Positions 1 through 64,000 are shown, counted from the first letter of the stretch. The stretch is DNA of 64,000 nucleotides from Nitrospirota bacterium (GCA_021789595.1 JAJYJJ010000006.1:75747-139746); one strand, 5' to 3'. The notes: a model not told the origin generated them from the letters alone. Numbers and translations are program-made.

Positions 1-99
1 TGTAAGTGATGCGCCGAAGCTCGTTGCAAGCCTTATAGCCTCTTTTAACGCCTTTTCTGACTGCCTTGAACCATCATGGGCGACCAGTATCCTTTTCAT
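1..99 (-). CDS. Universal stress protein (UspA family), N-terminal fragment
   Basis: The window opens inside a minus-strand gene not listed in the ORF track. Reading from the ATG at 99 gives MKRILVAHDGSRQSEKALKE, the typical first beta strand and helix of UspA-like proteins, with the early Asp of the nucleotide-binding fold. Its ATG overlaps the lgt stop as ATGA, so it is the next gene of the ileS-lspA-TPR-lgt operon and probably translationally coupled. Only 33 codons are visible, so ATP binding and total length cannot be judged. Confidence 0.8.
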   Translation of the reverse strand, partial: MKRILVAHDGSRQSEKALKEAIRLATSFGASLT

Positions 100-884
100 C
101 CTTCTACCTCCTTTTTATCCTTTTTTTTATTCTCTATCCTGAGCATTAAGAACACGAAGACGGCAATTGGAAACACAATAGCGCTTATACCCTGTGATAC
201 AGAAATCCTGCCATATATAAAACCCCTTATATCATCGCCCCTGAAGAATTCAACAAGGAAGCGCAAGGGGGCATAGAGCATCACATAGAGCCAGAACAAT
301 TGCCCATCAAAGGACTTAGCCCTCCGTGTAATCATTAATACAATAAATATCGCAAATTCACCGATGGATTCATAGAGCTGGGTTGGATGCAGAGGAACCC
401 CTTTTGGCGCAAGGCACTCTGGATTTGAAAAGGTTACTGCCCAGGGGAGGTCTGTCGGTTTACCATAACAACATCCCGCTGCAAAGCATCCGAGCCTGCC
501 TATGGAATGTCCAATAGCTATTGCAGGTGCAAAGATATCAGCGGTCTTCCAGAGTGGGAGACTATGCCTTCTTATATAAAATATGGCCACTGGAATGGCC
601 AAAAGAAGTCCTCCGTAGAATACAAGCCCGCCCTCCCATAACTTCAATATCCCTATGGGATTCTTGAGATAGTATCTCCATTCTGTAATCACAAAAAGGA
701 GCCTTGAGCCGACAAGTGCAGCTATAAGGATAAAGAAACCTAGGTCTAATATCTGCTCCTTTCCTATGCCTTCTCTGCCAGCAGTCTTCATGGCAAGGCC
801 GAGTCCAAGAAAGAAACCAGTGGCTACAAGCACGCCATATGTATATATAGTAAGGGGGCCTATCCTGAAAAGGATTGGGTGCAT
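96..884 (-). CDS. lgt: Prolipoprotein diacylglyceryl transferase
   Basis: Inner-membrane enzyme that moves diacylglycerol from phosphatidylglycerol to the lipobox cysteine of prolipoproteins, the first step of lipoprotein maturation. The protein (262 aa) has about seven hydrophobic segments, the Lgt core HSIGRLGCFAAGCCYG near residue 130, a GGLVFYGG segment before it and HPTQLYES after it. The ORF track starts at a TTG (887), but the ATG at 884 overlaps the upstream stop as TGATG and follows an AGAGGAG ribosome site, so I start there. It is downstream of lspA, which acts next on the same substrates. Normal length and all core motifs present. Confidence 0.95.
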   Translation of the reverse strand: MHPILFRIGPLTIYTYGVLVATGFFLGLGLAMKTAGREGIGKEQILDLGFFILIAALVGSRLLFVITEWRYYLKNPIGILKLWEGGLVFYGGLLLAIPVAIFYIRRHSLPLWKTADIFAPAIAIGHSIGRLGCFAAGCCYGKPTDLPWAVTFSNPECLAPKGVPLHPTQLYESIGEFAIFIVLMITRRAKSFDGQLFWLYVMLYAPLRFLVEFFRGDDIRGFIYGRISVSQGISAIVFPIAVFVFLMLRIENKKKDKKEVEG

Positions 885-1768
885 CAACTCCTCTTATTTA
901 TGAATCTCGCTGCATCCTTCAGGAGTTTATCTACAAGGGGATTGTTCGGATCGTCTCTCTTGGCCTCTTGAAGTTCCTCGATAGCCTCCTTAAAATGCAT
1001 ACTGGTAATAAGGACAGCGCTGAGGTCTATCCTTGCCTGTGTATTTTTCGGGTTTATCTCGATTGCCTTTCTCAGGGTCGTTATTGACCTGTCTGTCTGC
1101 CCTATCATGTTTAATGCCCAGCCGAGCTCCCTTAATGTCTCATCTGTCTCAGGGGCAAGGTTTATGACCTGTTCCCACTCTTTTATGGCAGATTCCCAGA
1201 GTAATTGCTTTGAGTATATAATGCCGAGCATGTGGTGGGCATTGAGGTGGTCGGGTTCTAACTCAAGGATAATCTTGAATGCATCTTCCGAGCTTCCCAT
1301 ATCGCCCCTCTCAAAGTATATCCTGCCTGCCATGTCGTATGCGTCTAAGAAATAGGGGTCAAGTTCTATGGCCTTTTCCAGGGAATCAATTGCCTTCTTG
1401 CTGTTACCAATTGCATGATAGGCCATTGCCATATTGAAGCAGAGCTCAGCAGATGTATCCCTGAGTTCCTCATTTATCTTGAGATAGACCTTGAGCGCCT
1501 CCTTTGGCTGGTTTTTTGCAAAAAGGAGATTGGCAAGTGCAAAATTACCCTGAAGGTCATTGGGATTAATCTCAAGGGCCTCATTGACTATCTTTATAGC
1601 ATCATCTATGAAACCCCTTCTATAATAGATCTCGGCAATCTCATAATAGGAAGGCAGGAATTCAGGAGCAATATCCTTTGTCTTTAAAAAGTAATGCAGG
1701 GCCTTTAACCAGTTTTTCTTAAGGTTTTCCCGTCCTCTCCTGTATAAAAATTCTGCCCTCTTTGCCAT
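884..1768 (-). CDS. Tetratricopeptide repeat protein
   Basis: About seven consecutive 34-residue TPR units (for example AYHAIGNSKKAIDSLEKAIE and a later DAYDMAGRIYFERGD) fill almost the whole 294 aa; there is no signal peptide or membrane segment, so it is probably cytoplasmic. TPRs mediate protein-protein contacts; the partner is not visible. It lies between lspA and lgt with near-zero spacing, which suggests a role connected with envelope biogenesis, but that is only context. The track starts at GTG 1777 inside lspA; I prefer the ATG at 1768, immediately after the lspA stop. Both are possible. Confidence 0.85.
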   Translation of the reverse strand: MAKRAEFLYRRGRENLKKNWLKALHYFLKTKDIAPEFLPSYYEIAEIYYRRGFIDDAIKIVNEALEINPNDLQGNFALANLLFAKNQPKEALKVYLKINEELRDTSAELCFNMAMAYHAIGNSKKAIDSLEKAIELDPYFLDAYDMAGRIYFERGDMGSSEDAFKIILELEPDHLNAHHMLGIIYSKQLLWESAIKEWEQVINLAPETDETLRELGWALNMIGQTDRSITTLRKAIEINPKNTQARIDLSAVLITSMHFKEAIEELQEAKRDDPNNPLVDKLLKDAARFINKRS

Positions 1769-1769
1769 A

Positions 1770-2234
1770 TTATGCACCTGTATCTATAGCACATTCGTTT
1801 TTAGTGAATCCAAACCCTATGGCAAACAATAGCATACCGATAACCAGGCAGGAGTCTGCAACATTGAAGGCTGGCCAGTGCCATCTACCGATATGGAAGT
1901 CTATGAAGTCAACGACCTTACCGAGATAGAGCCTGTCTATGAGGTTGCCTATGGCCCCGCCGAGGATAAAGCAGAGCGCTACTGCCTTAATTCCACTGCT
2001 TTTAAAGAGGTAAACGGAGAGGAAGATGATGGCGAGGGAGGATATAACGATAAAAGGCAGGTTGCCGAGGTTAGAGAAGAGGCCAAAGGCAGCCCCTTTG
2101 TTCCTAATGCTTACAATCTGAAGAAATGGAAAAACCTCTATTGTTTCATATGGAGCCATGAATCGCTTTATGATGAGTTTTGTTGCCTGATCAAGGGCTA
2201 CAACCAATGGCACTATAAAAATAGCCTTTTTCAT
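1770..2234 (-). CDS. lspA: Lipoprotein signal peptidase (SPase II)
   Basis: Aspartic protease of the inner membrane that cuts the signal peptide from diacylglyceryl-prolipoproteins. The 154-aa protein has four hydrophobic segments; catalytic aspartates sit in GGAIGNLIDRLYLGKVVDFI and in the following FNVADSCLVIG. The N-terminal ALDQATK motif is also present. Its ATG overlaps the ileS stop as ATGA, giving the ileS-lspA order common in bacteria, and lgt is two genes downstream, so the two lipoprotein maturation enzymes are co-transcribed. Confidence 0.96.
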   Translation of the reverse strand: MKKAIFIVPLVVALDQATKLIIKRFMAPYETIEVFPFLQIVSIRNKGAAFGLFSNLGNLPFIVISSLAIIFLSVYLFKSSGIKAVALCFILGGAIGNLIDRLYLGKVVDFIDFHIGRWHWPAFNVADSCLVIGMLLFAIGFGFTKNECAIDTGA

Positions 2235-5104
2235 ACCCTGATTACCTCTATTACCTCATAACATTTCTTGCAGAGTCCTGGATGCTCCTTAAAACTCCCT
2301 ACCCCCTCACTCCAGTTCCAGCACCTCTCACATTTCTTACCTGAGGCATGCTCCACCAAGATACCAAGGCCTTCTATCTCCTCACTCTTATAAGCCAGCT
2401 CCGGGATTCTCCCGTCAGGGCTTAAAACTGCCTCTGATACAATGAACAGCGTTGCAAGATTTGCGATGTAAGGACTGAGGAGTCCCATATATTCATTCGA
2501 GATATAGAGCGTAACCTTTGCCTCAAGGGAATTGCCCAAGAACCTCTCCTGCCTCTTTATCTCAATGGCCTTATTTACCTCGTCCCTTATCTGTATCAGC
2601 CTCTTCCATCTCTCCTCAAGCTTATCGTCAAGGAATTCAGATTCTACCTCAGGGAATGATGAAAGGAATACACTTTCTGCAGGCGGCCTCTTCATATGCT
2701 GCCATACCTCCTCTGCCGTGAATGAGAGTATTGGTGCCATCATACCGGTAAGTGCAAGCAGTATCCTCCTCAGGACCCACTGCGCTGCCCTTCTTTCAGG
2801 AGAATCCACAGCATATGTGTAGAGTCTGTCCTTCAGGACATCTAAATAAAATGAACTCATATCTGTCACACAGAAGTTATAGATGCAGTGGAATATCTCG
2901 TGAAATTCATAAGATGCAGATTCATACGACCCCCTAATCCTCTTTATCAGGTTCTGCAGCCTGCTCATGGCAAACCTGTCTATCTCAAGCAGGTCGTCTT
3001 TACTGAATCGGCTTTCAGGGTCAAGACCCTCTATGTTTGCAAGGAGGAAACGGCATGTATTTCTTATCTTCCTGTATGCCTCTACAAGGCGGTCTATAAT
3101 CTCACTTGATATCCTTATGTCATCCTTGTAATCCGCTGCTGATGCCCACAGTCTCAATATCTCTGCGCCGTGCTTTGCTATGACCTCATCTGGAGCTATG
3201 ACATTTCCAAGGGATTTGGACATCTTTCTTCCCTGACCGTCAACAACAAAGCCGTGTGTCAGGACTGTCTTATAAGGTGCCCTGGCCTTTGTGCCAACAG
3301 ATGTAAGAAGGGAGCTTTGAAACCATCCCCTGTGCTGGTCGCTGCCTTCAAGATACATATCGGACTGTTTCTCAGGCTGACCCTTCAACAGCCTTTCATC
3401 ATCCTCCATTACTGCTGCATGGCTTACACCTGAATCAAACCACACATCAAGTATATCTGTCTCCTTTGAGAATTCATCACCACCGCATCTCTGGCATCTG
3501 TATCCATCAGGCAGAATCTCCTTGTCAGTCTTTTCAAACCAGACATCTGCGCCTGCCTTTTCAACCTCTGAGACTATCTTGTCCATAACCTTTTCATCCA
3601 TTACAAACTCTTTGCATTTCTTGCACCTGAACAATGTTATTGGTACACCCCACGACCTCTGCCTTGATATGCACCAGTCAGGCCTGTGCTCGACCATACC
3701 ATAAATCCTGTCTCTACCCCATCTGGGGACCCAGTTGACCTTTTCTATCTCGGCAAGGCTCCTCTGCCTCAGAGCATTCTTCTCAACAGAGATGAACCAC
3801 TGCTCAGTTGCCCTGAAGATAACAGGGTTTTTGCACCTCCAGCAATGGGGATATGAATGGGTTATCTTCTCAGACCTCAGGAGGGCACCCTTATCTTTTA
3901 GTATATCAATAATCCTTTGATTTGCCTTAAACACATGCTCGCCTGAAAGCTCCTTAACATCATCTGTAAACCTTCCCCTGTCATCAACAGGTGCATAGAT
4001 GTCAAGGCCATACCTTAGCCCTATCTCATAATCCTCCTCGCCATGACCAGGCGCGGTATGGACTACCCCTGTGCCATCTTCCATAGTCACATGCTCTCCA
4101 GTTATGACCTTTGATTCTCTATCAATAAATGGATGTTGGCATATTATCCCTTCAAGCTCTTTACCATTGAGGGCTGCAACTGCCTTATATTCATTTTCGT
4201 CAGGCTCTTGTTTGTAGAGACTATTTTTAAAGCCAAACCTCTCCATGCATCCTTCCATAAGTTGGGCTGCAATTATATAGACCTCAAACCTTTCATTGCC
4301 AACATTAGCCTTTATCAGGCGATATTGATTCTCAGGATGGACAGTGAGCGCCTGGTTTGCTACAAGTGTCCACGGGGTGGTTGTCCATGCAACAAAACAG
4401 TGCTCAATGCGGGGGTATTCACTAAACCTGCCTTTTAGATCCCCCGGAATATCTTTTATCTTAAACTTGACAAATATGGATGGCGACTCTTTTTCATAGT
4501 ATTCAACCTCTGCCTCTGCAAGCGCAGTAACGCATGACGGACACCAGTGCACAGGCTTTTTGCCCTTATATACATAACCTGATTTAACAAATCTGCCGAA
4601 TTCCCTTACTATAGATGCCTCATAAGGGAAAGACATTGTCAGATACGGCCTCATCCAGTCGCCAAACACACCAAGCCTCATAAACTCAGCCCTCTGGATG
4701 TCAACAAACCTCAATGCATATTCCCTGCAGAGCCTCCTCTTTTCGATAACAGTTACGCTGTCCTTTTTTGAACCGAGGTTTTTATCCACCTGGTGTTCTA
4801 TTGGAAGGCCGTGGCAGTCCCATCCTGGGACATATGGCGCATAGTAGCCATTCATGGATTTATATTTGATAATTATGTCCTTCAATATCTTATTGAGTGC
4901 GTGGCCGATGTGGATATGGCCGTTGGCATAGGGAGGGCCGTCATGGAGCATATAGGTCTTTGCCCTGCTTCTTTCCTGAAGCCTTTTATAGATGTCCTTT
5001 TCTTTCCAGAACCTTAGTACCTCAGGCTCTCTCTGGTTCAGGTTTGCCTTCATGGGGAAGGCAGTCTTTGGAAGATTCAGGGTATCCTTGTAGTCGTCTT
5101 TCAT
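2231..5104 (-). CDS. ileS: Isoleucyl-tRNA synthetase
   Basis: Class I synthetase charging tRNA-Ile. Visible in order: the ATP-binding PPYANGHIHIGHAL (HIGH) near residue 65, the CP1 editing domain with AWTTTPWTLVANQAL, the KMSKS loop [12 protein letters not shown], the anticodon-binding domain, and a C-terminal zinc knuckle (CERCWNW, then CKKC). Length is typical for the bacterial form. The ORF track begins at 5119 (MLLLHMKDD), but that ATG overlaps the predicted promoter -10 element, so the second ATG at 5104 is more likely; it has no ribosome binding site and would be a leaderless start. It heads the operon with lspA, TPR, lgt and usp. Confidence 0.96.
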   Translation of the reverse strand: MKDDYKDTLNLPKTAFPMKANLNQREPEVLRFWKEKDIYKRLQERSRAKTYMLHDGPPYANGHIHIGHALNKILKDIIIKYKSMNGYYAPYVPGWDCHGLPIEHQVDKNLGSKKDSVTVIEKRRLCREYALRFVDIQRAEFMRLGVFGDWMRPYLTMSFPYEASIVREFGRFVKSGYVYKGKKPVHWCPSCVTALAEAEVEYYEKESPSIFVKFKIKDIPGDLKGRFSEYPRIEHCFVAWTTTPWTLVANQALTVHPENQYRLIKANVGNERFEVYIIAAQLMEGCMERFGFKNSLYKQEPDENEYKAVAALNGKELEGIICQHPFIDRESKVITGEHVTMEDGTGVVHTAPGHGEEDYEIGLRYGLDIYAPVDDRGRFTDDVKELSGEHVFKANQRIIDILKDKGALLRSEKITHSYPHCWRCKNPVIFRATEQWFISVEKNALRQRSLAEIEKVNWVPRWGRDRIYGMVEHRPDWCISRQRSWGVPITLFRCKKCKEFVMDEKVMDKIVSEVEKAGADVWFEKTDKEILPDGYRCQRCGGDEFSKETDILDVWFDSGVSHAAVMEDDERLLKGQPEKQSDMYLEGSDQHRGWFQSSLLTSVGTKARAPYKTVLTHGFVVDGQGRKMSKSLGNVIAPDEVIAKHGAEILRLWASAADYKDDIRISSEIIDRLVEAYRKIRNTCRFLLANIEGLDPESRFSKDDLLEIDRFAMSRLQNLIKRIRGSYESASYEFHEIFHCIYNFCVTDMSSFYLDVLKDRLYTYAVDSPERRAAQWVLRRILLALTGMMAPILSFTAEEVWQHMKRPPAESVFLSSFPEVESEFLDDKLEERWKRLIQIRDEVNKAIEIKRQERFLGNSLEAKVTLYISNEYMGLLSPYIANLATLFIVSEAVLSPDGRIPELAYKSEEIEGLGILVEHASGKKCERCWNWSEGVGSFKEHPGLCKKCYEVIEVIRV

Positions 5105-5139
5105 GTGTAAAAGTAACATCTATGCTGCTTTCATGTCAA
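5105..5139 (-). promoter_or_regulatory. Promoter of ileS, leaderless arrangement
   Basis: On the minus strand TTGACA (5139-5134) is followed after 17 bases by TTACTT (5116-5111). Only six bases separate this -10 element from the ATG at 5104, so the transcript would start at or within a base or two of the start codon. No Shine-Dalgarno is present. Confidence 0.5.
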
Positions 5140-5215
5140 GGCATAGGGATTACCCAAATATAGACGCAGGACAGGGAGTTTCAGGATTTTTATAATAGCT
5201 GTCACTATACCTGTA

Positions 5216-5245
5216 TTGTCAAATGCATTGGCTATGGGGTATCAT
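5216..5245 (+). promoter_or_regulatory. Promoter of hisH, leaderless arrangement
   Basis: TTGTCA at 5216 and TATCAT at 5240 with an 18-base spacer. The -10 ends five bases before the hisH ATG, and no good ribosome binding site precedes it. A second A/T-rich TATAAT occurs at 5191 without a clear -35, so a longer leader cannot be excluded. Confidence 0.4.
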
Positions 5246-5250
5246 AAAAT

Positions 5251-5865
5251 ATGATTGCAATTGTTGATTATGGCATGGGAAATCTGAGGAGCGTGGAAAA
5301 GGGCTTTCTCAGGGTCGGGGTAAATAGCGTTGTTACAAGTAGCCAGGAGATAATCAATACTGCAAAGGCTGTGGTGCTGCCAGGGGTTGGCGCCTTCAAA
5401 GACTGCATGAAAAACCTCACAGACCTTGCTCTGACAGAGGCAATAGTACGCTCGATTGAAAAGGGGAAACCCTTTCTCGGCATCTGCCTTGGCCTTCAGC
5501 TTCTCTTCAGCGAATCGGAGGAGTTCGGCAGGTGCAAAGGCCTTGATGTGTTTCGCGGCGGTGTTGTCAGATTTCAAGAGGACGGATTAAAGATCCCGCA
5601 CATGGGCTGGAACAGCATACAGATTGTGAAAGACAATCCCCTGCTCAAAGACATACCGGATAACGCTTATTTCTATTTTGTGCATTCCTATTATGTATTG
5701 CCAGATGACAGGGATATAATATCTACTGTAACAGACTATGGTTCAGCATTCACATCCATGGTCTGGAAAGACAATGTATTTGCAACACAATTCCACCCCG
5801 AAAAGAGCCAGGAGCTTGGCCTAAAACTCCTCAGGAACTTTGGGGTTTTCGCAGGGGTTATATAG
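5251..5865 (+). CDS. hisH: Imidazole glycerol phosphate synthase, glutamine amidotransferase subunit
   Basis: HisH hydrolyses glutamine and channels ammonia to HisF to make imidazole glycerol phosphate in histidine synthesis. The 204-aa class I amidotransferase shows the oxyanion-strand motif PGVGAFKDCM, the nucleophile elbow GICLGLQLLF with its Cys, and the His-Glu pair in FHPEKS. All catalytic residues are present. No other his gene is in the window, so it stands alone between the ileS operon and the accessory island. A stand-alone HisH-like protein could serve another synthase, but the sequence looks like plain HisH. Confidence 0.93.
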   Translation: MIAIVDYGMGNLRSVEKGFLRVGVNSVVTSSQEIINTAKAVVLPGVGAFKDCMKNLTDLALTEAIVRSIEKGKPFLGICLGLQLLFSESEEFGRCKGLDVFRGGVVRFQEDGLKIPHMGWNSIQIVKDNPLLKDIPDNAYFYFVHSYYVLPDDRDIISTVTDYGSAFTSMVWKDNVFATQFHPEKSQELGLKLLRNFGVFAGVI

Positions 5866-5880
5866 CAGCTTACCTTTGGG

Positions 5881-6093
5881 TTATTTCCCTGCCCAAATTT
5901 TGTGATTTTTTGGATCTGGGATTCCAAGTTGTCTACAAATCTTAATTGCCAATAGGTCGGCAATCTCATTGTGTCTCGGAACAGTAGTAGATTTCTCAAT
6001 ATTGGCAAGATTTATATAACGGCTGTGTTTAGCTCCTTCTCTCAAAAGAACACAACCATGGCGTTCTAAATGCCTGATTAGTTCTTTCCCAAT
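5881..6093 (-). CDS. hicA: HicA-family mRNA interferase toxin, no standard start codon
   Basis: Not in the ORF track because the frame has no ATG, GTG or TTG at its head. Translation of 5881-6093 gives about 70 aa beginning GKELIRHLERHGCVLLREG and continuing KHSRYINL, then TTVPRHNEIADLLAIKICRQ. This is the pattern of the HicA/YcfA double-stranded-RNA-binding-like toxins, with the catalytic His in the AKHSRY strand. The frame is closed by TGA just upstream, so the only initiation choices are ATT (6093) or a -1 shift from hicB, whose last codons contain G GGA AAG. The 16-bp overlap with hicB fits a coupled toxin-antitoxin pair. It could also be a 5'-damaged, inactive toxin. Confidence 0.75.
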   Translation of the reverse strand: MGKELIRHLERHGCVLLREGAKHSRYINLANIEKSTTVPRHNEIADLLAIKICRQLGIPDPKNHKIWAGK

Positions 6094-6290
6094 ACCTCAA
6101 TTTCTTCTAACAGAATTTCTTTTTTGGGCAGCTTAGAAATGTCAACAGGCTGCTGCATTTCTCTTATAGCATCAATAAGATTTTCTTTTGCCTCTTCAAG
6201 AGTTTTACCTTGTGTCATAGCGCCTGGGACATCATCCGTCCATGCCACCCACCACTTCCCATCTTTTACAAAAGTAGCCTTTATTTTCAT
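6078..6290 (-). CDS. hicB: HicB-family antitoxin
   Basis: Short HicB antitoxin of 70 aa with the partial RNase H-like fold: KIKATFVKDGKWWVAWTDD, PGAMTQGKTLEEAKENLIDA and an acidic tail. It would neutralise the adjacent HicA and may repress the operon. The track begins at GTG 6299; the ATG at 6290 has AGGAGG eight bases upstream and is preferred. The last codons TTG GGA AAG AAC TAA carry the heptamer G GGA AAG right at the overlap with hicA. Antitoxin-first order is seen, as in part of the HicAB family. Confidence 0.85.
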   Translation of the reverse strand: MKIKATFVKDGKWWVAWTDDVPGAMTQGKTLEEAKENLIDAIREMQQPVDISKLPKKEILLEEIEVLGKN

Positions 6291-6295
6291 TCTGC

Positions 6296-6835
6296 TCACC
6301 TCCTATTTAAAGATATTTTACCCTTTCCCTTCCGCAATCTCAATCTCCCGCCCTCTGCTGATGGATAATGTGCCCTGCCCCTTTTCTTTTTCTCCTTTTG
6401 AACGTCGGTAACGTTTTCGGTAAAGCCCATTCGCTGGGCAAACTCGGCATTTGCCTTTTTCCATTTGCCAAACCAACGTGTAAGGCCGAGAAATTCTATA
6501 TATCGCGATGCTATCTTGGAACTGATATTTCTTATGCTCACGTTTTCGATATAGTCGAGCTGGTATTTCGGGACTTTAAGGGAAGCTGCCGCTTCCTTCA
6601 GGGTCATGCCTCTTGCTGTGCGGGCCCCCGCAAGGCGAGCAGCAACCGGCTGAAAACGGAGAGTATCTTCAAGGCTGATGGCGTACTTATCGGACAGCGC
6701 GGCAAATGTCGGTCCCATGAATTTCCGCATATGTCCGGCAAATGCCTTGATCTCATCATCTGTAAGAATCCGTCTGCGAAATGGCTGATGTTTCTTTGTC
6801 AAAGGCATCTTCTTATGTCTGTTTTCCTTGGTCAT
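6296..6835 (-). CDS. XRE-like helix-turn-helix protein, C-terminus encoded by an island repeat
   Basis: A 179-aa basic protein with a central helix-turn-helix-like segment (ARTARGMTLKEAAASLKVPK followed by QLDYIEN), so probably DNA-binding. No named family is recognised. The last 40 or so residues (RGRAHYPSAEGGRLRLRKGKG) are translated from repeat copy A (6334-6378), which elsewhere in the island is non-coding; the original gene may have ended earlier and the reading frame now runs through the repeat. Its stop lies in the hicB ribosome binding site, so it may be co-transcribed with hicBA and could be its regulator. Confidence 0.65.
   Translation of the reverse strand: MTKENRHKKMPLTKKHQPFRRRILTDDEIKAFAGHMRKFMGPTFAALSDKYAISLEDTLRFQPVAARLAGARTARGMTLKEAAASLKVPKYQLDYIENVSIRNISSKIASRYIEFLGLTRWFGKWKKANAEFAQRMGFTENVTDVQKEKKKRGRAHYPSAEGGRLRLRKGKGKISLNRR
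6334..6378 (-). repeat. Island repeat copy A
   Basis: Minus strand reads GGGCACATTATCCATC then AGCAGAGGGCGGGAGATTG followed by AGATTGCGG. It is the best match to copies B-D. Unlike the others it lies inside an open reading frame (the XRE-like gene), 44 bp upstream of hicB. Confidence 0.7.
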
Positions 6836-6844
6836 TCTCCCTTT

Positions 6845-6887
6845 CTCTCATCTCCTGCCCTCTGCACTTCAGATAATGCGCCTGTGC
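6845..6887 (-). repeat. Island repeat copy B
   Basis: Minus strand reads GCACAGGCGCATTATCTGAA then GTGCAGAGGGCAGGAGATG. It begins 21 bp after the stop codon of the DUF3024 gene and ends about 10 bp before the ATG of the XRE-like gene, so its last part supplies that gene's ribosome binding region. Confidence 0.7.
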
Positions 6888-6908
6888 TTTTTCTCTCGCT
6901 GTTCATTT

Positions 6909-7256
6909 TTATCCCCAGAAGATTCCCGTAGGATCGCGGTCAATTTCAGCCAATATTTGATCGATATTTTTTGTCGGCAATAGACCATCGTATTTGTGCC
7001 ATCGGTTATTGCGATCAGCGCAATAGAGAGTCCATTCTCCTGTCGTTTCATTGTATCTTATCTGGGCAATAGGCATTGAAGTCCATTCTTTTATGTCCTT
7101 GTGCCACGGCGCCCTATTTTCAAAGATGGTAACGCTGTTGCCCCTTATTTTATATGACAGGTTCACCTTATCAAGCACATGCGCCGGGACTCTCCTCTTG
7201 CAGAAGTCGCCAACTTTCTTTTCAATAAATGTTTTTACTAAAACCGGAAGCGGCAT
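6909..7256 (-). CDS. DUF3024 family protein
   Basis: A 115-aa protein with the layout of the DUF3024 family: a basic N-terminal half, APWHKDIKEWTSMPIAQIRY in the middle, a DRNNRWHKYDG stretch and the family-typical ending DRDPTGIFWG. The function of the family is not known; members are small, cytoplasmic and often found in variable regions. It forms a single-gene module bounded by repeats C and B. The ATG at 7256 follows an AGGGGG site. Complete as far as can be judged. Confidence 0.8.
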   Translation of the reverse strand: MPLPVLVKTFIEKKVGDFCKRRVPAHVLDKVNLSYKIRGNSVTIFENRAPWHKDIKEWTSMPIAQIRYNETTGEWTLYCADRNNRWHKYDGLLPTKNIDQILAEIDRDPTGIFWG

Positions 7257-7352
7257 ATAAACCCCCTAAGTTTTTTAATGCTCTCACTCTCCTTGCCTAT
7301 CTTTTTTTCTTCCACTTCTGCGCTAAGGCACTACTGTGCTGTGGAACTTTGT

Positions 7353-7393
7353 TGAATCTCCTGCCCTCTGGACGCAGATGATGGGGCCGTGCC
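7353..7393 (-). repeat. Island repeat copy C
   Basis: Minus strand reads GGCACGGCCCCATCATCTGC then GTCCAGAGGGCAGGAGATTC. It starts 8 bp after the mazF-like stop at 7402. About 100 bp of sequence without recognisable features separate it from the DUF3024 start. Confidence 0.65.
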
Positions 7394-7401
7394 GCTCTTT
7401 G

Positions 7402-7737
7402 TTATGCAATGAGCTTAAGAAAAAAGTCCTTTATTTTGGAAAGAATGTCAGGTTGTACCCTGCCAAATGTTTTAAGGGCAATTGATTTATTCAAAGTGTA
7501 AACTTTATCAGCCCTTATCATGTTCGTAACTTTTAAAGTACCTTCCTCCATGTCATCGCCTGTAAGCATAATGGTAAAGTCACGAGATTCAACATTCGAG
7601 GTAAGGGCAGCAACTACAATGTCTTCATGAGTTTCATTGTAATTATCACTGGAGATTATAACAGCAGGACGTTTTTTCTGGGAAGTTAAATCTGTAAAAG
7701 GTATGGGGATAAGAATAATATCGCGCTGTTTAAGCAT
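7402..7737 (-). CDS. MazF/PemK-family endoribonuclease toxin
   Basis: A 111-aa MazF-like protein: QRDIILIPIPFTDLTSQKKR followed by PAVIISSDNYN form the opening strands with the conserved Arg-Pro, and VTNMIRADKVYTL carries the second conserved region. Family members cleave single-stranded mRNA at short motifs. The ORF track start (7752) lies deeper in the antitoxin gene; ATG 7737 sits eight bases over the antitoxin stop with a weak GGA site and is more likely. It pairs with the 65-aa upstream protein as a type II toxin-antitoxin module bounded by repeats D and C. Confidence 0.88.
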   Translation of the reverse strand: MLKQRDIILIPIPFTDLTSQKKRPAVIISSDNYNETHEDIVVAALTSNVESRDFTIMLTGDDMEEGTLKVTNMIRADKVYTLNKSIALKTFGRVQPDILSKIKDFFLKLIA

Positions 7738-7927
7738 TATTCCAGATTGCATCGTCTATCGGATTATCCCAGAATTTAAGACTGCTTTCTGCTGCCTGCA
7801 TCATTTCAAGAGATTCTTCTTCAGGCAAAATTATCACTTCAACCCTTGAGCCTTTCGGCAGAGGGACAACAGGTAATTTAATCGTGCCGTTTTCTTGCAC
7901 TACAGAATGATATTTTAATGCGTTCAT
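7730..7927 (-). CDS. Antitoxin of the MazF-like pair
   Basis: A 65-aa acidic-tailed protein overlapping the mazF-like gene by 8 bp. Its N-terminal half (VVQENGTIKLPVVPLPKGSR then VEVIILPEE) looks like a short beta-rich DNA-binding domain of the kind found in DUF2281 or AbrB-like antitoxins; the C-terminal half would wrap the toxin. It is preceded by GAGGAGGCAAGGC, a strong ribosome site. Assignment rests on size, order and overlap with a recognised toxin more than on sequence family. Confidence 0.78.
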   Translation of the reverse strand: MNALKYHSVVQENGTIKLPVVPLPKGSRVEVIILPEEESLEMMQAAESSLKFWDNPIDDAIWNNA

Positions 7928-8002
7928 GCCTTGCCTCCTCTTTTGGCTTATTTTACCATAGAGAGCAGTTATTTAATCCACCCCTCCACTCTATGAGTCG
8001 TA

Positions 8003-8050
8003 GACAATCTCAATCTCCCACCCTCTGCCCGACGGATAATATGCCTATTT
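8003..8050 (-). repeat. Island repeat copy D
   Basis: Minus strand reads AATAGGCATATTATCCGTC then GGGCAGAGGGTGGGAGATTG followed by AGATTGTCTACG. It starts 14 bp after the stop codon of the PIN-domain gene and lies about 75 bp upstream of the antitoxin ATG. It shares the double GAGATTG/GAGATTG ending with copy A. Confidence 0.7.
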
Positions 8051-8064
8051 TCCATAGAGCATTT

Positions 8065-8544
8065 TTAATATTTAATTCCTATCTCTTTAAAAAAATCTAT
8101 TAACTCAAGGCATTTTAATCCAAACATGGAAGATATTACTGGAATTCTATTTTGTGTATTTTTCTCATCCGCAACGATGATTGCTTCCTCACAAATGCCA
8201 AGAGCTATCACCCACGGATCAGCCCACTTTGGTTTATTAATTTCATTTTCCCAATAGCTTTTATCATACCGATTTTTAACTTCCTGAAGTTTTTGGATTT
8301 GACATTTATCTACATCCTTGAACATCACCTTGTTACTTTTACACCAATCATAAGTTTTATCCTTTCCAGCTTCAATTTCTCCATAGACTTCTAAGGGTGC
8401 TATTAACTCTCCATTTTTTATCATACTTTCTAAATTGCTCCAAATTGTGGGGAATACGTCTCTCCGGAAAGGCTTGAGATTTATTAAGGAGCTTGTATCA
8501 ATGCAATATACTGTTTTCGGGAATAATTCTGGCACTCGGGGCAT
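8065..8544 (-). CDS. PIN-domain protein, DUF4411 family (putative toxin RNase)
   Basis: A 159-aa PIN-fold protein: the first metal-binding Asp is in VYCIDTSSLINLK, a middle acidic cluster in LEVYGEIEAGKDK, and the last acidic strand in WADPWVIALGI and IIVADEK. This pattern matches DUF4411, a PIN-like family repeatedly found next to XRE-ImmA/IrrE proteins. Predicted role: RNase toxin of a toxin-antitoxin pair. It starts six bases after the stop of the upstream ImmA/IrrE gene, so the two are one operon. All acidic positions expected for metal binding seem present. Confidence 0.85.
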   Translation of the reverse strand: MPRVPELFPKTVYCIDTSSLINLKPFRRDVFPTIWSNLESMIKNGELIAPLEVYGEIEAGKDKTYDWCKSNKVMFKDVDKCQIQKLQEVKNRYDKSYWENEINKPKWADPWVIALGICEEAIIVADEKNTQNRIPVISSMFGLKCLELIDFFKEIGIKY

Positions 8545-8550
8545 TAGAAA

Positions 8551-9633
8551 TTACCGCTCAATAAATTTTTCTGTGTATTTTGCTTTCAAACTTAAGATAT
8601 CCATTACCTCGGAATAGGAAATTTTACCCGACCGATAAGCATTGGCAGCCTCTCTGACAACTAAATTTCCAACGCGATTCTGAAATACTTTATCCCAATC
8701 TCTACGGCCAAACTTTTTTTCCTTTAATTTCTTTTCTCCCTCCCTTTTGAACTGTTCATATCTTTCTTTTGGCATATATCCTAACCAAAGAAGTCTAAGC
8801 ATAATTACCTGTTTGCTTACCCCATAAATTTGGGAAAGCTCTGAAACTGTGTTTTCATCTAATTGCAAAAAACTTTTATATGCCTCTTTTAAGTCATCTA
8901 AGGGGACAAGGAATTCAGCAGAAAACAAATTACAGCTTGCTTCTATGTCTCCATCTTTTTGCTCAATCTCTATTGAACATATACCAGAGGTTCTTTTTAA
9001 TAAGTGATATATTTCGTGAAAAAGAGAGAATAATTTAATTGATGGATTGTCTTCTTCATTTAGAACAACGATAGAAACATCCGCAGAAACACTAAAGCCT
9101 CTAACATCGTCAGCCTTCAAAGGTAATTCAATGACTGATATTAATAATTTTTCTTCTAATGCCTGTTTATAATACGCTAATATTTCTTCCGCCTTTTTCG
9201 ATTTCAGCAAATCAACGGTCAAATATTTTCTTAATTCTAATGCCAATTCATCAGGTTTTAATGCCTCCGGAAAATCCGGAATCTGACTTCTTTTGTCGGT
9301 TAATTCGGCTAATTTGTTGGCAATGTAATAAGCCCTTCTTTCAGCTACATATACTTGTGGGGTTAATCTTTTTTCGCGATTTATTCTATAGTCAGTCAGT
9401 GCAGGCATTGGAGGGAGTGTGTCTGTAAAAAATGCAGCAAGGGAACGGTGATAAATATCAGCCAGTTTTTTTATCTGAGTCAAAGTAAATGAAGCAATAC
9501 CCTTTTCTGCCTCTTGCACTTTAGTAGCAGTGGTCTTAATTTTTTTTGCTATCTCCTCAACCGTATATCCAGAACTTTCGCGGATTGTTTTCAACACCTC
9601 AGGATTAACTTTTATTACCGGGCTTCTTATCAT
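8551..9633 (-). CDS. XRE-HTH plus ImmA/IrrE metallopeptidase (putative antitoxin/regulator)
   Basis: A 360-aa two-domain protein. The N-terminal 70 residues form an XRE helix-turn-helix (ESSGYTVEEIAKKIKTTATK). The central domain carries the zinc peptidase motif HEIYH within LFSLFHEIYHLLKRTSG, followed by EASCNLFSAEFLVP, the ImmA/IrrE pattern. Proteins with this layout cleave or sequester repressors, or serve as antitoxins for a partner. Here the partner is the DUF4411 PIN protein six bases downstream. Base composition is visibly A+T-richer than the core genes, which fits horizontal acquisition. Confidence 0.9.
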   Translation of the reverse strand: MIRSPVIKVNPEVLKTIRESSGYTVEEIAKKIKTTATKVQEAEKGIASFTLTQIKKLADIYHRSLAAFFTDTLPPMPALTDYRINREKRLTPQVYVAERRAYYIANKLAELTDKRSQIPDFPEALKPDELALELRKYLTVDLLKSKKAEEILAYYKQALEEKLLISVIELPLKADDVRGFSVSADVSIVVLNEEDNPSIKLFSLFHEIYHLLKRTSGICSIEIEQKDGDIEASCNLFSAEFLVPLDDLKEAYKSFLQLDENTVSELSQIYGVSKQVIMLRLLWLGYMPKERYEQFKREGEKKLKEKKFGRRDWDKVFQNRVGNLVVREAANAYRSGKISYSEVMDILSLKAKYTEKFIER

Positions 9634-9660
9634 TGTTAGTTATCTCCTATTATTATTTTT

Positions 9661-9703
9661 ATCTCAATTCCCCATTCACCCTTCAGATAATGTATCCATC
9701 CCT
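9661..9703 (-). repeat. Island repeat copy E (diverged)
   Basis: Minus strand reads GGATACATTATCTGAAGGGT then GAATGGGGAATTGAGAT. CATTATCTGAAG and ATTGAGAT agree with the other copies while the centre has changed. It starts about 18 bp after the stop of the 235-aa gene and ends just before the ImmA/IrrE ribosome site. Confidence 0.6.
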
Positions 9704-9721
9704 TTTTTTTCTTGAATATTT

Positions 9722-10429
9722 TTACAAAAAGATTGACCTTTGAGAGATCGAGTCATATATAAATAAACCACAAAATTTTACAATACTTCTCTCTAACTTG
9801 AAGTAGTCAATAAGCTTTTTAATAATCTCTATCCATTCATCCTGTATTATTAAGGTGTCTGGGAACAAAGGTATTATTAGATAAGTTTTGTCAGGATATT
9901 CTTTATTGACCTTGTCCTCAATACGTGACTTTATGTATTCAAAATGTTCATTAATCACGTCATCCGGTGTGAAAACTCGAGGTAAAGATTGAATCGTTCC
10001 ATCTTTCAATCTTTCTATATTATTACCTCCAAAACATGGTATTCCCTTTTCAAGGCACTCCCTTTTTAGATGATCTTTTGGATGAATTGAGACAGATACT
10101 TCGAGAAAGTATTCAGGGCACATAACCTGTTGCTCTACGAACCAGCCCCCGCAATAAATCTTGGCATCAAAATTCTGGTTTCCAGAAAAATACTCACAAT
10201 ATAAGTCTAAGCCCGGTCTTTCAAAAACTTTAAGAAATTGTGAAATAGGTAAAAGTTCCTCTATCAACTTCTTACAATTGTCTTTCCTTAATCTGAGTCT
10301 TGAAATCCCATCTTCAGAATTTCTTGTATTCATAAACAGAGCATTAACTTTTTCTGTGAATTCTTTTGATGGTAATCTTTTTTCAAAATCATTTAAGTCA
10401 ATTATTTGATTGTACTCTACATTTTTCAT
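9722..10429 (-). CDS. Hypothetical protein, possible nuclease-like partner of the restriction system
   Basis: 235 aa, no signal peptide or membrane segment, not recognised. The middle contains a beta-strand-like run with charged residues, NFDAKIYCGGWFVEQQV then YFLEVSVSIHPKDHLKRE, loosely reminiscent of a PD-(D/E)xK nuclease core, but the expected E-x-K is not clear, so this is only a suggestion. It lies immediately downstream of the type IIG restriction-modification gene in the same direction, separated by the degraded repeat copy F, and forms its own repeat-bounded module. Confidence 0.6.
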   Translation of the reverse strand: MKNVEYNQIIDLNDFEKRLPSKEFTEKVNALFMNTRNSEDGISRLRLRKDNCKKLIEELLPISQFLKVFERPGLDLYCEYFSGNQNFDAKIYCGGWFVEQQVMCPEYFLEVSVSIHPKDHLKRECLEKGIPCFGGNNIERLKDGTIQSLPRVFTPDDVINEHFEYIKSRIEDKVNKEYPDKTYLIIPLFPDTLIIQDEWIEIIKKLIDYFKLERSIVKFCGLFIYDSISQRSIFL

Positions 10430-10450
10430 TGGATCTTTTCCTTGATAAGT

Positions 10451-10485
10451 ATTGTAATTCTCACCTCTTTACCTTCTGAAATCTG
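10451..10485 (-). repeat. Island repeat copy F (degraded)
   Basis: Minus strand reads ATTTCAGAAGGTAAAGAGG followed by TGAGAATTAC. With one or two gaps it aligns to ATTATCTGAAGGGCAGAGG of the consensus. The match alone would be weak; its position about 20 bp after the stop codon of the restriction-modification gene, as for copies B-E, is the stronger reason to include it. Confidence 0.4.
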
Positions 10486-10504
10486 TTTTTGACGAGTTTA
10501 TGAT

Positions 10505-13500
10505 TTAGTTCTTCCCCTCCACAATCGCAACTTCCTCTGGCGTAAGATTATAGAGTTTGTAGACTATCCGATCTATCAAATCGTCGGTTGTGTTTATTCT
10601 GATTTTTAAAGGTTCAAGAACATTCATGCTTTTTGTGAAATGATATTCAAGAAGTTCTTGCTTCTTTCGGTTTGAAGGGTCAATAGATAGCTTGTTTTTA
10701 TTCTTTTTGAGGACGACAAGCAGATGGTTGAAGTCATTGTCATGATATTCCTTGATAGCAGTTTTATTTGGCAGGTCATCAATTCCTGTGCCTATTTCTC
10801 TTTCAAGCCACTTAAGAAAGCCTTTGGTTTCCTTATTTTTAGCCTTGCTTAACTCGATCATCTCTTCGGCGAGAAAGGCAAGGAAATCGTGAATTGTATC
10901 ATTTCTCTTTAAAGCAAGCTCATGCTCTGACCATTTTATAATGTCCTCATATATTGAATCCTCGTATAGCTCAATAGCCTCACCGGCAAATTCTTTCCGT
11001 TCCATTGATGGGGTGATAAATGAAATAGGCGGCATGGGCATTGAGTCAATTTCGTAAGAATTAACATGATTGTTTGTGCTCGTGAGCCTGAATCTCCATT
11101 CCCATAAGGATGAATTCAATAAGGCAAGAATAGCAAAGAGGTTGTATTCTTTTGGTTTAACAATGTAATTAATGGTATCTGAACAGAAACTGTCTTTCTC
11201 AATAATAGTAGCAATGATTCTACGCCAGTTATCTATGGCTGCTCCTCTCTGATAACCGATGCGAACATATTTATGGTCATATGCTTTTGTATCTTTACCA
11301 TGAGCATTAAGAAAACTTTTGACATCAAGATACATCGGAATTCCTTGTTTCGGATCTTCCTGAAACTCATAACGATTTATATGCGCGCCCCTCAGAATGA
11401 TCTGTCCTTTTTCTTCATCCGTCAGATATTCGGAGTGTGATGTAAGATTAACCTCTCCCTGTTGAGATGAAACAAAGCGTTTAAGCGTTATCCCATTAGA
11501 AACTTTGTTCAATTTTAACGCAAGATTAAAATCCTCTGTCGTCATAGTTGGATAGCTTGGAATACTGAGATTTTCTTTATCGAATTCTTCGATCTGAGAC
11601 GGCTTTATCGCTAAATGAGTAGAGGAATCAAGAATATCTCTCCCTGGATGAATTCTAATATCGAACAAAAAAGGTTTCTGTTTAGAAAGAATATATATAC
11701 AAGTGGGAAGCTTTGCCTCAAAAAATACCCTATTGAAAGGGTCATCCTTTTGAGGGAATGCTTCTATTTTTTGCAAACAATTCTTCCTTAGCATAAACTC
11801 CCTTAAGGGTTTTGCTTGCTTATCTGCTAATAAAGCCATCGGGACTATAAATCCATGCATCCCTTTAGCCTTTAGCAAATTCAAAGAAATAGCGCTAAAG
11901 AGACGATAAAGATTAAGTTTGCTTCCAATGGCAGGTCTATAAAATATCTGCTGCGAAAAAAAATCCTTTTCATAGTCAACATTTATTCCCTGCTCAAGCT
12001 CTGACAAAACATCATACGGCGGATTTCCAACTACGCAATCAAATCCCGGATTCTCTTTAATGCTCCCGTCTTCATAAAAAAACACTTCCGGGAATTCAAG
12101 CTCCCAGTGGAAGAAGTTTTTCTCTCTGGCTATGGCTTCGGATTTCTCAAGCAATGTCGCGAGTTTTGGAAGTTGCATATTGCCCTCAGGACTTTGCAGC
12201 GAATTTACAATGAAGCTGTAAATCTGATTTGATAAGCCTGTTTTTGATTTCTTTTTGACAGCAATCTCGGTCTCCGAACCGAAAATATCCATCTGATACC
12301 TGAACTGGTCTTTCAGGAGTTCTTCAAATACCTGCTCTTTTTCCTCAAGGTTATTGCCAAAAAATAAACTTGTCCATAGGTCAGCAATCTCTCTATACCT
12401 AATGAGTTCTTCCGTCAATTTGTTAAATGTCTTTTCCTTTGCCTTTATATCCGAAAGTTTCTCGCTCGGCATTTCCTCTATCGAATGGAAACCTTTGATT
12501 ACTGTTGTGATGTCCTCTCTAAAACGAGATTTATCAAAAAGCACAAGTTGCTCGTCCTGTTCTTCCGACTTCTTATGCTTTCCTTTTGACAGCGGCAGAT
12601 AATTCAAATCGTTAATTCTTGCGCCGATGAGCGAGTTGCCGCACCTGAGATGGTGGTCTAAAAAATTAAGCGGCTGGCTTTTATCAACGGTCTTAAGCCA
12701 CAAAGAAAGCTTTGCAAGCTCAACAGCTAATTCTTTTATGTCAACACCGTAAATGCAGGACTCTACCACCTTACGCTTCCAGTAATTAATCTCATCCTCT
12801 GTTTCGCCTTTTGGTGTCTTTATTTCTGTTGTTGGATGGTATGCAATCTCATCCGCAAGATATTGAACTGCCTCGACAAGGAAATGCCCTGAACCCATCG
12901 CAGGGTCACAGATATTGAGCTTTAGAACCTCCCCAGCAAAAGAATCGCCTTTCTCCAAAGCCCCCCTTCCCCCCTGTGGAATCATAACTCCCCCTTCGCC
13001 CCCTCTTATCTTAAGAGGGGGGTTGGGGGCGTTACTCTTCTCTTGATGGGATGGGTTGGGGAGAGTGGCTAATCTTTCGTCTATTCCCTTTATGATCGGA
13101 CCAAGAGTATTTTCAACGATATACTTAACGATGTAATCAGGTGTGTAATATGCCCCTGTCGCTTTTCGTTCGCCTTTATCGTTTTGAAGAACTACTTTAC
13201 CGTTAGTAAGGCTAAATTTGTGTTCAAGCAAACCTTCATAAACGGTTCCAAGATGTCTTTCCCCAAGCCCCTTGTAATCAATGCTATGGGTTTCCCCTGT
13301 TTTGTCAGTGCGGTAAGAGAGCTCATAAATCACTTCTGAGAGTATATCGTCACCTGCCTTATTTTCTTCAAGGAATTTATACTTCTCAGGATCAAAGAGG
13401 CCGCCGTTATATCTCGGAATACTCATATCTTTGTTGAGCTTTTCATCACTGCCGTTTATAAGATGAAAAAGAGCTAAAAGGGCATCATACAGAACTGTTT

Positions 13501-14506
13501 TATTGCTTATAAATTCGCCCTTTTCATTCGTTACCTTATCCTTTATCCTCTGGATACCGTAATGTTTGTAGTATTTTGTTTGTGGATTTGTGGAAAGAAG
13601 GTCTCTTGCTTCAGCATTAAGCACAAACAGTATCCTATATAAAAGAATAAGGCTGTGATGGTATATAGAGTCGAGGTCTTTTTTTGAAAGGAGATTTTCT
13701 TCTCTGGACAGGAATCCATGCCCAAGCCATTCAACGCATTTAAATACTTTTTCTCTAAGGTCTTTCTCAATATCTTCCTGAAATCTCAGTGATTCATCAG
13801 AAATATAATCAAGGAGACATTTGCCCGAATTATCTTTTACAAAGGCATCAGGTCTGAAAAGAACATAGAAATACTTGAACTTCTGAAAGTCTTCAAGGCA
13901 TGCCTCAAGGTTTATTTCAAAGAATTTGCTTGAACGCCCCTCTTTAAGATAAAGCCTCCACTCCTTAGCATTGGTAAGAATTCCCCATCTTATGTGTTCA
14001 GATTCGTTAAGATAATCTCTTATTTGTTGGTGTGGATACCTGCCTTTGGGAGCTTTGCCCTTACCGGAAGAAGGCTGGTCTAAATTATGATCCCAGCGTT
14101 TTGATTCTGCAATTGAAATTGCCAGACTGTACTTTTTATGTGAAGACAGCTCAAAGGCTTTATCTGCATCTTCAGGGGTGGAATAAAGGAAATAATCCGG
14201 GACTTGTCTACGCTCTGCTTCAGGGATCTTATCCTGATTAAGATAACCAAAGCCTAACTTGTTTAAAATCTTATCAATAAATCTTCTTTCGGTATTGGCT
14301 TCATTCCCTTTTCTCAAGCCGACAATGTTTTTATCGTATAATTCTTGAAAAGCTTTATATGCAGGGAGTACTTCTTCGTCAGAAGGCCAGATTTTTGGCC
14401 CTGCTTGCGGCAGGCGTTCCAAGAGATAATGGCTTGAAAAGATGCCTGATGTTATCCAGAGGTCTTTAAACAACGGTGGCTGTATTTTTTTACCGGATTT
14501 CGCCAT
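10505..14506 (-). CDS. Type IIG restriction-modification protein (nuclease-methyltransferase-specificity fusion)
   Basis: A 1333-aa single-chain R-M enzyme of the Eco57I-like group. The N-terminal part holds a nuclease-like core: VPDYFLY, then SLAISIAESKRWD (PD...E-x-K). The middle carries the adenine methyltransferase motifs: SAM-binding NICDPAMGSGHFLVEA and catalytic DCVVGNPPYDVL (NPPY). The C-terminal 400 residues would be the target-recognition domain (RGAHINRYEF and later NSYEIDSMPMPP). It should methylate one strand at an adenine and cut at a distance. No separate methylase or specificity gene is present. A repeat-derived insertion (NPPLKIRGGEGG) lies just before the SAM motif. Confidence 0.92.
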   Translation of the reverse strand: MAKSGKKIQPPLFKDLWITSGIFSSHYLLERLPQAGPKIWPSDEEVLPAYKAFQELYDKNIVGLRKGNEANTERRFIDKILNKLGFGYLNQDKIPEAERRQVPDYFLYSTPEDADKAFELSSHKKYSLAISIAESKRWDHNLDQPSSGKGKAPKGRYPHQQIRDYLNESEHIRWGILTNAKEWRLYLKEGRSSKFFEINLEACLEDFQKFKYFYVLFRPDAFVKDNSGKCLLDYISDESLRFQEDIEKDLREKVFKCVEWLGHGFLSREENLLSKKDLDSIYHHSLILLYRILFVLNAEARDLLSTNPQTKYYKHYGIQRIKDKVTNEKGEFISNKTVLYDALLALFHLINGSDEKLNKDMSIPRYNGGLFDPEKYKFLEENKAGDDILSEVIYELSYRTDKTGETHSIDYKGLGERHLGTVYEGLLEHKFSLTNGKVVLQNDKGERKATGAYYTPDYIVKYIVENTLGPIIKGIDERLATLPNPSHQEKSNAPNPPLKIRGGEGGVMIPQGGRGALEKGDSFAGEVLKLNICDPAMGSGHFLVEAVQYLADEIAYHPTTEIKTPKGETEDEINYWKRKVVESCIYGVDIKELAVELAKLSLWLKTVDKSQPLNFLDHHLRCGNSLIGARINDLNYLPLSKGKHKKSEEQDEQLVLFDKSRFREDITTVIKGFHSIEEMPSEKLSDIKAKEKTFNKLTEELIRYREIADLWTSLFFGNNLEEKEQVFEELLKDQFRYQMDIFGSETEIAVKKKSKTGLSNQIYSFIVNSLQSPEGNMQLPKLATLLEKSEAIAREKNFFHWELEFPEVFFYEDGSIKENPGFDCVVGNPPYDVLSELEQGINVDYEKDFFSQQIFYRPAIGSKLNLYRLFSAISLNLLKAKGMHGFIVPMALLADKQAKPLREFMLRKNCLQKIEAFPQKDDPFNRVFFEAKLPTCIYILSKQKPFLFDIRIHPGRDILDSSTHLAIKPSQIEEFDKENLSIPSYPTMTTEDFNLALKLNKVSNGITLKRFVSSQQGEVNLTSHSEYLTDEEKGQIILRGAHINRYEFQEDPKQGIPMYLDVKSFLNAHGKDTKAYDHKYVRIGYQRGAAIDNWRRIIATIIEKDSFCSDTINYIVKPKEYNLFAILALLNSSLWEWRFRLTSTNNHVNSYEIDSMPMPPISFITPSMERKEFAGEAIELYEDSIYEDIIKWSEHELALKRNDTIHDFLAFLAEEMIELSKAKNKETKGFLKWLEREIGTGIDDLPNKTAIKEYHDNDFNHLLVVLKKNKNKLSIDPSNRKKQELLEYHFTKSMNVLEPLKIRINTTDDLIDRIVYKLYNLTPEEVAIVEGKN
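12957..13032 (-). repeat. G/C-run palindrome inserted in frame in the R-M gene
   Basis: The plus strand holds CCCCCTCTTA, a short loop and TAAGAGGGGG flanked by further C-runs and G-runs (AGCCCCCCTTCCCCCC, GGTTGGGGGCG). On the coding strand it encodes NPPLKIRGGEGG and more, between IIKGIDERL and the SAM-binding motif. The same type of element, encoding NPPVPPLLRGGEGG, is in nagA at 36363. The reading frame is kept in both. Confidence 0.75.
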
Positions 14507-14570
14507 TTACTATTGAAAACATTTTATACTAAACAAAGCATTTTTTCAGCCCCGTAATAGCTGGGCAAGC

Positions 14571-14690
14571 ACGGAAGCGGGGAAGCCAGAAGATCAAAAG
14601 TGCAATAGTGCAGAAGAGTAGTCTCCTCGGCGACTCTTCGCTAAAGCGTCGCGAAGGCCGGAAGTCGGGAAGTTAGCAAGCAAGCCGCAA
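14571..14690. repeat. GGAAG-type short repeat tract in the gap before the R-M gene
   Basis: The 180-bp gap between the ORF6N remnant and the R-M start has no gene. It holds two tracts of related 8-9-base units, CGGAAGCGGGGAAGCCAGAAG and CCGGAAGTCGGGAAGTTAGC, separated by a G+C-rich stretch with GAGTAGTCTCCTCGGCGACTC, which can form an imperfect hairpin. The units resemble those inside the hybrid kinase gene (38165) and nagA (36333). Confidence 0.45.
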
Positions 14691-14692
14691 AT

Positions 14693-14920
14693 CTAACGAG
14701 GTCTCTTGCGCCCGCCATGCGCTGAACTTGAGGTCGCAATTTGCGATCTCAAGTTATCGGTCTCTCCGGCTGTCAACTGAAACATAAAGTCAGAAGGGAA
14801 TCGCCCAATATTGCGCTTCACTTGCTCGTTTAGCCTTCTCGTTGGCACTTCATAAAGCTCTGCAAGATCACTGTCAAGCATGACCTTATGGCCTCGTATC
14901 AGATAGATTTTTCTCTTTGA
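14693..14920 (-). pseudogene. ORF6N/KilA-N-type DNA-binding domain remnant
   Basis: The reading frame gives [20 protein letters not shown], then [20 protein letters not shown] and [20 protein letters not shown], the core of the ORF6N domain found in phage antirepressor-like proteins. A TAG closes the frame just before [10 protein letters not shown], so the usual N-terminus is missing, and the protein ends at HGGRKRPR where intact relatives continue with about 100 more residues. The track's ATG at 14881 is internal to the domain. It is a truncated relic, overlapping the end of the 50-aa ORF in another frame. Confidence 0.7.
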
Positions 14921-15038
14921 CTATCTGGTTAATCCACTCAACAAGCTTCTGGTTGGCAGTGCGTTCGGTCTTATGACTGGTTGTGTCAAAAGGACTTGTA
15001 ACTCTTGAAGGCTTTTCGGTGAGTTTGGTCTTCTTCAT
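14886..15038 (-). pseudogene. 50-aa ORF, probable N-terminal fragment of a larger protein
   Basis: Too short for the ORF track. ATG 15038 to TAA 14886 encodes MKKTKLTEKPSRVTSPFDTT then [20 protein letters not shown] and [10 protein letters not shown]. The segment KTERTANQKLVEWIN looks like the first helix of large restriction-modification or methyltransferase-type proteins, cut off where the ORF6N remnant begins. It starts six bases after the DUF2283 stop. I read it as the head of a gene whose body was replaced; a genuine small protein is possible. Confidence 0.4.
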
Positions 15039-15043
15039 CCAAA

Positions 15044-15250
15044 CTATTTTGCCCCTGCAAGTTCGACTTCTACAGGATGGTCTTTAAGAGAACTCACTTT
15101 GAGTATTGAGAACCCTATGACATTTCCATCCATATCAACCTTTTCCATAATCTGGTCGGATTCTGTTTCTTTAAAATAGCCTTCCTTCTTTTCAAACATT
15201 ACCTCAAGATAGTCCCCTTCGGGGTCATACCATACTTTTATTTTTTCCAT
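15044..15250 (-). CDS. DUF2283 family protein (first copy)
   Basis: 68-aa protein starting EKIKVWYDPEGDYLEVMFE, the DUF2283 signature (Y-D/-P-E-x-D-x-L/Y). These small beta proteins have no proven activity but often sit beside DUF4258 or other small genes in toxin-antitoxin-like pairs. A second DUF2283 gene lies 17 bp upstream and differs strongly in sequence, so this is not a recent duplication. Complete. Confidence 0.85.
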   Translation of the reverse strand: MEKIKVWYDPEGDYLEVMFEKKEGYFKETESDQIMEKVDMDGNVIGFSILKVSSLKDHPVEVELAGAK

Positions 15251-15267
15251 ATCGCTTCTAATTTCTT

Positions 15268-15483
15268 TTATACAAGAACTCCTTCTTTCCCTTTAAGTTC
15301 GTAAAGTATCCCCCTGGGTTCGGATATTTGTTCTGAGGCATCAAGGATTTCCATGGATACAATTTTTCCGTCCTTGCTGTAATCTATAATTATCCCTTCT
15401 CTCACCTCATCGCTTTCGGCTATCCTGTCCTCTCTAAAAATAAGGCTTAGCGTATCGGTTTCTGGATCGAATATGACTTTCAT
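15268..15483 (-). CDS. DUF2283 family protein (second copy)
   Basis: 71-aa protein with KVIFDPETDTLSLIFRED at the start and GIIIDYSKDGKIVSMEILDA in the middle, the DUF2283 pattern. Its ATG overlaps the stop of the DUF4258 gene by four bases, the arrangement expected of a DUF4258/DUF2283 pair in which this protein may act as the antitoxin. The role is inferred from gene order. Confidence 0.88.
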   Translation of the reverse strand: MKVIFDPETDTLSLIFREDRIAESDEVREGIIIDYSKDGKIVSMEILDASEQISEPRGILYELKGKEGVLV

Positions 15484-15749
15484 TTATCCCCCTCCATCCA
15501 ATATTTACTGATTTTGGATGTTTTGTAAACTGTTATGACATCAAATCTCTCAGATGTCTCAATTCCTATAACTCTTATAAGCATTTCCTTTTTCTCCGCC
15601 TGGTCGTAATACTTATTTTGCACTATAACACGTCCTTTCTTAGAAGGCAATTTCTGCTGGGGATTTTTAACAACAAATTTTATAAATTCCTCTGCGATAC
15701 CTCTTCGTTCTGCCTCAAAACCTGCATGCTCTTTAATTACAACTTCCAA
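15480..15749 (-). CDS. DUF4258 family protein (possible toxin partner)
   Basis: 89-aa protein: IKEHAGFEAERRGIAEEFIK, VVKNPQQKLPSKKGRVIVQN and ITVYKTSKISKYW, matching DUF4258, whose members resemble RelE-like small beta proteins and are usually followed by DUF2283. It starts at TTG 15749 with GGAG seven bases upstream, and overlaps the next gene. Toxin activity is unproven. Confidence 0.82.
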   Translation of the reverse strand: MEVVIKEHAGFEAERRGIAEEFIKFVVKNPQQKLPSKKGRVIVQNKYYDQAEKKEMLIRVIGIETSERFDVITVYKTSKISKYWMEGDK

Positions 15750-15768
15750 TAACAGACTCCTTCAATAT

Positions 15769-16062
15769 TTACTTATTATATTCCTTTAACACCTGATTAA
15801 CAATCCTTCTCGCAATCTCAAATGCTGCTGCAATCCTGATAATCTTTACATCTCCAAGCCCTTTGAATTCAAGGAACTTCTCCAACGGCTGGTTTGCCAT
15901 TCCTTTGAATGAGCCGAATTTATCAAGAATCTCTTTTGCAACTTCTTCGGCAGTTTTCCCTTTCGTACCAGTTGAGATTAGGATAGATAATAACTCCGCA
16001 TCTGTCAGAGATTCAGCGCCGAGTTCTCTCAGCTTACCGCCAGGATGCGTCCATGTCTTCAT
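15769..16062 (-). pseudogene. RadC N-terminal domain only (truncated radC)
   Basis: 97 aa matching the helical N-terminal domain of RadC/UPF0758: PGGKLRELGAESLTDAELLS, ILISTGTKGKTAEEVAKEIL and the helix-hairpin-helix FLEFKGLGDVKIIRIAAAFE. Intact RadC is about 225 aa and continues with a JAB/MPN domain (H-x-H...D); here the frame stops at EYNK and no MPN sequence follows. A good ribosome site (AGAGG) precedes the ATG, so a stub protein may still be made. Likely a relic at the edge of the island. Confidence 0.8.
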
Positions 16063-16253
16063 GTAAACCTCTTTAAGTATTCGATAACTTATGGGTAAAT
16101 TTTATACCATTAAATCTGTGTGGTCAATAAGACCGGAGATCGAGAATTCTGTTATAATCAATCGCTCCGTTTTAAGAGCATAGCACATCCACAACTAAAA
16201 TCTATTGTGGTCTTGTCTGAAAAAGTTGCGTTTTTGTCCAAAAATGAAGGATT

Positions 16254-17255
16254 TTATGCGACTGGAGGAGTTACATTCCTCAGAAACTCTGCGCTCTGCT
16301 CAGGCAGGGCAGTATTGATATACATGCCTGAGCCGAGCTCAAAACCTGCTGTCTTGGAAACCCTCGGTACTATACTGATATACCAGTGAAAGTATTCAGA
16401 CCCTGAATCCTCCGGGCTGTTGGAGCGGATGACATAGTTGAAGTCAGGATTATCAAGGCCATAATAGAGCTTTGACAGGGTTGTCTTCAGATTCCCGGCC
16501 AGGTCAGCTATCTCTTGTCCTGTTATGTCTGAGAAGGCTGCAAAATGCCTTTTTGGGAAGATCCATATGTGAAATGCAGACAGGGCAGCGTATGGTATAA
16601 AGGTAATAAAGTGCTCTGTCTCGAGGATAACCCTTATGCCGTCAGTTTTCTCATCCTCTATGGTCTTACACATAAGACATTGACCGGTTGTATCGAAGAA
16701 TCTCATGGCCTGTTCAAGTCTATCCCTTATATGGAAGGCGGTTAAAGGTGTGCCTATTATCTGCGAATGTGGGTGTTGCAGTGATGTCCCAGCACCCTCG
16801 CCGTGATTCTTGAATATTATGACATGCTCTATCCTCGGGTCATTGTATATATCCATGAACCGCCTCCTGTATGCGCCTATGATATTTTCTATCTGCCCTG
16901 TTGGCAGAAAGGCAGTGGTAAGATTGTGCATGGGTGTTTCTATCAATACATCATGAACCCCGACGCCACTTACATTATGCTTGAGCCCATCATTTATCCT
17001 TTCCCTTTGGCCTGTTCTTGAGAGTGCCGAAAACTTATTCGGCACAATGCGGATAAGCCACTGGTTGTCATGCTCAAGCCTGAATACCTCATCTGGGGTC
17101 TTTGCCTCATTGCCAGAACAAAACGGACATGTCTCGACATAAGGCGGCAGAACCTTTCTCTCAACTGTGGTTATGAAATCCTCTGGTCTTTTTGCCCTCT
17201 CTGTGGCAATGATAACCCATTCCTTTGTGATCAGATTTAATCTTAACTCAGGCAT
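16254..17255 (-). CDS. galT: Galactose-1-phosphate uridylyltransferase
   Basis: Exchanges UMP between UDP-glucose and hexose 1-phosphate. The 333-aa protein has the zinc-binding CPFCSGNE near residue 40, the catalytic HPHSQIIGTPL (H-x-H-x-Q) near residue 160, and FHWYISIVPR near the end. It is longer than ADP-sulfurylase-like relatives and fits GalT type 1. No other gal gene is adjacent; the divergently transcribed phosphohexomutase 170 bp away works on related sugar phosphates. Confidence 0.93.
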   Translation of the reverse strand: MPELRLNLITKEWVIIATERAKRPEDFITTVERKVLPPYVETCPFCSGNEAKTPDEVFRLEHDNQWLIRIVPNKFSALSRTGQRERINDGLKHNVSGVGVHDVLIETPMHNLTTAFLPTGQIENIIGAYRRRFMDIYNDPRIEHVIIFKNHGEGAGTSLQHPHSQIIGTPLTAFHIRDRLEQAMRFFDTTGQCLMCKTIEDEKTDGIRVILETEHFITFIPYAALSAFHIWIFPKRHFAAFSDITGQEIADLAGNLKTTLSKLYYGLDNPDFNYVIRSNSPEDSGSEYFHWYISIVPRVSKTAGFELGSGMYINTALPEQSAEFLRNVTPPVA

Positions 17256-17424
17256 GGATAAATCTTATCACGGAGACAATCAGGATGCAAATCCCTCTAA
17301 GGCCTGCCCTGATGCAGGGTTCTAACTGTATATCCGATACGCAGAAATATGCTACAATATGTCCGTTATTCTATGGAGATTATTGCAGGTGCTTTTAATA
17401 TAAAACAGCATCCGGAGGCAGTTT

Positions 17425-18810
17425 ATGATTAATAAGACTATCTTGAGACAATACGATATTAGAGGCGTATGGGGTAATGACCTTACAGAGGATGTCGCAT
17501 TTCAGATAGGACAGGGGTTCTCCACCTATCTGATAAGGAAACGCAATAAAGCCAACCTGAAGGTAAGTGTTGGAAGGGATGTAAGATTGAGTTCAAAACC
17601 ACTCAGAGACTCTCTGATAGAGGGTATCACATCTTCCGGGATCGATGTTGTTGACCTGGGTGTATGCCCCACACCACTTCAGTATTTCTCCATCTTCAGG
17701 CTTGGCCTTGATGGCGGTGTCATGATAACAGGCAGCCACAACCCGCCTGAATTCAATGGCTTCAAGCTATCTGTAGGCGAGGAGACTCTGTATGGAGATG
17801 AGATACAGGCAGTGGGAAGGATAATAGATGAAGGGATATTTGCCAGGGCAGATGGAAAAGGAGATGTAAGCCATTTCAATATCATTGATGAATATACAGG
17901 GTTTTTAAAGGGGCGTTTTAAAGAGATCAGAGGCCCAAAGGTCATCATTGATGCAGGAAACGGCACAGCAGGCTTAGTTGCACCGGATCTTCTCAGTGCC
18001 TTGGGATGCGATGTCACATGTCTATACTGCGAACCTGATGGCAGGTTCCCAAACCACCATCCTGACCCTGTGGTGGAGAAAAACCTCAAGGATCTGATCA
18101 GTGAGGTAAAAAATACAGGTGCAGATCTCGGCATTGGCTATGACGGCGATGCAGACAGGATTGGTGTAGTTGATAGTGACGGTGAGATTATATGGGGGGA
18201 CAAGTTGATGATAATATTCTCAAGGGATATATTGAGGGATAATCCTGGGGCAACCATCATCGGTGATGTAAAATGCTCCCAGAGCCTCTATGACGACATA
18301 AAATCCCACGGTGGAAACCCTATCATGTGGAAGACAGGGCATTCCCTGATAAAGGCAAAGCTGAAAGAGGAAAAGGCATTTCTTGCAGGAGAGATGTCAG
18401 GACATATATTCTTTTCTGATAGATATTTTGGATACGACGATGCCATATATGCAAGCTGCCGGCTGCTGCAGATACTCTTCAAGGCCGGGCCGCCTTTCAG
18501 TATAAAATCCCTCCTGAGAGGCGTTCCAAGGACATCGTCAACCCCTGAGATAAGATTCGATTGTCCTGATGATGTAAAATTCAGGGTTGTTGAAGATGCA
18601 AGAGAGGCATTCAAGGAATATCCATCGTCAACCATAGATGGCATAAGAATCCACTTTGACAATGGATGGGCACTTATAAGGGCATCAAACACACAGCCTG
18701 CCCTGGTCATGCGGTTTGAGGCAGCAGACGATGCCGAGCTAAAGAAGATAAGGGCATTTGTTGAAGAAAGACTGGACAGGATTCTGCAGCGATATAAAGG
18801 GATTCAATAG
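17425..18810 (+). CDS. Phosphomannomutase/phosphoglucomutase (AlgC-type)
   Basis: Interconverts hexose 6- and 1-phosphates for nucleotide-sugar and surface polysaccharide synthesis. The 461-aa protein shows all four domains: active-site phosphoserine in TGSHNPPEFNGFK, the Mg loop GYDGDADRIG, the sugar loop GEMSGHIFF and the phosphate loop RASNTQPALVMRFEA. The ATG follows GGAGGCAGTTT. Its stop codon is immediately followed, without a gap, by the stop of the convergent MerR gene. Confidence 0.93.
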   Translation: MINKTILRQYDIRGVWGNDLTEDVAFQIGQGFSTYLIRKRNKANLKVSVGRDVRLSSKPLRDSLIEGITSSGIDVVDLGVCPTPLQYFSIFRLGLDGGVMITGSHNPPEFNGFKLSVGEETLYGDEIQAVGRIIDEGIFARADGKGDVSHFNIIDEYTGFLKGRFKEIRGPKVIIDAGNGTAGLVAPDLLSALGCDVTCLYCEPDGRFPNHHPDPVVEKNLKDLISEVKNTGADLGIGYDGDADRIGVVDSDGEIIWGDKLMIIFSRDILRDNPGATIIGDVKCSQSLYDDIKSHGGNPIMWKTGHSLIKAKLKEEKAFLAGEMSGHIFFSDRYFGYDDAIYASCRLLQILFKAGPPFSIKSLLRGVPRTSSTPEIRFDCPDDVKFRVVEDAREAFKEYPSSTIDGIRIHFDNGWALIRASNTQPALVMRFEAADDAELKKIRAFVEERLDRILQRYKGIQ

Positions 18811-19251
18811 TTATTCGCCCTTCTTCAGATGCCTCTGCTTCCTGGAGAGATAAACTATACACTCATCGCAGCTCTTGCTTACCTCCCTCTGGCATATCAT
18901 CCTGTTTATCTCCCAGCAGGGTTTTGTCCTATCCACAAAAGAGCTGCATCTATCCCTTCTATCCTTTGGACATTCATTTATTTCCCAGCAGGGGGCGTAT
19001 TTAAGGAGGCGCTTCACCCCCTCAATGCTTATCTTTCTCTGATGTATGAGGTCCCTCAAACACCTGAGCCACTTTATGTCGTTTTCAGAGTAGAAGCGGT
19101 TTTTGTTTCTTCTTGCAGGGCTGACAAGACCGTGTTTCTCATACAACCTCAGTGTCTGGTCGGTTGTCCCTATAAGTTCGGCTGCTATGCCAATAGGATA
19201 AAGAGGCATCTGTTTTTTCTCTTCTTCTGTCAATTCTATTTTTTGCTTCAT
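18811..19251 (-). CDS. MerR-family regulator with two C-terminal CW cysteine motifs
   Basis: 146-aa protein. The N-terminal 70 residues are a MerR winged helix (IGIAAELIGTTDQTLRLYEK, then RRNKNRFYSENDIKWLRC). The C-terminus has two PCWE-type units: YAPCWEINECPKDRRDRC and KPCWEINRMICQRE, then SCDECIVY. The cysteine pattern suggests zinc or an iron-sulfur cluster as sensor, as in the two-CW domain. Start moved from TTG 19254 to ATG 19251, behind GGAGGGC. Divergent from the diguanylate cyclase, which it might control; targets unknown. Confidence 0.85.
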   Translation of the reverse strand: MKQKIELTEEEKKQMPLYPIGIAAELIGTTDQTLRLYEKHGLVSPARRNKNRFYSENDIKWLRCLRDLIHQRKISIEGVKRLLKYAPCWEINECPKDRRDRCSSFVDRTKPCWEINRMICQREVSKSCDECIVYLSRKQRHLKKGE

Positions 19252-19403
19252 CAAGCCCTCCAGATAATCTAAACTTTAGAATTATTAAACATGTTTATAT
19301 ATAAAAAATCAAGTGGTTTATCTTGCCTAAATTTTCTGGCCCATACTATTAAGGCCTTATTTATGCTATTATAGGCACATTGAAATAGAGGCAGCTAAAC
19401 TGT

Positions 19404-23161
<3,758 letters not shown>

Positions 23162-23208
23162 GGAAAACCTCCTAAAAAGATTTCTCTTCAAATCGGCAGA
23201 TAGGTTAA

Positions 23209-23238
23209 ATTAAATAACTTTGCTCTGGTATTTGTCAA
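23209..23238 (-). promoter_or_regulatory. Promoter of metK-ahcY
   Basis: Minus strand TTGACA (23238-23233), 18-base spacer, TTTAAT (23214-23209), about 47 bases before the metK ATG. The leader between is short and shows no SAM riboswitch. Confidence 0.6.
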
Positions 23239-23379
23239 GAAGTTTCAGCCAGGCAACAATATTTTAATTCATATGGATTTTGACAAACAATGATGCAAAT
23301 TGATAAGTTACCATATAGGAATATTGCTAAAAATGCAGCAATCCCATGTGTAACCTGTGTAATATGGAGAAATGTGTAT

Positions 23380-24318
23380 ATGGATAAAAGTGATGTTGCC
23401 GAGGATACCGCTGTGATACGCACTACAGTATCGCTGCGGAAGATGTTATGTCTTATGAGGCCTGTTGACCACCTCAACATATCATTTCTATCCTTTCTCC
23501 TGATCCTTACCCTTACCTTTAAAAAAAATCTTCCAATGTTTGATTATCTAATCTCCCTTTATAGCAGCCTGATTTTAATCCTTTTTATCCTCATCTATCT
23601 CAAGGGGAGATTTACCGGAAGACTCCTCATTGCCATCCATGAGATTATATTCCCACTAATGATTATAGTCCTGTGCTTCGATAGCCTCGGATATGTCGTC
23701 CACTACATAAACCCGGTTGATAAAGACCCGACCCTCATAAGGATAGACTACATGCTCTTTGGCACCAATCCCACGGTCTTTCTTGAACGGTTTGTAAATC
23801 CTCTATTAACCGATATTATGCAGCTTTCCTACAGCACATATTATTTTCTTCCTATAATATTCTGCCTTGCGCTTAAATTCCATAAAAAGCATGATGCCTT
23901 TGACAGGAGTGTTTTTCTGATAATACTCTGTTTTTATCTGTCATACATAGGTTACCTTATCTTCCCTGCCATAGGTCCCAGGTTTACACTCAACAGCCTT
24001 CAGTCCGTAGAGCTTAAAGGTTTCCTTGTAGGAGACATCATAAAGGAGACTCTTAATAGGCTTGAAGGGATAAAAAGGGATGCATTCCCAAGCGGCCATA
24101 CAGCCATAACAGTTGTGGTCATCTATCTTGCAGCAAGGTATGAAAGGCTGCTATTCAGGATTTATCTGCCTGCAGGCATTCTCCTTATAATCTCAACCGT
24201 CTATTGCAGGTATCACTATGTTATAGATGTGATTGCAGGTATTGCCCTTGCTGTAGTGAGCATATATATCGGAGAGAAATACTATAATATATGGTATAAA
24301 AAGAATAATCTCCCATGA
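23380..24318 (+). CDS. Membrane PAP2-family phosphatase
   Basis: About 312 aa with five or six hydrophobic segments and the PAP2 signature near the C-terminus: SGHTAITVVVIYLAARYERL and VYCRYHYVIDVIAG, with catalytic histidines. The family removes phosphate from lipid phosphates or undecaprenyl diphosphate; substrate not determinable. The track starts at 23290, but ATG 23380 follows ATGGAGAA and gives a more natural N-terminus. Its stop overlaps the response regulator ATG (ATGA), so it belongs to that operon. Confidence 0.85.
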   Translation: MDKSDVAEDTAVIRTTVSLRKMLCLMRPVDHLNISFLSFLLILTLTFKKNLPMFDYLISLYSSLILILFILIYLKGRFTGRLLIAIHEIIFPLMIIVLCFDSLGYVVHYINPVDKDPTLIRIDYMLFGTNPTVFLERFVNPLLTDIMQLSYSTYYFLPIIFCLALKFHKKHDAFDRSVFLIILCFYLSYIGYLIFPAIGPRFTLNSLQSVELKGFLVGDIIKETLNRLEGIKRDAFPSGHTAITVVVIYLAARYERLLFRIYLPAGILLIISTVYCRYHYVIDVIAGIALAVVSIYIGEKYYNIWYKKNNLP

Positions 24319-25004
24319 AGATTTTGATAGTAGAGGATGAAAAGAGGATTGCGGAGGTTGTAAGGGCATACCTGCAATCAGAGGGCTACTCTGTGGTATG
24401 GACAGACACTGGCATAAAGGCATTAGATGCCTTCAGCAGGCTCAGGCCTTCACTTGTAGTCCTTGACCTTTTGCTTCCTGATATGCCAGGCGAGGATGTG
24501 TGCAGGCAAATAAGGGAGACCTCTGATATCCCGATTATCATGATGACTGCAAAGAGCGCAGAGGAAGACAGGATAAAGGGACTTGGCATCGGCGCAGATG
24601 ATTATATAGTCAAACCCTTTAGTCCGAGAGAACTTGTGGCAAGGGTAAAGGCAGTGTTGAGAAGGACAAATAAGGATGAGGATATTGTCTTGAGCTTTAA
24701 CAAAGGGAGCCTTGTTATAGATGGCCAGGCCCACGAAGTAAGGGTATCCAGGGACACAAGGTCGCTTACGCCAATGGAATTTAAACTCCTGTTTTGTCTT
24801 GCAAGGAATCACGGAAAGGTTATGAGCCGCTCACAACTTATAGATGCGACCCAGGGCTATGAATTCGAAGGCTATGACAGGACGATAGACGCCCATATAA
24901 AAAATATACGACAGAAGATCGAGGCCGACCCAAAGAAACCTATTTTTATTCAGACCATATACGGTATTGGTTATAAGTTTACAGGAAGGCCTGATGCGGG
25001 TTAA
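24315..25004 (+). CDS. OmpR/PhoB-family response regulator
   Basis: 229 aa. Receiver domain with acidic EDEK, phospho-acceptor Asp in LVVLDLLLPDMPGED, Thr/Ser in IIMMTAKS and Lys in DYIVKPFSPREL; then a winged-helix domain ending YDRTIDAHIKNIRQKIEADP and VYGIGYKF-like sequence. Partner of the kinase that starts 11 bp before its stop. Likely targets include the envelope genes downstream. Confidence 0.95.
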   Translation: MKILIVEDEKRIAEVVRAYLQSEGYSVVWTDTGIKALDAFSRLRPSLVVLDLLLPDMPGEDVCRQIRETSDIPIIMMTAKSAEEDRIKGLGIGADDYIVKPFSPRELVARVKAVLRRTNKDEDIVLSFNKGSLVIDGQAHEVRVSRDTRSLTPMEFKLLFCLARNHGKVMSRSQLIDATQGYEFEGYDRTIDAHIKNIRQKIEADPKKPIFIQTIYGIGYKFTGRPDAG

Positions 25005-26331
25005 ATTTTTTATCGCATTCCTTAGCATAATCGTAGTTACCCTTATATCCAGCGTCCTTTACAGCAGGCTGATTTTAAGTGATATAAAGGATTATATGAA
25101 AGGCGCGATGGAGGATAAGGTATACATGATTACAGCCTCCATCGAGGCCGATTATGCAAGACACGGTTGGAATGGAGAATTCCTTAGAAAAGACACTATG
25201 TGGGCGCTTATGCTTGGTTACGATATAACAGTGAAGGGCATAAATGATGCCGTCATAATATCTACAGGGGATGTTTATGATAGCATAGACCTTGTGCTCA
25301 AAAGAAGATTGGAGGGGATGGGTATAGCCTTTAAGGCCGTGAATAAAAGACCGTATGAGCCCTATCCATTATTTGTCGAAGGGAATCAGGTCGGAACCCT
25401 TTATGCAAGACCTATAATGAGTCCGATAATTATTGAAAAGGGCGGTATACTTGAGCAAAGGGGGAGAAGTTTCCTCGTCTTTTCAATGCTTATAGTCGGT
25501 GTCATAGCTTTATTCTTTAGTGTCCTGCTTACACTGCATTTTACCAGCCCCATAAGGTCACTCACAAGGTCGTCAAGGGCTATCGGCCAGGGAGACTTCA
25601 GCCGGCGCGTGGATATAAGATCAGGAGACGAGCTTGGCGAGTTGTCATCTGCCTTCAACAATATGGCAGATGCCCTTCAGCGACAGGACAGGCTTAGAAG
25701 ACATCTCATGTCAAATGCTGCCCACGAATTAAGAACCCCCTTAACCATCATAAAAGGCCAGATTGAGGGCATGATAGACGGCGTTATCCCTCTGGACAGG
25801 GAGAAACTCAACAGCGTGTATGACGATGTTGAAAGGCTTGGTGGGCTTGTCAACGGGATTGAGGATCTGACAAGGGCAGAAGCAGGAAGGCTATCTGTAA
25901 ACAGGATTGAGGTAGATTTGGGAGAATTTCTCTCCGGTATTGTTGAACGGTTTAATCCATTATTTTTTAAAAAAGGTCTCTATCTGAATCTTAAGGCGTC
26001 TAATAAACTTAAGGCAAGGATAGACCCTGATAAGACAGAGCAGATCATTAATAATATTTTAAGTAACGCCCTTAAATTTACCGGGACAGGAGGCGTAGAA
26101 ATAGGGTATGAAAGGCAGGACAAGACCATCGTTGTATCTGTAAAGGACACAGGCATAGGAATAAATGAGGCTGACCTCCCCTTTATCTTTGAGCGGTTTT
26201 ATAAGACAGGAGAGGGTTTTGGTATAGGGCTGTCTATTGCAAAGGAATTGGCAGAGGCCCAGGCAGGGCAGATAAAGGTCGAAAGCGCAAAAGGGGCTGG
26301 TTCGACATTTACATTATACCTGCCAGTGTAA
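24994..26331 (+). CDS. Sensor histidine kinase (HAMP-HisKA-HATPase)
   Basis: 445 aa. Two membrane segments flank a periplasmic sensor of about 130 residues, then HAMP (SPIRSLTRSSRAIGQGDFSR), the phospho-His in SNAAHELRTPLTIIKGQIEG, N box NNILSNALKF, G1 DTGIGI and G2 GFGIGLSIAKEL. Start placed at ATG 24994, with GGAAGG upstream, inside the end of the regulator gene; the track start at 24967 would add nine residues from the regulator frame. BaeS/CpxA-like layout. Confidence 0.95.
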   Translation: MRVKFFIAFLSIIVVTLISSVLYSRLILSDIKDYMKGAMEDKVYMITASIEADYARHGWNGEFLRKDTMWALMLGYDITVKGINDAVIISTGDVYDSIDLVLKRRLEGMGIAFKAVNKRPYEPYPLFVEGNQVGTLYARPIMSPIIIEKGGILEQRGRSFLVFSMLIVGVIALFFSVLLTLHFTSPIRSLTRSSRAIGQGDFSRRVDIRSGDELGELSSAFNNMADALQRQDRLRRHLMSNAAHELRTPLTIIKGQIEGMIDGVIPLDREKLNSVYDDVERLGGLVNGIEDLTRAEAGRLSVNRIEVDLGEFLSGIVERFNPLFFKKGLYLNLKASNKLKARIDPDKTEQIINNILSNALKFTGTGGVEIGYERQDKTIVVSVKDTGIGINEADLPFIFERFYKTGEGFGIGLSIAKELAEAQAGQIKVESAKGAGSTFTLYLPV

Positions 26332-26357
26332 TCTTATTTCTCGGTTAATAAATCACA

Positions 26358-26633
26358 GTGTCTGAAAAGGATTACATAACAATAAAGATTAAGGTGCAGC
26401 CGAGGGCATCCCGCTCAGAGATAGTGGGCTGGCATGGTGACAGTATAAGGGTCAGGCTTGCTGCAGTGCCTGTTGATGGGAAGGCCAACATCGAGCTTGT
26501 AGAGCTTCTCTCTAAAAACCTCGGTGTTAAGAAATCCGATATAGACATAATTAGCGGAGAATTTGCAAAGACAAAACTTCTCAGGATTAAGGGCATTAAA
26601 GACCTGAATAGCCTGAACATAAAGCCTTCATAA
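26358..26633 (+). CDS. DUF167/YggU-family protein
   Basis: 91-aa protein beginning at GTG with KIKVQPRASRSEIVGWHGDS, IRVRLAAVPVDGKANIELVE and LLRIKG, the DUF167 pattern. A small conserved cytoplasmic alpha/beta protein of unknown role, often next to cell-division or proline-synthesis genes; here it follows the sensor kinase by 26 bp and is probably in the same transcript. Confidence 0.88.
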   Translation: MSEKDYITIKIKVQPRASRSEIVGWHGDSIRVRLAAVPVDGKANIELVELLSKNLGVKKSDIDIISGEFAKTKLLRIKGIKDLNSLNIKPS

Positions 26634-26706
26634 TTCCTTCAATATTTCGTGTTATCATTTCAGCATGATAAGGTCTACAGCAGAATCAGGCAGCAAAGAG
26701 ATATCT

Positions 26707-27048
26707 ATGAAGTGGGCACATGCCTTGTTTTTGCTTGTATCAGTATGTCTTTTTTCTTTTGTATTTTATGGCTACTCGTTTGCAGGGATGTCTAAAGACG
26801 TATATAGGTCTCCCTATGGTCTGTGTTGTCCAGGTTCGGGTAACTGCTATGGTGTTCAGAAGGGGCTTATGACCCAAAGGCAGGTCTATGATTTCATAAA
26901 GGACTACTATCGCAGAGAGAACCTCAGAATCGGGGCAATAAGGCCAGTAGGACCGTGGTTTTTTATGGTGGATATATTTAAGGGGGATAAGCAGATAGAC
27001 AGGGTTCTTATAGATAGACGGACAGGCAGGATAAGGACAACATATTAA
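26707..27048 (+). CDS. Small secreted protein of unknown function
   Basis: The track ORF begins at 26665, but the ATG at 26707 opens a proper signal peptide (KWAHALFLLVSVCLFSFVFY, cut after SFA). The mature part of about 90 residues has three cysteines (GLCCPGSGNC) and ends WFFMVDIFKGDKQIDRVLID then RRTGRIR, which resembles the strand-turn-strand of PepSY-like domains. I do not recognise a family. Context next to a Spy-like protein suggests an envelope role. Confidence 0.7.
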   Translation: MKWAHALFLLVSVCLFSFVFYGYSFAGMSKDVYRSPYGLCCPGSGNCYGVQKGLMTQRQVYDFIKDYYRRENLRIGAIRPVGPWFFMVDIFKGDKQIDRVLIDRRTGRIRTTY

Positions 27049-27114
27049 TGTATGAGTACCGGACATCGGAGAAAAACCCCGATGGACACTCTGACATTGG
27101 AGGAGGTGAGAGAA

Positions 27115-27147
27115 ATGATACGCAATAAATTTCTATATGTAAATTAA
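27115..27147 (+). other. Possible 10-codon leader ORF
   Basis: A very strong ribosome site (GGAGGAGGTGAGAG) precedes ATG ATA CGC AAT AAA TTT CTA TAT GTA AAT TAA. It lies between the secreted protein and the Spy-like gene, 55 bp before the latter's start. No attenuator hairpin is obvious. It could also be a decayed start of a lost gene. Confidence 0.3.
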
Positions 27148-27201
27148 ATACCTGATCTGTTCAGGTCAAAATCCATGTAACAACCAAAGGAGGATTAGGA
27201 G

Positions 27202-27753
27202 ATGAAAAGGTTTATGATTTTGTTCTTCTCACTGTTTCTTGTATTTGCCGTAATCGGCACAGGGGATGCTGTGATGAAGAGGCAGGCAGACAAAATGGCC
27301 CATGGCGGAATGATGGGCGGCGATATGGGGTGCGGCTGCATGGGTATGGGGATGATGGGCGACCCCGGTCATATCCTCAGGAATGCAAAGTTTCTTGGCC
27401 TTGATGCAAAACAGAAGACAGCTATTGGCGAGATAGTATTAAAGGCAAGGAAAGAGACGATAAAGAAGATGGCTGACCTTGAGATTGCAAGATTAGACCT
27501 GAAGGAGATTGTCAAAAAGGACCTCATTGACATGGATGCAGCCAAGGCCAAGATAAAACAGATAGAAGCCATAAAGTCCGATATGATGCTTGCACATATA
27601 GCGGATCTTGAGAAAATCAGGAATGTTCTAACTCCGGAACAGAGGGAAAAATTCAATGAGCTTATGGAAATGCCTATGATGGGGATGGGTGGAATGATGG
27701 GCAGAGGGATGATGGATAATATGCCCATGATGGATATGGGGAATCAGCCTTAG
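27202..27753 (+). CDS. Spy/CpxP-like periplasmic protein, methionine-rich
   Basis: 183 aa with a signal peptide (residues 1-23) and a helical core around EQREKFNELME and DLEIARLDLKEIVKKDLIDM, the LTxxQ-type layout of Spy/CpxP chaperones (LTPEQREKF). Both ends are Met/Gly-rich (GGMMGGDMGCGCMGMGMMG; MMGMGGMMGRGMMDNMPMMD), typical of copper- or silver-binding relatives. Probably a periplasmic chaperone or metal sponge controlled by the two-component system 1 kb upstream. Strong site AAAGGAGGATTAGGAG before the ATG. Confidence 0.85.
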   Translation: MKRFMILFFSLFLVFAVIGTGDAVMKRQADKMAHGGMMGGDMGCGCMGMGMMGDPGHILRNAKFLGLDAKQKTAIGEIVLKARKETIKKMADLEIARLDLKEIVKKDLIDMDAAKAKIKQIEAIKSDMMLAHIADLEKIRNVLTPEQREKFNELMEMPMMGMGGMMGRGMMDNMPMMDMGNQP

Positions 27754-27774
27754 ACCGCAAAGCAGAATATTTAG

Positions 27775-27811
27775 ATAAGGGGGGCTGATGTAAATCAGTC
27801 CCCCCTTTTGT
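27775..27811. terminator. Bidirectional hairpin terminator between the Spy-like gene and glnA
   Basis: AAGGGGGGCTGAT, loop GTAA, ATCAGTCCCCCCTTTT: a strong G+C stem with one bulged T followed by four T on the plus strand and preceded by AA on the other. It serves two convergent genes. Confidence 0.85.
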
Positions 27812-27837
27812 CAAACCCCAGCAATGCTGCCAGTAGA

Positions 27838-29250
27838 TTAAATATCAAAGTAGAGGAAGAACTCGTGTGGATGCGGCCTCAATCTTAGGGCATCCACCTC
27901 TTTTGTCCTCTTGTAACTTATCCATGTCTCTATCAGGTCATCTGTAAATACATCTCCCTTTCTAAGGAAGGTGTTGTCTGCCTCAAGGTTATCGAGGGCA
28001 TCCTCAAGGCTTGCTGGCATTGTAGGAACTGATGCCAGCTCCTCAGGGCCAAGTTCGTATATATCCTTATCAAGCGGCTCGCCTGGATGTATCTTGTTTT
28101 CTATGCCGTCAAGCCCTGCCATGAGCATAGCAGCAAATGCAAGATATGGATTGCATGATGGATCAGGGAATCTGACCTCTATTCTCTTTGTCTTTGGATT
28201 TGCAGAATACATCGGGATGCGGACACCTGCAGAGCGGTTCCTTCCAGAATATGCAAGGTTCACAGGCGCCTCGAATCCAGGTGTAAGCCTCTTGTAAGAG
28301 TTTGTAGTTGGGTTTGTAAAGGCTGCAAGGGCAGGGGCATGTTTCAGGATTCCACCGATGTAATAAAGCGCAAGCTCGCTCATGCCTGCATATCCATTGC
28401 CTGCAAACAGCGGTTTATTGCCTTTCCAGAGGCTCTGGTGTGTGTGCATGCCTGAACCGTTGTCGCCAAAGATGGGTTTTGGCATAAAGGTGACGGTCTT
28501 ACTATGCCTCCTTGCAACATTCTTGATGATGTATTTGAATATCATAAGCTGGTCAGCCATCTTTATAAGGGGGGCGAAACGCATGTCTATCTCGGCCTGG
28601 CCAGCAGTTGCCACCTCGTGATGCTGTTTTTCGACATAGATGCCGCATTTCTGCATCTCAAGGCACATCTCGGTTCTGATGTCTTCCTGGCTGTCTGTTG
28701 GAGGAACGGGGAAATAACCCTCCTTATGCCTTGGTTTGTAGCCGAGATTCGGATTCTCCTCACGGCCTGAATTCCATATACCCTCTACAGAGTCAACAAT
28801 GTAAAATCCGCTGTTAGCTGTCTGGTCAAACCTGACATCATCAAATATAAAGAACTCTGCCTCAGGGCCAAAGTATGCCGTATCTGCTATCTTCAGAGAC
28901 TTCATATATGCCTCTGCCTTCTGTGCAACATATCTCGGGTCTCGGCTGTAAGACTCCTTTGTTATGGGGTCAACGATGTTACATATAAGACTCAGGGTTG
29001 GATACTCCCTGAATGAGTCCATAAAGGCAGTATCAGGGTCGGGCACAACAAGCATATCGCTTGTATGTATTGCCTGCCATCCCCTTATACTTGAGCCGTC
29101 AAAGCCAAAGCCTTCCTCAAAGACATCTTCTTTCAGTTCATCGATGGGCACTGAAAAGTGCTGCCATATGCCGGGAAGGTCAAGGAACTTGAGATCAACC
29201 ATCTGTGCCTTGTTTTCCTGGGCCAATTTGATTACATCCTTTGCTGTCAT
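27838..29250 (-). CDS. glnA: Glutamine synthetase, type I
   Basis: ATP-dependent ammonia assimilation into glutamine. About 470 aa with [10 protein letters not shown], the catalytic acidic motif [14 protein letters not shown], the ATP region [17 protein letters not shown] and NRSAGVRIP. The IYELGPEEL segment carries the Tyr that is adenylylated in GSI-beta enzymes, so GlnE control is possible. Start moved to ATG 29250, seven bases after AGGAGG; the TTG at 29256 is less likely. Last gene of amtB-glnB-glnA. Confidence 0.96.
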
Positions 29251-29296
29251 AGACAATCCTCCTTTTATGATTTTATCGGATAAACCCGATCTAAAA

Positions 29297-29638
<342 letters not shown>

Positions 29639-29701
29639 TCACCTCCTCGGCCTGGTTTTATAGACTACTAAACTTCTTGGTTTTTGTAAAGGGCATCTTA
29701 A

Positions 29702-30931
29702 TCATGGCTTCACTGCGACCTCAGGATTTGCCTCTATGGAGTGTACGCTCAGGTCTGCGCCCCTGTATTCTTCTTCCTCGGAGAGCCTTATGCCTGTTGT
29801 TCTTTTCAGAATGCCATAGACGATAAAACTTGAGACAACCGCTATTACTATTGCAGCAAAAACCCCTATCAGTTGCGAAAGCAGATTGACACCTCCGAGA
29901 CCGCCGAGGGCCTTTGAGCCGAATATGCCTGCTGCTATCCCGCCCCATGAACCAACAAGGCCGTGAAGCGGCCATACGCCGAGAACATCGTCTATCCTTA
30001 ACCTCTCCTGCTCAAAGACAAAACCTTTTACAAATATTATGGATGCAATGGCTCCGATAAAGACCGCTCCGATTGGATGGACAATATCCGAGCCCGCACA
30101 GATGGCAACAAGCCCTGCAAGGGCTCCATTGTGGACAAAGCCAGGGTCATTTCTGGATATGAAAAGGGCTGAAAGGATACCGCCAACCATTGCCATAAGT
30201 GAATTTACAGCAACGAGGCCTGAGATAGCCTGCAGCGATTGCGCACTCATAACATTAAAACCGAACCATCCAACAGCAAGTATCCAGCTTCCAAGGGCAA
30301 GAAATGGTATGCTGCTTACAGGTATCGGCCTGCTCTTACCTGATGGGCTGTATCTGCCTGTCCTTGGACCAAGCAGGATTATTGCAGGGAGTGCAAGCCA
30401 TCCGCCCATGGAATGGACAACGACAGAACCTGCATAGTCGTGAAAGGATGCACCAATATCCTTGAGCACGGATTGAAGACCGAGGATACTGCTGCCTGTG
30501 CTGAATCTGCCCCAGATGATGCCCTCGAAAAATGGATATACCAATGCGACAAAGATGCCGCCTGCAAAAAGTTGCGGGTAGAACCTTGCCCTCTCGGCTA
30601 TTCCGCCTGAGATAATTGCAGGGATACATGCAGCAAATGTGAGCAGGAAGAAGTAATGGACCAGGTTAAAACCCTTTGAATCTCCGAGTAATGCCTGGGC
30701 AGGTTTAAGAAAGTCCATGCCGTATGCAAGGGGGAATCCTATGAGGAAATAAACAAGGGTTGATACAGACCAATCAGAGAGTATCTTTACAAGGGCATTT
30801 ACCTGGTTTTTCTGCCTCACAGTACCGACCTCGAGAAAGGCGAAACCCGCATGCATGGCAAATATCATTACCGCGCCAAGCATCATAAACAATACATCAG
30901 CGCTTCGCTGCAGACCTAAAAGCTCATTCAT
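29702..30931 (-). CDS. amtB: Ammonium transporter
   Basis: 409-aa inner-membrane ammonium channel with about eleven hydrophobic segments. The twin pore histidines lie in VVHSMGGWLALPA and WPLHGLVGSWGGIAAG. Start moved from 30982 to ATG 30931, which follows AAGGAG; the extra 17 residues in the track are not typical. It heads amtB-glnB-glnA; PII would plug it when nitrogen is plentiful. I looked for a sigma-54 promoter and found none with correct spacing. Confidence 0.95.
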   Translation of the reverse strand: MNELLGLQRSADVLFMMLGAVMIFAMHAGFAFLEVGTVRQKNQVNALVKILSDWSVSTLVYFLIGFPLAYGMDFLKPAQALLGDSKGFNLVHYFFLLTFAACIPAIISGGIAERARFYPQLFAGGIFVALVYPFFEGIIWGRFSTGSSILGLQSVLKDIGASFHDYAGSVVVHSMGGWLALPAIILLGPRTGRYSPSGKSRPIPVSSIPFLALGSWILAVGWFGFNVMSAQSLQAISGLVAVNSLMAMVGGILSALFISRNDPGFVHNGALAGLVAICAGSDIVHPIGAVFIGAIASIIFVKGFVFEQERLRIDDVLGVWPLHGLVGSWGGIAAGIFGSKALGGLGGVNLLSQLIGVFAAIVIAVVSSFIVYGILKRTTGIRLSEEEEYRGADLSVHSIEANPEVAVKP

Positions 30932-31045
30932 GATAACGCTCCTTCTTATACCCAGATTTACTGTTATTGCTGCAAATAGCAATCAATATTCATGCCAGAA
31001 CAATTCCCCTTATTTTATTTGACCTATTGGATTGGAAGGCGAAGG

Positions 31046-31068
31046 ATATGCCTGTTAAACAGGCATAT
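31046..31068. terminator. Perfect inverted repeat after uvrB
   Basis: ATATGCCTGTT-A-AACAGGCATAT, 26 bases after the uvrB stop. No T-run follows, so termination would need Rho or the hairpin may protect the 3' end. Confidence 0.4.
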
Positions 31069-31093
31069 GTGCTCAGATATTAGGCAGAAATAA

Positions 31094-33088
31094 TCAAACC
31101 CTTATCCCTATCTCTACCTGTCTCTTCCTTATAGCCGTGAGCCTGTCCCTCAGTTCTGCCGCCCTCTCAAAGTCAAGCCTTTGGGCAGCATCTTTCATGT
31201 CGGTCTCAAGCTTCCTGATGAGGTTGTCATCGTATTCGTATCTCAGCTCCTCCTCTGATATAACAGGAACAGTCCAGTAATCAGCCTCATAGACAGAGCC
31301 AAGGACATCCTTGATATTTGACTTTACTGTCTCAGGCGTAATGCCATTTTCCCTGTTGTATCGCTCCTGGACTGCTCTTCTTCTATTCGTCTCATCAATG
31401 GCCTTTTGCATGGATGATGTCACAGTATCTGCATAAAAGATTACCTCTCCATTTATATTCCTTGCTGCCCTTCCAGCGGTCTGGATTAATGACCGCTCTG
31501 AGCGGAGAAAACCCTTCTTATCAGCATCAAGGATCGCGACAAGGGACACCTCTGGAAGATCAAGTCCTTCCCTCAAGAGATTTACACCTATAAGTGCGTC
31601 AAACCTGCCAAGCCGCAGGTCCCTTAGTATCGCAACTCTTTCGATGGTGTCTATATCAGAGTGTAGATAACGCGCCTTTATCCCTATCTCCTGATAGTAA
31701 TCTGTCAGGTCTTCTGCCATTCTCTTGGTCAGGGTTGTTACAAGCACCCTCTCACCATTGTCTGCCCTTTTCCTTATCTCTCCAAGGAGGTCATCCACCT
31801 GCCCTTTTATTGGTCTTATACTGATCCTCGGGTCCATAAGGCCTGTTGGCCTTATCACCTGCTCTACAATCTTTCCATGGGTTTTATCCAGCTCATAATT
31901 CCCCGGGGTTGCGGATATATATATGGCCTGGTATATCCTTTGTTCGAATTCCTTAAATGTCAGCGGTCTGTTATCCAGGGCAGATGGCAGCCTGAAGCCG
32001 TAATCAATAAGCGTTTGTTTTCTTGCCATGTCGCCCTCATACATACCGCCAATCTGTGGGACAGTTGCATGGGACTCATCAATAATAATCAGTAAATCCT
32101 CAGGAAAATAATCTATCAATGTATAAGGCGGCTCCCCCGTTTTACGGCCTGACAGGTGTCTTGAATAGTTCTCTATGCCGTGGCAGTAGCCAAATTCCCT
32201 CAGCATCTCAAGGTCAAACCTTGTCTTCTGTTCGATCCTCTGCGCCTCAAACTTCCTGCCCTCCTTCAGGAATGATTCAATCCTCTCATACATCTCATCT
32301 TCTATTGCCTTAAGTGCCATCTCAAGCCTTGGCCTTGGCGTAATCCAGTGGCTGTTTGGATAAAGGGCAACCCTTGCGAGTTTCCTTGAAACATGCCCTG
32401 TAAGAGGATCAATCTCAGAAAGTGAATCTATATCATCGCCAAAAAAATCCACTCTTATTGCCCTATCACCTGCATAGGATGGAAATATCTCAACTACATC
32501 CCCTCTAACCCTGAATGTCCCGCGCCTGAAATCCGTCTCTGTCCTCTCATACAGCATCTCGACAAGCCTCAGGAGTATCGCATCACGCTTAGCATGCATC
32601 CCCTCCTCAAGGAACAGATGCATCTGCATATAATCATCTGGCGAACCAATGCCATATATGCATGACACAGAGGCAACGATAATAGAATCTCTCCTTTCAA
32701 GCACTGCCCTTGTTGCAGAATGTCTCATCCTGTCAATATCATCGTTTATCAGTGCATCCTTTTCTATGTAGGTATCAGTTGATGGGATATATGCCTCTGG
32801 CTGGTAATAGTCGTAGTAGCTTACAAAATACTCCACTGCATTTTCAGGGAAAAAACTCTTGAACTCTCCGTAGAGCTGCGCAGCGAGCGTCTTATTGTGG
32901 GCAATAACAAGTGTTGGCCTGTTCACATTGGCTATGACATTTGCAATAGTATAGGTCTTTCCAGAGCCGGTTACACCGAGCAGCACCTGATGTTTCCTGT
33001 TTTCCAAGAGCCCCCCGGTAAGGGCATCAATGGCCTTTGGCTGGTCGCCTTTCGGGGTAAGGTCTGAAGAAAGCCTGAATCTATCCAT
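31094..33088 (-). CDS. uvrB: Excinuclease ABC subunit B
   Basis: DNA damage recognition helicase-like subunit of nucleotide excision repair. 664 aa: Walker [17 protein letters not shown], beta-hairpin [16 protein letters not shown]-like [10 protein letters not shown], helicase motif QTAGRAARN, and the C-terminal UVR domain [17 protein letters not shown] that contacts UvrA/UvrC. Eight bases after mnmG, same operon. Complete. Confidence 0.97.
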
Positions 33089-33096
33089 AAGGGATT

Positions 33097-34962
33097 TTAA
33101 ATCCTATTCTTCTGCCTTTCTATCGCTATCATCAAAAGCGACAGCGCTGCAGGTGTAACTCCGGGGATCCTGCTTGCCTGGCCGAAGTTTGACGGCCTTA
33201 TCGCATTAAGCTTGGAGAGTATCTCATTTGAAAGGCCGCTTATGGATGTATAATCAAGACTATCAGGTATCCTTTTGGCCTCAATCCTTTTCAGCCTCTC
33301 TGCCATCTCCATCTGCCTTGTGATATAGCCTTCATATTTTATCTGTATCTCGACCTGCCTCTCTATATCCTCTGTTAAAGGCATCCCTGGGGGAGAAAAC
33401 CTTTTGATAAAGTCGTATGTCAGTTCAGGCCTTTTTAAAAGCTGTTCAAGGGATGTGTCTTCTTCAATAATGGAACAATTGATTGCTGCCAGTGCAGCAT
33501 TTATCTGGCCTGGTTTGAGCCTGATCTTTTTAAGTCTCTCAAGTTCTCCTGCTATCAACACCCTTTTGTCATTAAACTTGCTGTATCCTGTCTCATTAAC
33601 AAGTCCGATATTGTATCCCTTCTCCATCAATCTCAGGTCAGCATTGTCGTGTCTTAAAAGCAGCCTGTATTCTGCCCTTGATGTAAACATCCTGTACGGC
33701 TCATTTGTCCCCTTTGTCACAAGGTCATCAATGAGGACACCTGTATATGCCTCGTGTCTGCCGAGTATCAATGGCCTTCTTCCCTGAAGTTTTAAAGCGG
33801 CATTTATCCCTGCCATCAGGCCCTGTGCAGCAGCCTCTTCATATCCTGATGTGCCATTAATCTGACCAGCAAGAAATAATCCATCTATAAGTTTTGCCTC
33901 AAGGCTGTGCTTAAGCTGCGCAGGATAGACAAAGTCATACTCGATGGCATAACCAGGCCTCATAATCTCTGCATCTTCAAGCCCGGGGATGCTCCTTACA
34001 AGCCGCATCTGCACATCGTATGGAAGGCTTGTTGAGATACCATTTGCATAGTATTCCATTGTCTCAAGACCCTCTGGTTCAAGGAATACCTGATGCCTCT
34101 CACGTCCAGAAAATCGAACAACCTTGTCCTCTATTGACGGGCAGTATCTCGGCCCTATCCCCTTAATCCTTCCGCTGTAAAGGGGTGAGCGGTCAAGGTT
34201 TCCCAGTATAATCCTGTGCGTTTCTTTATTTGTATATGTGATATAGCATGGCAGTTGTGGGTTTGTAATCCCCTCGGTGCTGTATGAAAATGGTGTTGGC
34301 GGCTCATCTCCCCACTGGGGTTGTGTCTTTGAGAAATCTATTGTCTTTGCATCAAGCCTTGGAGGTGTGCCTGTCTTTAGTCTTCCCATCTTAAGACCAA
34401 TCTCTTTTAGAGAATCTGATAGGCCAATGGATGGATACTCTCCTGCCCTTCCAGCCTGAAAATTCTCAAGGCCGATATGTATCAGACCTTTAAGGAATGT
34501 TCCTGTTGTTACAATTACAGCCCCTGCCTTATAGAACACACCGAGGGATGTTAATACGCCTTTTACCCTGCCGTCCTCAACAACAATTCGTTCAATAGAT
34601 GCCTGTTTTATATCGAGGTTTTTTTCTGCCTCAAGCACCTTTCTCATTGATAGCCTGTAAAGAAGCCTGTCTGTCTGGGCCCTCAATGACCATACAGCAG
34701 GACCTTTTGATTTATTCAAGACCCTGAACTGTATGCCTGCCCTGTCTGTGACCTTTGCCATCTCGCCTCCGAGGCTATCGATCTCACGCACAAGATGGCC
34801 CTTTGCGAGGCCGCCAATTGCAGGGTTACATGACATCTGTGCAATGGTATCGATGTTCATGGTAAAAAGGCATGTGGAAAAGCCCATACGGGATGCTGCA
34901 AGGCCTGCCTCACAGCCAGCATGTCCAGCGCCAATAACAATTATGTCGTATTGCCTTTCCAT
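33097..34962 (-). CDS. mnmG: tRNA uridine-34 5-carboxymethylaminomethyl modification enzyme
   Basis: FAD protein that with MnmE modifies U34 of several tRNAs. 621 aa: [20 protein letters not shown] (FAD), [31 protein letters not shown], and the C-terminal helical domain. ATG 34962 shares one base with the selD stop (TGATG); the track adds a TTG upstream. Downstream of selD, which supplies selenophosphate also used for tRNA wobble selenation, so both enzymes can touch U34. Confidence 0.96.
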
Positions 34963-35984
34963 CAACTTATTACCCTTAACTTTCCATCTCCCTTTTCAAC
35001 CCTGCCAATAACCGAGAAGGGTATATCAGCAGAACTAAAGACCTCGACTTCCTGGGGGGCGATTGCAATGAGCAATCCACCGGATGTCTGAGGGTCTGAG
35101 AGGATTAATCCCTTTTCCTCAGGGAATCCATCTGGAAATAAAACCCTGCCGTCAAGGAATTTAAGATTGTTATAGTCGCCCTCAGGCACCATGCCGAGGG
35201 CAACCATACCTTCAACATTGTCAAGGACAGGGACATTTCCATATGAGATTACAATGTCTATCTCAGCATCCCTGACCATATTGAATGCGTGTCCAAGAAG
35301 GCCAAAGCCTGTGACATCTGTAACAGCATGGGCATTGGCATCCATGGCTATGGCAGATGCCCTGTTGTTCAGTCTTAACATCCATTGGACAGCCTCTCTG
35401 AGGTCATCCTCTAATAGTCTTCCACCCTTGAGTGCAGTTGTCAGTATGCCAACCCCAATGGGTTTTGTAAGGATAAGGACATCCCCTGGTATAGCGCCGC
35501 TAAGCCGCAGTATCTTATCCTTTTTAACGACACCTGATACCGAGAGACCGAACTTCAATTCCCTGTCTTCTATGCTGTGGCCTCCAAGGAGATAGACAGA
35601 TGCCTCTTTGAGCTTATCCATGGCACCCCGTAGAATCTCCCTCAGAACCCCAGGCTCATAATCGCAGGAAGAGAAACCAGCAATGGCAAGGGCTGTATGA
35701 GGGATACCACCCATTGCATAGATGTCGCTAAGGGAATTAGCAGCGCTTATAGCACCAAATGTATAGGGGTCATCCACAATTGGCGTGATGACATCAACTG
35801 TCTCTACAAGGGCAACATCCCTGTCGATCAGGTATACGCCTGCATCATCTCCAGGGCCAACTATCGCCCTTTCATCCTGCTGGTTAGAGACCTCTTTTAT
35901 AATCTCTTCAAGGTCAGACCGACCCAGTTTCCCTGCTCAGCCGGCAGCCCTGACCTTTTCTGTCAATCTAATCCTTTTTTCCAC
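34962..35984 (-). CDS. selD: Selenophosphate synthetase, a UGA-encoded selenoprotein
   Basis: Makes selenophosphate from selenide and ATP for Sec-tRNA and selenouridine. The ORF track shows only 271 aa from an internal ATG (35777). Reading upstream in the same frame passes one TGA (35939-35937) and reaches GTG 35984, giving 340 aa: MEKRIRLTEKVRAAG-U-AGK, then LGRSDLEEII and VGPGDDAGVYLID. The Sec at 16 is exactly where SelD has its catalytic Cys/Sec, and the Lys that follows three residues later is conserved. GAAGGA precedes the GTG. Further motifs: DVTGFGLLGHAFNM and SDPQTSGGLLIA. A SECIS-like hairpin follows the UGA. Confidence 0.93.
35908..35939 (-). promoter_or_regulatory. Sec UGA and bacterial SECIS-like hairpin in selD
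   Basis: Twelve bases after TGA the minus strand reads TGGGTC-GGTCT-GACCTT: a short stem with loop GGTCT, the same apical loop sequence as the E. coli fdhF SECIS. Distance and loop fit SelB-dependent recoding in bacteria. Confidence 0.75.
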
Positions 35985-36080
35985 TATTAAGTCCTTCCCG
36001 AAAGTGATAATTCTAATATAGCTGAATCATGCTTTAAAATAAAAGGGCAACAGGCGTCCTATTTATATGATGTTTATAAA

Positions 36081-37097
36081 GTGTCATTATTAATGTTAAA
36101 ATTTCCATTAATGCTATTAGATGACAGAAAAATGCAACCCGAAGGCTTTATTGACCTCCATACCCATGGAATCGGCAGATACGACACCAGGACAGATAAT
36201 CCTCAAGACATCCTGAAGATTGCTGAGCTGCATGGAAAGGCAGGAACCTCTGCTATCCTGCCAACAATATACGCGGCTCCAATTGATGAGATGCGGGCTG
36301 ATATAGAGTCGGTGAGAAAGGCAATGGAGATACAGAAGTCAGAGGTCGGAGGTCAGAAGTCAAATCCCCCCGTCCCCCCTTTACTAAGGGGGGGTGAGGG
36401 GGGATTATTTTCTAAAGGGGGGATTAATAACTCATCACTTATCCTTGGCGTTCATCTTGAGGGGCCGTTTCTGAATCCATTAAGATGCGGTGCAATGGCT
36501 AAAGAGACATTCATAAGGCCAACAATCGCCAGCCTCAAGAGATTGGTTGAGGGCTATGAGGATATTGTAAAGATAATCACAATAGCCCCTGAACTGGCAG
36601 GCGGCTTAAAGGTCATCGAGAAGTGCGCCATGCTGGGAATCAGGGTAAATATGGGACATTCTGATGCCACATATAAACAGGCAGTTGACGGTAAAAAGGC
36701 AGGTGCGACAGGTATTACCCATATATTTAATGCCATGAGGCCGTTTCATCATCGTGAGCCAGGGATTATTGGACTTGGGCTTCTTGATGAAGACCTATAT
36801 ATTGAGGTCATTGCTGATGGGTTTCATATCCATCCCAGGACACTGGAACTGATCTTTAACACAAAGCGCCTTGACAGGATTATCCTTGTCTCTGATTCAG
36901 TAAAAGGGGCAGGCAGAGGCAAAAGGCCGATCTATAACACAAAGGGCACGCTGGCAGGCAGCGCAATAACAGTAAGGGCTGCATCTGGTTTCCTTAAATC
37001 CATCGGTATCCCTGAAGTTGAGGCCATTGAGGCTGGGATAGAAAACCCGATGAGATACCTACGGGCAGTAGTTGATAAAAAGCATCTGGTTAGATAG
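36081..37097 (+). CDS. nagA: N-acetylglucosamine-6-phosphate deacetylase, short form
   Basis: Amidohydrolase removing acetyl from GlcNAc-6-P in amino-sugar recycling. Metal and substrate motifs: GFIDLHTHGIG, HLEGPFLNP, VNMGHSDATYKQA, HIFNAMRPFHHREPG and catalytic Asp in ILVSDSVKG. The N-terminal beta-sandwich half before GFIDLHTHG is missing (about 25 aa remain, and the real start may be ATG 36132). Between residues 94 and 118 an in-frame repeat insertion encodes NPPVPPLLRGGEGGLFSKGG. Whether the short, interrupted enzyme is active is uncertain. The stop overlaps the convergent regulator gene by eight bases. Confidence 0.85.
   Translation: MSLLMLKFPLMLLDDRKMQPEGFIDLHTHGIGRYDTRTDNPQDILKIAELHGKAGTSAILPTIYAAPIDEMRADIESVRKAMEIQKSEVGGQKSNPPVPPLLRGGEGGLFSKGGINNSSLILGVHLEGPFLNPLRCGAMAKETFIRPTIASLKRLVEGYEDIVKIITIAPELAGGLKVIEKCAMLGIRVNMGHSDATYKQAVDGKKAGATGITHIFNAMRPFHHREPGIIGLGLLDEDLYIEVIADGFHIHPRTLELIFNTKRLDRIILVSDSVKGAGRGKRPIYNTKGTLAGSAITVRAASGFLKSIGIPEVEAIEAGIENPMRYLRAVVDKKHLVR
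36333..36416 (+). repeat. Repeat tract and large palindrome inserted in frame in nagA
   Basis: First a tract of 7-8-base units (AGAAGTCAGAGGTCGGAGG then TCAGAAGTC), then AATCCCCCCGTCCCCCC, TTTACTAA and GGGGGGGTGAGGGGGGATT, a near-perfect palindrome with 18-20-base arms. It is translated as NPPVPPLLRGGEGGL. A similar element is in the R-M gene. Confidence 0.85.
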
Positions 37098-37479
37098 GTG
37101 TCCTATTTATTTGCTCTTCGGTCAGAAATTTATTTAACACACTCGGAAGCCCCCTTGTATTTATGGGCTTTGTGATATATCCATCACAGCCGATTCCAAG
37201 GATCCGCTCCCTGTCTCCACTCATAGCAAGTGATGTTATAGCGATAATCTTGATCCCTTTTGTTTCCGGGTCTGCCTTTAAGAACCTTATCGCCTTTGTC
37301 CCATCCATCCTCGGCATGTGCATGTCCATCAGGATAAGGTCAGGTTTGTGCACCTTTGCCATCCTTATCCCTTCCACGCCATCAGAGGCCTCAATAACAT
37401 CATAGCCGTTATACAGGAGAATATCCCTGATAAGGCTCCTGTTGTTTTCATTATCCTCAACAACAAGTATCTTTGGCAT
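37090..37479 (-). CDS. Single-domain response regulator (CheY/DivK-like)
   Basis: 129 aa, receiver only: acidic pair in VVEDNENN, phospho-Asp in LILMDMHMPRMDG, Thr in IIAITSLAMSGD, Lys in GYITKPINT. No output domain, so it acts through protein contacts, most likely with the hybrid kinase 24 bp upstream. ATG follows GGAGGTTGCTGAT. Confidence 0.93.
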   Translation of the reverse strand: MPKILVVEDNENNRSLIRDILLYNGYDVIEASDGVEGIRMAKVHKPDLILMDMHMPRMDGTKAIRFLKADPETKGIKIIAITSLAMSGDRERILGIGCDGYITKPINTRGLPSVLNKFLTEEQINRTPI

Positions 37480-37503
37480 ATCAGCAACCTCCGTTTCCTT
37501 TAA

Positions 37504-40251
37504 TTAATTGTTCGGATGCTTACCAACTACCTTCCTTAACTCAACTATGAACCTCTCTCTTGTGAGCCCTCCTTTTTCTACAATATGCTGGATCTTTAGC
37601 CTTCTTTTATCCTTCTGAGAAAGGCTCATTGCCGTGAGGATAATAATTGGTATGGATGCTGTTTTATCCTCGTAGCGCAATGCATCAGCAACCTCAAATC
37701 CACTCATGCCTGGCATCATCAAATCGAGCAGTATCAGGTCAGGCATTTCCCTTACCGCAGCCTCTATGCCATCTTTGCCATTCGATGCCTTCAGCGCATT
37801 ATATCCCTCGGATATTAAAACCTCCTCCATTATTGCAAGCGTCTTTGGATCATCATCGATTATAAGTGCAAGCTTTTTATGCGATGCTGTCCCTTCTGTT
37901 TGCCTTTCCTGAGCAGAGACAGTTTCCGGTACAGATTGCCTGATTGGTATTGTGAATGTGAATCTGCTTCCCTTTTTATATTCGCTGTCGACCCATATCT
38001 TGCCGCTGTGGAGTTCAACAAGCCTCTTTGTGAGTGCCAATCCGAGCCCTGTGCCCTCATATGTCTTAGTATATGGCGACTCAATTTGTGAGAATTCTCT
38101 GAAGAGCTTTGGGATATCCTCAGGCTTTATGCCTATGCCTGTGTCCTGCACAGTGATTTCGATAAAGTCAGAAGTTAAGAGGTTAGGAGGTTGGGAAGTT
38201 GAGATTTTTTTCTCAGCTTCATATCCACTCATCTTCTTAGCTTCTACCTTTACGCTTCCCCCATCTGGCGTAAACTTCACTGCATTGCTAAGGAGGTTAA
38301 ACATTATCTGCTTCAACTTCCTTTCATCTGCCCCTATTTCTATGTCTGCATCGGAAGCTATATCAAGGGAGAGCTTAATCCCATGCTTAAAGGCCTTTTC
38401 CTTGAACATCATCAAGGATGAATCAAGGACATCTCTTAACAGGAAATTGTTGTATTCAAGCTCCATCTTTCCTGATTCTACCTTTGATAGATCCAGGATG
38501 TCATTTACAAGGCTGAGGAGATGCCTCCCGCTTTCACCTATGTCCTTCACATACTCTAATTGTTTTTCATTTAATGGCCCGAAAAGCTGGTCTTCTAACA
38601 CCTCTGAAAACCCTATCACCGAGTTTAGCGGTGTCCTTAACTCATGTGACATATTCGCAAGGAAATCTGACTTTGCCCTTGACGCCTCCTCAAGCCTTAT
38701 ATTGGCCTCAGAAAGCTCCTTCTGCTGGGCTTGAAGTTCCTCGTTCATTGTGCGGAGTTCCTCATTCATCGTCTGAAGTTCCTCATTAGAACGGGAAAGC
38801 TCATCTGAAAGCCTTTTCAGGGCTGCCTGGTTTTTGATTGTGTTGATACCTATGGCAAGCTGCGGGGCAATGCGTTCAATGACATTTATATTTTCTTGCC
38901 TGAATCCATGGATGCAGGCAAGTTCAAGCACCCCCATTGGTTCATCCTTGTACAGCAATGGGATGGCTATTATATCCTTGGGAATGAGTATGCCAACACC
39001 TGTCTCTACCTTAAGGTATGTGTCCTGAGGGATGTCCCGGATTCTCAGCATCCTTTTCTGCCGCAGACACTCAAGTGGGAGGCCATCAATCCCTGATGGC
39101 TTTTGAATCGAAATAAATGCACATGGCATGAGCCTTCCCTCTTCAAACACATATAAAACCCCTGACTCTGTGCATGTGTGTTCGCTCAGTTTTTTGAGAG
39201 ATGCATCGCACATCTCTCCCATATCAGGCCACTCTCTGTTTAAAAGGATGATGGTCTCGTTGTATATCTTTTCAGAATATTCCTTTTCCTTAAGTTCTTT
39301 TGTGGATCTCTGGATTGAAATTAACAGTTCTGCCCCCTTGTATGCAAAGAACCCTCCTATAAGCAGCATAATCCCTGTAAAGGCAAAGAGTCCCCCTGTT
39401 ATCTTTCTCACAGGGGCAAAGACATCTTTTAAAGGCCTCTGAACGATTACACCCCAGTCCCACTGCTTAACAGGATGATATGCCGAAAGCACCATCTCCT
39501 CAGTCGCAGGGGCAAGCGTCCTTTCAGCCCCTTGCAGACCCCTCTTGACCTTCTGAACAACAGGGACTTTGGAGAAGTCCACAATCCTGTCCAGTTTATA
39601 GTTGGGGTGATAGATGAGATTACCCTTTTTATCAACTACATAGATAAAACCACTTCCAACCTTTATGCCGCCTATTGCATCCTTTATATAATCATCCCTC
39701 GGCTGCATAACAAGGATGGCGAGGATGCCTCTATCCACTGCCTTTATCGGGATTGCAATGGCAAAGAGATACCTCTGGGGCCTGCCTGCCCTGAGATAAA
39801 ACTCGGAGACATATGGAGTCCAGTTCTTTGAAACACCCTTATACCAGTCCCTGTCTGAGAAGTCTTTGCCAATGGCGAGGGGGTCTTCGGGATAGGCAGC
39901 AAGCTCAATCCCCTTCGGCGATGCTATAAATGCCCTCTCGATAGTATGAGAGGTTCCAATGAGATTTTTAAGGTGCATATCCATCTCTTTCTTGTCACCC
40001 CTCTGTAATCCTTCTATTAGATATGGCCTTGCAGCATATGCCCTGCCAAAGGCTATATCGCTATTTAACTTTTCCTCGATGTGGTGGGCGCCGAGTGTTG
40101 CATACATCTGATTCTCTTCGATTACCATCCGCTCAAGATTATCAGTAACCTCAAGATACACAAAGAAGGCAAGACTGAGCACGGGTATAGCTGTTATGAG
40201 AATCCCTGAAAGAATAGTCCTCCATCTCTTCTGTAAAAACCACCCCTTCAA
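37504..40251 (-). CDS. Hybrid sensor histidine kinase (dCache-GAF-HisKA-HATPase-REC)
   Basis: 915 aa starting at TTG behind AGGAGG. Membrane segments near 15-35 and 285-310 enclose a dCache-like sensor (RDWYKGVSKNWTPYVSEFYL). A GAF domain (340-480) and a heptad coiled coil (SNEELQTMNEELRTMNEELQ) lead to the phospho-His in SHELRTPLNSVIGFSEVL, ATPase boxes NLLSNAVKF, DTGIGIKPED and GTGLGLALTKRL, and a C-terminal receiver with Asp in DLILLDLMMPGMSG. A repeat-derived insertion (residues around 695-715) lies in the ATPase domain. Probably phosphorylates the adjacent single receiver. Confidence 0.94.
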   Translation of the reverse strand: MKGWFLQKRWRTILSGILITAIPVLSLAFFVYLEVTDNLERMVIEENQMYATLGAHHIEEKLNSDIAFGRAYAARPYLIEGLQRGDKKEMDMHLKNLIGTSHTIERAFIASPKGIELAAYPEDPLAIGKDFSDRDWYKGVSKNWTPYVSEFYLRAGRPQRYLFAIAIPIKAVDRGILAILVMQPRDDYIKDAIGGIKVGSGFIYVVDKKGNLIYHPNYKLDRIVDFSKVPVVQKVKRGLQGAERTLAPATEEMVLSAYHPVKQWDWGVIVQRPLKDVFAPVRKITGGLFAFTGIMLLIGGFFAYKGAELLISIQRSTKELKEKEYSEKIYNETIILLNREWPDMGEMCDASLKKLSEHTCTESGVLYVFEEGRLMPCAFISIQKPSGIDGLPLECLRQKRMLRIRDIPQDTYLKVETGVGILIPKDIIAIPLLYKDEPMGVLELACIHGFRQENINVIERIAPQLAIGINTIKNQAALKRLSDELSRSNEELQTMNEELRTMNEELQAQQKELSEANIRLEEASRAKSDFLANMSHELRTPLNSVIGFSEVLEDQLFGPLNEKQLEYVKDIGESGRHLLSLVNDILDLSKVESGKMELEYNNFLLRDVLDSSLMMFKEKAFKHGIKLSLDIASDADIEIGADERKLKQIMFNLLSNAVKFTPDGGSVKVEAKKMSGYEAEKKISTSQPPNLLTSDFIEITVQDTGIGIKPEDIPKLFREFSQIESPYTKTYEGTGLGLALTKRLVELHSGKIWVDSEYKKGSRFTFTIPIRQSVPETVSAQERQTEGTASHKKLALIIDDDPKTLAIMEEVLISEGYNALKASNGKDGIEAAVREMPDLILLDLMMPGMSGFEVADALRYEDKTASIPIIILTAMSLSQKDKRRLKIQHIVEKGGLTRERFIVELRKVVGKHPNN
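38165..38205 (-). repeat. Tandem 8-base repeat inserted in the kinase ATPase domain
   Basis: Plus strand AGTCAGAAGTTAAGAGG then TTAGGAGGTTGGGAAGTT: about four variants of an 8-base unit. It encodes the linker STSQPPNLLTSD between AKKMSGYEAEKK and FIEITVQDTGIG and keeps the frame. Confidence 0.6.
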
Positions 40252-40449
40252 TTTAGCCTCCTGCTATTAATCAGTTAAACCAATGGACAGTGAGAAGTTA
40301 CGAATAACAACTTTCCTCTTTTATATAAACAATTTCTATGCCATAATTATAACACATTGTTTTTTCAAGATTTTAGAGATTAGTCCTCACAATTTTAAAG
40401 AGGATTTTGCACATAATTTTGTGCATGTATATATCATTCCTGTAATATC

Positions 40450-41265
40450 TTAATCCCTTTTTCTGAAGACCTTTACATATGGCATTACCTCATAAAAGTC
40501 TTCTGTAAGCTGAGGGGTCATTATCTCTGCCTCGCCGAGGATAAGATACCCCTTATTCCTCAGAAAACCTGAAAAGCCCTCCAATATTCTCTCCTGTAAA
40601 TTGCGATCAAGGTATATGAGGACATTCCTGCAAAGGATGAGATGAAAATCTGAAAATATCCCCTCTTTTGGAGGCCTGCAGGTTGTAACATCATGGTAGG
40701 CAAAGGTCACCATTGACCGTATCTCATCGTTTATTCTGTAAAGACCATCTTCGGAGATGAAATACCTGTCAAGATAGCCCTTTTTAACCTCTAATATCGC
40801 TTCGCTTTTGTATACGGCCTTCTTGGCATCCTCAATCGCATCTCTATCAATATCCGTTGCAATAATGAAGATATGGGGATATACTGCCTCTTTATAGATA
40901 ATCTCCTTGAGAAGGATAGCCACAGAATACGCCTCCTCTCCCCTTGCACAGCCTGCGCACCATATCCTCAGGACATCTTCTCTATGGCTTAAGACAACCT
41001 CGGGAAGGACAAAGCTCCTGAGTACCTCAAAGACAAGCGGGTCCCTGAAAAAGTGGCTTACCTTTATAGTGAGAGCCTCTATAAGGCTGTCTACCTCTTG
41101 CGGGTTTTCTTTAAGGTATTGATAGTAAGAGGCATAATCAGGCATCATTGTGGCATGCAGTCGGCGCTCAAGCCTTCGCCTTATAGTATTTGCCCTGTAG
41201 GCAGTGAAATCAATTGCACGCAATTCCTTGACATACTCAAGCAGTTCATAAAGTTTATCAGGCAT
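40450..41265 (-). CDS. CheR-type protein-glutamate methyltransferase
   Basis: 271 aa. Helical N-terminal domain (FTAYRANTIRRRLERRLHAT), then the SAM fold: IWCAGCARGEEAYSVAILLK, YHDVTT and LILCRNVLIYLD. It methylates glutamates on chemoreceptors or kinase-associated proteins; no receptor or cheB is in the window, so it may act within the kinase group next door. Start moved to ATG 41265 behind CCGGAGGC. Confidence 0.92.
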   Translation of the reverse strand: MPDKLYELLEYVKELRAIDFTAYRANTIRRRLERRLHATMMPDYASYYQYLKENPQEVDSLIEALTIKVSHFFRDPLVFEVLRSFVLPEVVLSHREDVLRIWCAGCARGEEAYSVAILLKEIIYKEAVYPHIFIIATDIDRDAIEDAKKAVYKSEAILEVKKGYLDRYFISEDGLYRINDEIRSMVTFAYHDVTTCRPPKEGIFSDFHLILCRNVLIYLDRNLQERILEGFSGFLRNKGYLILGEAEIMTPQLTEDFYEVMPYVKVFRKRD

Positions 41266-41334
41266 ATAGCCTCCGGATATCAATCTATATAGATGCTAAA
41301 TTTTATCTTAATAATCGCATATTGGCAACTAAGT

Positions 41335-42411
41335 TTAGATCTTTGAAAAACAGATATTAAGGATTACCCCTCCACCGATAACCAAATCCCCGTTATAAAA
41401 TACAGCGCTCTGGCCTGGTGCAGGGGCCCACTGGGGTTCGTCAAATTCCACAAGGACAGTATTTTCATCTGCTGGCCAGATTGCTGCAGGGGCCTCTGTC
41501 ATTGTTGAGCGGAGCTTGGTCCTGACCATTTTTTCTTCAGAGAGGGAACCAATGGAAACCCAGTTAAGGTCGCCTACCAGAAACCTCTTTGACATTGCAC
41601 TTTCCCTTGGACCCACAACAACTGTATTGCTCTGCCTGTCTATGGCAGTAACATAAAAGGGTGATGTATTAGAAACACCAAGTCCTTTTCTCTGGCCAAT
41701 GGTATAAAAGGCAATACCCTTATGCTGCCCTATAACACGGCCATTAATGTCAACAATCGGTCCTGGTTTGACTGCTTCAGGGTCAAGTGTATGGATGAAG
41801 TCGATATACTTACCATCTCCAACAAAGCATATCTCCTGACTTTCAGGCCGTGATGCATTGGGCAATCCAAGCCCTGCGGCTATCTGTCTTGTCTCAACCT
41901 TTGTAAGACTGCCAAGCGGGAAGAGGGTCTTTGACAACTGTTCCTGTGTCATGACATAAAGGACATAGGACTGATCCTTTTTCTTATCTATACCCTTCAT
42001 GAGAAGAGACCTGCTGTTCTCCTTTACGACCCTTGCATAATGGCCTGTGGCAATAAACTCAGCCCCAAACTCTGCTGCTTTTTTAAGAATGAGGTCAAAC
42101 TTTATAAATCTATTACATAGAATGCAGGGGTTAGGGGTCTTTCCGGATATGTATGAGGCACAAAACCTCTCTATGACATCTTCGGCAAACTCATCCTTTG
42201 CATCCATTGTGTAATGCTCAATACCGAGACTCTTTGCAACCGCCTTTGCCCCTTCTATTGCCTCCATGGAACAGCAGACATCGGTTTTTCTTCTTTCCCG
42301 CTGCTCCCACAGCTCAAGGCTGAGGCCGATTACTTCATAACCTTGCTCTTTGAGGAGATGTGCTGCTATAGAAGAGTCAACGCCGCCGCTCATTGCAACC
42401 AAGACCTTCAT
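41335..42411 (-). CDS. mnmA: tRNA-specific 2-thiouridylase
   Basis: Adds sulfur to U34 of tRNA Lys, Glu and Gln. 358 aa: PP-loop AMSGGVDSSIAAHLL, catalytic cysteines in GKTPNPCILCNRFIKF and QEICFVGDGKY, GQHKGIAFYTIGQRKGLG. ATG 42411 has no ribosome site; TATATT ends six bases upstream but a -35 is not clear, so a leaderless start is possible. Works on the same U34 as MnmG. Confidence 0.95.
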   Translation of the reverse strand: MKVLVAMSGGVDSSIAAHLLKEQGYEVIGLSLELWEQRERRKTDVCCSMEAIEGAKAVAKSLGIEHYTMDAKDEFAEDVIERFCASYISGKTPNPCILCNRFIKFDLILKKAAEFGAEFIATGHYARVVKENSRSLLMKGIDKKKDQSYVLYVMTQEQLSKTLFPLGSLTKVETRQIAAGLGLPNASRPESQEICFVGDGKYIDFIHTLDPEAVKPGPIVDINGRVIGQHKGIAFYTIGQRKGLGVSNTSPFYVTAIDRQSNTVVVGPRESAMSKRFLVGDLNWVSIGSLSEEKMVRTKLRSTMTEAPAAIWPADENTVLVEFDEPQWAPAPGQSAVFYNGDLVIGGGVILNICFSKI

Positions 42412-42439
42412 AACTTTAATATAGCATACACAGGATTGA

Positions 42440-42529
42440 AGATTCCCTGCAGCTTGCTGCAGGGAATCTTAATGCAAGGAAATTATTATTTTTAACATTC
42501 GCTCGCTTGACCCCGCAGCAAGCTGCGGG
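42440..42529. repeat. REP-like pair of palindromes upstream of mnmA
   Basis: First palindrome AGATTCCCTGCAGC-TT-GCTGCAGGGAATCT (42440-42469, perfect 14-bp arms). Second, CCCGCAGC-AA-GCTGCGGG (42512-42529), bordered by GCTCGCTTGAC and AATACGCTCGCT. The cores GCAGCTTGCTGC and GCAGCAAGCTGC are mirror versions of each other. Confidence 0.75.
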
Positions 42530-42580
42530 CAATACGCTCGCTATCCATTTAAAATTCGGTTGGTGTGTGGAGATTTGAGA

Positions 42581-42601
42581 GGGCCTGGTCAGACCAGGCC
42601 C
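42581..42601 (-). terminator. Hairpin after the cytochrome gene
   Basis: GGGCCTGGT-CAG-ACCAGGCCC starts seven bases after the cytochrome stop. The T-rich side (CGTTTGATTATTT) is on the plus strand, so it is not a classical terminator in the cytochrome direction. Confidence 0.55.
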
Positions 42602-42607
42602 GTTTGA

Positions 42608-42931
42608 TTATTTCTTGTGACACTTAGCACAATTATCTTTTGGAGCAAAGGCCTTTGTCCCATTGTGGCATGTCCCGCAGAACTTGCCTGCGTTTATATC
42701 AGCCATGGTTATCTTTGCAGAGCCTTCCTTGCCCGGTCCCTTCATCGGGAATATCTTTGTGTGGCAGTCCATACACTTCAGACCTTTGTCAGCATGGACC
42801 TTACCGCTAAAGGTTACTTTACCCATTGCACCAGCGGGAAACTCGATGGTCTTTCCAGGAGGAACTGCAAGGGCTGTGCCTACTAAGCCGATGGAAATAA
42901 GGGCTACAACTACTAATAGGGCTATCCTCAT
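42608..42931 (-). CDS. Periplasmic triheme c7-type cytochrome
   Basis: 107 aa with a signal peptide (VALISIGLVGTALA) and three CxxCH sites: CMDCH, CGTCH and CAKCH. A VHADKGLKCMDCH stretch gives an extra His ligand before the first heme, and KVTFSGKVH fits the c7 cytochrome opening. Such proteins shuttle electrons in the periplasm of metal-, sulfur- or nitrogen-reducing anaerobes. No oxidoreductase gene is adjacent, so donor and acceptor are unknown. Confidence 0.9.
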   Translation of the reverse strand: MRIALLVVVALISIGLVGTALAVPPGKTIEFPAGAMGKVTFSGKVHADKGLKCMDCHTKIFPMKGPGKEGSAKITMADINAGKFCGTCHNGTKAFAPKDNCAKCHKK

Positions 42932-43115
42932 CCTTAATCACCTCCTTTCCAAAAAACTTATTAAGCGTTAATAATATGCCAATCTCCACCCTCAATGTCA
43001 AGAGAAAAATGCATCAACCATGCCATAATAGAGAAGGCTATTTTACTGATACCTTTCCATTATGCCCAATGATCTATTTCCCTTTTTGCGGAGTTATTTC
43101 GCCTTTTAAGGAAAA

Positions 43116-44330
43116 TCACCCTTCAGGCCTAATCCTCATAAACCTCTTTTTGCCTGCCTTGATAATATATTCGCCCTTTGGAAGCCCTTTATCAGGATTA
43201 TCCCATTTTTCATCATCCACCTTTACTGCCCCCTGCCTTATGAGCCTTATAGCCTCGCCTGTGCTCTGGCAGATGCCTGTCTGCTTCATAATCCTTGGAA
43301 GCCACATATCCTGTCCTTCCCACTCAATAACATAAGTCTCTATATGTTCTGGGAGCCCCTTGTCCTTGAATATGTGTTCGAACTCCTGCCTTGCAGCAGT
43401 GGCTGAATCCTTCCCCCGGTATCTCTCGACGATCTCCATGGCAAGGGCTTCCTTTGCATGCTTGGGATGAATCTTGCCCTCTTCTATGCCTTCTTTAAGC
43501 AAATTGAGTTCTTCTATAGGTATATGGCTTAACAGCTCGTAGTACCTAAGCATGAGGGTGTCATCTATAGACATCAATTTTCCGAACATCTCCATTGGAG
43601 GCTCTGTTATTCCGATATAATTGCCAAGGCTTTTTGACATCTTGTTTATGCCGTCAAGCCCTTCTAACAAAGGCATCAGGACGACTACCTGCTCTTCCAT
43701 GCCGAATTTTCTCTGCATAGACCTTCCCATGAGTAGATTGAATTTCTGGTCGGTTCCGCCTAATTCGACATCCGCCTTGAGATATACCGAGTCATATGCC
43801 TGAAATAATGGATAATAGAATTCAAGTACGGTTATATCCTGCTGGTTACTAAACCTCTTCTTAAAATCCTCTCTTTCGAGCATCCTTGCTACTGTCTGCA
43901 TTGAACCGAGTCTTACAAACTCCATCACGTCCATCCTGGAGAGCCATTCGCTGTTGAATCTTATCCTGGTTCTTTCAGGGTCGAGGATCTTGAATATCTG
44001 CTGTTTATATGTCTCTGCATTCTTTGACACCTCTTCTCTGGTTAGGGGTTTTCTTGTCTCAGACCTTCCGCTTGGGTCTCCGATCATGCCTGTAAAATCA
44101 CCTATGAGGAAGATGACTTCGTGTCCGAGTTCCTGAAATTGCCTCATCTTCTCAAGGAGCACTGTGTGGCCTATATGGATATCAGGGGCTGTTGGATCAA
44201 AACCTGCCTTGACAATTAGCGGCCTGCCTTCCTCGTATGAGCGCTCAAGCTTGCGAAGGATTTCCGCCTCAAGGATTATTTCTACGACTCCTCTCCTGAT
44301 TATCTCAAGTTGCTTTTCTGGCGTAAGCAT
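43116..44330 (-). CDS. tyrS: Tyrosyl-tRNA synthetase
   Basis: Class I synthetase. 404 aa of the TyrRS-alternative (TyrZ-like) type: [36 protein letters not shown], and a C-terminal S4 RNA-binding domain ([19 protein letters not shown]). No T-box leader precedes it; the ATG lacks a ribosome site. Confidence 0.96.
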
Positions 44331-44338
44331 GATGTATC

Positions 44339-44368
44339 ACTTTAAAATGATAGGGGTTTTTATGTCAA
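44339..44368 (-). promoter_or_regulatory. Promoter of tyrS, near-leaderless
   Basis: Minus strand TTGACA (44368-44363); after 16-18 bases TTTAAAGT offers a -10 element. The ATG at 44330 is about ten bases beyond it, and no Shine-Dalgarno is present. Confidence 0.45.
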
Positions 44369-44405
44369 CCAGAATTGATAGTGTGCTGCCATTCTTATTT
44401 TTGTC

Positions 44406-44433
44406 TTGACACATATGGGATGAGGGGTTATCT
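44406..44433 (+). promoter_or_regulatory. Promoter of argH, leaderless arrangement
   Basis: TTGACA (44406-44411), 16-base spacer, TTATCT (44428-44433) or TATCTT with 17. The argH ATG is at 44442, eight bases after the -10, leaving no room for a ribosome binding site. Confidence 0.55.
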
Positions 44434-44441
44434 TATGTATC

Positions 44442-45824
44442 ATGAAGAAACCATGGGCAGGAAGGTTCAGGATGAATACCGCAAAGGTCGTTGAGGAATT
44501 TACATCCTCCATATCCTTTGATAAAAGGCTTTGGAGATATGATATAGAGGGAAGCATTGCCCATGCCAGTATGCTCGGCAAACAGGGGATAATAAAGAAG
44601 GCAGAGGCCGCTCTAATAAAAAAGGGGCTTGCTGACATAAAGGCTGAAATTGAGACAGGAAGGTTTGTCTTCAGGCAAGACCTTGAGGATATACACATGA
44701 ATATAGAGGCTGCCCTCATCCAGAGGGTCGGCCCTGTTGGTGGAAAGCTGCATACTGCAAGGAGCAGAAACGACCAGGTCTCTCTTGACCTGAGGCTCTA
44801 TCTGAGGGACGAGATTCGCGCAATCATGTCCCTGATAAAGAGTCTACAGAGCTCTACTGTAAAGGCCGCTGAGAAGAATATAGATATCATAATGCCGGGT
44901 TATACCCATCTTCAGAGGGCACAACCCATACTTCTATCCCATCATCTCCTTTGCTACTGGGAGATGCTTAACAGGGATAGTGAGAGATTTAACGAGTGCC
45001 TTAAGAGGGTAGATGTAATGCCCCTCGGCTCAGGTGCACTTGCAGGCACACCATTTCCAATAGACAGGGATTATGTAGCAAGGCTTCTCAGGTTTTCCTC
45101 TGTGTCGGACAACAGTGTGGACAGCGTAAGCGACAGGGATTTTGTGATAGAGTTTATCTCTGCATGCTCTATCCTGATGATGCACATGTCGAGGCTGTCA
45201 GAGGAGATTATCCTCTGGGCAACATCTGAGTTTGGATTTATTGAGCTACCGGATGATTTTTCAACAGGCTCAAGCATAATGCCTCAGAAAAAGAATCCGG
45301 ATGTTGCCGAACTTGTAAGGGGGAAAACAGGCCGCGTATTCGGTCATCTGTTTGGCACACTTACGATGATGAAGGGCCTTCCGCTTTCTTACAATCGTGA
45401 CCTTCAGGAGGACAAGGAGGCTGTCTTTGATTCTGTAGATACTGTCAAGGCATGTCTTGGCGTGTTTAATGCAATGTTGCCAGGGATAAGATTTAATCCT
45501 GTATCCATGCAAAAGGCAGCAGAGGGCGGTTTTATAACCGCAACTGACCTGGCTGATTATCTATGCTCAAAAGGCATTCCCTTCAGGAATGCACATGAGA
45601 TAACAGGAAGGGTTGTGAGGTATTGCATAGATAAGGGTAAGAGCCTTGAGGGGCTTACACTTAAAGAGCTCATGGGATTTTCAGAGATGATAGGTGAAGA
45701 TGTCTTTAAGTATCTCAGCCTTGAGGCATCTATAACCCGCAGGACATCCTATGCTGGCACAGCGAGGAAGATGGTCATCGAAAGGATAAAGGCGATTAAA
45801 AGAGGCTTAAACAGGTCAGTGTGA
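44442..45824 (+). CDS. argH: Argininosuccinate lyase
   Basis: Last step of arginine synthesis. 460 aa with [31 protein letters not shown] and the signature [20 protein letters not shown]. Complete. First gene of a plus-strand run; the following lipoprotein overlaps its stop. argC and argJ are at 59-61 kb and argS at 52 kb. Confidence 0.97.
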
Positions 45825-46870
45825 GCGAAAAGGTTACTGCAAAAGGGATATTCCATTTAACTATATGCTGCCTGCTGATTACAGTTGTTTTAATAATACT
45901 TCTGCCTGGCTGTGGTAAAAAGGGGCCGCCTCTGCCATCCTATCATATAAGGCCTGTGCCTGTTACTGATTTAAGGGGCATGCACAGGGAGACCTCTATC
46001 TGGTTGTTCTGGAGCGGACCTGCCCGTTGGCTGTCTGAGGATGGCTCATCAATAAGGATAAAGGGGTTTTACATCCTGAGGGCAGAGGCACACGAGGCAT
46101 CTGAGCTTAACGACTGTAGATGCGAATTTAAAAGGCTTACATTCATAACAGCAGAAAGGGGTGGGGATTTTGTCTATGCCGATAATACCATTGTCTATGG
46201 CTATTCTTACCTATATAATGTTATAATTGTTGGTCCACAAGGGGTTTTCAGTAAGGAGTCAAACAGTATCCTTATAACACCAGAACAACCGCCAGATGCC
46301 CCATCAGATATAGGGGCTATTTCCAGGGATAAAGAGGTCTTGCTAACATGGCAGACACCGGGGAAAGGTGTCCTGGGTTACAATATCTACCGTACAACGG
46401 GTTCTAAAGGAAAAGGCAGGGAGAGCACATCTACCCCGATAAACAAAGGGCTTGTTCTTACAACAAGGTATATTGATAAAGAGGTAGAAAACAATATCCC
46501 TTATACCTATACTATAAGGGCTGTAAACAACAATCTGGATGAAGGCCCTCCTTCAGAAGAGGCGACTGTAATGCCGCAGAGGCAAACACCACCACAATCA
46601 CCGCAAGGACTGGCAGCAATCTATAACGGTAAAGAGGTTGTGCTTACATGGAGGGATAACCCGGAGCCCTGGGTAAAGGCATACAATATCTATAGGGCAT
46701 CTGGAATAGATAAGGGTTTTGTCCTTATAGGGCAATCCAGGGCATCCGCATACATAGATAAAGATATAGAGAAAGGTCTACGGTATTTCTACAGGGTAAC
46801 TGCCATTGATGATTCCCCGAGGGTGTTGGAAAGTGTAGCATCCAACACTGCAGAGGCTATTGCCGATTAA
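45821..46870 (+). CDS. Lipoprotein with two fibronectin type III-like domains
   Basis: 349 aa from a GTG overlapping argH. A hydrophobic signal ends in the lipobox LLPGC, followed by GKKGPPLP, the same head as the small LptM/LppL lipoproteins. Two FN3-like domains follow: [20 protein letters not shown] to TIRAVNNN, and [20 protein letters not shown] to FYRVTAIDD. Probably anchored in a membrane and facing the periplasm; partner unknown. The lgt and lspA genes needed for its processing are at the left end. Confidence 0.88.
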
Positions 46871-46913
46871 CCTGCCCTTTACTTTTGCCAATGTTTTTTG
46901 GCATTCTTAATCC

Positions 46914-47336
46914 ATGAGGATACTTGGACTTGATGTTGGAGATAGACATATAGGAATTGCTGTAAGCGATAGCCTTGGCATCACTGCCCAGGGTCTGAAG
47001 ACCATTGACAGAAAAGAAACAGGCCAGACAATTGCTGAACTTAAGCTGATCATAGAGGAATATGATGTTGAATCCATTGTAGTTGGCCTTCCAAAGATGC
47101 TAAACGGCACTACAGGGGTTCAAGGCGAAAAGGTAATCTCCTTTGTTGATGAGATAAAAAGGGAGATACCCCTGCCAGTAATCCTCTGGGATGAGCGTAT
47201 GAGCACAGTAATTGCTGAAAGGCTTTTGGTAAGGGCCGATATGTCAAGGAAAAGGAGAAAGGGCCTCAGGGACAAGATTGCTGCATCCATTATCCTTCAA
47301 GGTTATCTGGATAATCTATCAACCAGTATAAAATGA
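46914..47336 (+). CDS. ruvX: Holliday-junction-resolvase-like nuclease RuvX (YqgF)
   Basis: 140 aa RNase H-like fold: ILGLDVGDRHIGIAVSDSLG, IVVGLPKMLNG and WDERMSTVIAERLL. Implicated in 16S rRNA processing. Stop overlaps mltG as ATGA. No strong ribosome site; an 18-base hairpin TGCCAA...TTGGCA lies just before the start and may terminate the previous gene weakly. Confidence 0.94.
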   Translation: MRILGLDVGDRHIGIAVSDSLGITAQGLKTIDRKETGQTIAELKLIIEEYDVESIVVGLPKMLNGTTGVQGEKVISFVDEIKREIPLPVILWDERMSTVIAERLLVRADMSRKRRKGLRDKIAASIILQGYLDNLSTSIK

Positions 47337-48403
47337 AAGACAGAAAAACAAAGATAGAGCGGCGCCTGCCGGGCCGCTATCTTCTATCCGCATTTGTACT
47401 GATATCCATACTGCTTCTCGGTGCTACCCACATCTATCTGAACCTCTTTAAACCCCTTTCGTATAAGGATGAATGGGAAGAGATAGGTATCCCCCACGGC
47501 GTCAGTTTCAAAGAGGCGGTTAATATACTTAACAAAGAGGGTTTTATCAGGGATAGGAACCTCTTTATACTTCTTGGAAGGATTACAGGCGTGGCAAACA
47601 GGATTCGCTCGGGCTATTATAACCTTAACACATCAATGAGCCCGTGGGATGTGTTTGATTCCCTGAAAAATGGCAGTATTATAGAATATACTCTGACCAT
47701 TCCAGAAGGTTCAACCCTTGAAGACATTGCAGATATCCTGAGTAAAAAGGGTTTTGTAAACATGGACGATTTTCTCAGTCTTGCAAGGGATAAAGAGCTT
47801 CTGCAGTCCCTCAACATAGACGCACCGAGTCTTGAGGGATACCTTTTCCCTGATACCTACAGGTTTCCAAAGGGCATGTCAGCAGAGGATATTATCAGCA
47901 TGATGGTTGGAAGGATGAGGGAGGAATTTGGTGCAGCCTTGAGGCAGAGGGCTGCTGAGATAGGATTTGATGAGAGGGCAACCCTGACCCTTGCCTCTAT
48001 TATCGAGAGGGAGGCACAGGAGGACTGGGAAAGACCCATTATCTCTGCAGTCTATCACAATAGACTTAATAAGGGCATGCCTCTTCAGGCAGACCCAACA
48101 GCCATATACGGCGTAAAAAGCTACAACGAGAAGATTACAAGGAAGGATCTTCAAAGGAAGACCCCTTATAACACATATCAGATAATCGGTCTGCCTCCGG
48201 GGCCAATTGCATCGCCTGGGATAAAATCCATAAAGGCGGCGCTTTATCCTGCCCAGGCTGACTATCTATACTTTGTTTCAAAGAATGATGGCACACATTA
48301 CTTTTCAAAGACATCGGAAGAGCACCTTTTGGCAGTCCAGAAATATCAACTGGAGCGCCATGAAAACCGTATAACATCAAAGAAGGATACAGAGGTGCCA
48401 TAA
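47333..48403 (+). CDS. mltG: Endolytic transglycosylase MltG
   Basis: Inner-membrane lytic transglycosylase that ends nascent glycan strands. 356 aa: one N-terminal membrane segment, LysM-like IPEGSTLEDIADILSKKGFV, catalytic Glu in TLASIIEREAQ, and YNTYQIIGLPPGPIASPG. The ruvX-mltG pairing is common. Complete. Confidence 0.95.
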   Translation: MKDRKTKIERRLPGRYLLSAFVLISILLLGATHIYLNLFKPLSYKDEWEEIGIPHGVSFKEAVNILNKEGFIRDRNLFILLGRITGVANRIRSGYYNLNTSMSPWDVFDSLKNGSIIEYTLTIPEGSTLEDIADILSKKGFVNMDDFLSLARDKELLQSLNIDAPSLEGYLFPDTYRFPKGMSAEDIISMMVGRMREEFGAALRQRAAEIGFDERATLTLASIIEREAQEDWERPIISAVYHNRLNKGMPLQADPTAIYGVKSYNEKITRKDLQRKTPYNTYQIIGLPPGPIASPGIKSIKAALYPAQADYLYFVSKNDGTHYFSKTSEEHLLAVQKYQLERHENRITSKKDTEVP

Positions 48404-48404
48404 G

Positions 48405-49454
48405 GTGAACAGGAAGGTTACAAGACAGATAACCCTCGGTGGGGTCAAGATCGGCGGCAATGCACCAATAGTTGTCCAGTCCATGACAAATACAGATACG
48501 AGGGACTATGAGGCAACCATAGAGCAGATAAACGGACTTGAGGAGGTTGGATGTGAGGTTGTAAGGGTTGCAGTCCCTGATATGGATGCGGCAATTGCCA
48601 TCGGCCGTATAAGGGAAAAAATCTCTATCCCGCTGATTGCCGACATACATTTCGACTATCGGCTGGCGATTGAGGCAATGCATCAGGGCATAGATGGCCT
48701 CAGGATAAACCCTGGCAATATAGGAGAGAGATGGAAGGTTGAGGAGCTTGTCAGGGCAGCCATGCAGAGGGATATACCAATAAGGATAGGTGTAAATGCA
48801 GGCTCCCTTGAGAAGGGCATACTCCAGAAGTATGGTCATCCAACGCCTGAGGCACTTGTTGAAAGCGCTGAAAGACATATTAATATCCTCGAGGCCATGG
48901 GTTTTAAAGCGATAAAGGTATCACTCAAGGCATCGGATGTCATGACAACAATTCAGGCATACAGGCTGTTTTCTGAAAGGTTTGACTATCCCATTCACAT
49001 AGGTATCTCAGAGGCAGGCCCATTGGTATCTGGTACTGTTAAAAGCGCTGTGGGTCTGGGCATCCTTCTTTCCGAAGGCATTGGAGACACCATAAGGGTA
49101 TCACTAACAGCAGAGCCGAGGCAGGAGGTCATTGTTGCCTATGAAATACTGAAGGCCATTGGCCTTAAAGAAAGAGGCCCACATCTTGTATCATGCCCCA
49201 CCTGTGGCCGATGCGAGATCGACATAATAGGGCTTGCTGGCGCTGTAGAGGAGATGCTCTTTTCCATGAAAAAGGATGTAAAGGTGGCTGTTATGGGATG
49301 CGTTGTCAACGGCCCTGGAGAGGCAAGAGAGGCAGATGTTGGAATTGCAGGGGGCAAGGGTGTTGGCATCATCTTTAGAAAGGGGAAGGTTGTTAAAAAA
49401 GTCTCTGAGGATAAGATACTTGATGCACTTATGGAGGAGATAGAAAGGTTATAG
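48405..49454 (+). CDS. ispG: 4-hydroxy-3-methylbut-2-enyl-diphosphate synthase
   Basis: Penultimate step of the MEP isoprenoid pathway, iron-sulfur enzyme. 349 aa short form from GTG two bases after mltG. TIM barrel start APIVVQSMTNTDTRD; cluster ligands in CPTCGRCEIDI and GCVVNGPGEAREADVG. Needs flavodoxin or ferredoxin as electron donor. Confidence 0.96.
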   Translation: MNRKVTRQITLGGVKIGGNAPIVVQSMTNTDTRDYEATIEQINGLEEVGCEVVRVAVPDMDAAIAIGRIREKISIPLIADIHFDYRLAIEAMHQGIDGLRINPGNIGERWKVEELVRAAMQRDIPIRIGVNAGSLEKGILQKYGHPTPEALVESAERHINILEAMGFKAIKVSLKASDVMTTIQAYRLFSERFDYPIHIGISEAGPLVSGTVKSAVGLGILLSEGIGDTIRVSLTAEPRQEVIVAYEILKAIGLKERGPHLVSCPTCGRCEIDIIGLAGAVEEMLFSMKKDVKVAVMGCVVNGPGEAREADVGIAGGKGVGIIFRKGKVVKKVSEDKILDALMEEIERL

Positions 49455-49456
49455 CC

Positions 49457-50164
49457 GTGTCAAGATTGATACTGGATATAGAGACTGTGGGGAAGGACCT
49501 GGATTCATTCGATGATATGTCGAAGGATTATCTCCTTAAGTTTGCCAAGACAGAAGAGGACATCCAGGAGGTAAAAGACAGCCTTAGTTTTTATCCGCTT
49601 ACAGGGGAGATAGTTGCTATCGGCATACTCAACCCTGATACGGATAGAGGCGCAGTATATTACCAGTCGCCGCAGATTCCACAAAGCGGTGAATTATTCA
49701 CGCTGGATGCTCCACAATATGAGGAAGACGGATTTAAGTTCATACCTGGAAGTGAGAGGGAAATAATTGAGAGGTTCTGGGAGACGGTAAAAAACTATAG
49801 CCATATAATCACATTTAATGGGAGGGGCTTTGACTGCCCATTTATAATAGTCCGTTCTGCAATCCTTAAGATAAAGCCTGCAAAGGATCTGATGCCCAAC
49901 AGGTATAATGATAGCCATATAGACCTTCTTGACCAGCTTACATTCTTTGGCGCAGTAAGGAGGAGATTCAGCCTTCATATGTGGTGCAGAGCATTTGGCA
50001 TAAAGAGCCCGAAGGAGGAGGGTATAACAGGGTATGATGTAAAATCCCTGTTCCTTGAAAAGCGATACCTCGACATTGCAAGATACTGCACAGGGGATCT
50101 GAAGGCGACAAAAGAATTGTATAATTGCTGGGAGAGATATATAAGATTCCAAAGGGGTGAATAA
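49457..50164 (+). CDS. PolB-like 3'-5' exonuclease
   Basis: 235 aa from a GTG two bases after ispG. DEDD exonuclease: LILDIETVGKDL (D-x-E), HIITFNGRGFDCPFI (second Asp), and YCTGDLKATKELY (third), matching the predicted exonuclease family related to DNA polymerase B. No polymerase domain. Physiological substrate unknown. Last of the argH-led run. Confidence 0.85.
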   Translation: MSRLILDIETVGKDLDSFDDMSKDYLLKFAKTEEDIQEVKDSLSFYPLTGEIVAIGILNPDTDRGAVYYQSPQIPQSGELFTLDAPQYEEDGFKFIPGSEREIIERFWETVKNYSHIITFNGRGFDCPFIIVRSAILKIKPAKDLMPNRYNDSHIDLLDQLTFFGAVRRRFSLHMWCRAFGIKSPKEEGITGYDVKSLFLEKRYLDIARYCTGDLKATKELYNCWERYIRFQRGE

Positions 50165-50185
50165 AAGGGGTATAGGGATTGAAGC

Positions 50186-50917
50186 CTATAAAGTCAGAAA
50201 CACCATCAACACCATCACTTCATTAATCTCACTCATAAAACCTATGGTGTCACCTGTTATCCCGCCGAGCCTTTTCCTGAGGTAGAATGTAAAAGAAAAT
50301 GTGATAAGGCTGACAATGAGGAAGGAGGCAAGGGCCTTCCAATGAGGCATGATAAACAAGACCAATACCGTAGTAATAAGCGCAAATAGAAAATGACGCC
50401 TCTTCATCCCGTAGACAAATACCTTACCAAGGCCCTCCTGCCTTGCGTATGGCCCGAGAAATATGGAAAGGCTCTGGCTCCATCTTGCAAGGCATGGCGA
50501 AAACAGAAGGGCATATGCAGATGCATCTGTAATGGATGCGAGGCAGAGATATTTGATGAGTATGAGCATAACCAGTGCAGTTGCACCGAGGGCGCCGATT
50601 CGGCTATCCTTCATGATTATCAGGCTATCCTCCCTGTCCCTTGAGCCGAGAAGGCCGTCAACTGTATCTACAAAGCCATCCAAATGCAGTCCCCTTGTGA
50701 TAATAATCCAGAGGCAGAGCACAATGGCAGGGGATAGATTATGCGGGAAAAATCTTGGGGCAAACCTGTTGGCCATAAAGATGAGGCCGCCTATAAATAG
50801 ACCAACCAGTGGAAAGAAGGCAGATGAAAGGGCAATGGTCTTTTTATCTATATCCTTCTGAAAGGGTACGGGGATAACTGTGAGAAAACCAATAGCAGTG
50901 AAAAATCCCTTTATCAC
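50186..50917 (-). CDS. cobS: Adenosylcobinamide-GDP ribazoletransferase (cobalamin synthase)
   Basis: Membrane enzyme joining the lower ligand ribazole to adenosylcobinamide-GDP. 243 aa with several hydrophobic segments and the acidic motif LHLDGFVDTVDGLLGSRDRE. Overlaps cobU by four bases. Together with cobU and cobO it covers the late adenosylation and nucleotide-loop steps only; no corrin-ring genes are here. Confidence 0.94.
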   Translation of the reverse strand: MIKGFFTAIGFLTVIPVPFQKDIDKKTIALSSAFFPLVGLFIGGLIFMANRFAPRFFPHNLSPAIVLCLWIIITRGLHLDGFVDTVDGLLGSRDREDSLIIMKDSRIGALGATALVMLILIKYLCLASITDASAYALLFSPCLARWSQSLSIFLGPYARQEGLGKVFVYGMKRRHFLFALITTVLVLFIMPHWKALASFLIVSLITFSFTFYLRKRLGGITGDTIGFMSEINEVMVLMVFLTL

Positions 50918-51426
50918 TTAAGCCTCAGGGGTATACCCGAAATAACTATATAGACCTCATCTGATGCAGAGGCGAATATCTGATTTATCTTTCCTGCAAG
51001 GTCGCGGAAGCTCCTTCCAAGGGGGCTCTCAGGGACAATTCCAAGGCCGACCTCATTTGAGACCAAAACACAACTTGGTGTTGCAATCTTACAGAACTCA
51101 GCAAGCTCCTCTGCCTCCTGGACAGGGGATTTACCCCTCTCAAGGGAGATGAGGTTGTTCAGCCACAGGGTAAGGCAATCTACAACAACCACCTCAAAAC
51201 CATCAAGCTCCTTCAGCGCACCCTTTATGTCCATGGGCTCCTCAACTGTATACCATTGCCTTGCCCTGGCCTTCCTGTGCTGCATTATCCTTTTACGCAT
51301 CTCATCGTCCAGGACCTGTGCTGTTGCAATGAATGCCTTTTTTTTGCCGAGGGATTTTGCAATGCTCAGGGCAAACCTGCTCTTGCCTGACCTTGCACCA
51401 CCTGTAATAAAGACCAATCTACCCAT
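50914..51426 (-). CDS. cobU: Adenosylcobinamide kinase/guanylyltransferase
   Basis: 170 aa. P-loop FITGGARSGKSRFALSIA; active-site His in MRKRIMQHRKARARQWYTVE; VVVDCLTLWLNNLI; and VLVSNEVGLGIVPESPLGR. Phosphorylates then guanylylates adenosylcobinamide, substrate for CobS next in the operon. One base after cobO. Confidence 0.95.
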   Translation of the reverse strand: MGRLVFITGGARSGKSRFALSIAKSLGKKKAFIATAQVLDDEMRKRIMQHRKARARQWYTVEEPMDIKGALKELDGFEVVVVDCLTLWLNNLISLERGKSPVQEAEELAEFCKIATPSCVLVSNEVGLGIVPESPLGRSFRDLAGKINQIFASASDEVYIVISGIPLRLK

Positions 51427-51427
51427 A

Positions 51428-51955
51428 TTAATACTCTATCCCCTTTCTTGCAGAAATGCCCTTTTGATAAGGGTGTTTTATCATCCTCATCTCTGTCACA
51501 TAGTCTGCAAGCTCCTTCATCTCATCAGGAACACCCCTGCCTGTAAGCACAAGCTCTACTTCCTCTGGTTTCTCTGAAATCAGCCTTCTTGCATCCTGCA
51601 TTGTTATAAGATCCCCTTTAAAGAGGTTGTTAAATTCATCGAGGATAACGAGGTCGTATCTTCCACTCTTCATCTCGGATATAGTGAACTCTATTGCCAT
51701 TCTTACAGCAGCCTTTAAATCCCCTTCCTTGACCGTTGAGTCAAAGAGTGGTTTAATCTGGTCTTTAAAACGAACAAACTTTATCGAAAGTTCCTGCAGC
51801 ATTGCTGCCTCGCCATCCTCAGGCGCGCTGCCCTTTAGAAACTGGATAAAAAGGACATTAAGGCCCTTTCCCTTTGCCCTCACGGCAAGGCCAATTGCAG
51901 CGGTAGTCTTGCCTTTCCCCTCTCCTGTATATATATGGATTAATCCCTTTTCCAC
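51428..51955 (-). CDS. cobO: Cob(I)alamin adenosyltransferase, CobA/CobO type
   Basis: 175 aa. Nucleotide-binding IYTGEGKGKTTAAIGLAVRA at the start, VILDEFNNLFK and VLTGRGVPDEMKELADYVTE. Adenosylates the cobalt of corrinoids. Eight bases after argS, so the cob genes are read from the argS transcript. I saw no cobalamin riboswitch. Confidence 0.94.
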   Translation of the reverse strand: MEKGLIHIYTGEGKGKTTAAIGLAVRAKGKGLNVLFIQFLKGSAPEDGEAAMLQELSIKFVRFKDQIKPLFDSTVKEGDLKAAVRMAIEFTISEMKSGRYDLVILDEFNNLFKGDLITMQDARRLISEKPEEVELVLTGRGVPDEMKELADYVTEMRMIKHPYQKGISARKGIEY

Positions 51956-51963
51956 TTACCACC

Positions 51964-53610
51964 TTACATCTTCTGAGGGGCATGCACCCCAAGAACTCCA
52001 AGCCCTTCCTTAAGCACTGTGTGTAATGCCTTACAAAGGAAAAGCCTTGCAACAGTCAGGTTTATATCCTCTGAGATTACCCTATGTCTATTATAGTATG
52101 GATGGAAAAGCCCTGATAGTTCCTGAAGGTAATAGGTAATCCTGTGCGGTTCAAGGCTTGATGCTGATAGTTCAAATACCATTGGATAATGGCATAGTTT
52201 TTTTATAATCCTTATCTCATCAGGGAGGGATAGGAGGGATAGCTGTGGTTCTGCAAGGTTAGATGTATTTATCCCCCTCTGTTCTGCCTGTTCAAAGATG
52301 CTCGATATCCGAGCATGTGCATACTGGACATAATACACAGGGTTTTCTGAAGACCGCTCCTTTGCAACCTCGATGTCAAAATCCAGATGGCTGTCAGCCC
52401 TCCTTGTCAAAAAGATGAATTTTGATGTATCTGTGCCGACCTCATCCATGACCTCCCTCAGGGTTATGAATTCTCCTGCCCTCTTTGACATCTGCACAGG
52501 CTGGCCGTGCCTCAAGAGACTGACCATCTGGACAAGGACAACCTTCATCCTTTTCCTTGGAAATCCAAATGCCTCAATTACTGCTTCAAGCCTCTGTACA
52601 TAGCCGTGGTGGTCTGCACCCCAGATATTTATGATGCTGTCGAATCCCCTCTCAAGTTTTTCCCTGTGGTAGGCAATATCAGAGGCAAAGTATGTGTATT
52701 CGCCATCTGTTTTTCTTACTACCCTGTCTTTGTCGTCCCCAAATGCTGTGGAGCGAAACCATAATGCCCCTTCTTTCTCGTATATAAAGCCCCTTTCTTT
52801 AAGCTCTGCAATTGCATCATCTACCTTGCCCATGCTGTAAATGGCCTTTTCACTTTGCCATCTGTCAAATACTACACCAAAGTCCCCGAGGTCTTTTTCT
52901 ATCTCCCTGAGCATCCTTTGATATGCCCATTCAGAAAAGAAATCCACACATTCCGTGGAAGGGACATCAAGATATTTATTTCCAAATCTATCGATAAACT
53001 CATCACATAGTTCATCTATATAACCGCCTTTATAACCGTCCTCTGGAAATGGTATCTCATTGCCCAATCTCTGCTGGTATTTCGCATAGAGGGAAAGGCC
53101 AAAGAGCCTTACCTGTCTGCCTGCATCGTTTATATAGTATTCCTTCTGGACTTTATAGCCTGCCCGCTCAAGGAGGTTTGAAAGGGCAATGCCCACAGCA
53201 GCACCCCTGCCATGGCCGATGTGCAAGGGGCCTGTTGGGTTTGCACTTACAAACTCTACCTGCACCTTTTTGCCTTTTCCAATATCCGTCCTGAGGACAT
53301 CCTCGGTATTGGACAGGATTTCTCCAAGGCTTCTATACCAGTAATCCTGTTTGAAGGTAAAATTGATAAAACCAGGGCCTGCAACCTCGATCCTCTCAAA
53401 AGGGCCGCCTGCTGCATGGATTTTTGGCAGTAGTTCCTCTGCTATCCTCCTTGGAGGTTTCTTCAGTACAGGGGCAAGGGCCATTGCAACAGTTGTGGCA
53501 GCATCACCAAATGCCTCATCCTTTGGAATTTCCACCTCAACCATAGGCAATACTCCCAAGGATTCCCCGATAGCCTTCTTTATAGCATTGATGATTATCT
53601 GTTTGATCAT
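51964..53610 (-). CDS. argS: Arginyl-tRNA synthetase
   Basis: Class I synthetase. 548 aa: SANPTGPLHIGHGRGAAVGI (HIGH), VSLLRHGQPVQMSKRAGEFI (KMSK-like), C-terminal DALR-type anticodon domain with YYNRHRVI. The track start 53616 is TTG; ATG 53610 is chosen. Upstream TTGACT and TAATAA give a promoter with a leader below ten bases and no ribosome site. Confidence 0.95.
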   Translation of the reverse strand: MIKQIIINAIKKAIGESLGVLPMVEVEIPKDEAFGDAATTVAMALAPVLKKPPRRIAEELLPKIHAAGGPFERIEVAGPGFINFTFKQDYWYRSLGEILSNTEDVLRTDIGKGKKVQVEFVSANPTGPLHIGHGRGAAVGIALSNLLERAGYKVQKEYYINDAGRQVRLFGLSLYAKYQQRLGNEIPFPEDGYKGGYIDELCDEFIDRFGNKYLDVPSTECVDFFSEWAYQRMLREIEKDLGDFGVVFDRWQSEKAIYSMGKVDDAIAELKERGFIYEKEGALWFRSTAFGDDKDRVVRKTDGEYTYFASDIAYHREKLERGFDSIINIWGADHHGYVQRLEAVIEAFGFPRKRMKVVLVQMVSLLRHGQPVQMSKRAGEFITLREVMDEVGTDTSKFIFLTRRADSHLDFDIEVAKERSSENPVYYVQYAHARISSIFEQAEQRGINTSNLAEPQLSLLSLPDEIRIIKKLCHYPMVFELSASSLEPHRITYYLQELSGLFHPYYNRHRVISEDINLTVARLFLCKALHTVLKEGLGVLGVHAPQKM

Positions 53611-53759
53611 AGGCAAAAAGTTTATTACTTTATAAAGGACAAAGTCAATAAAGCTATGTCTATTGATGTTATCTCATTGCTACGCTGTTCAAGATCTATT
53701 TTAGGATGTATAATTAATCAGCCATCCTATCACGGTTAGGAGGTAAAAGCCTTTATATA

Positions 53760-54437
53760 ATGCCTGTTATGCCCATTATAAATAATGTAGAGGAACTACT
53801 TAAAAAGGGGCTGGCTGAGGTATCCGGTATAGACGCATATCTTCGCTTCCCTGCCCCTGAACAGATAGATGCCTTTGTAGCTTATCTCACAGAACTTAAA
53901 AAATGGAATAAGGCGTATAATCTTACATCTCTGAAGACAGATGAGGACATTATCATTAAACACTTTCTTGATTCACTCCTCTATCTCAAGGCAATCCCTG
54001 AAGGCAGACTGAGAATAGCTGATATTGGAAGTGGGGCAGGTTTTCCAGGGATACCACTGAAGATTATACGGCCTGACATTGAATTAAGCCTTATCGAGCC
54101 TTCAAGGAAAAAGGCTGCATTTTTGAGGCATATTATAAGACATCTTAGGTTAAAGGGGGTCGAGGTCATTGAAAAGAGGATAGAGGATGAGGGGATTCAA
54201 GGTTTACTCATCCCTTTTGACATTGTTCTTACAAGAGCACTGTTCAGCATAAAGGATTTCATCAAAAAGGCATCTCCCATCGTTAAAAAAGGGGGGCTAC
54301 TTGTTGTAAGCAAAGGGCCAGCCGTATTGGAAGAGTTAGACGAGCTCAAGGGTTCAACAATAACATACAGTCTTCTGCCCACGGCACTTCCTCTTACTTC
54401 TGATGTAAAGAGGTATATCGTTATAATCAAGGTTTGA
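53760..54437 (+). CDS. rsmG: 16S rRNA (guanine-527 N7) methyltransferase
   Basis: 225 aa SAM methyltransferase: KKWNKAYNLTSLKTDEDIII, IADIGSGAGFPGIPLKI, SRKKAAFLRHIIRHLRLKGV and VLTRALFSIKDF. The second ATG (53769) is another possible start; AGGAGG lies 16 bases before the first. Single gene divergent from argS. Confidence 0.94.
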   Translation: MPVMPIINNVEELLKKGLAEVSGIDAYLRFPAPEQIDAFVAYLTELKKWNKAYNLTSLKTDEDIIIKHFLDSLLYLKAIPEGRLRIADIGSGAGFPGIPLKIIRPDIELSLIEPSRKKAAFLRHIIRHLRLKGVEVIEKRIEDEGIQGLLIPFDIVLTRALFSIKDFIKKASPIVKKGGLLVVSKGPAVLEELDELKGSTITYSLLPTALPLTSDVKRYIVIIKV

Positions 54438-54561
54438 AGGGACATCTTCTCCCCATTTCCTTTCCTAAAGCCCTATACGCCAAGCCCTATACACCTGATG
54501 AATTCTGGGAATAAAGCTGGTATAATCAGGATGATACTTGTTGTAGAGGCATAGGGGGGAA

Positions 54562-54777
54562 ATGAATATATGGGTTGAGATAATTACCACAACTAATGAG
54601 ATTGAGGCACAGATTGTAAAGACCATATTAGAGGGAGAAGGGATTGAGGTATCAATCAGGTCAAGACTCGATGCATCTATGCCGATGAATATCGGCGCAG
54701 GGGATTTAAAGATAATGGTAAGGCAGGAAGACCTTCAAAAGGCAACAGAGATATTAAAGGCAATGGAGGAAGGATGA
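54562..54777 (+). CDS. DUF2007 family small protein
   Basis: 71 aa with IITTTNEIEAQIVKTILEGE, GIEVSIRSR and LKIMVRQEDLQKATEIL, the DUF2007 ferredoxin-like fold suggested to be a signal-transduction domain. Overlaps the acyl-CoA ligase start by four bases. GGGGGGA precedes the ATG. Function unknown. Confidence 0.83.
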   Translation: MNIWVEIITTTNEIEAQIVKTILEGEGIEVSIRSRLDASMPMNIGAGDLKIMVRQEDLQKATEILKAMEEG

Positions 54778-56231
54778 CCATTGGTGAGCTTATTAAGAAG
54801 CCGGAGTATCTTAAAAGGGTTGCAATAAAATTCGAGGGCCAGAGGATTACATATAGTGTGCTTGACTCCATGAGTGATAATGCAGCCTATTACCTGAAGG
54901 GTATTGGTCTAAGAAAAGGTGACAAGGTTGCCATATACATGCAGAACTGTCCTGAGTATATTGCATGGTATCTTGGCATTGCAAAGGCAGGCATGATCTC
55001 TATACCGATAAATACCTTTCTCAAAGATAAGGAGATTGCCTATATCCTCAGGGATTCTGGATGTATTACCGTAATCATATCCGAAGCAATGAAGGATTGC
55101 ATCAATAAGGTAAAAGAAGAGATAGGCCATATTACTGTAATAGAGAGGCTGGTTCCTGCAAAGGAGACTGCCCTTGAGATACCGACAGAGGATGATGTGG
55201 CAACCATTATATACACATCAGGGACAACAGGTTTCCCAAAAGGGGTTATCCTGACCCACAAAAACCTTCTGTCTAATGCCGAAGCATGCATTAAGGCCAT
55301 TGATATTACAAAGGACGACAGGATCATCCTTTTTCTACCGCTCTTTCATTCCTTCGCAATAACAGTCTGCATGATTACGCCGTTAATGATAGGGGCAAGG
55401 ATAGTGCTTCTCAGATCTGTAAAGCCATTCTCAAAGGTTGTAAAGGCGCTCTTCTTGGACAGGGTCAGCATATTTGTAGCAGTGCCAATTGTCTATCACA
55501 TCCTTTCAAAAAAGGATATACCAAGAACATTACTCAAACTGCTGGCGCTAAGATTCTGTGTATCAGGCGCAGCCCCGCTTCCTTCAGAGGTGCTGCAATC
55601 CTTTGAGCAAAGATTTAAAATACCGCTGATTGAAGGCTACGGTCTTACCGAGGCATCACCTGTGGTGTCTGTTAATCCCTTGAAAGGCCTGAGAAAACCA
55701 TGCTCTGTTGGCATACCTTTACCAGGCATAGAGGTAAAGGTTGTCGGTGATGATGGAAATGAACTTCCCATGGGCGAGGTAGGCGAACTCCTTGTAAAAG
55801 GGCCATGCGTAATGCTCGGATATTATAACAGGCCGGAAGAAACAGCAGAAACCATAAGAGACGGCTGGCTTTCTACAGGGGATCTGGCAAGGATTGATGA
55901 AGATGGCTACATATGTATCGTGGACAGGAAAAAAGACCTGATCATTACAGACGGGATGAATATATACCCCAGAGAGATAGAGGAGTTATTACTGAAAAAT
56001 GTAGCGGTATCAGAAGCAGCGGTGGTAGGTATTAAGGGCGTGGCAGGAACCGAATATCCAAAGGCATATATTGTCCTTAAAGAAGAGGCCAAAGCCAGTG
56101 AAAAAGAGATAAAGGATTTTTGCAGGGAATCCCTTGCCCCATATAAGGTGCCGAGACAGATAGAATTCGTGAAAGAACTGCCCAAGGGGCCTACAGGAAA
56201 GATCCTGAAAAGGGTGCTCAGATGTCGGTAG
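54774..56231 (+). CDS. AMP-forming acyl-CoA synthetase/ligase
   Basis: 485 aa ANL-superfamily enzyme. ATP loop TIIYTSGTTGFPKGVILTHK, GYGLTEASPVVS, hinge region STGDLARIDEDGYICIVDRK and catalytic Lys in GPTGKILKRVL. Somewhat shorter than long-chain acyl-CoA synthetases, so a medium or long fatty acid is likely but not certain. Overlaps the Crp-type gene by ten bases. Confidence 0.92.
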   Translation: MTIGELIKKPEYLKRVAIKFEGQRITYSVLDSMSDNAAYYLKGIGLRKGDKVAIYMQNCPEYIAWYLGIAKAGMISIPINTFLKDKEIAYILRDSGCITVIISEAMKDCINKVKEEIGHITVIERLVPAKETALEIPTEDDVATIIYTSGTTGFPKGVILTHKNLLSNAEACIKAIDITKDDRIILFLPLFHSFAITVCMITPLMIGARIVLLRSVKPFSKVVKALFLDRVSIFVAVPIVYHILSKKDIPRTLLKLLALRFCVSGAAPLPSEVLQSFEQRFKIPLIEGYGLTEASPVVSVNPLKGLRKPCSVGIPLPGIEVKVVGDDGNELPMGEVGELLVKGPCVMLGYYNRPEETAETIRDGWLSTGDLARIDEDGYICIVDRKKDLIITDGMNIYPREIEELLLKNVAVSEAAVVGIKGVAGTEYPKAYIVLKEEAKASEKEIKDFCRESLAPYKVPRQIEFVKELPKGPTGKILKRVLRCR

Positions 56232-56908
56232 TTGACACACTAAAGAAAAATCCCATATTTTCCAAACTCAGAGAAGACGAGATAAAGGACATTGCAGGCA
56301 GATTTCAAGAACTAAGCTTCAAGAAGGACGATTCTATATTCTGGGAAGGAGACCCGTCCGACTGGCTTTACATCGTCAGCGAGGGGCAGGTAAAGATTGT
56401 AAGGCATACAGGTAGCGGCAAGGATGTAATCATCGAAGTAGTTCCCCCCGGAGAGATCTTTGGCGGGGTTGCTGTGCTTGATAAAAAACCATATCCTGCC
56501 TCTGCCCTGTCAATGGGAAGGACAGAGGTTATAAGGCTGCAGCGAAAGAGTTTCCTTCTGCTGCTTGATGAATATCCCGGGATTGCAATAGAGTCAATAA
56601 AACACTTTGGTGAGAGGTTAAGGGATGCCCATGATATGCTGAGAAGCATAGCAGTTGAGCGGGTTGAAAAGAGGATTGCAACACTACTGCTTAAACTATC
56701 AGAAAAGGCAGGTATTGACGAAGGGGGCTACAGGAAGATAGATATATACCTTACAAGGCAGGATATTGCAGAGATGGTCGGCACAACCGTTGAGACAGCA
56801 ATTAGAACGATGAGCAGATTCACCAAGGACGGCATCATAAGGACAGCAGACGGAAAGATAGTGATAATAGATGGCAGGGCATTAAGGGAAATCGTAGATG
56901 AGGGTTAG
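56222..56908 (+). CDS. Crp/Fnr-family transcription regulator
   Basis: 228 aa. Cyclic-nucleotide-binding-like barrel (EGDPSDWLYIVSEGQVKIVR, PPGEIFGGVAVLDKKPYPAS) and a Crp helix-turn-helix (LTRQDIAEMVGTTVETAIRT). There is no N-terminal cysteine set, so not an oxygen-sensing Fnr. May regulate the ligase gene it overlaps. Confidence 0.94.
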   Translation: MSVVDTLKKNPIFSKLREDEIKDIAGRFQELSFKKDDSIFWEGDPSDWLYIVSEGQVKIVRHTGSGKDVIIEVVPPGEIFGGVAVLDKKPYPASALSMGRTEVIRLQRKSFLLLLDEYPGIAIESIKHFGERLRDAHDMLRSIAVERVEKRIATLLLKLSEKAGIDEGGYRKIDIYLTRQDIAEMVGTTVETAIRTMSRFTKDGIIRTADGKIVIIDGRALREIVDEG

Positions 56909-56995
56909 GGTGTAATCCTTTTACAGGGTACAGATAGATCATCTAAAGAAGCTGGGAATCGAGCTTACAGAAACATCATAGCAAAGAGGATTGGT

Positions 56996-57895
56996 TTGCT
57001 CTTCATTGCAGGCGGCACAGGCTTTATAGGTCATCACCTCATCAATGCCTTGATTGAAAGGGGCTATAAGCTGAGGTGTCTTGTAAGGTCGAAGCAAAAG
57101 GCTTCTCAGCTCAGGGCTATGGGTATAGAAACAGTCATCGGTGATATAACCGATGCCTCTACTATCAAGGGCGCACTCAAGGGATGCTCCATGGTTGTGC
57201 ACCTTGTTGGAATAATAGAGGAGCACGGCAGCTTGACCTTTAAGGCAGTTCACGTGGATGGGACAGACAACCTTGTAAAGGAGGCCGTAGAATCAGACAT
57301 CAAGCATTTCTTTTATCAGAGCGCACTTGGCGCCTCGCTTAGCTCATGGGCAGGATATTTAACGACAAAGGCAGAGGCAGAGGAGATTGTAAGGGAAAGC
57401 AGGCTTAGATTCACAATATTCAGGCCATCTCTTGTAATAGGTTCTGACGATGGCTTTACACAGAAGATTAAGGAGATTGCATATAAATCCCCTTTAATCC
57501 CTATCCCGGGCAGGGGAGATGCAAGGTTTCAACCTATATATGTTGGTGATTGGGTAAAGTGCTTCATGAAGATTATAGATAACCCCCATTACATGGGACA
57601 TGTCTATGAGTTTGGCGGACCTGAGCATCTCACCTATAAGGAGATGGTCGAGGCAATAATCAATGCCATGGGAATAAGAAAACCCATCATCCATGTGCCT
57701 ATGGGTCTTACAAAATTCGGGATCTCCTTTATGGAAAGACTTATCCCAAAACCGCCTGCTACATCAGAACAGATAAGACTCCTTGAGGTGGATAACATAT
57801 GCGATATTGGCTCTGTAAAGAATTATTTCGGTTTTGAGCCAATCAGGTTTAAAGACGCCCTTAAACTCTTTATCAAATCCCCGAAAGGGGGATAG
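56996..57895 (+). CDS. NAD(P)-binding SDR, NDUFA9/complex I-associated type
   Basis: 299 aa from a TTG with AGAGG seven bases upstream. Rossmann start FIAGGTGFIGHHLINALIER; then VVHLVGIIEEHGSLTFKAVH and FRPSLVIGSDDGFTQKI. The catalytic Tyr-x3-Lys of classical SDRs is replaced by YLTTKAEAE, as in atypical SDRs that bind NADPH without clear catalysis. Substrate unknown. Confidence 0.85.
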   Translation: MLFIAGGTGFIGHHLINALIERGYKLRCLVRSKQKASQLRAMGIETVIGDITDASTIKGALKGCSMVVHLVGIIEEHGSLTFKAVHVDGTDNLVKEAVESDIKHFFYQSALGASLSSWAGYLTTKAEAEEIVRESRLRFTIFRPSLVIGSDDGFTQKIKEIAYKSPLIPIPGRGDARFQPIYVGDWVKCFMKIIDNPHYMGHVYEFGGPEHLTYKEMVEAIINAMGIRKPIIHVPMGLTKFGISFMERLIPKPPATSEQIRLLEVDNICDIGSVKNYFGFEPIRFKDALKLFIKSPKGG

Positions 57896-58050
57896 GATCT
57901 GTCCAGCAAAAGGAATATTAAGGGGCGGGTCATTTTTAAAAAGTGAAAAGAACTTGACAATCCTCCTGGATCATCAAAACAGCAACAGGAATCGTTTCCA
58001 GCGTGGTCGCAGTAAAAGATGCAGTTGGTAGCATAAGGCAATTTGCGGCC

Positions 58051-58080
58051 TTGACAAAATATTGTGGATTTGTTTATGCT
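58051..58080 (+). promoter_or_regulatory. Promoter of rplM-rpsI
   Basis: TTGACA (58051) and TATGCT (58075) with 18 bases between, or TTATGC with 17. The 220-bp gap before rplM also has a second TTGACA near 57954 without a clear -10. No ribosomal-protein leader structure is obvious. Confidence 0.55.
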
Positions 58081-58115
58081 TATGTTCTTGAATTTGAGAA
58101 AGGCAGGGTTGTTTT

Positions 58116-58541
58116 ATGAGGACATCTTTTCCAAAAAAAGCTGCGATTGAGAGAAAGTGGTATCTAATTGACGCAAGCGGATTGGTGCTTGGAAGGCTTG
58201 CGGCAAAGGTTGCCTCTATCCTGAGAGGGAAGCACAGACCGATCTTTACCCCACATGTTGATACAGGGGATTTTGTAGTAGTTATAAATGCAGATAAGAT
58301 ACGGTTCACAGGTAAAAAACTGGACAATAAGGTCTACCAACACCACAGCGGCTATCCAGGAGGCTTAAAGACAGAAAAGGCAGGCGATTTACTTAAGAGC
58401 AACCCAGAAAGGCTCATAACCATGGCGGTCTGGGGGATGCTTCCAAAAAATAGTTTGGGAAGGGATTTAATTAAAAAACTAAAGGTCTATAAGGGGCAAG
58501 AACATCCACATACAGCCCAAAAGCCTGAGGCACTGAGTTAA
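58116..58541 (+). CDS. rplM: 50S ribosomal protein L13
   Basis: 141 aa: [50 protein letters not shown] and [20 protein letters not shown]. Complete. Paired with rpsI nine bases downstream as in most bacteria. Confidence 0.98.
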
Positions 58542-58550
58542 GGAGAAGAC

Positions 58551-58943
58551 ATGGCTGAGATACTATATTCATCTACAGGTAGAAGAAAGACATCATCTGC
58601 AAGGGTAGTTATTAAGCCGGGGGCAGGTCAGATCATTGTAAACGACAAGCCTCTGGACAAATACTTCTCGAGGGATACATTGAAGATGATGATCAGACAG
58701 CCTCTTGAGCTGACTACAACAATCGGCAAATATGATATTGTTGCAAAGGTTGAAGGCGGAGGGATGGCAGGACAGGCTGGTGCCATCAGGCATGGAATAG
58801 CAAGAGCACTTGTCCAACTTGATTCTGACCTTAGGGGTAAACTAAAAAAAGAAGGTTTTCTTACAAGAGATCCGAGAGTAAAGGAAAGAAAGAAGTACGG
58901 ACAGAAGGCCGCAAGAAAAAGATTCCAGTTCTCAAAGAGATAA
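58551..58943 (+). CDS. rpsI: 30S ribosomal protein S9
   Basis: 130 aa: [40 protein letters not shown] and the C-terminal basic tail ending QFSKR that reaches the P-site tRNA. AAGGAG before the ATG. Followed after seven bases by argC, so arginine genes are read with ribosomal genes. Confidence 0.98.
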
Positions 58944-58950
58944 CACTGCC

Positions 58951-59991
58951 ATGTTAAGGGTCGCTATCTTAGGAGGTAGCGGTTATGCAGGCAGTGAACT
59001 ATTACGCATCCTCCATGGACACCCATTTGTAAAGATTACTGCAGTCACCTCTGAGCGGTCTGCTGGAAGATCAGTCTTGGATGTCTTGCCTCATCTAACA
59101 GCCTTTAGCCATCTCACCTATGAGGCATTGAACCTTAAAACGATTTTTAAAAAGGCAGATATTTTTTTCCTTGCGCTTCCGCATAAGACCGCACAGGATG
59201 TAGTTGCTGAGCTATATAGTAATGACAAGCTGATTATAGACCTTTCAGCAGACTATAGACTAAAAGACCCTGATGTATATGAACAGTGGTATAAGACACC
59301 TCACAGGCAGAGGGCACTGCTTAAGAAGGCAGTCTATGGACTTCCTGAGATATACGGGGAAAAGATCTCCCGTACAAGACTTGTCGCAAACCCCGGCTGT
59401 TATCCAACAGGGGCTATCCTCGGCCTTGCGCCTGCTGTATACAACGGTCTTATTGATACAGGCTCTATTACAATTGATTCAAAGTCAGGGGTCTCAGGAG
59501 CAGGCAGGTCGCAGGAGCTTGCATATATGTTTTCAGAGGTAAATGATGGGCTAAAGGCATACGCCATAGGAACACACCGTCACACCCCTGAGATAGAGCA
59601 GGAAATATCGCACCTTGCAAAAAAAGAGATAAAGGTAAATTTTACGCCGCACCTTATCCCGATGGACAGGGGCATTCTAACAACAATATATGCAAAGCTT
59701 AAGGGTAATATAAGTGCTTCCCGTATAGATCAGCTCTATAAGGATTTTTATAAGAGGAAATCCTTTGTAAGAATCTTAGATGAGGGCAGATTTCCAACAA
59801 CAAAACAGGTCAGGGGAACAAACTACTGTGAGATCGCTCTTGCTGTAGTTCAGCGGACAAGGACACTAATAATAGTTTCCGTCATTGATAACCTGATAAA
59901 AGGTGCATCAGGCCAGGCAATCCAGAACATGAATATAATGCTCGGCCTTAAGGAAGATACAGCACTAACCTCCCTCGCTCTGTTTCCATGA
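58951..59991 (+). CDS. argC: N-acetyl-gamma-glutamyl-phosphate reductase
   Basis: Third step of arginine synthesis, NADPH-dependent. 346 aa: VAILGGSGYAGSELLRIL, FLALPHKTAQ, catalytic Cys in VANPGCYPTGAILGLAPA and HRHTPEIEQE. Stop overlaps argJ by four bases. Confidence 0.96.
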   Translation: MLRVAILGGSGYAGSELLRILHGHPFVKITAVTSERSAGRSVLDVLPHLTAFSHLTYEALNLKTIFKKADIFFLALPHKTAQDVVAELYSNDKLIIDLSADYRLKDPDVYEQWYKTPHRQRALLKKAVYGLPEIYGEKISRTRLVANPGCYPTGAILGLAPAVYNGLIDTGSITIDSKSGVSGAGRSQELAYMFSEVNDGLKAYAIGTHRHTPEIEQEISHLAKKEIKVNFTPHLIPMDRGILTTIYAKLKGNISASRIDQLYKDFYKRKSFVRILDEGRFPTTKQVRGTNYCEIALAVVQRTRTLIIVSVIDNLIKGASGQAIQNMNIMLGLKEDTALTSLALFP

Positions 59992-61175
59992 CTATACCAA
60001 ATATACCAAAGGGCTTTAAATTCTCCTCAGCATCTTCCGGCATAAAAAAATCTGAAAGAAAAGATATAGGACTTATATTCTCCGAGGTTGAATCCAATAT
60101 TGCAGGGCTATTCACTACAAACAAGGTCAAGGCTGCCCCTGTAAGACTGGCTCTGGAAAAGATAATATCTCACCGTGGTCAGGCCATTATTGCAAACAGC
60201 GGCAATGCCAATGCATGCACAGGGGGAAAAGGCATGGAGGATGCTGTAGAGATGGCCAATCTTACTGCTGAGAAACTCGGTATAAAACCTGAACTTGTAT
60301 ATGTTGCCTCAACAGGGGTTATTGGAGAACCAATGCACATGGAAAGATTAAGAAGGGGGCTTGTGGAAGCTGTATCTGGTTTAGGCAACGGCTGTATAGA
60401 GGATGTTGCCATGGCTATAATGACAACAGACACCTTCCCTAAGATCGTATCCCGCGAGGTTAATATAGACGGGGGAAATGGGGTTATTACCGGTATAGCA
60501 AAGGGTGCAGGCATGATATGTCCTGATATGGCAACGATGTTATCTTTTATTATGACAGATATCTCTATATCTGCACAGGCCATTGATCTGGCACTTAGAG
60601 AATCTGTATCAAAATCATTCAACAGACTCACAGTAGACGGAGACAGAAGCACAAATGACACTGTGCTTTTAATAGCCAATGGCACCCTTGGCAATAATGA
60701 GCTATCTATTGATAGCAAAGAATTTGCTTCCTTCAAAAGAACCCTGGATGATATTACACATGAGCTGTCAAGGCTTATTGCAAAGGACGGCGAGGGTGCA
60801 ACGAAACTCATTGAGGTGGTAGTTGTTGGGGCCCGTAATGAAGACGATGCTAAGAGGGCTGCATTTGCCGTAGCCAATTCAAATCTTGTTAAGACCGCTA
60901 TCTATGGAAATGATGCCAACTGGGGGAGGATCATGGCCGCTGTGGGCTATTCAGGTGCAGATATAATAGATGACATGGTCTCCATCTTTTTCAACGACCT
61001 TAAGGTCGTTGAAAAAGGGCTTACCCTAAGAAAAGACAAGGAGGCAGCGGAGATTCTAAAGGACAAAGAGATAAGGATAACCGTTGATCTGGGTCTTGGG
61101 AATGCAGAGACAAAGGTATTGAGCTGTGATCTTACTGAAGAATACATAAGGATTAATGCCGCCTACAGGTCTTGA
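59988..61175 (+). CDS. argJ: Glutamate N-acetyltransferase (ArgJ)
   Basis: 395 aa. Recycles acetyl from N-acetylornithine to glutamate and may also make N-acetylglutamate. Autocleavage and nucleophile Thr in GAGMICPDMATMLSF; RLTVDGDRSTNDTVLL; AAVGYSGAD. With argC it gives the cyclic acetyl pathway. Complete. Confidence 0.96.
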   Translation: MTIPNIPKGFKFSSASSGIKKSERKDIGLIFSEVESNIAGLFTTNKVKAAPVRLALEKIISHRGQAIIANSGNANACTGGKGMEDAVEMANLTAEKLGIKPELVYVASTGVIGEPMHMERLRRGLVEAVSGLGNGCIEDVAMAIMTTDTFPKIVSREVNIDGGNGVITGIAKGAGMICPDMATMLSFIMTDISISAQAIDLALRESVSKSFNRLTVDGDRSTNDTVLLIANGTLGNNELSIDSKEFASFKRTLDDITHELSRLIAKDGEGATKLIEVVVVGARNEDDAKRAAFAVANSNLVKTAIYGNDANWGRIMAAVGYSGADIIDDMVSIFFNDLKVVEKGLTLRKDKEAAEILKDKEIRITVDLGLGNAETKVLSCDLTEEYIRINAAYRS

Positions 61176-61212
61176 TTAATTGAAGCTTGGCAGAATTTGA
61201 GACCGTTAAAAC

Positions 61213-61241
61213 TTGACAGTTTTTAATGTATCCGCTATGCT
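61213..61241 (+). promoter_or_regulatory. Promoter of the LysM gene
   Basis: TTGACA (61213), exactly 17 bases, TATGCT (61236). A small palindrome CCTGCC-TT-GGCAGG lies in the leader at about 61262. TATGCT also appears in the rplM promoter. Confidence 0.65.
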
Positions 61242-61301
61242 TTATATGGATTCTTGTTCTCCCTGCCTTGGCAGGCTGATTTTGAGTCTAAGGAGTCTAT
61301 C

Positions 61302-62297
61302 ATGAAAATATTAGTCTATTTATTTTTTTCCCTGTTGCTTGTTAGTCCTGCCTTTGCCCAGGAATCCCCTTATGAGGAACATATAGTAAGGAAGGGTGAT
61401 ACCTTATGGGATATAACCTCTACATCTCTGAATAACCCTTTCTTATGGCCAAAAGTATGGAAGGAAAATCCTGAGATTGCAAACCCAAACAGGATATTTC
61501 CAGGGCAGAAGATTAGGATACCTCTCAAGCTAAAGACAGAAAAAATAAAACCTGTAACAGCTCCAACGGAGGAGGTGTCTAAAGAGGAGGTTGCAGTTCC
61601 AACGGAAGAAAAACCCGAAAAAGCCGTAGTGGAGAAAAAACCAACATACCTGATCGACAGGGGGCTCTTGTATTCAAGCGGTTATATCTCTCCAACGCTT
61701 CCAAGGATAGGTAAAATCTTCAAGTCTCTGAATGGAAGGACAATATTTGGAGAGGGAGATTTAGCATACCTAAAGAGCAATAATAAAAAACAGCCCTTCA
61801 CAATGGGAGAGAAATTTATTGTTATTAGACCCATAAAGGAGGTTATTGAGATAACGAATTGGAATTCCCTCGGTTACCTCGTTAAGGTTGTAGGTGCAGT
61901 GAAGGTAATCGGGGAGGATGAGGGAGTTCCAAAGGCAGAAGTTATAGAGGCATTTTCAGATATAGATATTGGGGACAGACTCGATACATATCAGGATTTT
62001 GAACCACCTCTTGCACCTGAAACACCAAGGAGACCTGATATAAGTGGTTACATTGTAGAAACCCGTGGACTCAAAACATTAAATGCCTTTGGTGATGTCC
62101 TCTATCTTGATAAAGGGGCACAGGATGGCATAAATGTTGGGGATGTATTTGATGTTGCCCTAATCAAAAAGGGTCTTCCAAAAAGGACGATTGGCATGAT
62201 TCAGGTAATATCGGTTAGGGAGAAAACCGCTACTGCTGTTATCAGGAAGGCCGACCAAGACATATTAAGGGGATATGTCTTCTGGCAAGGAAAATAA
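61302..62297 (+). CDS. Secreted LysM-domain protein
   Basis: 331 aa. Signal peptide KILVYLFFSLLLVSPAFA, then one LysM (HIVRKGDTLWDITSTSLNNP to IFPGQKIRIP) that should bind peptidoglycan, a Glu/Lys/Pro linker (VAVPTEEKPEKAVVEKKP), and a 200-residue C-terminal part with repeated beta-like units (GEGDLAYLKS, KGAQDGINVGDVFDV) of unknown function. Start moved from 61254 to ATG 61302, which follows AAGGAG. Periplasmic, likely cell-wall attached. Confidence 0.88.
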   Translation: MKILVYLFFSLLLVSPAFAQESPYEEHIVRKGDTLWDITSTSLNNPFLWPKVWKENPEIANPNRIFPGQKIRIPLKLKTEKIKPVTAPTEEVSKEEVAVPTEEKPEKAVVEKKPTYLIDRGLLYSSGYISPTLPRIGKIFKSLNGRTIFGEGDLAYLKSNNKKQPFTMGEKFIVIRPIKEVIEITNWNSLGYLVKVVGAVKVIGEDEGVPKAEVIEAFSDIDIGDRLDTYQDFEPPLAPETPRRPDISGYIVETRGLKTLNAFGDVLYLDKGAQDGINVGDVFDVALIKKGLPKRTIGMIQVISVREKTATAVIRKADQDILRGYVFWQGK

Positions 62298-62304
62298 AAG
62301 GAAA

Positions 62305-62335
62305 TAGGGTTGGAACATTGATACATCCAACCCTA
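62305..62335. terminator. Hairpin between the LysM gene and rpoD
   Basis: TAGGGTTGGA, 11-base loop, TCCAACCCTA: ten perfect pairs between two convergent genes. No T-run. Confidence 0.6.
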
Positions 62336-62365
62336 CCAGAAATATAAGATATGCGGTGGGCTTCT

Positions 62366-63793
62366 CTACGAACTTACAAGTATCTTAAGGGCCTTTAATC
62401 TGCTTGGGTGTTTAAGCTTCCTTAATGCCTTTGCCTCTATCTGTCTAACCCTTTCCCTTGTTATAGAGAGGTGTCTTCCCACTTCTTCAAGGGTATGATC
62501 CCTCTCAAGCCCTATACCAAATCGCATCTTTATTACAGTCTCCTCTTTGGGGGTCAATGTATTTAAGACCTTCTGAATATGTTCAGAAATCTCTTTCTTC
62601 TCTGCATCCACGTACGGAGATGGACTGTTTTTATCCCCTATGAAATCCTCAAGCTCCGTATCCTCATCGCCAACAGGTGTCTGCAGCGCAATTGGGTCCT
62701 GAATAGCCCTGAAGACCTCTTCCACTTTTCTTACAGGAACCCCGAGTTTCTGTGCAATTTCCTCGTTAGAGGGCTCTCTTCCAAGATCCTGTGTAAGTTC
62801 TCTTGATGCCTTTGTGACCCTGTTATAAAACTCCATCATATGCACAGGAACCCTTATCGTCTTGGTCTGGTCAATAAGTGCCCTGGTTATTGCCTGTCTT
62901 ATCCACCATGTGGCATAGGTAGAAAACTTAAAGCCCTTCTCATATTTAAACTTATCAACGGCCTTCATAAGGCCGATGTTTCCTTCCTGAATAAGATCAA
63001 GAAGCGGCAACCCTCTACCCACATAGTTCTTGGCTATATTCACAACAAGCCGCAGGTTTCTTGTTATCAGTTCACTCTTTGCTTCATGCACAAGAGACTG
63101 AGCCTTACAAATCCTCTCCCACATTGGAGCGAATTGATCCAGACGAATCCCTATCTCTGAAGCTATTTTCCTTAATTTAGCCTGGGCATCCCTTAGAAGG
63201 GCATCTGCGGCATTGACATCCTTTTTCTTTACCTTGCCATCCTTTAACAGTTTTCTTAGTGAAGCAACAGTCCTGCCATAGGGTGCCAGTTTTTCCTCTA
63301 TCCTTGCCTTCTCATCCATAAGTGCATTAAGCCTGTTGAGGGTCTTAAGTATTACCTCTTCATCCTTTTCTTCCTCTGTTGTAAATGGGTCATCTGTATC
63401 CTCTATGGTCTTTTCTATAGTCTTCTCCAATGGCAGAGAAAAAATTATCTCTTTTATAATATTTCTTCCCTCTTCCAACTTTTTTGCCAGGTCTGTCTCC
63501 TCGTCCTTTGTTAATATTGATATATTCCCCATCGAATGGAAATACGCCTGAACAAGGTCTTCTGTCTTCTCATACTCCTCTATTTCCTCTTCCTCTAACT
63601 CTTCTTCTGGAGGGACAGCCTCAATATAATCTACAACCTTCACCCCCATATCATGAAGAACATCCATAAGGTCCTCAAGCTCATCAGGGCTAAAGAATTC
63701 GGAAGGCAAAGCATCGTTTATCTCGTCATAGGTAAGGACTCCACGCCTCTTGCCTATTTCAATAATCTCCTCAAATAGATCCTTTTCTCTCAT
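62366..63793 (-). CDS. rpoD: Primary RNA polymerase sigma factor (sigma-70)
   Basis: 475 aa. Region 1.1 (RGVLTYDEINDALPSEFF), 1.2 (EDLVQAYFHSMGNISILT), region 2 (NLRLVVNIAKNYVGRGLPLL; KFSTYATWWIRQAITRAL), region 3 and region 4.2 (TLEEVGRHLSITRERVRQIE). The non-conserved insert between 1.2 and 2 is of moderate length. TAGGAGG lies ten bases before the ATG. It is downstream of the 23S gene in the same direction with a hairpin between. Confidence 0.97.
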   Translation of the reverse strand: MREKDLFEEIIEIGKRRGVLTYDEINDALPSEFFSPDELEDLMDVLHDMGVKVVDYIEAVPPEEELEEEEIEEYEKTEDLVQAYFHSMGNISILTKDEETDLAKKLEEGRNIIKEIIFSLPLEKTIEKTIEDTDDPFTTEEEKDEEVILKTLNRLNALMDEKARIEEKLAPYGRTVASLRKLLKDGKVKKKDVNAADALLRDAQAKLRKIASEIGIRLDQFAPMWERICKAQSLVHEAKSELITRNLRLVVNIAKNYVGRGLPLLDLIQEGNIGLMKAVDKFKYEKGFKFSTYATWWIRQAITRALIDQTKTIRVPVHMMEFYNRVTKASRELTQDLGREPSNEEIAQKLGVPVRKVEEVFRAIQDPIALQTPVGDEDTELEDFIGDKNSPSPYVDAEKKEISEHIQKVLNTLTPKEETVIKMRFGIGLERDHTLEEVGRHLSITRERVRQIEAKALRKLKHPSRLKALKILVSS

Positions 63794-63820
63794 TCCTATT
63801 ACAAACCTCCTAAGACAATG

Positions 63821-63853
63821 TTCCCCAAAAAACCATAATGGTTTTTTGGGGAA
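63821..63853 (-). terminator. Large hairpin between 23S rRNA and rpoD
   Basis: TTCCCCAAAAAACCA-TAA-TGGTTTTTTGGGGAA: 15 perfect pairs with a three-base loop. Probably the rRNA terminator or processing site, also separating rpoD. Confidence 0.75.
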
Positions 63854-63907
63854 TCAAGCAATACCTTTAAAACTTGACAACAGGAGGTATTAGTTTAGGG
63901 TTAATAG

Positions 63908-64000
63908 AAGGTCAAGGCACACGGCCTATTAGTACTGGTTAGCTCAATGCCTTACGGCACTTACACATCCAGCCTATCGACCTAATAGTCTATTAGGGGC
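63908..64000 (-). rRNA. 23S ribosomal RNA, 3' end
   Basis: The reverse strand reads GGTCGATAGGCTGGATGTGT, AAGTGCCGTAAGGCATTGAG and CTAACCAGTACTAATAGGCC, the universal 3'-terminal region of bacterial 23S rRNA. The gene extends beyond the window. The 114 bases between its end and rpoD do not contain a 5S gene. Confidence 0.95.

Follow-up and report, generated by a model that had tools for sequence, protein, structure and literature searches.

A cassette-like array of gene modules in Nitrospirota and its candidate recombination site

Background

In integrons, attI and attC have a common 7-bp core, GTTRRRY, in which recombination takes place between the first two bases; the attC substrate is the bottom strand in folded form (PMC8876359). 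Outside integrons and large mobile elements, the means by which defence and toxin-antitoxin genes are exchanged so rapidly is an open question. The dif site consists of inverted XerC and XerD arms.

The window, that is, the whole stretch of DNA analysed here, has 64,000 nucleotides (G000:C11:75747-139746) and comes from a Nitrospirota MAG of 2.23 Mb in 36 contigs. A preliminary description of the window reported an accessory island in which one short repeat stands behind almost every module, and likened this arrangement to integron cassettes.

Results

The genes of the island are encoded on the minus strand in the order R-M gene, 235-aa ORF, repeat copy c5, ImmA/IrrE and DUF4411, c4, MazE-like and MazF, c3, DUF3024, c2, XRE-like ORF, c1, and HicB. 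The repeat is made of two parts. The approximately 45-bp "A-box", which ends with GGCAGAGGGCGGGAGATTG, belongs to the upstream module, and the right side, often TGGAGGGGAA, opens the next module. The common core is GGAGATTG(A/C)GATTG. Copies were scored with R2, a profile of the repeat with 70 positions. The features are as follows.

10505..14506, minus strand: type IIG-like restriction-modification (R-M) gene (Eco57I/N6-MTase/TaqI_C), putative array anchor; Pfam Eco57I 9.1e-31, N6_Mtase 1.2e-14
10509..10536, minus strand: R-M 3' end (..LTPE-EVAIVEGKN, then stop), putative anchor core; R2 match at model positions 41-68
9722..10429, minus strand: module 1, 235-aa protein without Pfam family
9660..9710, minus strand: repeat copy c5, degenerate A-box and diverged core; R2 26.0 bits, E 1.5e-6
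8551..9633, minus strand: module 2a, XRE-ImmA/IrrE protein; Peptidase_M78 5.9e-15, HTH_3 5.6e-7
8065..8544, minus strand: module 2b, DUF4411 (PIN-like) protein; DUF4411 5.7e-28
7997..8057, minus strand: repeat copy c4, A-box and core, then a 16-bp insert, TCTACGACTCATAGAG; R2 55.8 bits
7730..7927, minus strand: module 3a, MazE-like antitoxin ORF upstream of MazF; 95% aa to G429
7402..7752, minus strand: module 3b, MazF/PemK toxin; PemK_toxin 7.5e-15, 92% aa to G429
7351..7400, minus strand: repeat copy c3, A-box without right half; R2 33.4 bits
6909..7256, minus strand: module 4, DUF3024 protein; DUF3024 1.7e-36
6846..6896, minus strand: repeat copy c2, A-box without right half; R2 41.8 bits
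6296..6835, minus strand: module 5, HTH_25 (XRE-like) ORF, frame continuing across c1; HTH_25 9.9e-6
6322..6387, minus strand: repeat copy c1, full, with A-box, core, and right half; R2 56.2 bits
6078..6299, minus strand: module 6, HicB-like (DUF1902/UPF0150); DUF1902 1.4e-5
near 5881-6045, minus strand: HicA-like ORF after the HicB-like one, assigned by eye alone

Five of the six copies described earlier (c1-c5, minus strand) are real. The sixth, at about 10465-10485, is not a copy; R2 instead matches the R-M 3' end (10509-10536), where the right half of the repeat alone is found. The repeat is also longer than the approximately 40 bp given to it, and bipartite. As described, c2-c5 start closely behind a module, approximately 2-13 bp after the stops of the DUF3024, MazF, PIN, and 235-aa ORFs. 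This does not hold for c1, since the XRE-like ORF (6296-6835) reads through it. This ORF has no stop ahead of c1 and its frame crosses the repeat (HYPSAEGGRLRLRKGKG), so the repeat may encode the protein's C-terminus, or a stop codon may have been lost. Pfam families of the window proteins agree with the earlier statement that the modules are mutually unrelated. Relatives of the DUF3024 protein are found in Nitrospirae, Nitrospinota, and Thermodesulfovibrionales, and in one locus (L003) the repeat likewise follows the relative's gene. The end of a 23S rRNA gene lies at the right edge of the window (63908-64000), and an Rfam search of the window returned rRNA alone.

The sequence GCAGAGGGCGGGAGATTG has four matches in the window at three mismatches or fewer (0.04 expected), all on the minus strand and all in the island. 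Over the whole 2.23-Mb genome, R2 finds five copies (E 4.9e-15 to 1.6e-5), again all in the island, and the next-best matches have E values of at least 0.027. The consensus of 25 copies is AAAAAAnGnACAGGCACATTATCCnTCGnGCAGAGGGCnGGAGATTGAGATTGTGGAGGG (first columns abbreviated), with a mean column identity of 73%; its segments include CATTATC, GCAGAGGG, and GGAGATTG. Many copies have a near-identical stretch of 18-24 bp, GCAGAGGGCGGGAGATTGAGATTG. The repeat exists as full copies, as left halves that stop near position 49-50, and as right halves alone. Solitary A-boxes adjoin sequence without the right half, and conservation stops at GGAGATTG. Small inserts within the core separate GGAGATTG from the right half (L087, L089, L092, L095, L101, L119, and the window at approximately 7290-7355). 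They include a 44-bp palindrome (CCCCGCACTT..AAGTGCG), CCTGCC..GGCAGG palindromes, and an approximately 65-bp GTTCCACAG.. stretch.

The repeat does not look like attC, as had been noted from the window. GTTRRRY occurs in 0 of 84 copies, and no consistent fold is found. Single-strand folding, which the preliminary description had proposed as a check, gave a negative result: the alignment has no consensus base pairs, the consensus has no dyad, and neither strand folds in excess (mean fold z -0.43 for the top and -0.10 for the bottom strand). These results bear on the idea that the repeats are degenerate attC sites moved by an IntI-type integrase encoded elsewhere. Such an integrase scores over the curated cut-off in 12 of 20 genomes, one of which is the window's own, but the missing core and bottom-strand hairpin oppose this idea. 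In addition, G136 and G427 have repeats and no integrase over the cut-off, and the 18 intI loci give one R2 match (E 0.18), with no A-box in the intI surroundings. This explanation is largely refuted. The earlier statement that no integrase is present thus holds for the window and for the neighbourhood of every repeat copy; it does not hold for the genome, which encodes an integron-type integrase on another contig (G000:C4:162436-163368; L175:9434-10672, minus strand; 412 aa; 426.8 bits; TIGR02249 431 bits). The protein matches the IntI4 structure 2a3v (E 6e-84). The integrase is complete; its gene has an apparent transposase fragment as neighbour and lies less than 1 kb from a contig end, and many relatives have similar integrases.

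The search for a linked recombinase was likewise negative. The commonest families among 107 array proteins are ParE, Fic, zeta toxin, DUF3800, PIN, ResIII, and MazF, and no recombinase is among the best 25 of the 90 families. Nor was one seen when the array contigs of G442 were scanned by eye. This result and the absence of any excised or circular form of a module in the genomes compared count against a dedicated site. Tyrosine recombinases are encoded in 20 of 20 genomes, and a Xer-type recombinase may be the enzyme, although the repeat has no dif-like dyad; the dif-like TTATNTTAA is found in 1 of 84 copies, the genome's own dif not being among the sequences compared. A serine recombinase was rejected as the mover: PF00239 is missing in 10 of 12 genomes, the window's own among them.

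Y1 transposases are encoded in 11 of 12 genomes and RAYT genes adjoin repeats in two arrays (L037 and L039). With the small palindromes inserted in the core, these genes could point to spread of the REP/RAYT or another mobile-repeat type, in which the repeat itself is the mobile unit. However, the A-box has no REP-like fold, full copies of the window's own genome are all in one array, and gene modules travel along with the repeat. Such spread is improbable.

The core is also found in coding sequence. It encodes the last codons (EIEIV or EIAIV) of type IIG-like R-M genes, and the right half, GAG ATT GAG ATT GTG GAG GGG AAA, reads EIEIVEGK, the C-terminus of type IIG-like R-M proteins. R-M tails of this type are found at many arrays. 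Many right-half-only sites consist of ..ALERQIDKMVYALYGLTPE followed by EIEIVEGKG and the stop, and foreign sequence elsewhere joins exactly between the two. The right partner has a 16-bp variant, YCTRYRRCTCRTAGRG, which stands behind A-boxes and also behind an R-M tail. ATTG directly precedes it in 24 of 27 occurrences, which come from overlapping loci and represent 11 distinct contexts. As left partners, the R-M tail and the A-box are thus interchangeable, in the manner of attI and attC. R-M remnants with an internal deletion exist in three genomes (L007:2269, L036:7150, and L037:5304), and nearly the same N-terminal point (..HYLLERLPQ) is fused to the last codons. Derivation of the A-box from the R-M N-terminus, hinted at by CAGGCA..CATTATCT, was rejected: for the two R-M genes concerned, alignment scores of 18-21.5 against a null mean of 20.5 are not significant.

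In an all-against-all blastn comparison of the loci, shared blocks start and stop at repeats. Apart from some outliers, their left ends group around the core at about -16 to +1 and their right ends at +8 to +21. For example, an antitoxin-PIN module is 95-98% identical at the nucleotide level in G104, G380, G213, and G302. G104 and G302 are members of separate families; their modules are 97.8% identical and their ileS genes 71.3%. The left flanks differ in all four genomes, and identity begins at (G)GATTG. At the right end, three of the four keep the module's own A-box through GAGATTGAGATTGT and then diverge; in G302, identity stops earlier, at the left edge of the A-box. MazEF of the window is 92% identical to that of G429 (nucleotides) and is also found in G104, standing behind three different A-boxes in G000, G104, and G429. 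ImmA-PIN is 87.7% identical to its counterpart in G244 (nucleotides); a shared block of 87.1% identity begins at c5 and ends shortly ahead of c4. Proteins of ten clusters are encoded ahead of A-boxes in more than one genome family. Because near-identical modules in distant families break at the core and recur with different neighbours, exchange of modules with the repeat as their boundary is well supported and very probable. The earlier proposal, in which exchangeable modules of one or two genes each have a constant repeat at the 3' side, is therefore upheld, and modules do vary at the repeat boundaries. A-box motifs persist between genomes with approximately 71% identical ileS, suggesting constraint or repeated transfer.

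A common place of insertion lies in front of leuB, away from leuD. leuD-leuB is uninterrupted in G126, G256, G430, and G213, all of one family, whereas A-box modules precede leuB in G431, G104, G274, and G136 of the same family. A second variable place is found before an MTA-phosphorylase-like gene. The genomes compared are mostly draft MAGs, one per species, which puts recent strain-level gain and loss of modules out of view. The leuB arrays (L127, L093, L132, and L136) have a common right flank with a TTGTTT-TATAAT-like promoter, which could restore leuB expression.

The same block ends could arise by ordinary homologous (RecA) or homology-facilitated recombination at short common sequences with no dedicated enzyme. 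Most breakpoints lie within approximately 30 bp of the GCAGAGGGCGGGAGATTGAGATTG stretch, so the block-end data fit a dedicated site and homologous recombination alike. At 18-24 bp in many copies, this stretch is long enough for homologous or homology-assisted events, the right half is common to R-M 3' ends and repeats, and the best 25 families hold no linked recombinase. On the other hand, homology between repeats is short and imperfect, as the mean column identity indicates. Moreover, solitary A-boxes are joined to sequence that lacks the right half, and A-box motifs outside the common stretch (CATTATC) are conserved, for which a further reason would be needed. Homologous recombination is the main rival and we consider it unlikely, though clearly less so than the other alternatives discussed here.

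Within the class, 35 of 231 genomes have R2 matches; for the phylum the figure is 30 of 396, and four of these 30 genomes do not belong to the class. A pattern search of the phylum gave matches in 15 of 396 genomes, and a reversed control pattern gave 0. G442 has the most copies (14). No match to the repeat was found in the plasmids searched, no exact match of a 26-base pattern in viral contigs, and no match for the sequence or description of the repeat in the literature. Among 84 distinct A-boxes, a number that depends on a motif filter set by us, the nearest ORF end is a same-strand stop within 60 bp in 39% and within 150 bp in 61%, compared with 6% and 15% for random positions. The copies are thus not placed at random relative to gene ends; as modules also vary at repeat boundaries, neither outcome that the preliminary description had named as a refutation was obtained.

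This location, on the gene's strand and shortly after its stop codon, would also suit a 3' mRNA or regulatory element (a stabiliser, or one for processing or re-initiation) that hitch-hikes with the gene while turnover of the island has another cause. The right side gives a Shine-Dalgarno-like GGAGGGG ahead of the next start. Such an element has little probability: the repeat has no stable fold, and the breaks of identity at the core and the R-M coding ends with the core would be left unexplained.

Discussion

The reading we prefer is that the island is a cassette-like array and the repeat a dedicated recombination site; from the sequence comparisons, we give it a probability of roughly 55%. 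Supporting it are the R-M tails that carry the core, the breakpoints at the core, and the position of the repeat behind genes. Each module would consist of one or two genes with their own 3' repeat, the A-box, whose end is the core GGAGATTG(A/C)GATTG. Right after the core, the next module would start, mostly with TGGAGGGGAA, which is a possible ribosome-binding site. Because the last coding stretch of the R-M gene is the same core, the R-M 3' end may act as the first-position anchor, attI-like in layout, and the A-boxes would be the module sites, attC-like in layout. Modules would move through recombination at the core, most likely by a trans-acting site-specific recombinase recognising the A-box. 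It is plausible that the repeat is an actively recombining insertion site.

More tentatively, at somewhat less than even odds, the arrays may represent a new cassette-capture system that moves toxin-antitoxin and defence modules around Nitrospirota by means of non-folding, non-palindromic sites (A-box and GGAGATTGMGATTG core), an R-M 3'-end anchor, and an unlinked or unrecognised recombinase. One short site accounts for module boundaries across many families of the phylum and ties them to an R-M gene end. It also provides a defined DNA sequence for direct testing of the exchange reaction, and of the enzyme if there is one.

Among known systems, the arrays resemble integron cassettes and CALIN in having one-ended modules, each with a 3' site, in a single orientation, with an anchor that has the same core, with many toxin-antitoxin modules, and with no integrase beside the array. 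Unlike in integrons, the repeat has neither the GTTRRRY core nor the attC fold, the anchor is inside the R-M gene 3' end, and there is no linked IntI. The absence of a conserved fold or dyad, unlike most recombinase sites, counts against a dedicated site. Xer pdif modules of Acinetobacter plasmids also place toxin-antitoxin and other modules between short sites without a linked recombinase; our repeat, unlike theirs, has no inverted XerC/XerD arms, is on chromosomal contigs, and has all sites in one orientation. As in the 3'-end islands of tyrosine recombinases, a gene 3' end is targeted and its last codons are restored by the element, but no integrase gene is seen in the modules and the modules have only one or two genes. 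REP/BIME with RAYT are similar in that short repeats are near gene ends and RAYT genes are found in some arrays, but the repeats here have no palindromic fold and travel with gene modules. The repeat behaves in the manner of integron cassettes and pdif modules, but it does not fit their site definitions as far as these were tested, and it is outside the known cassette families.
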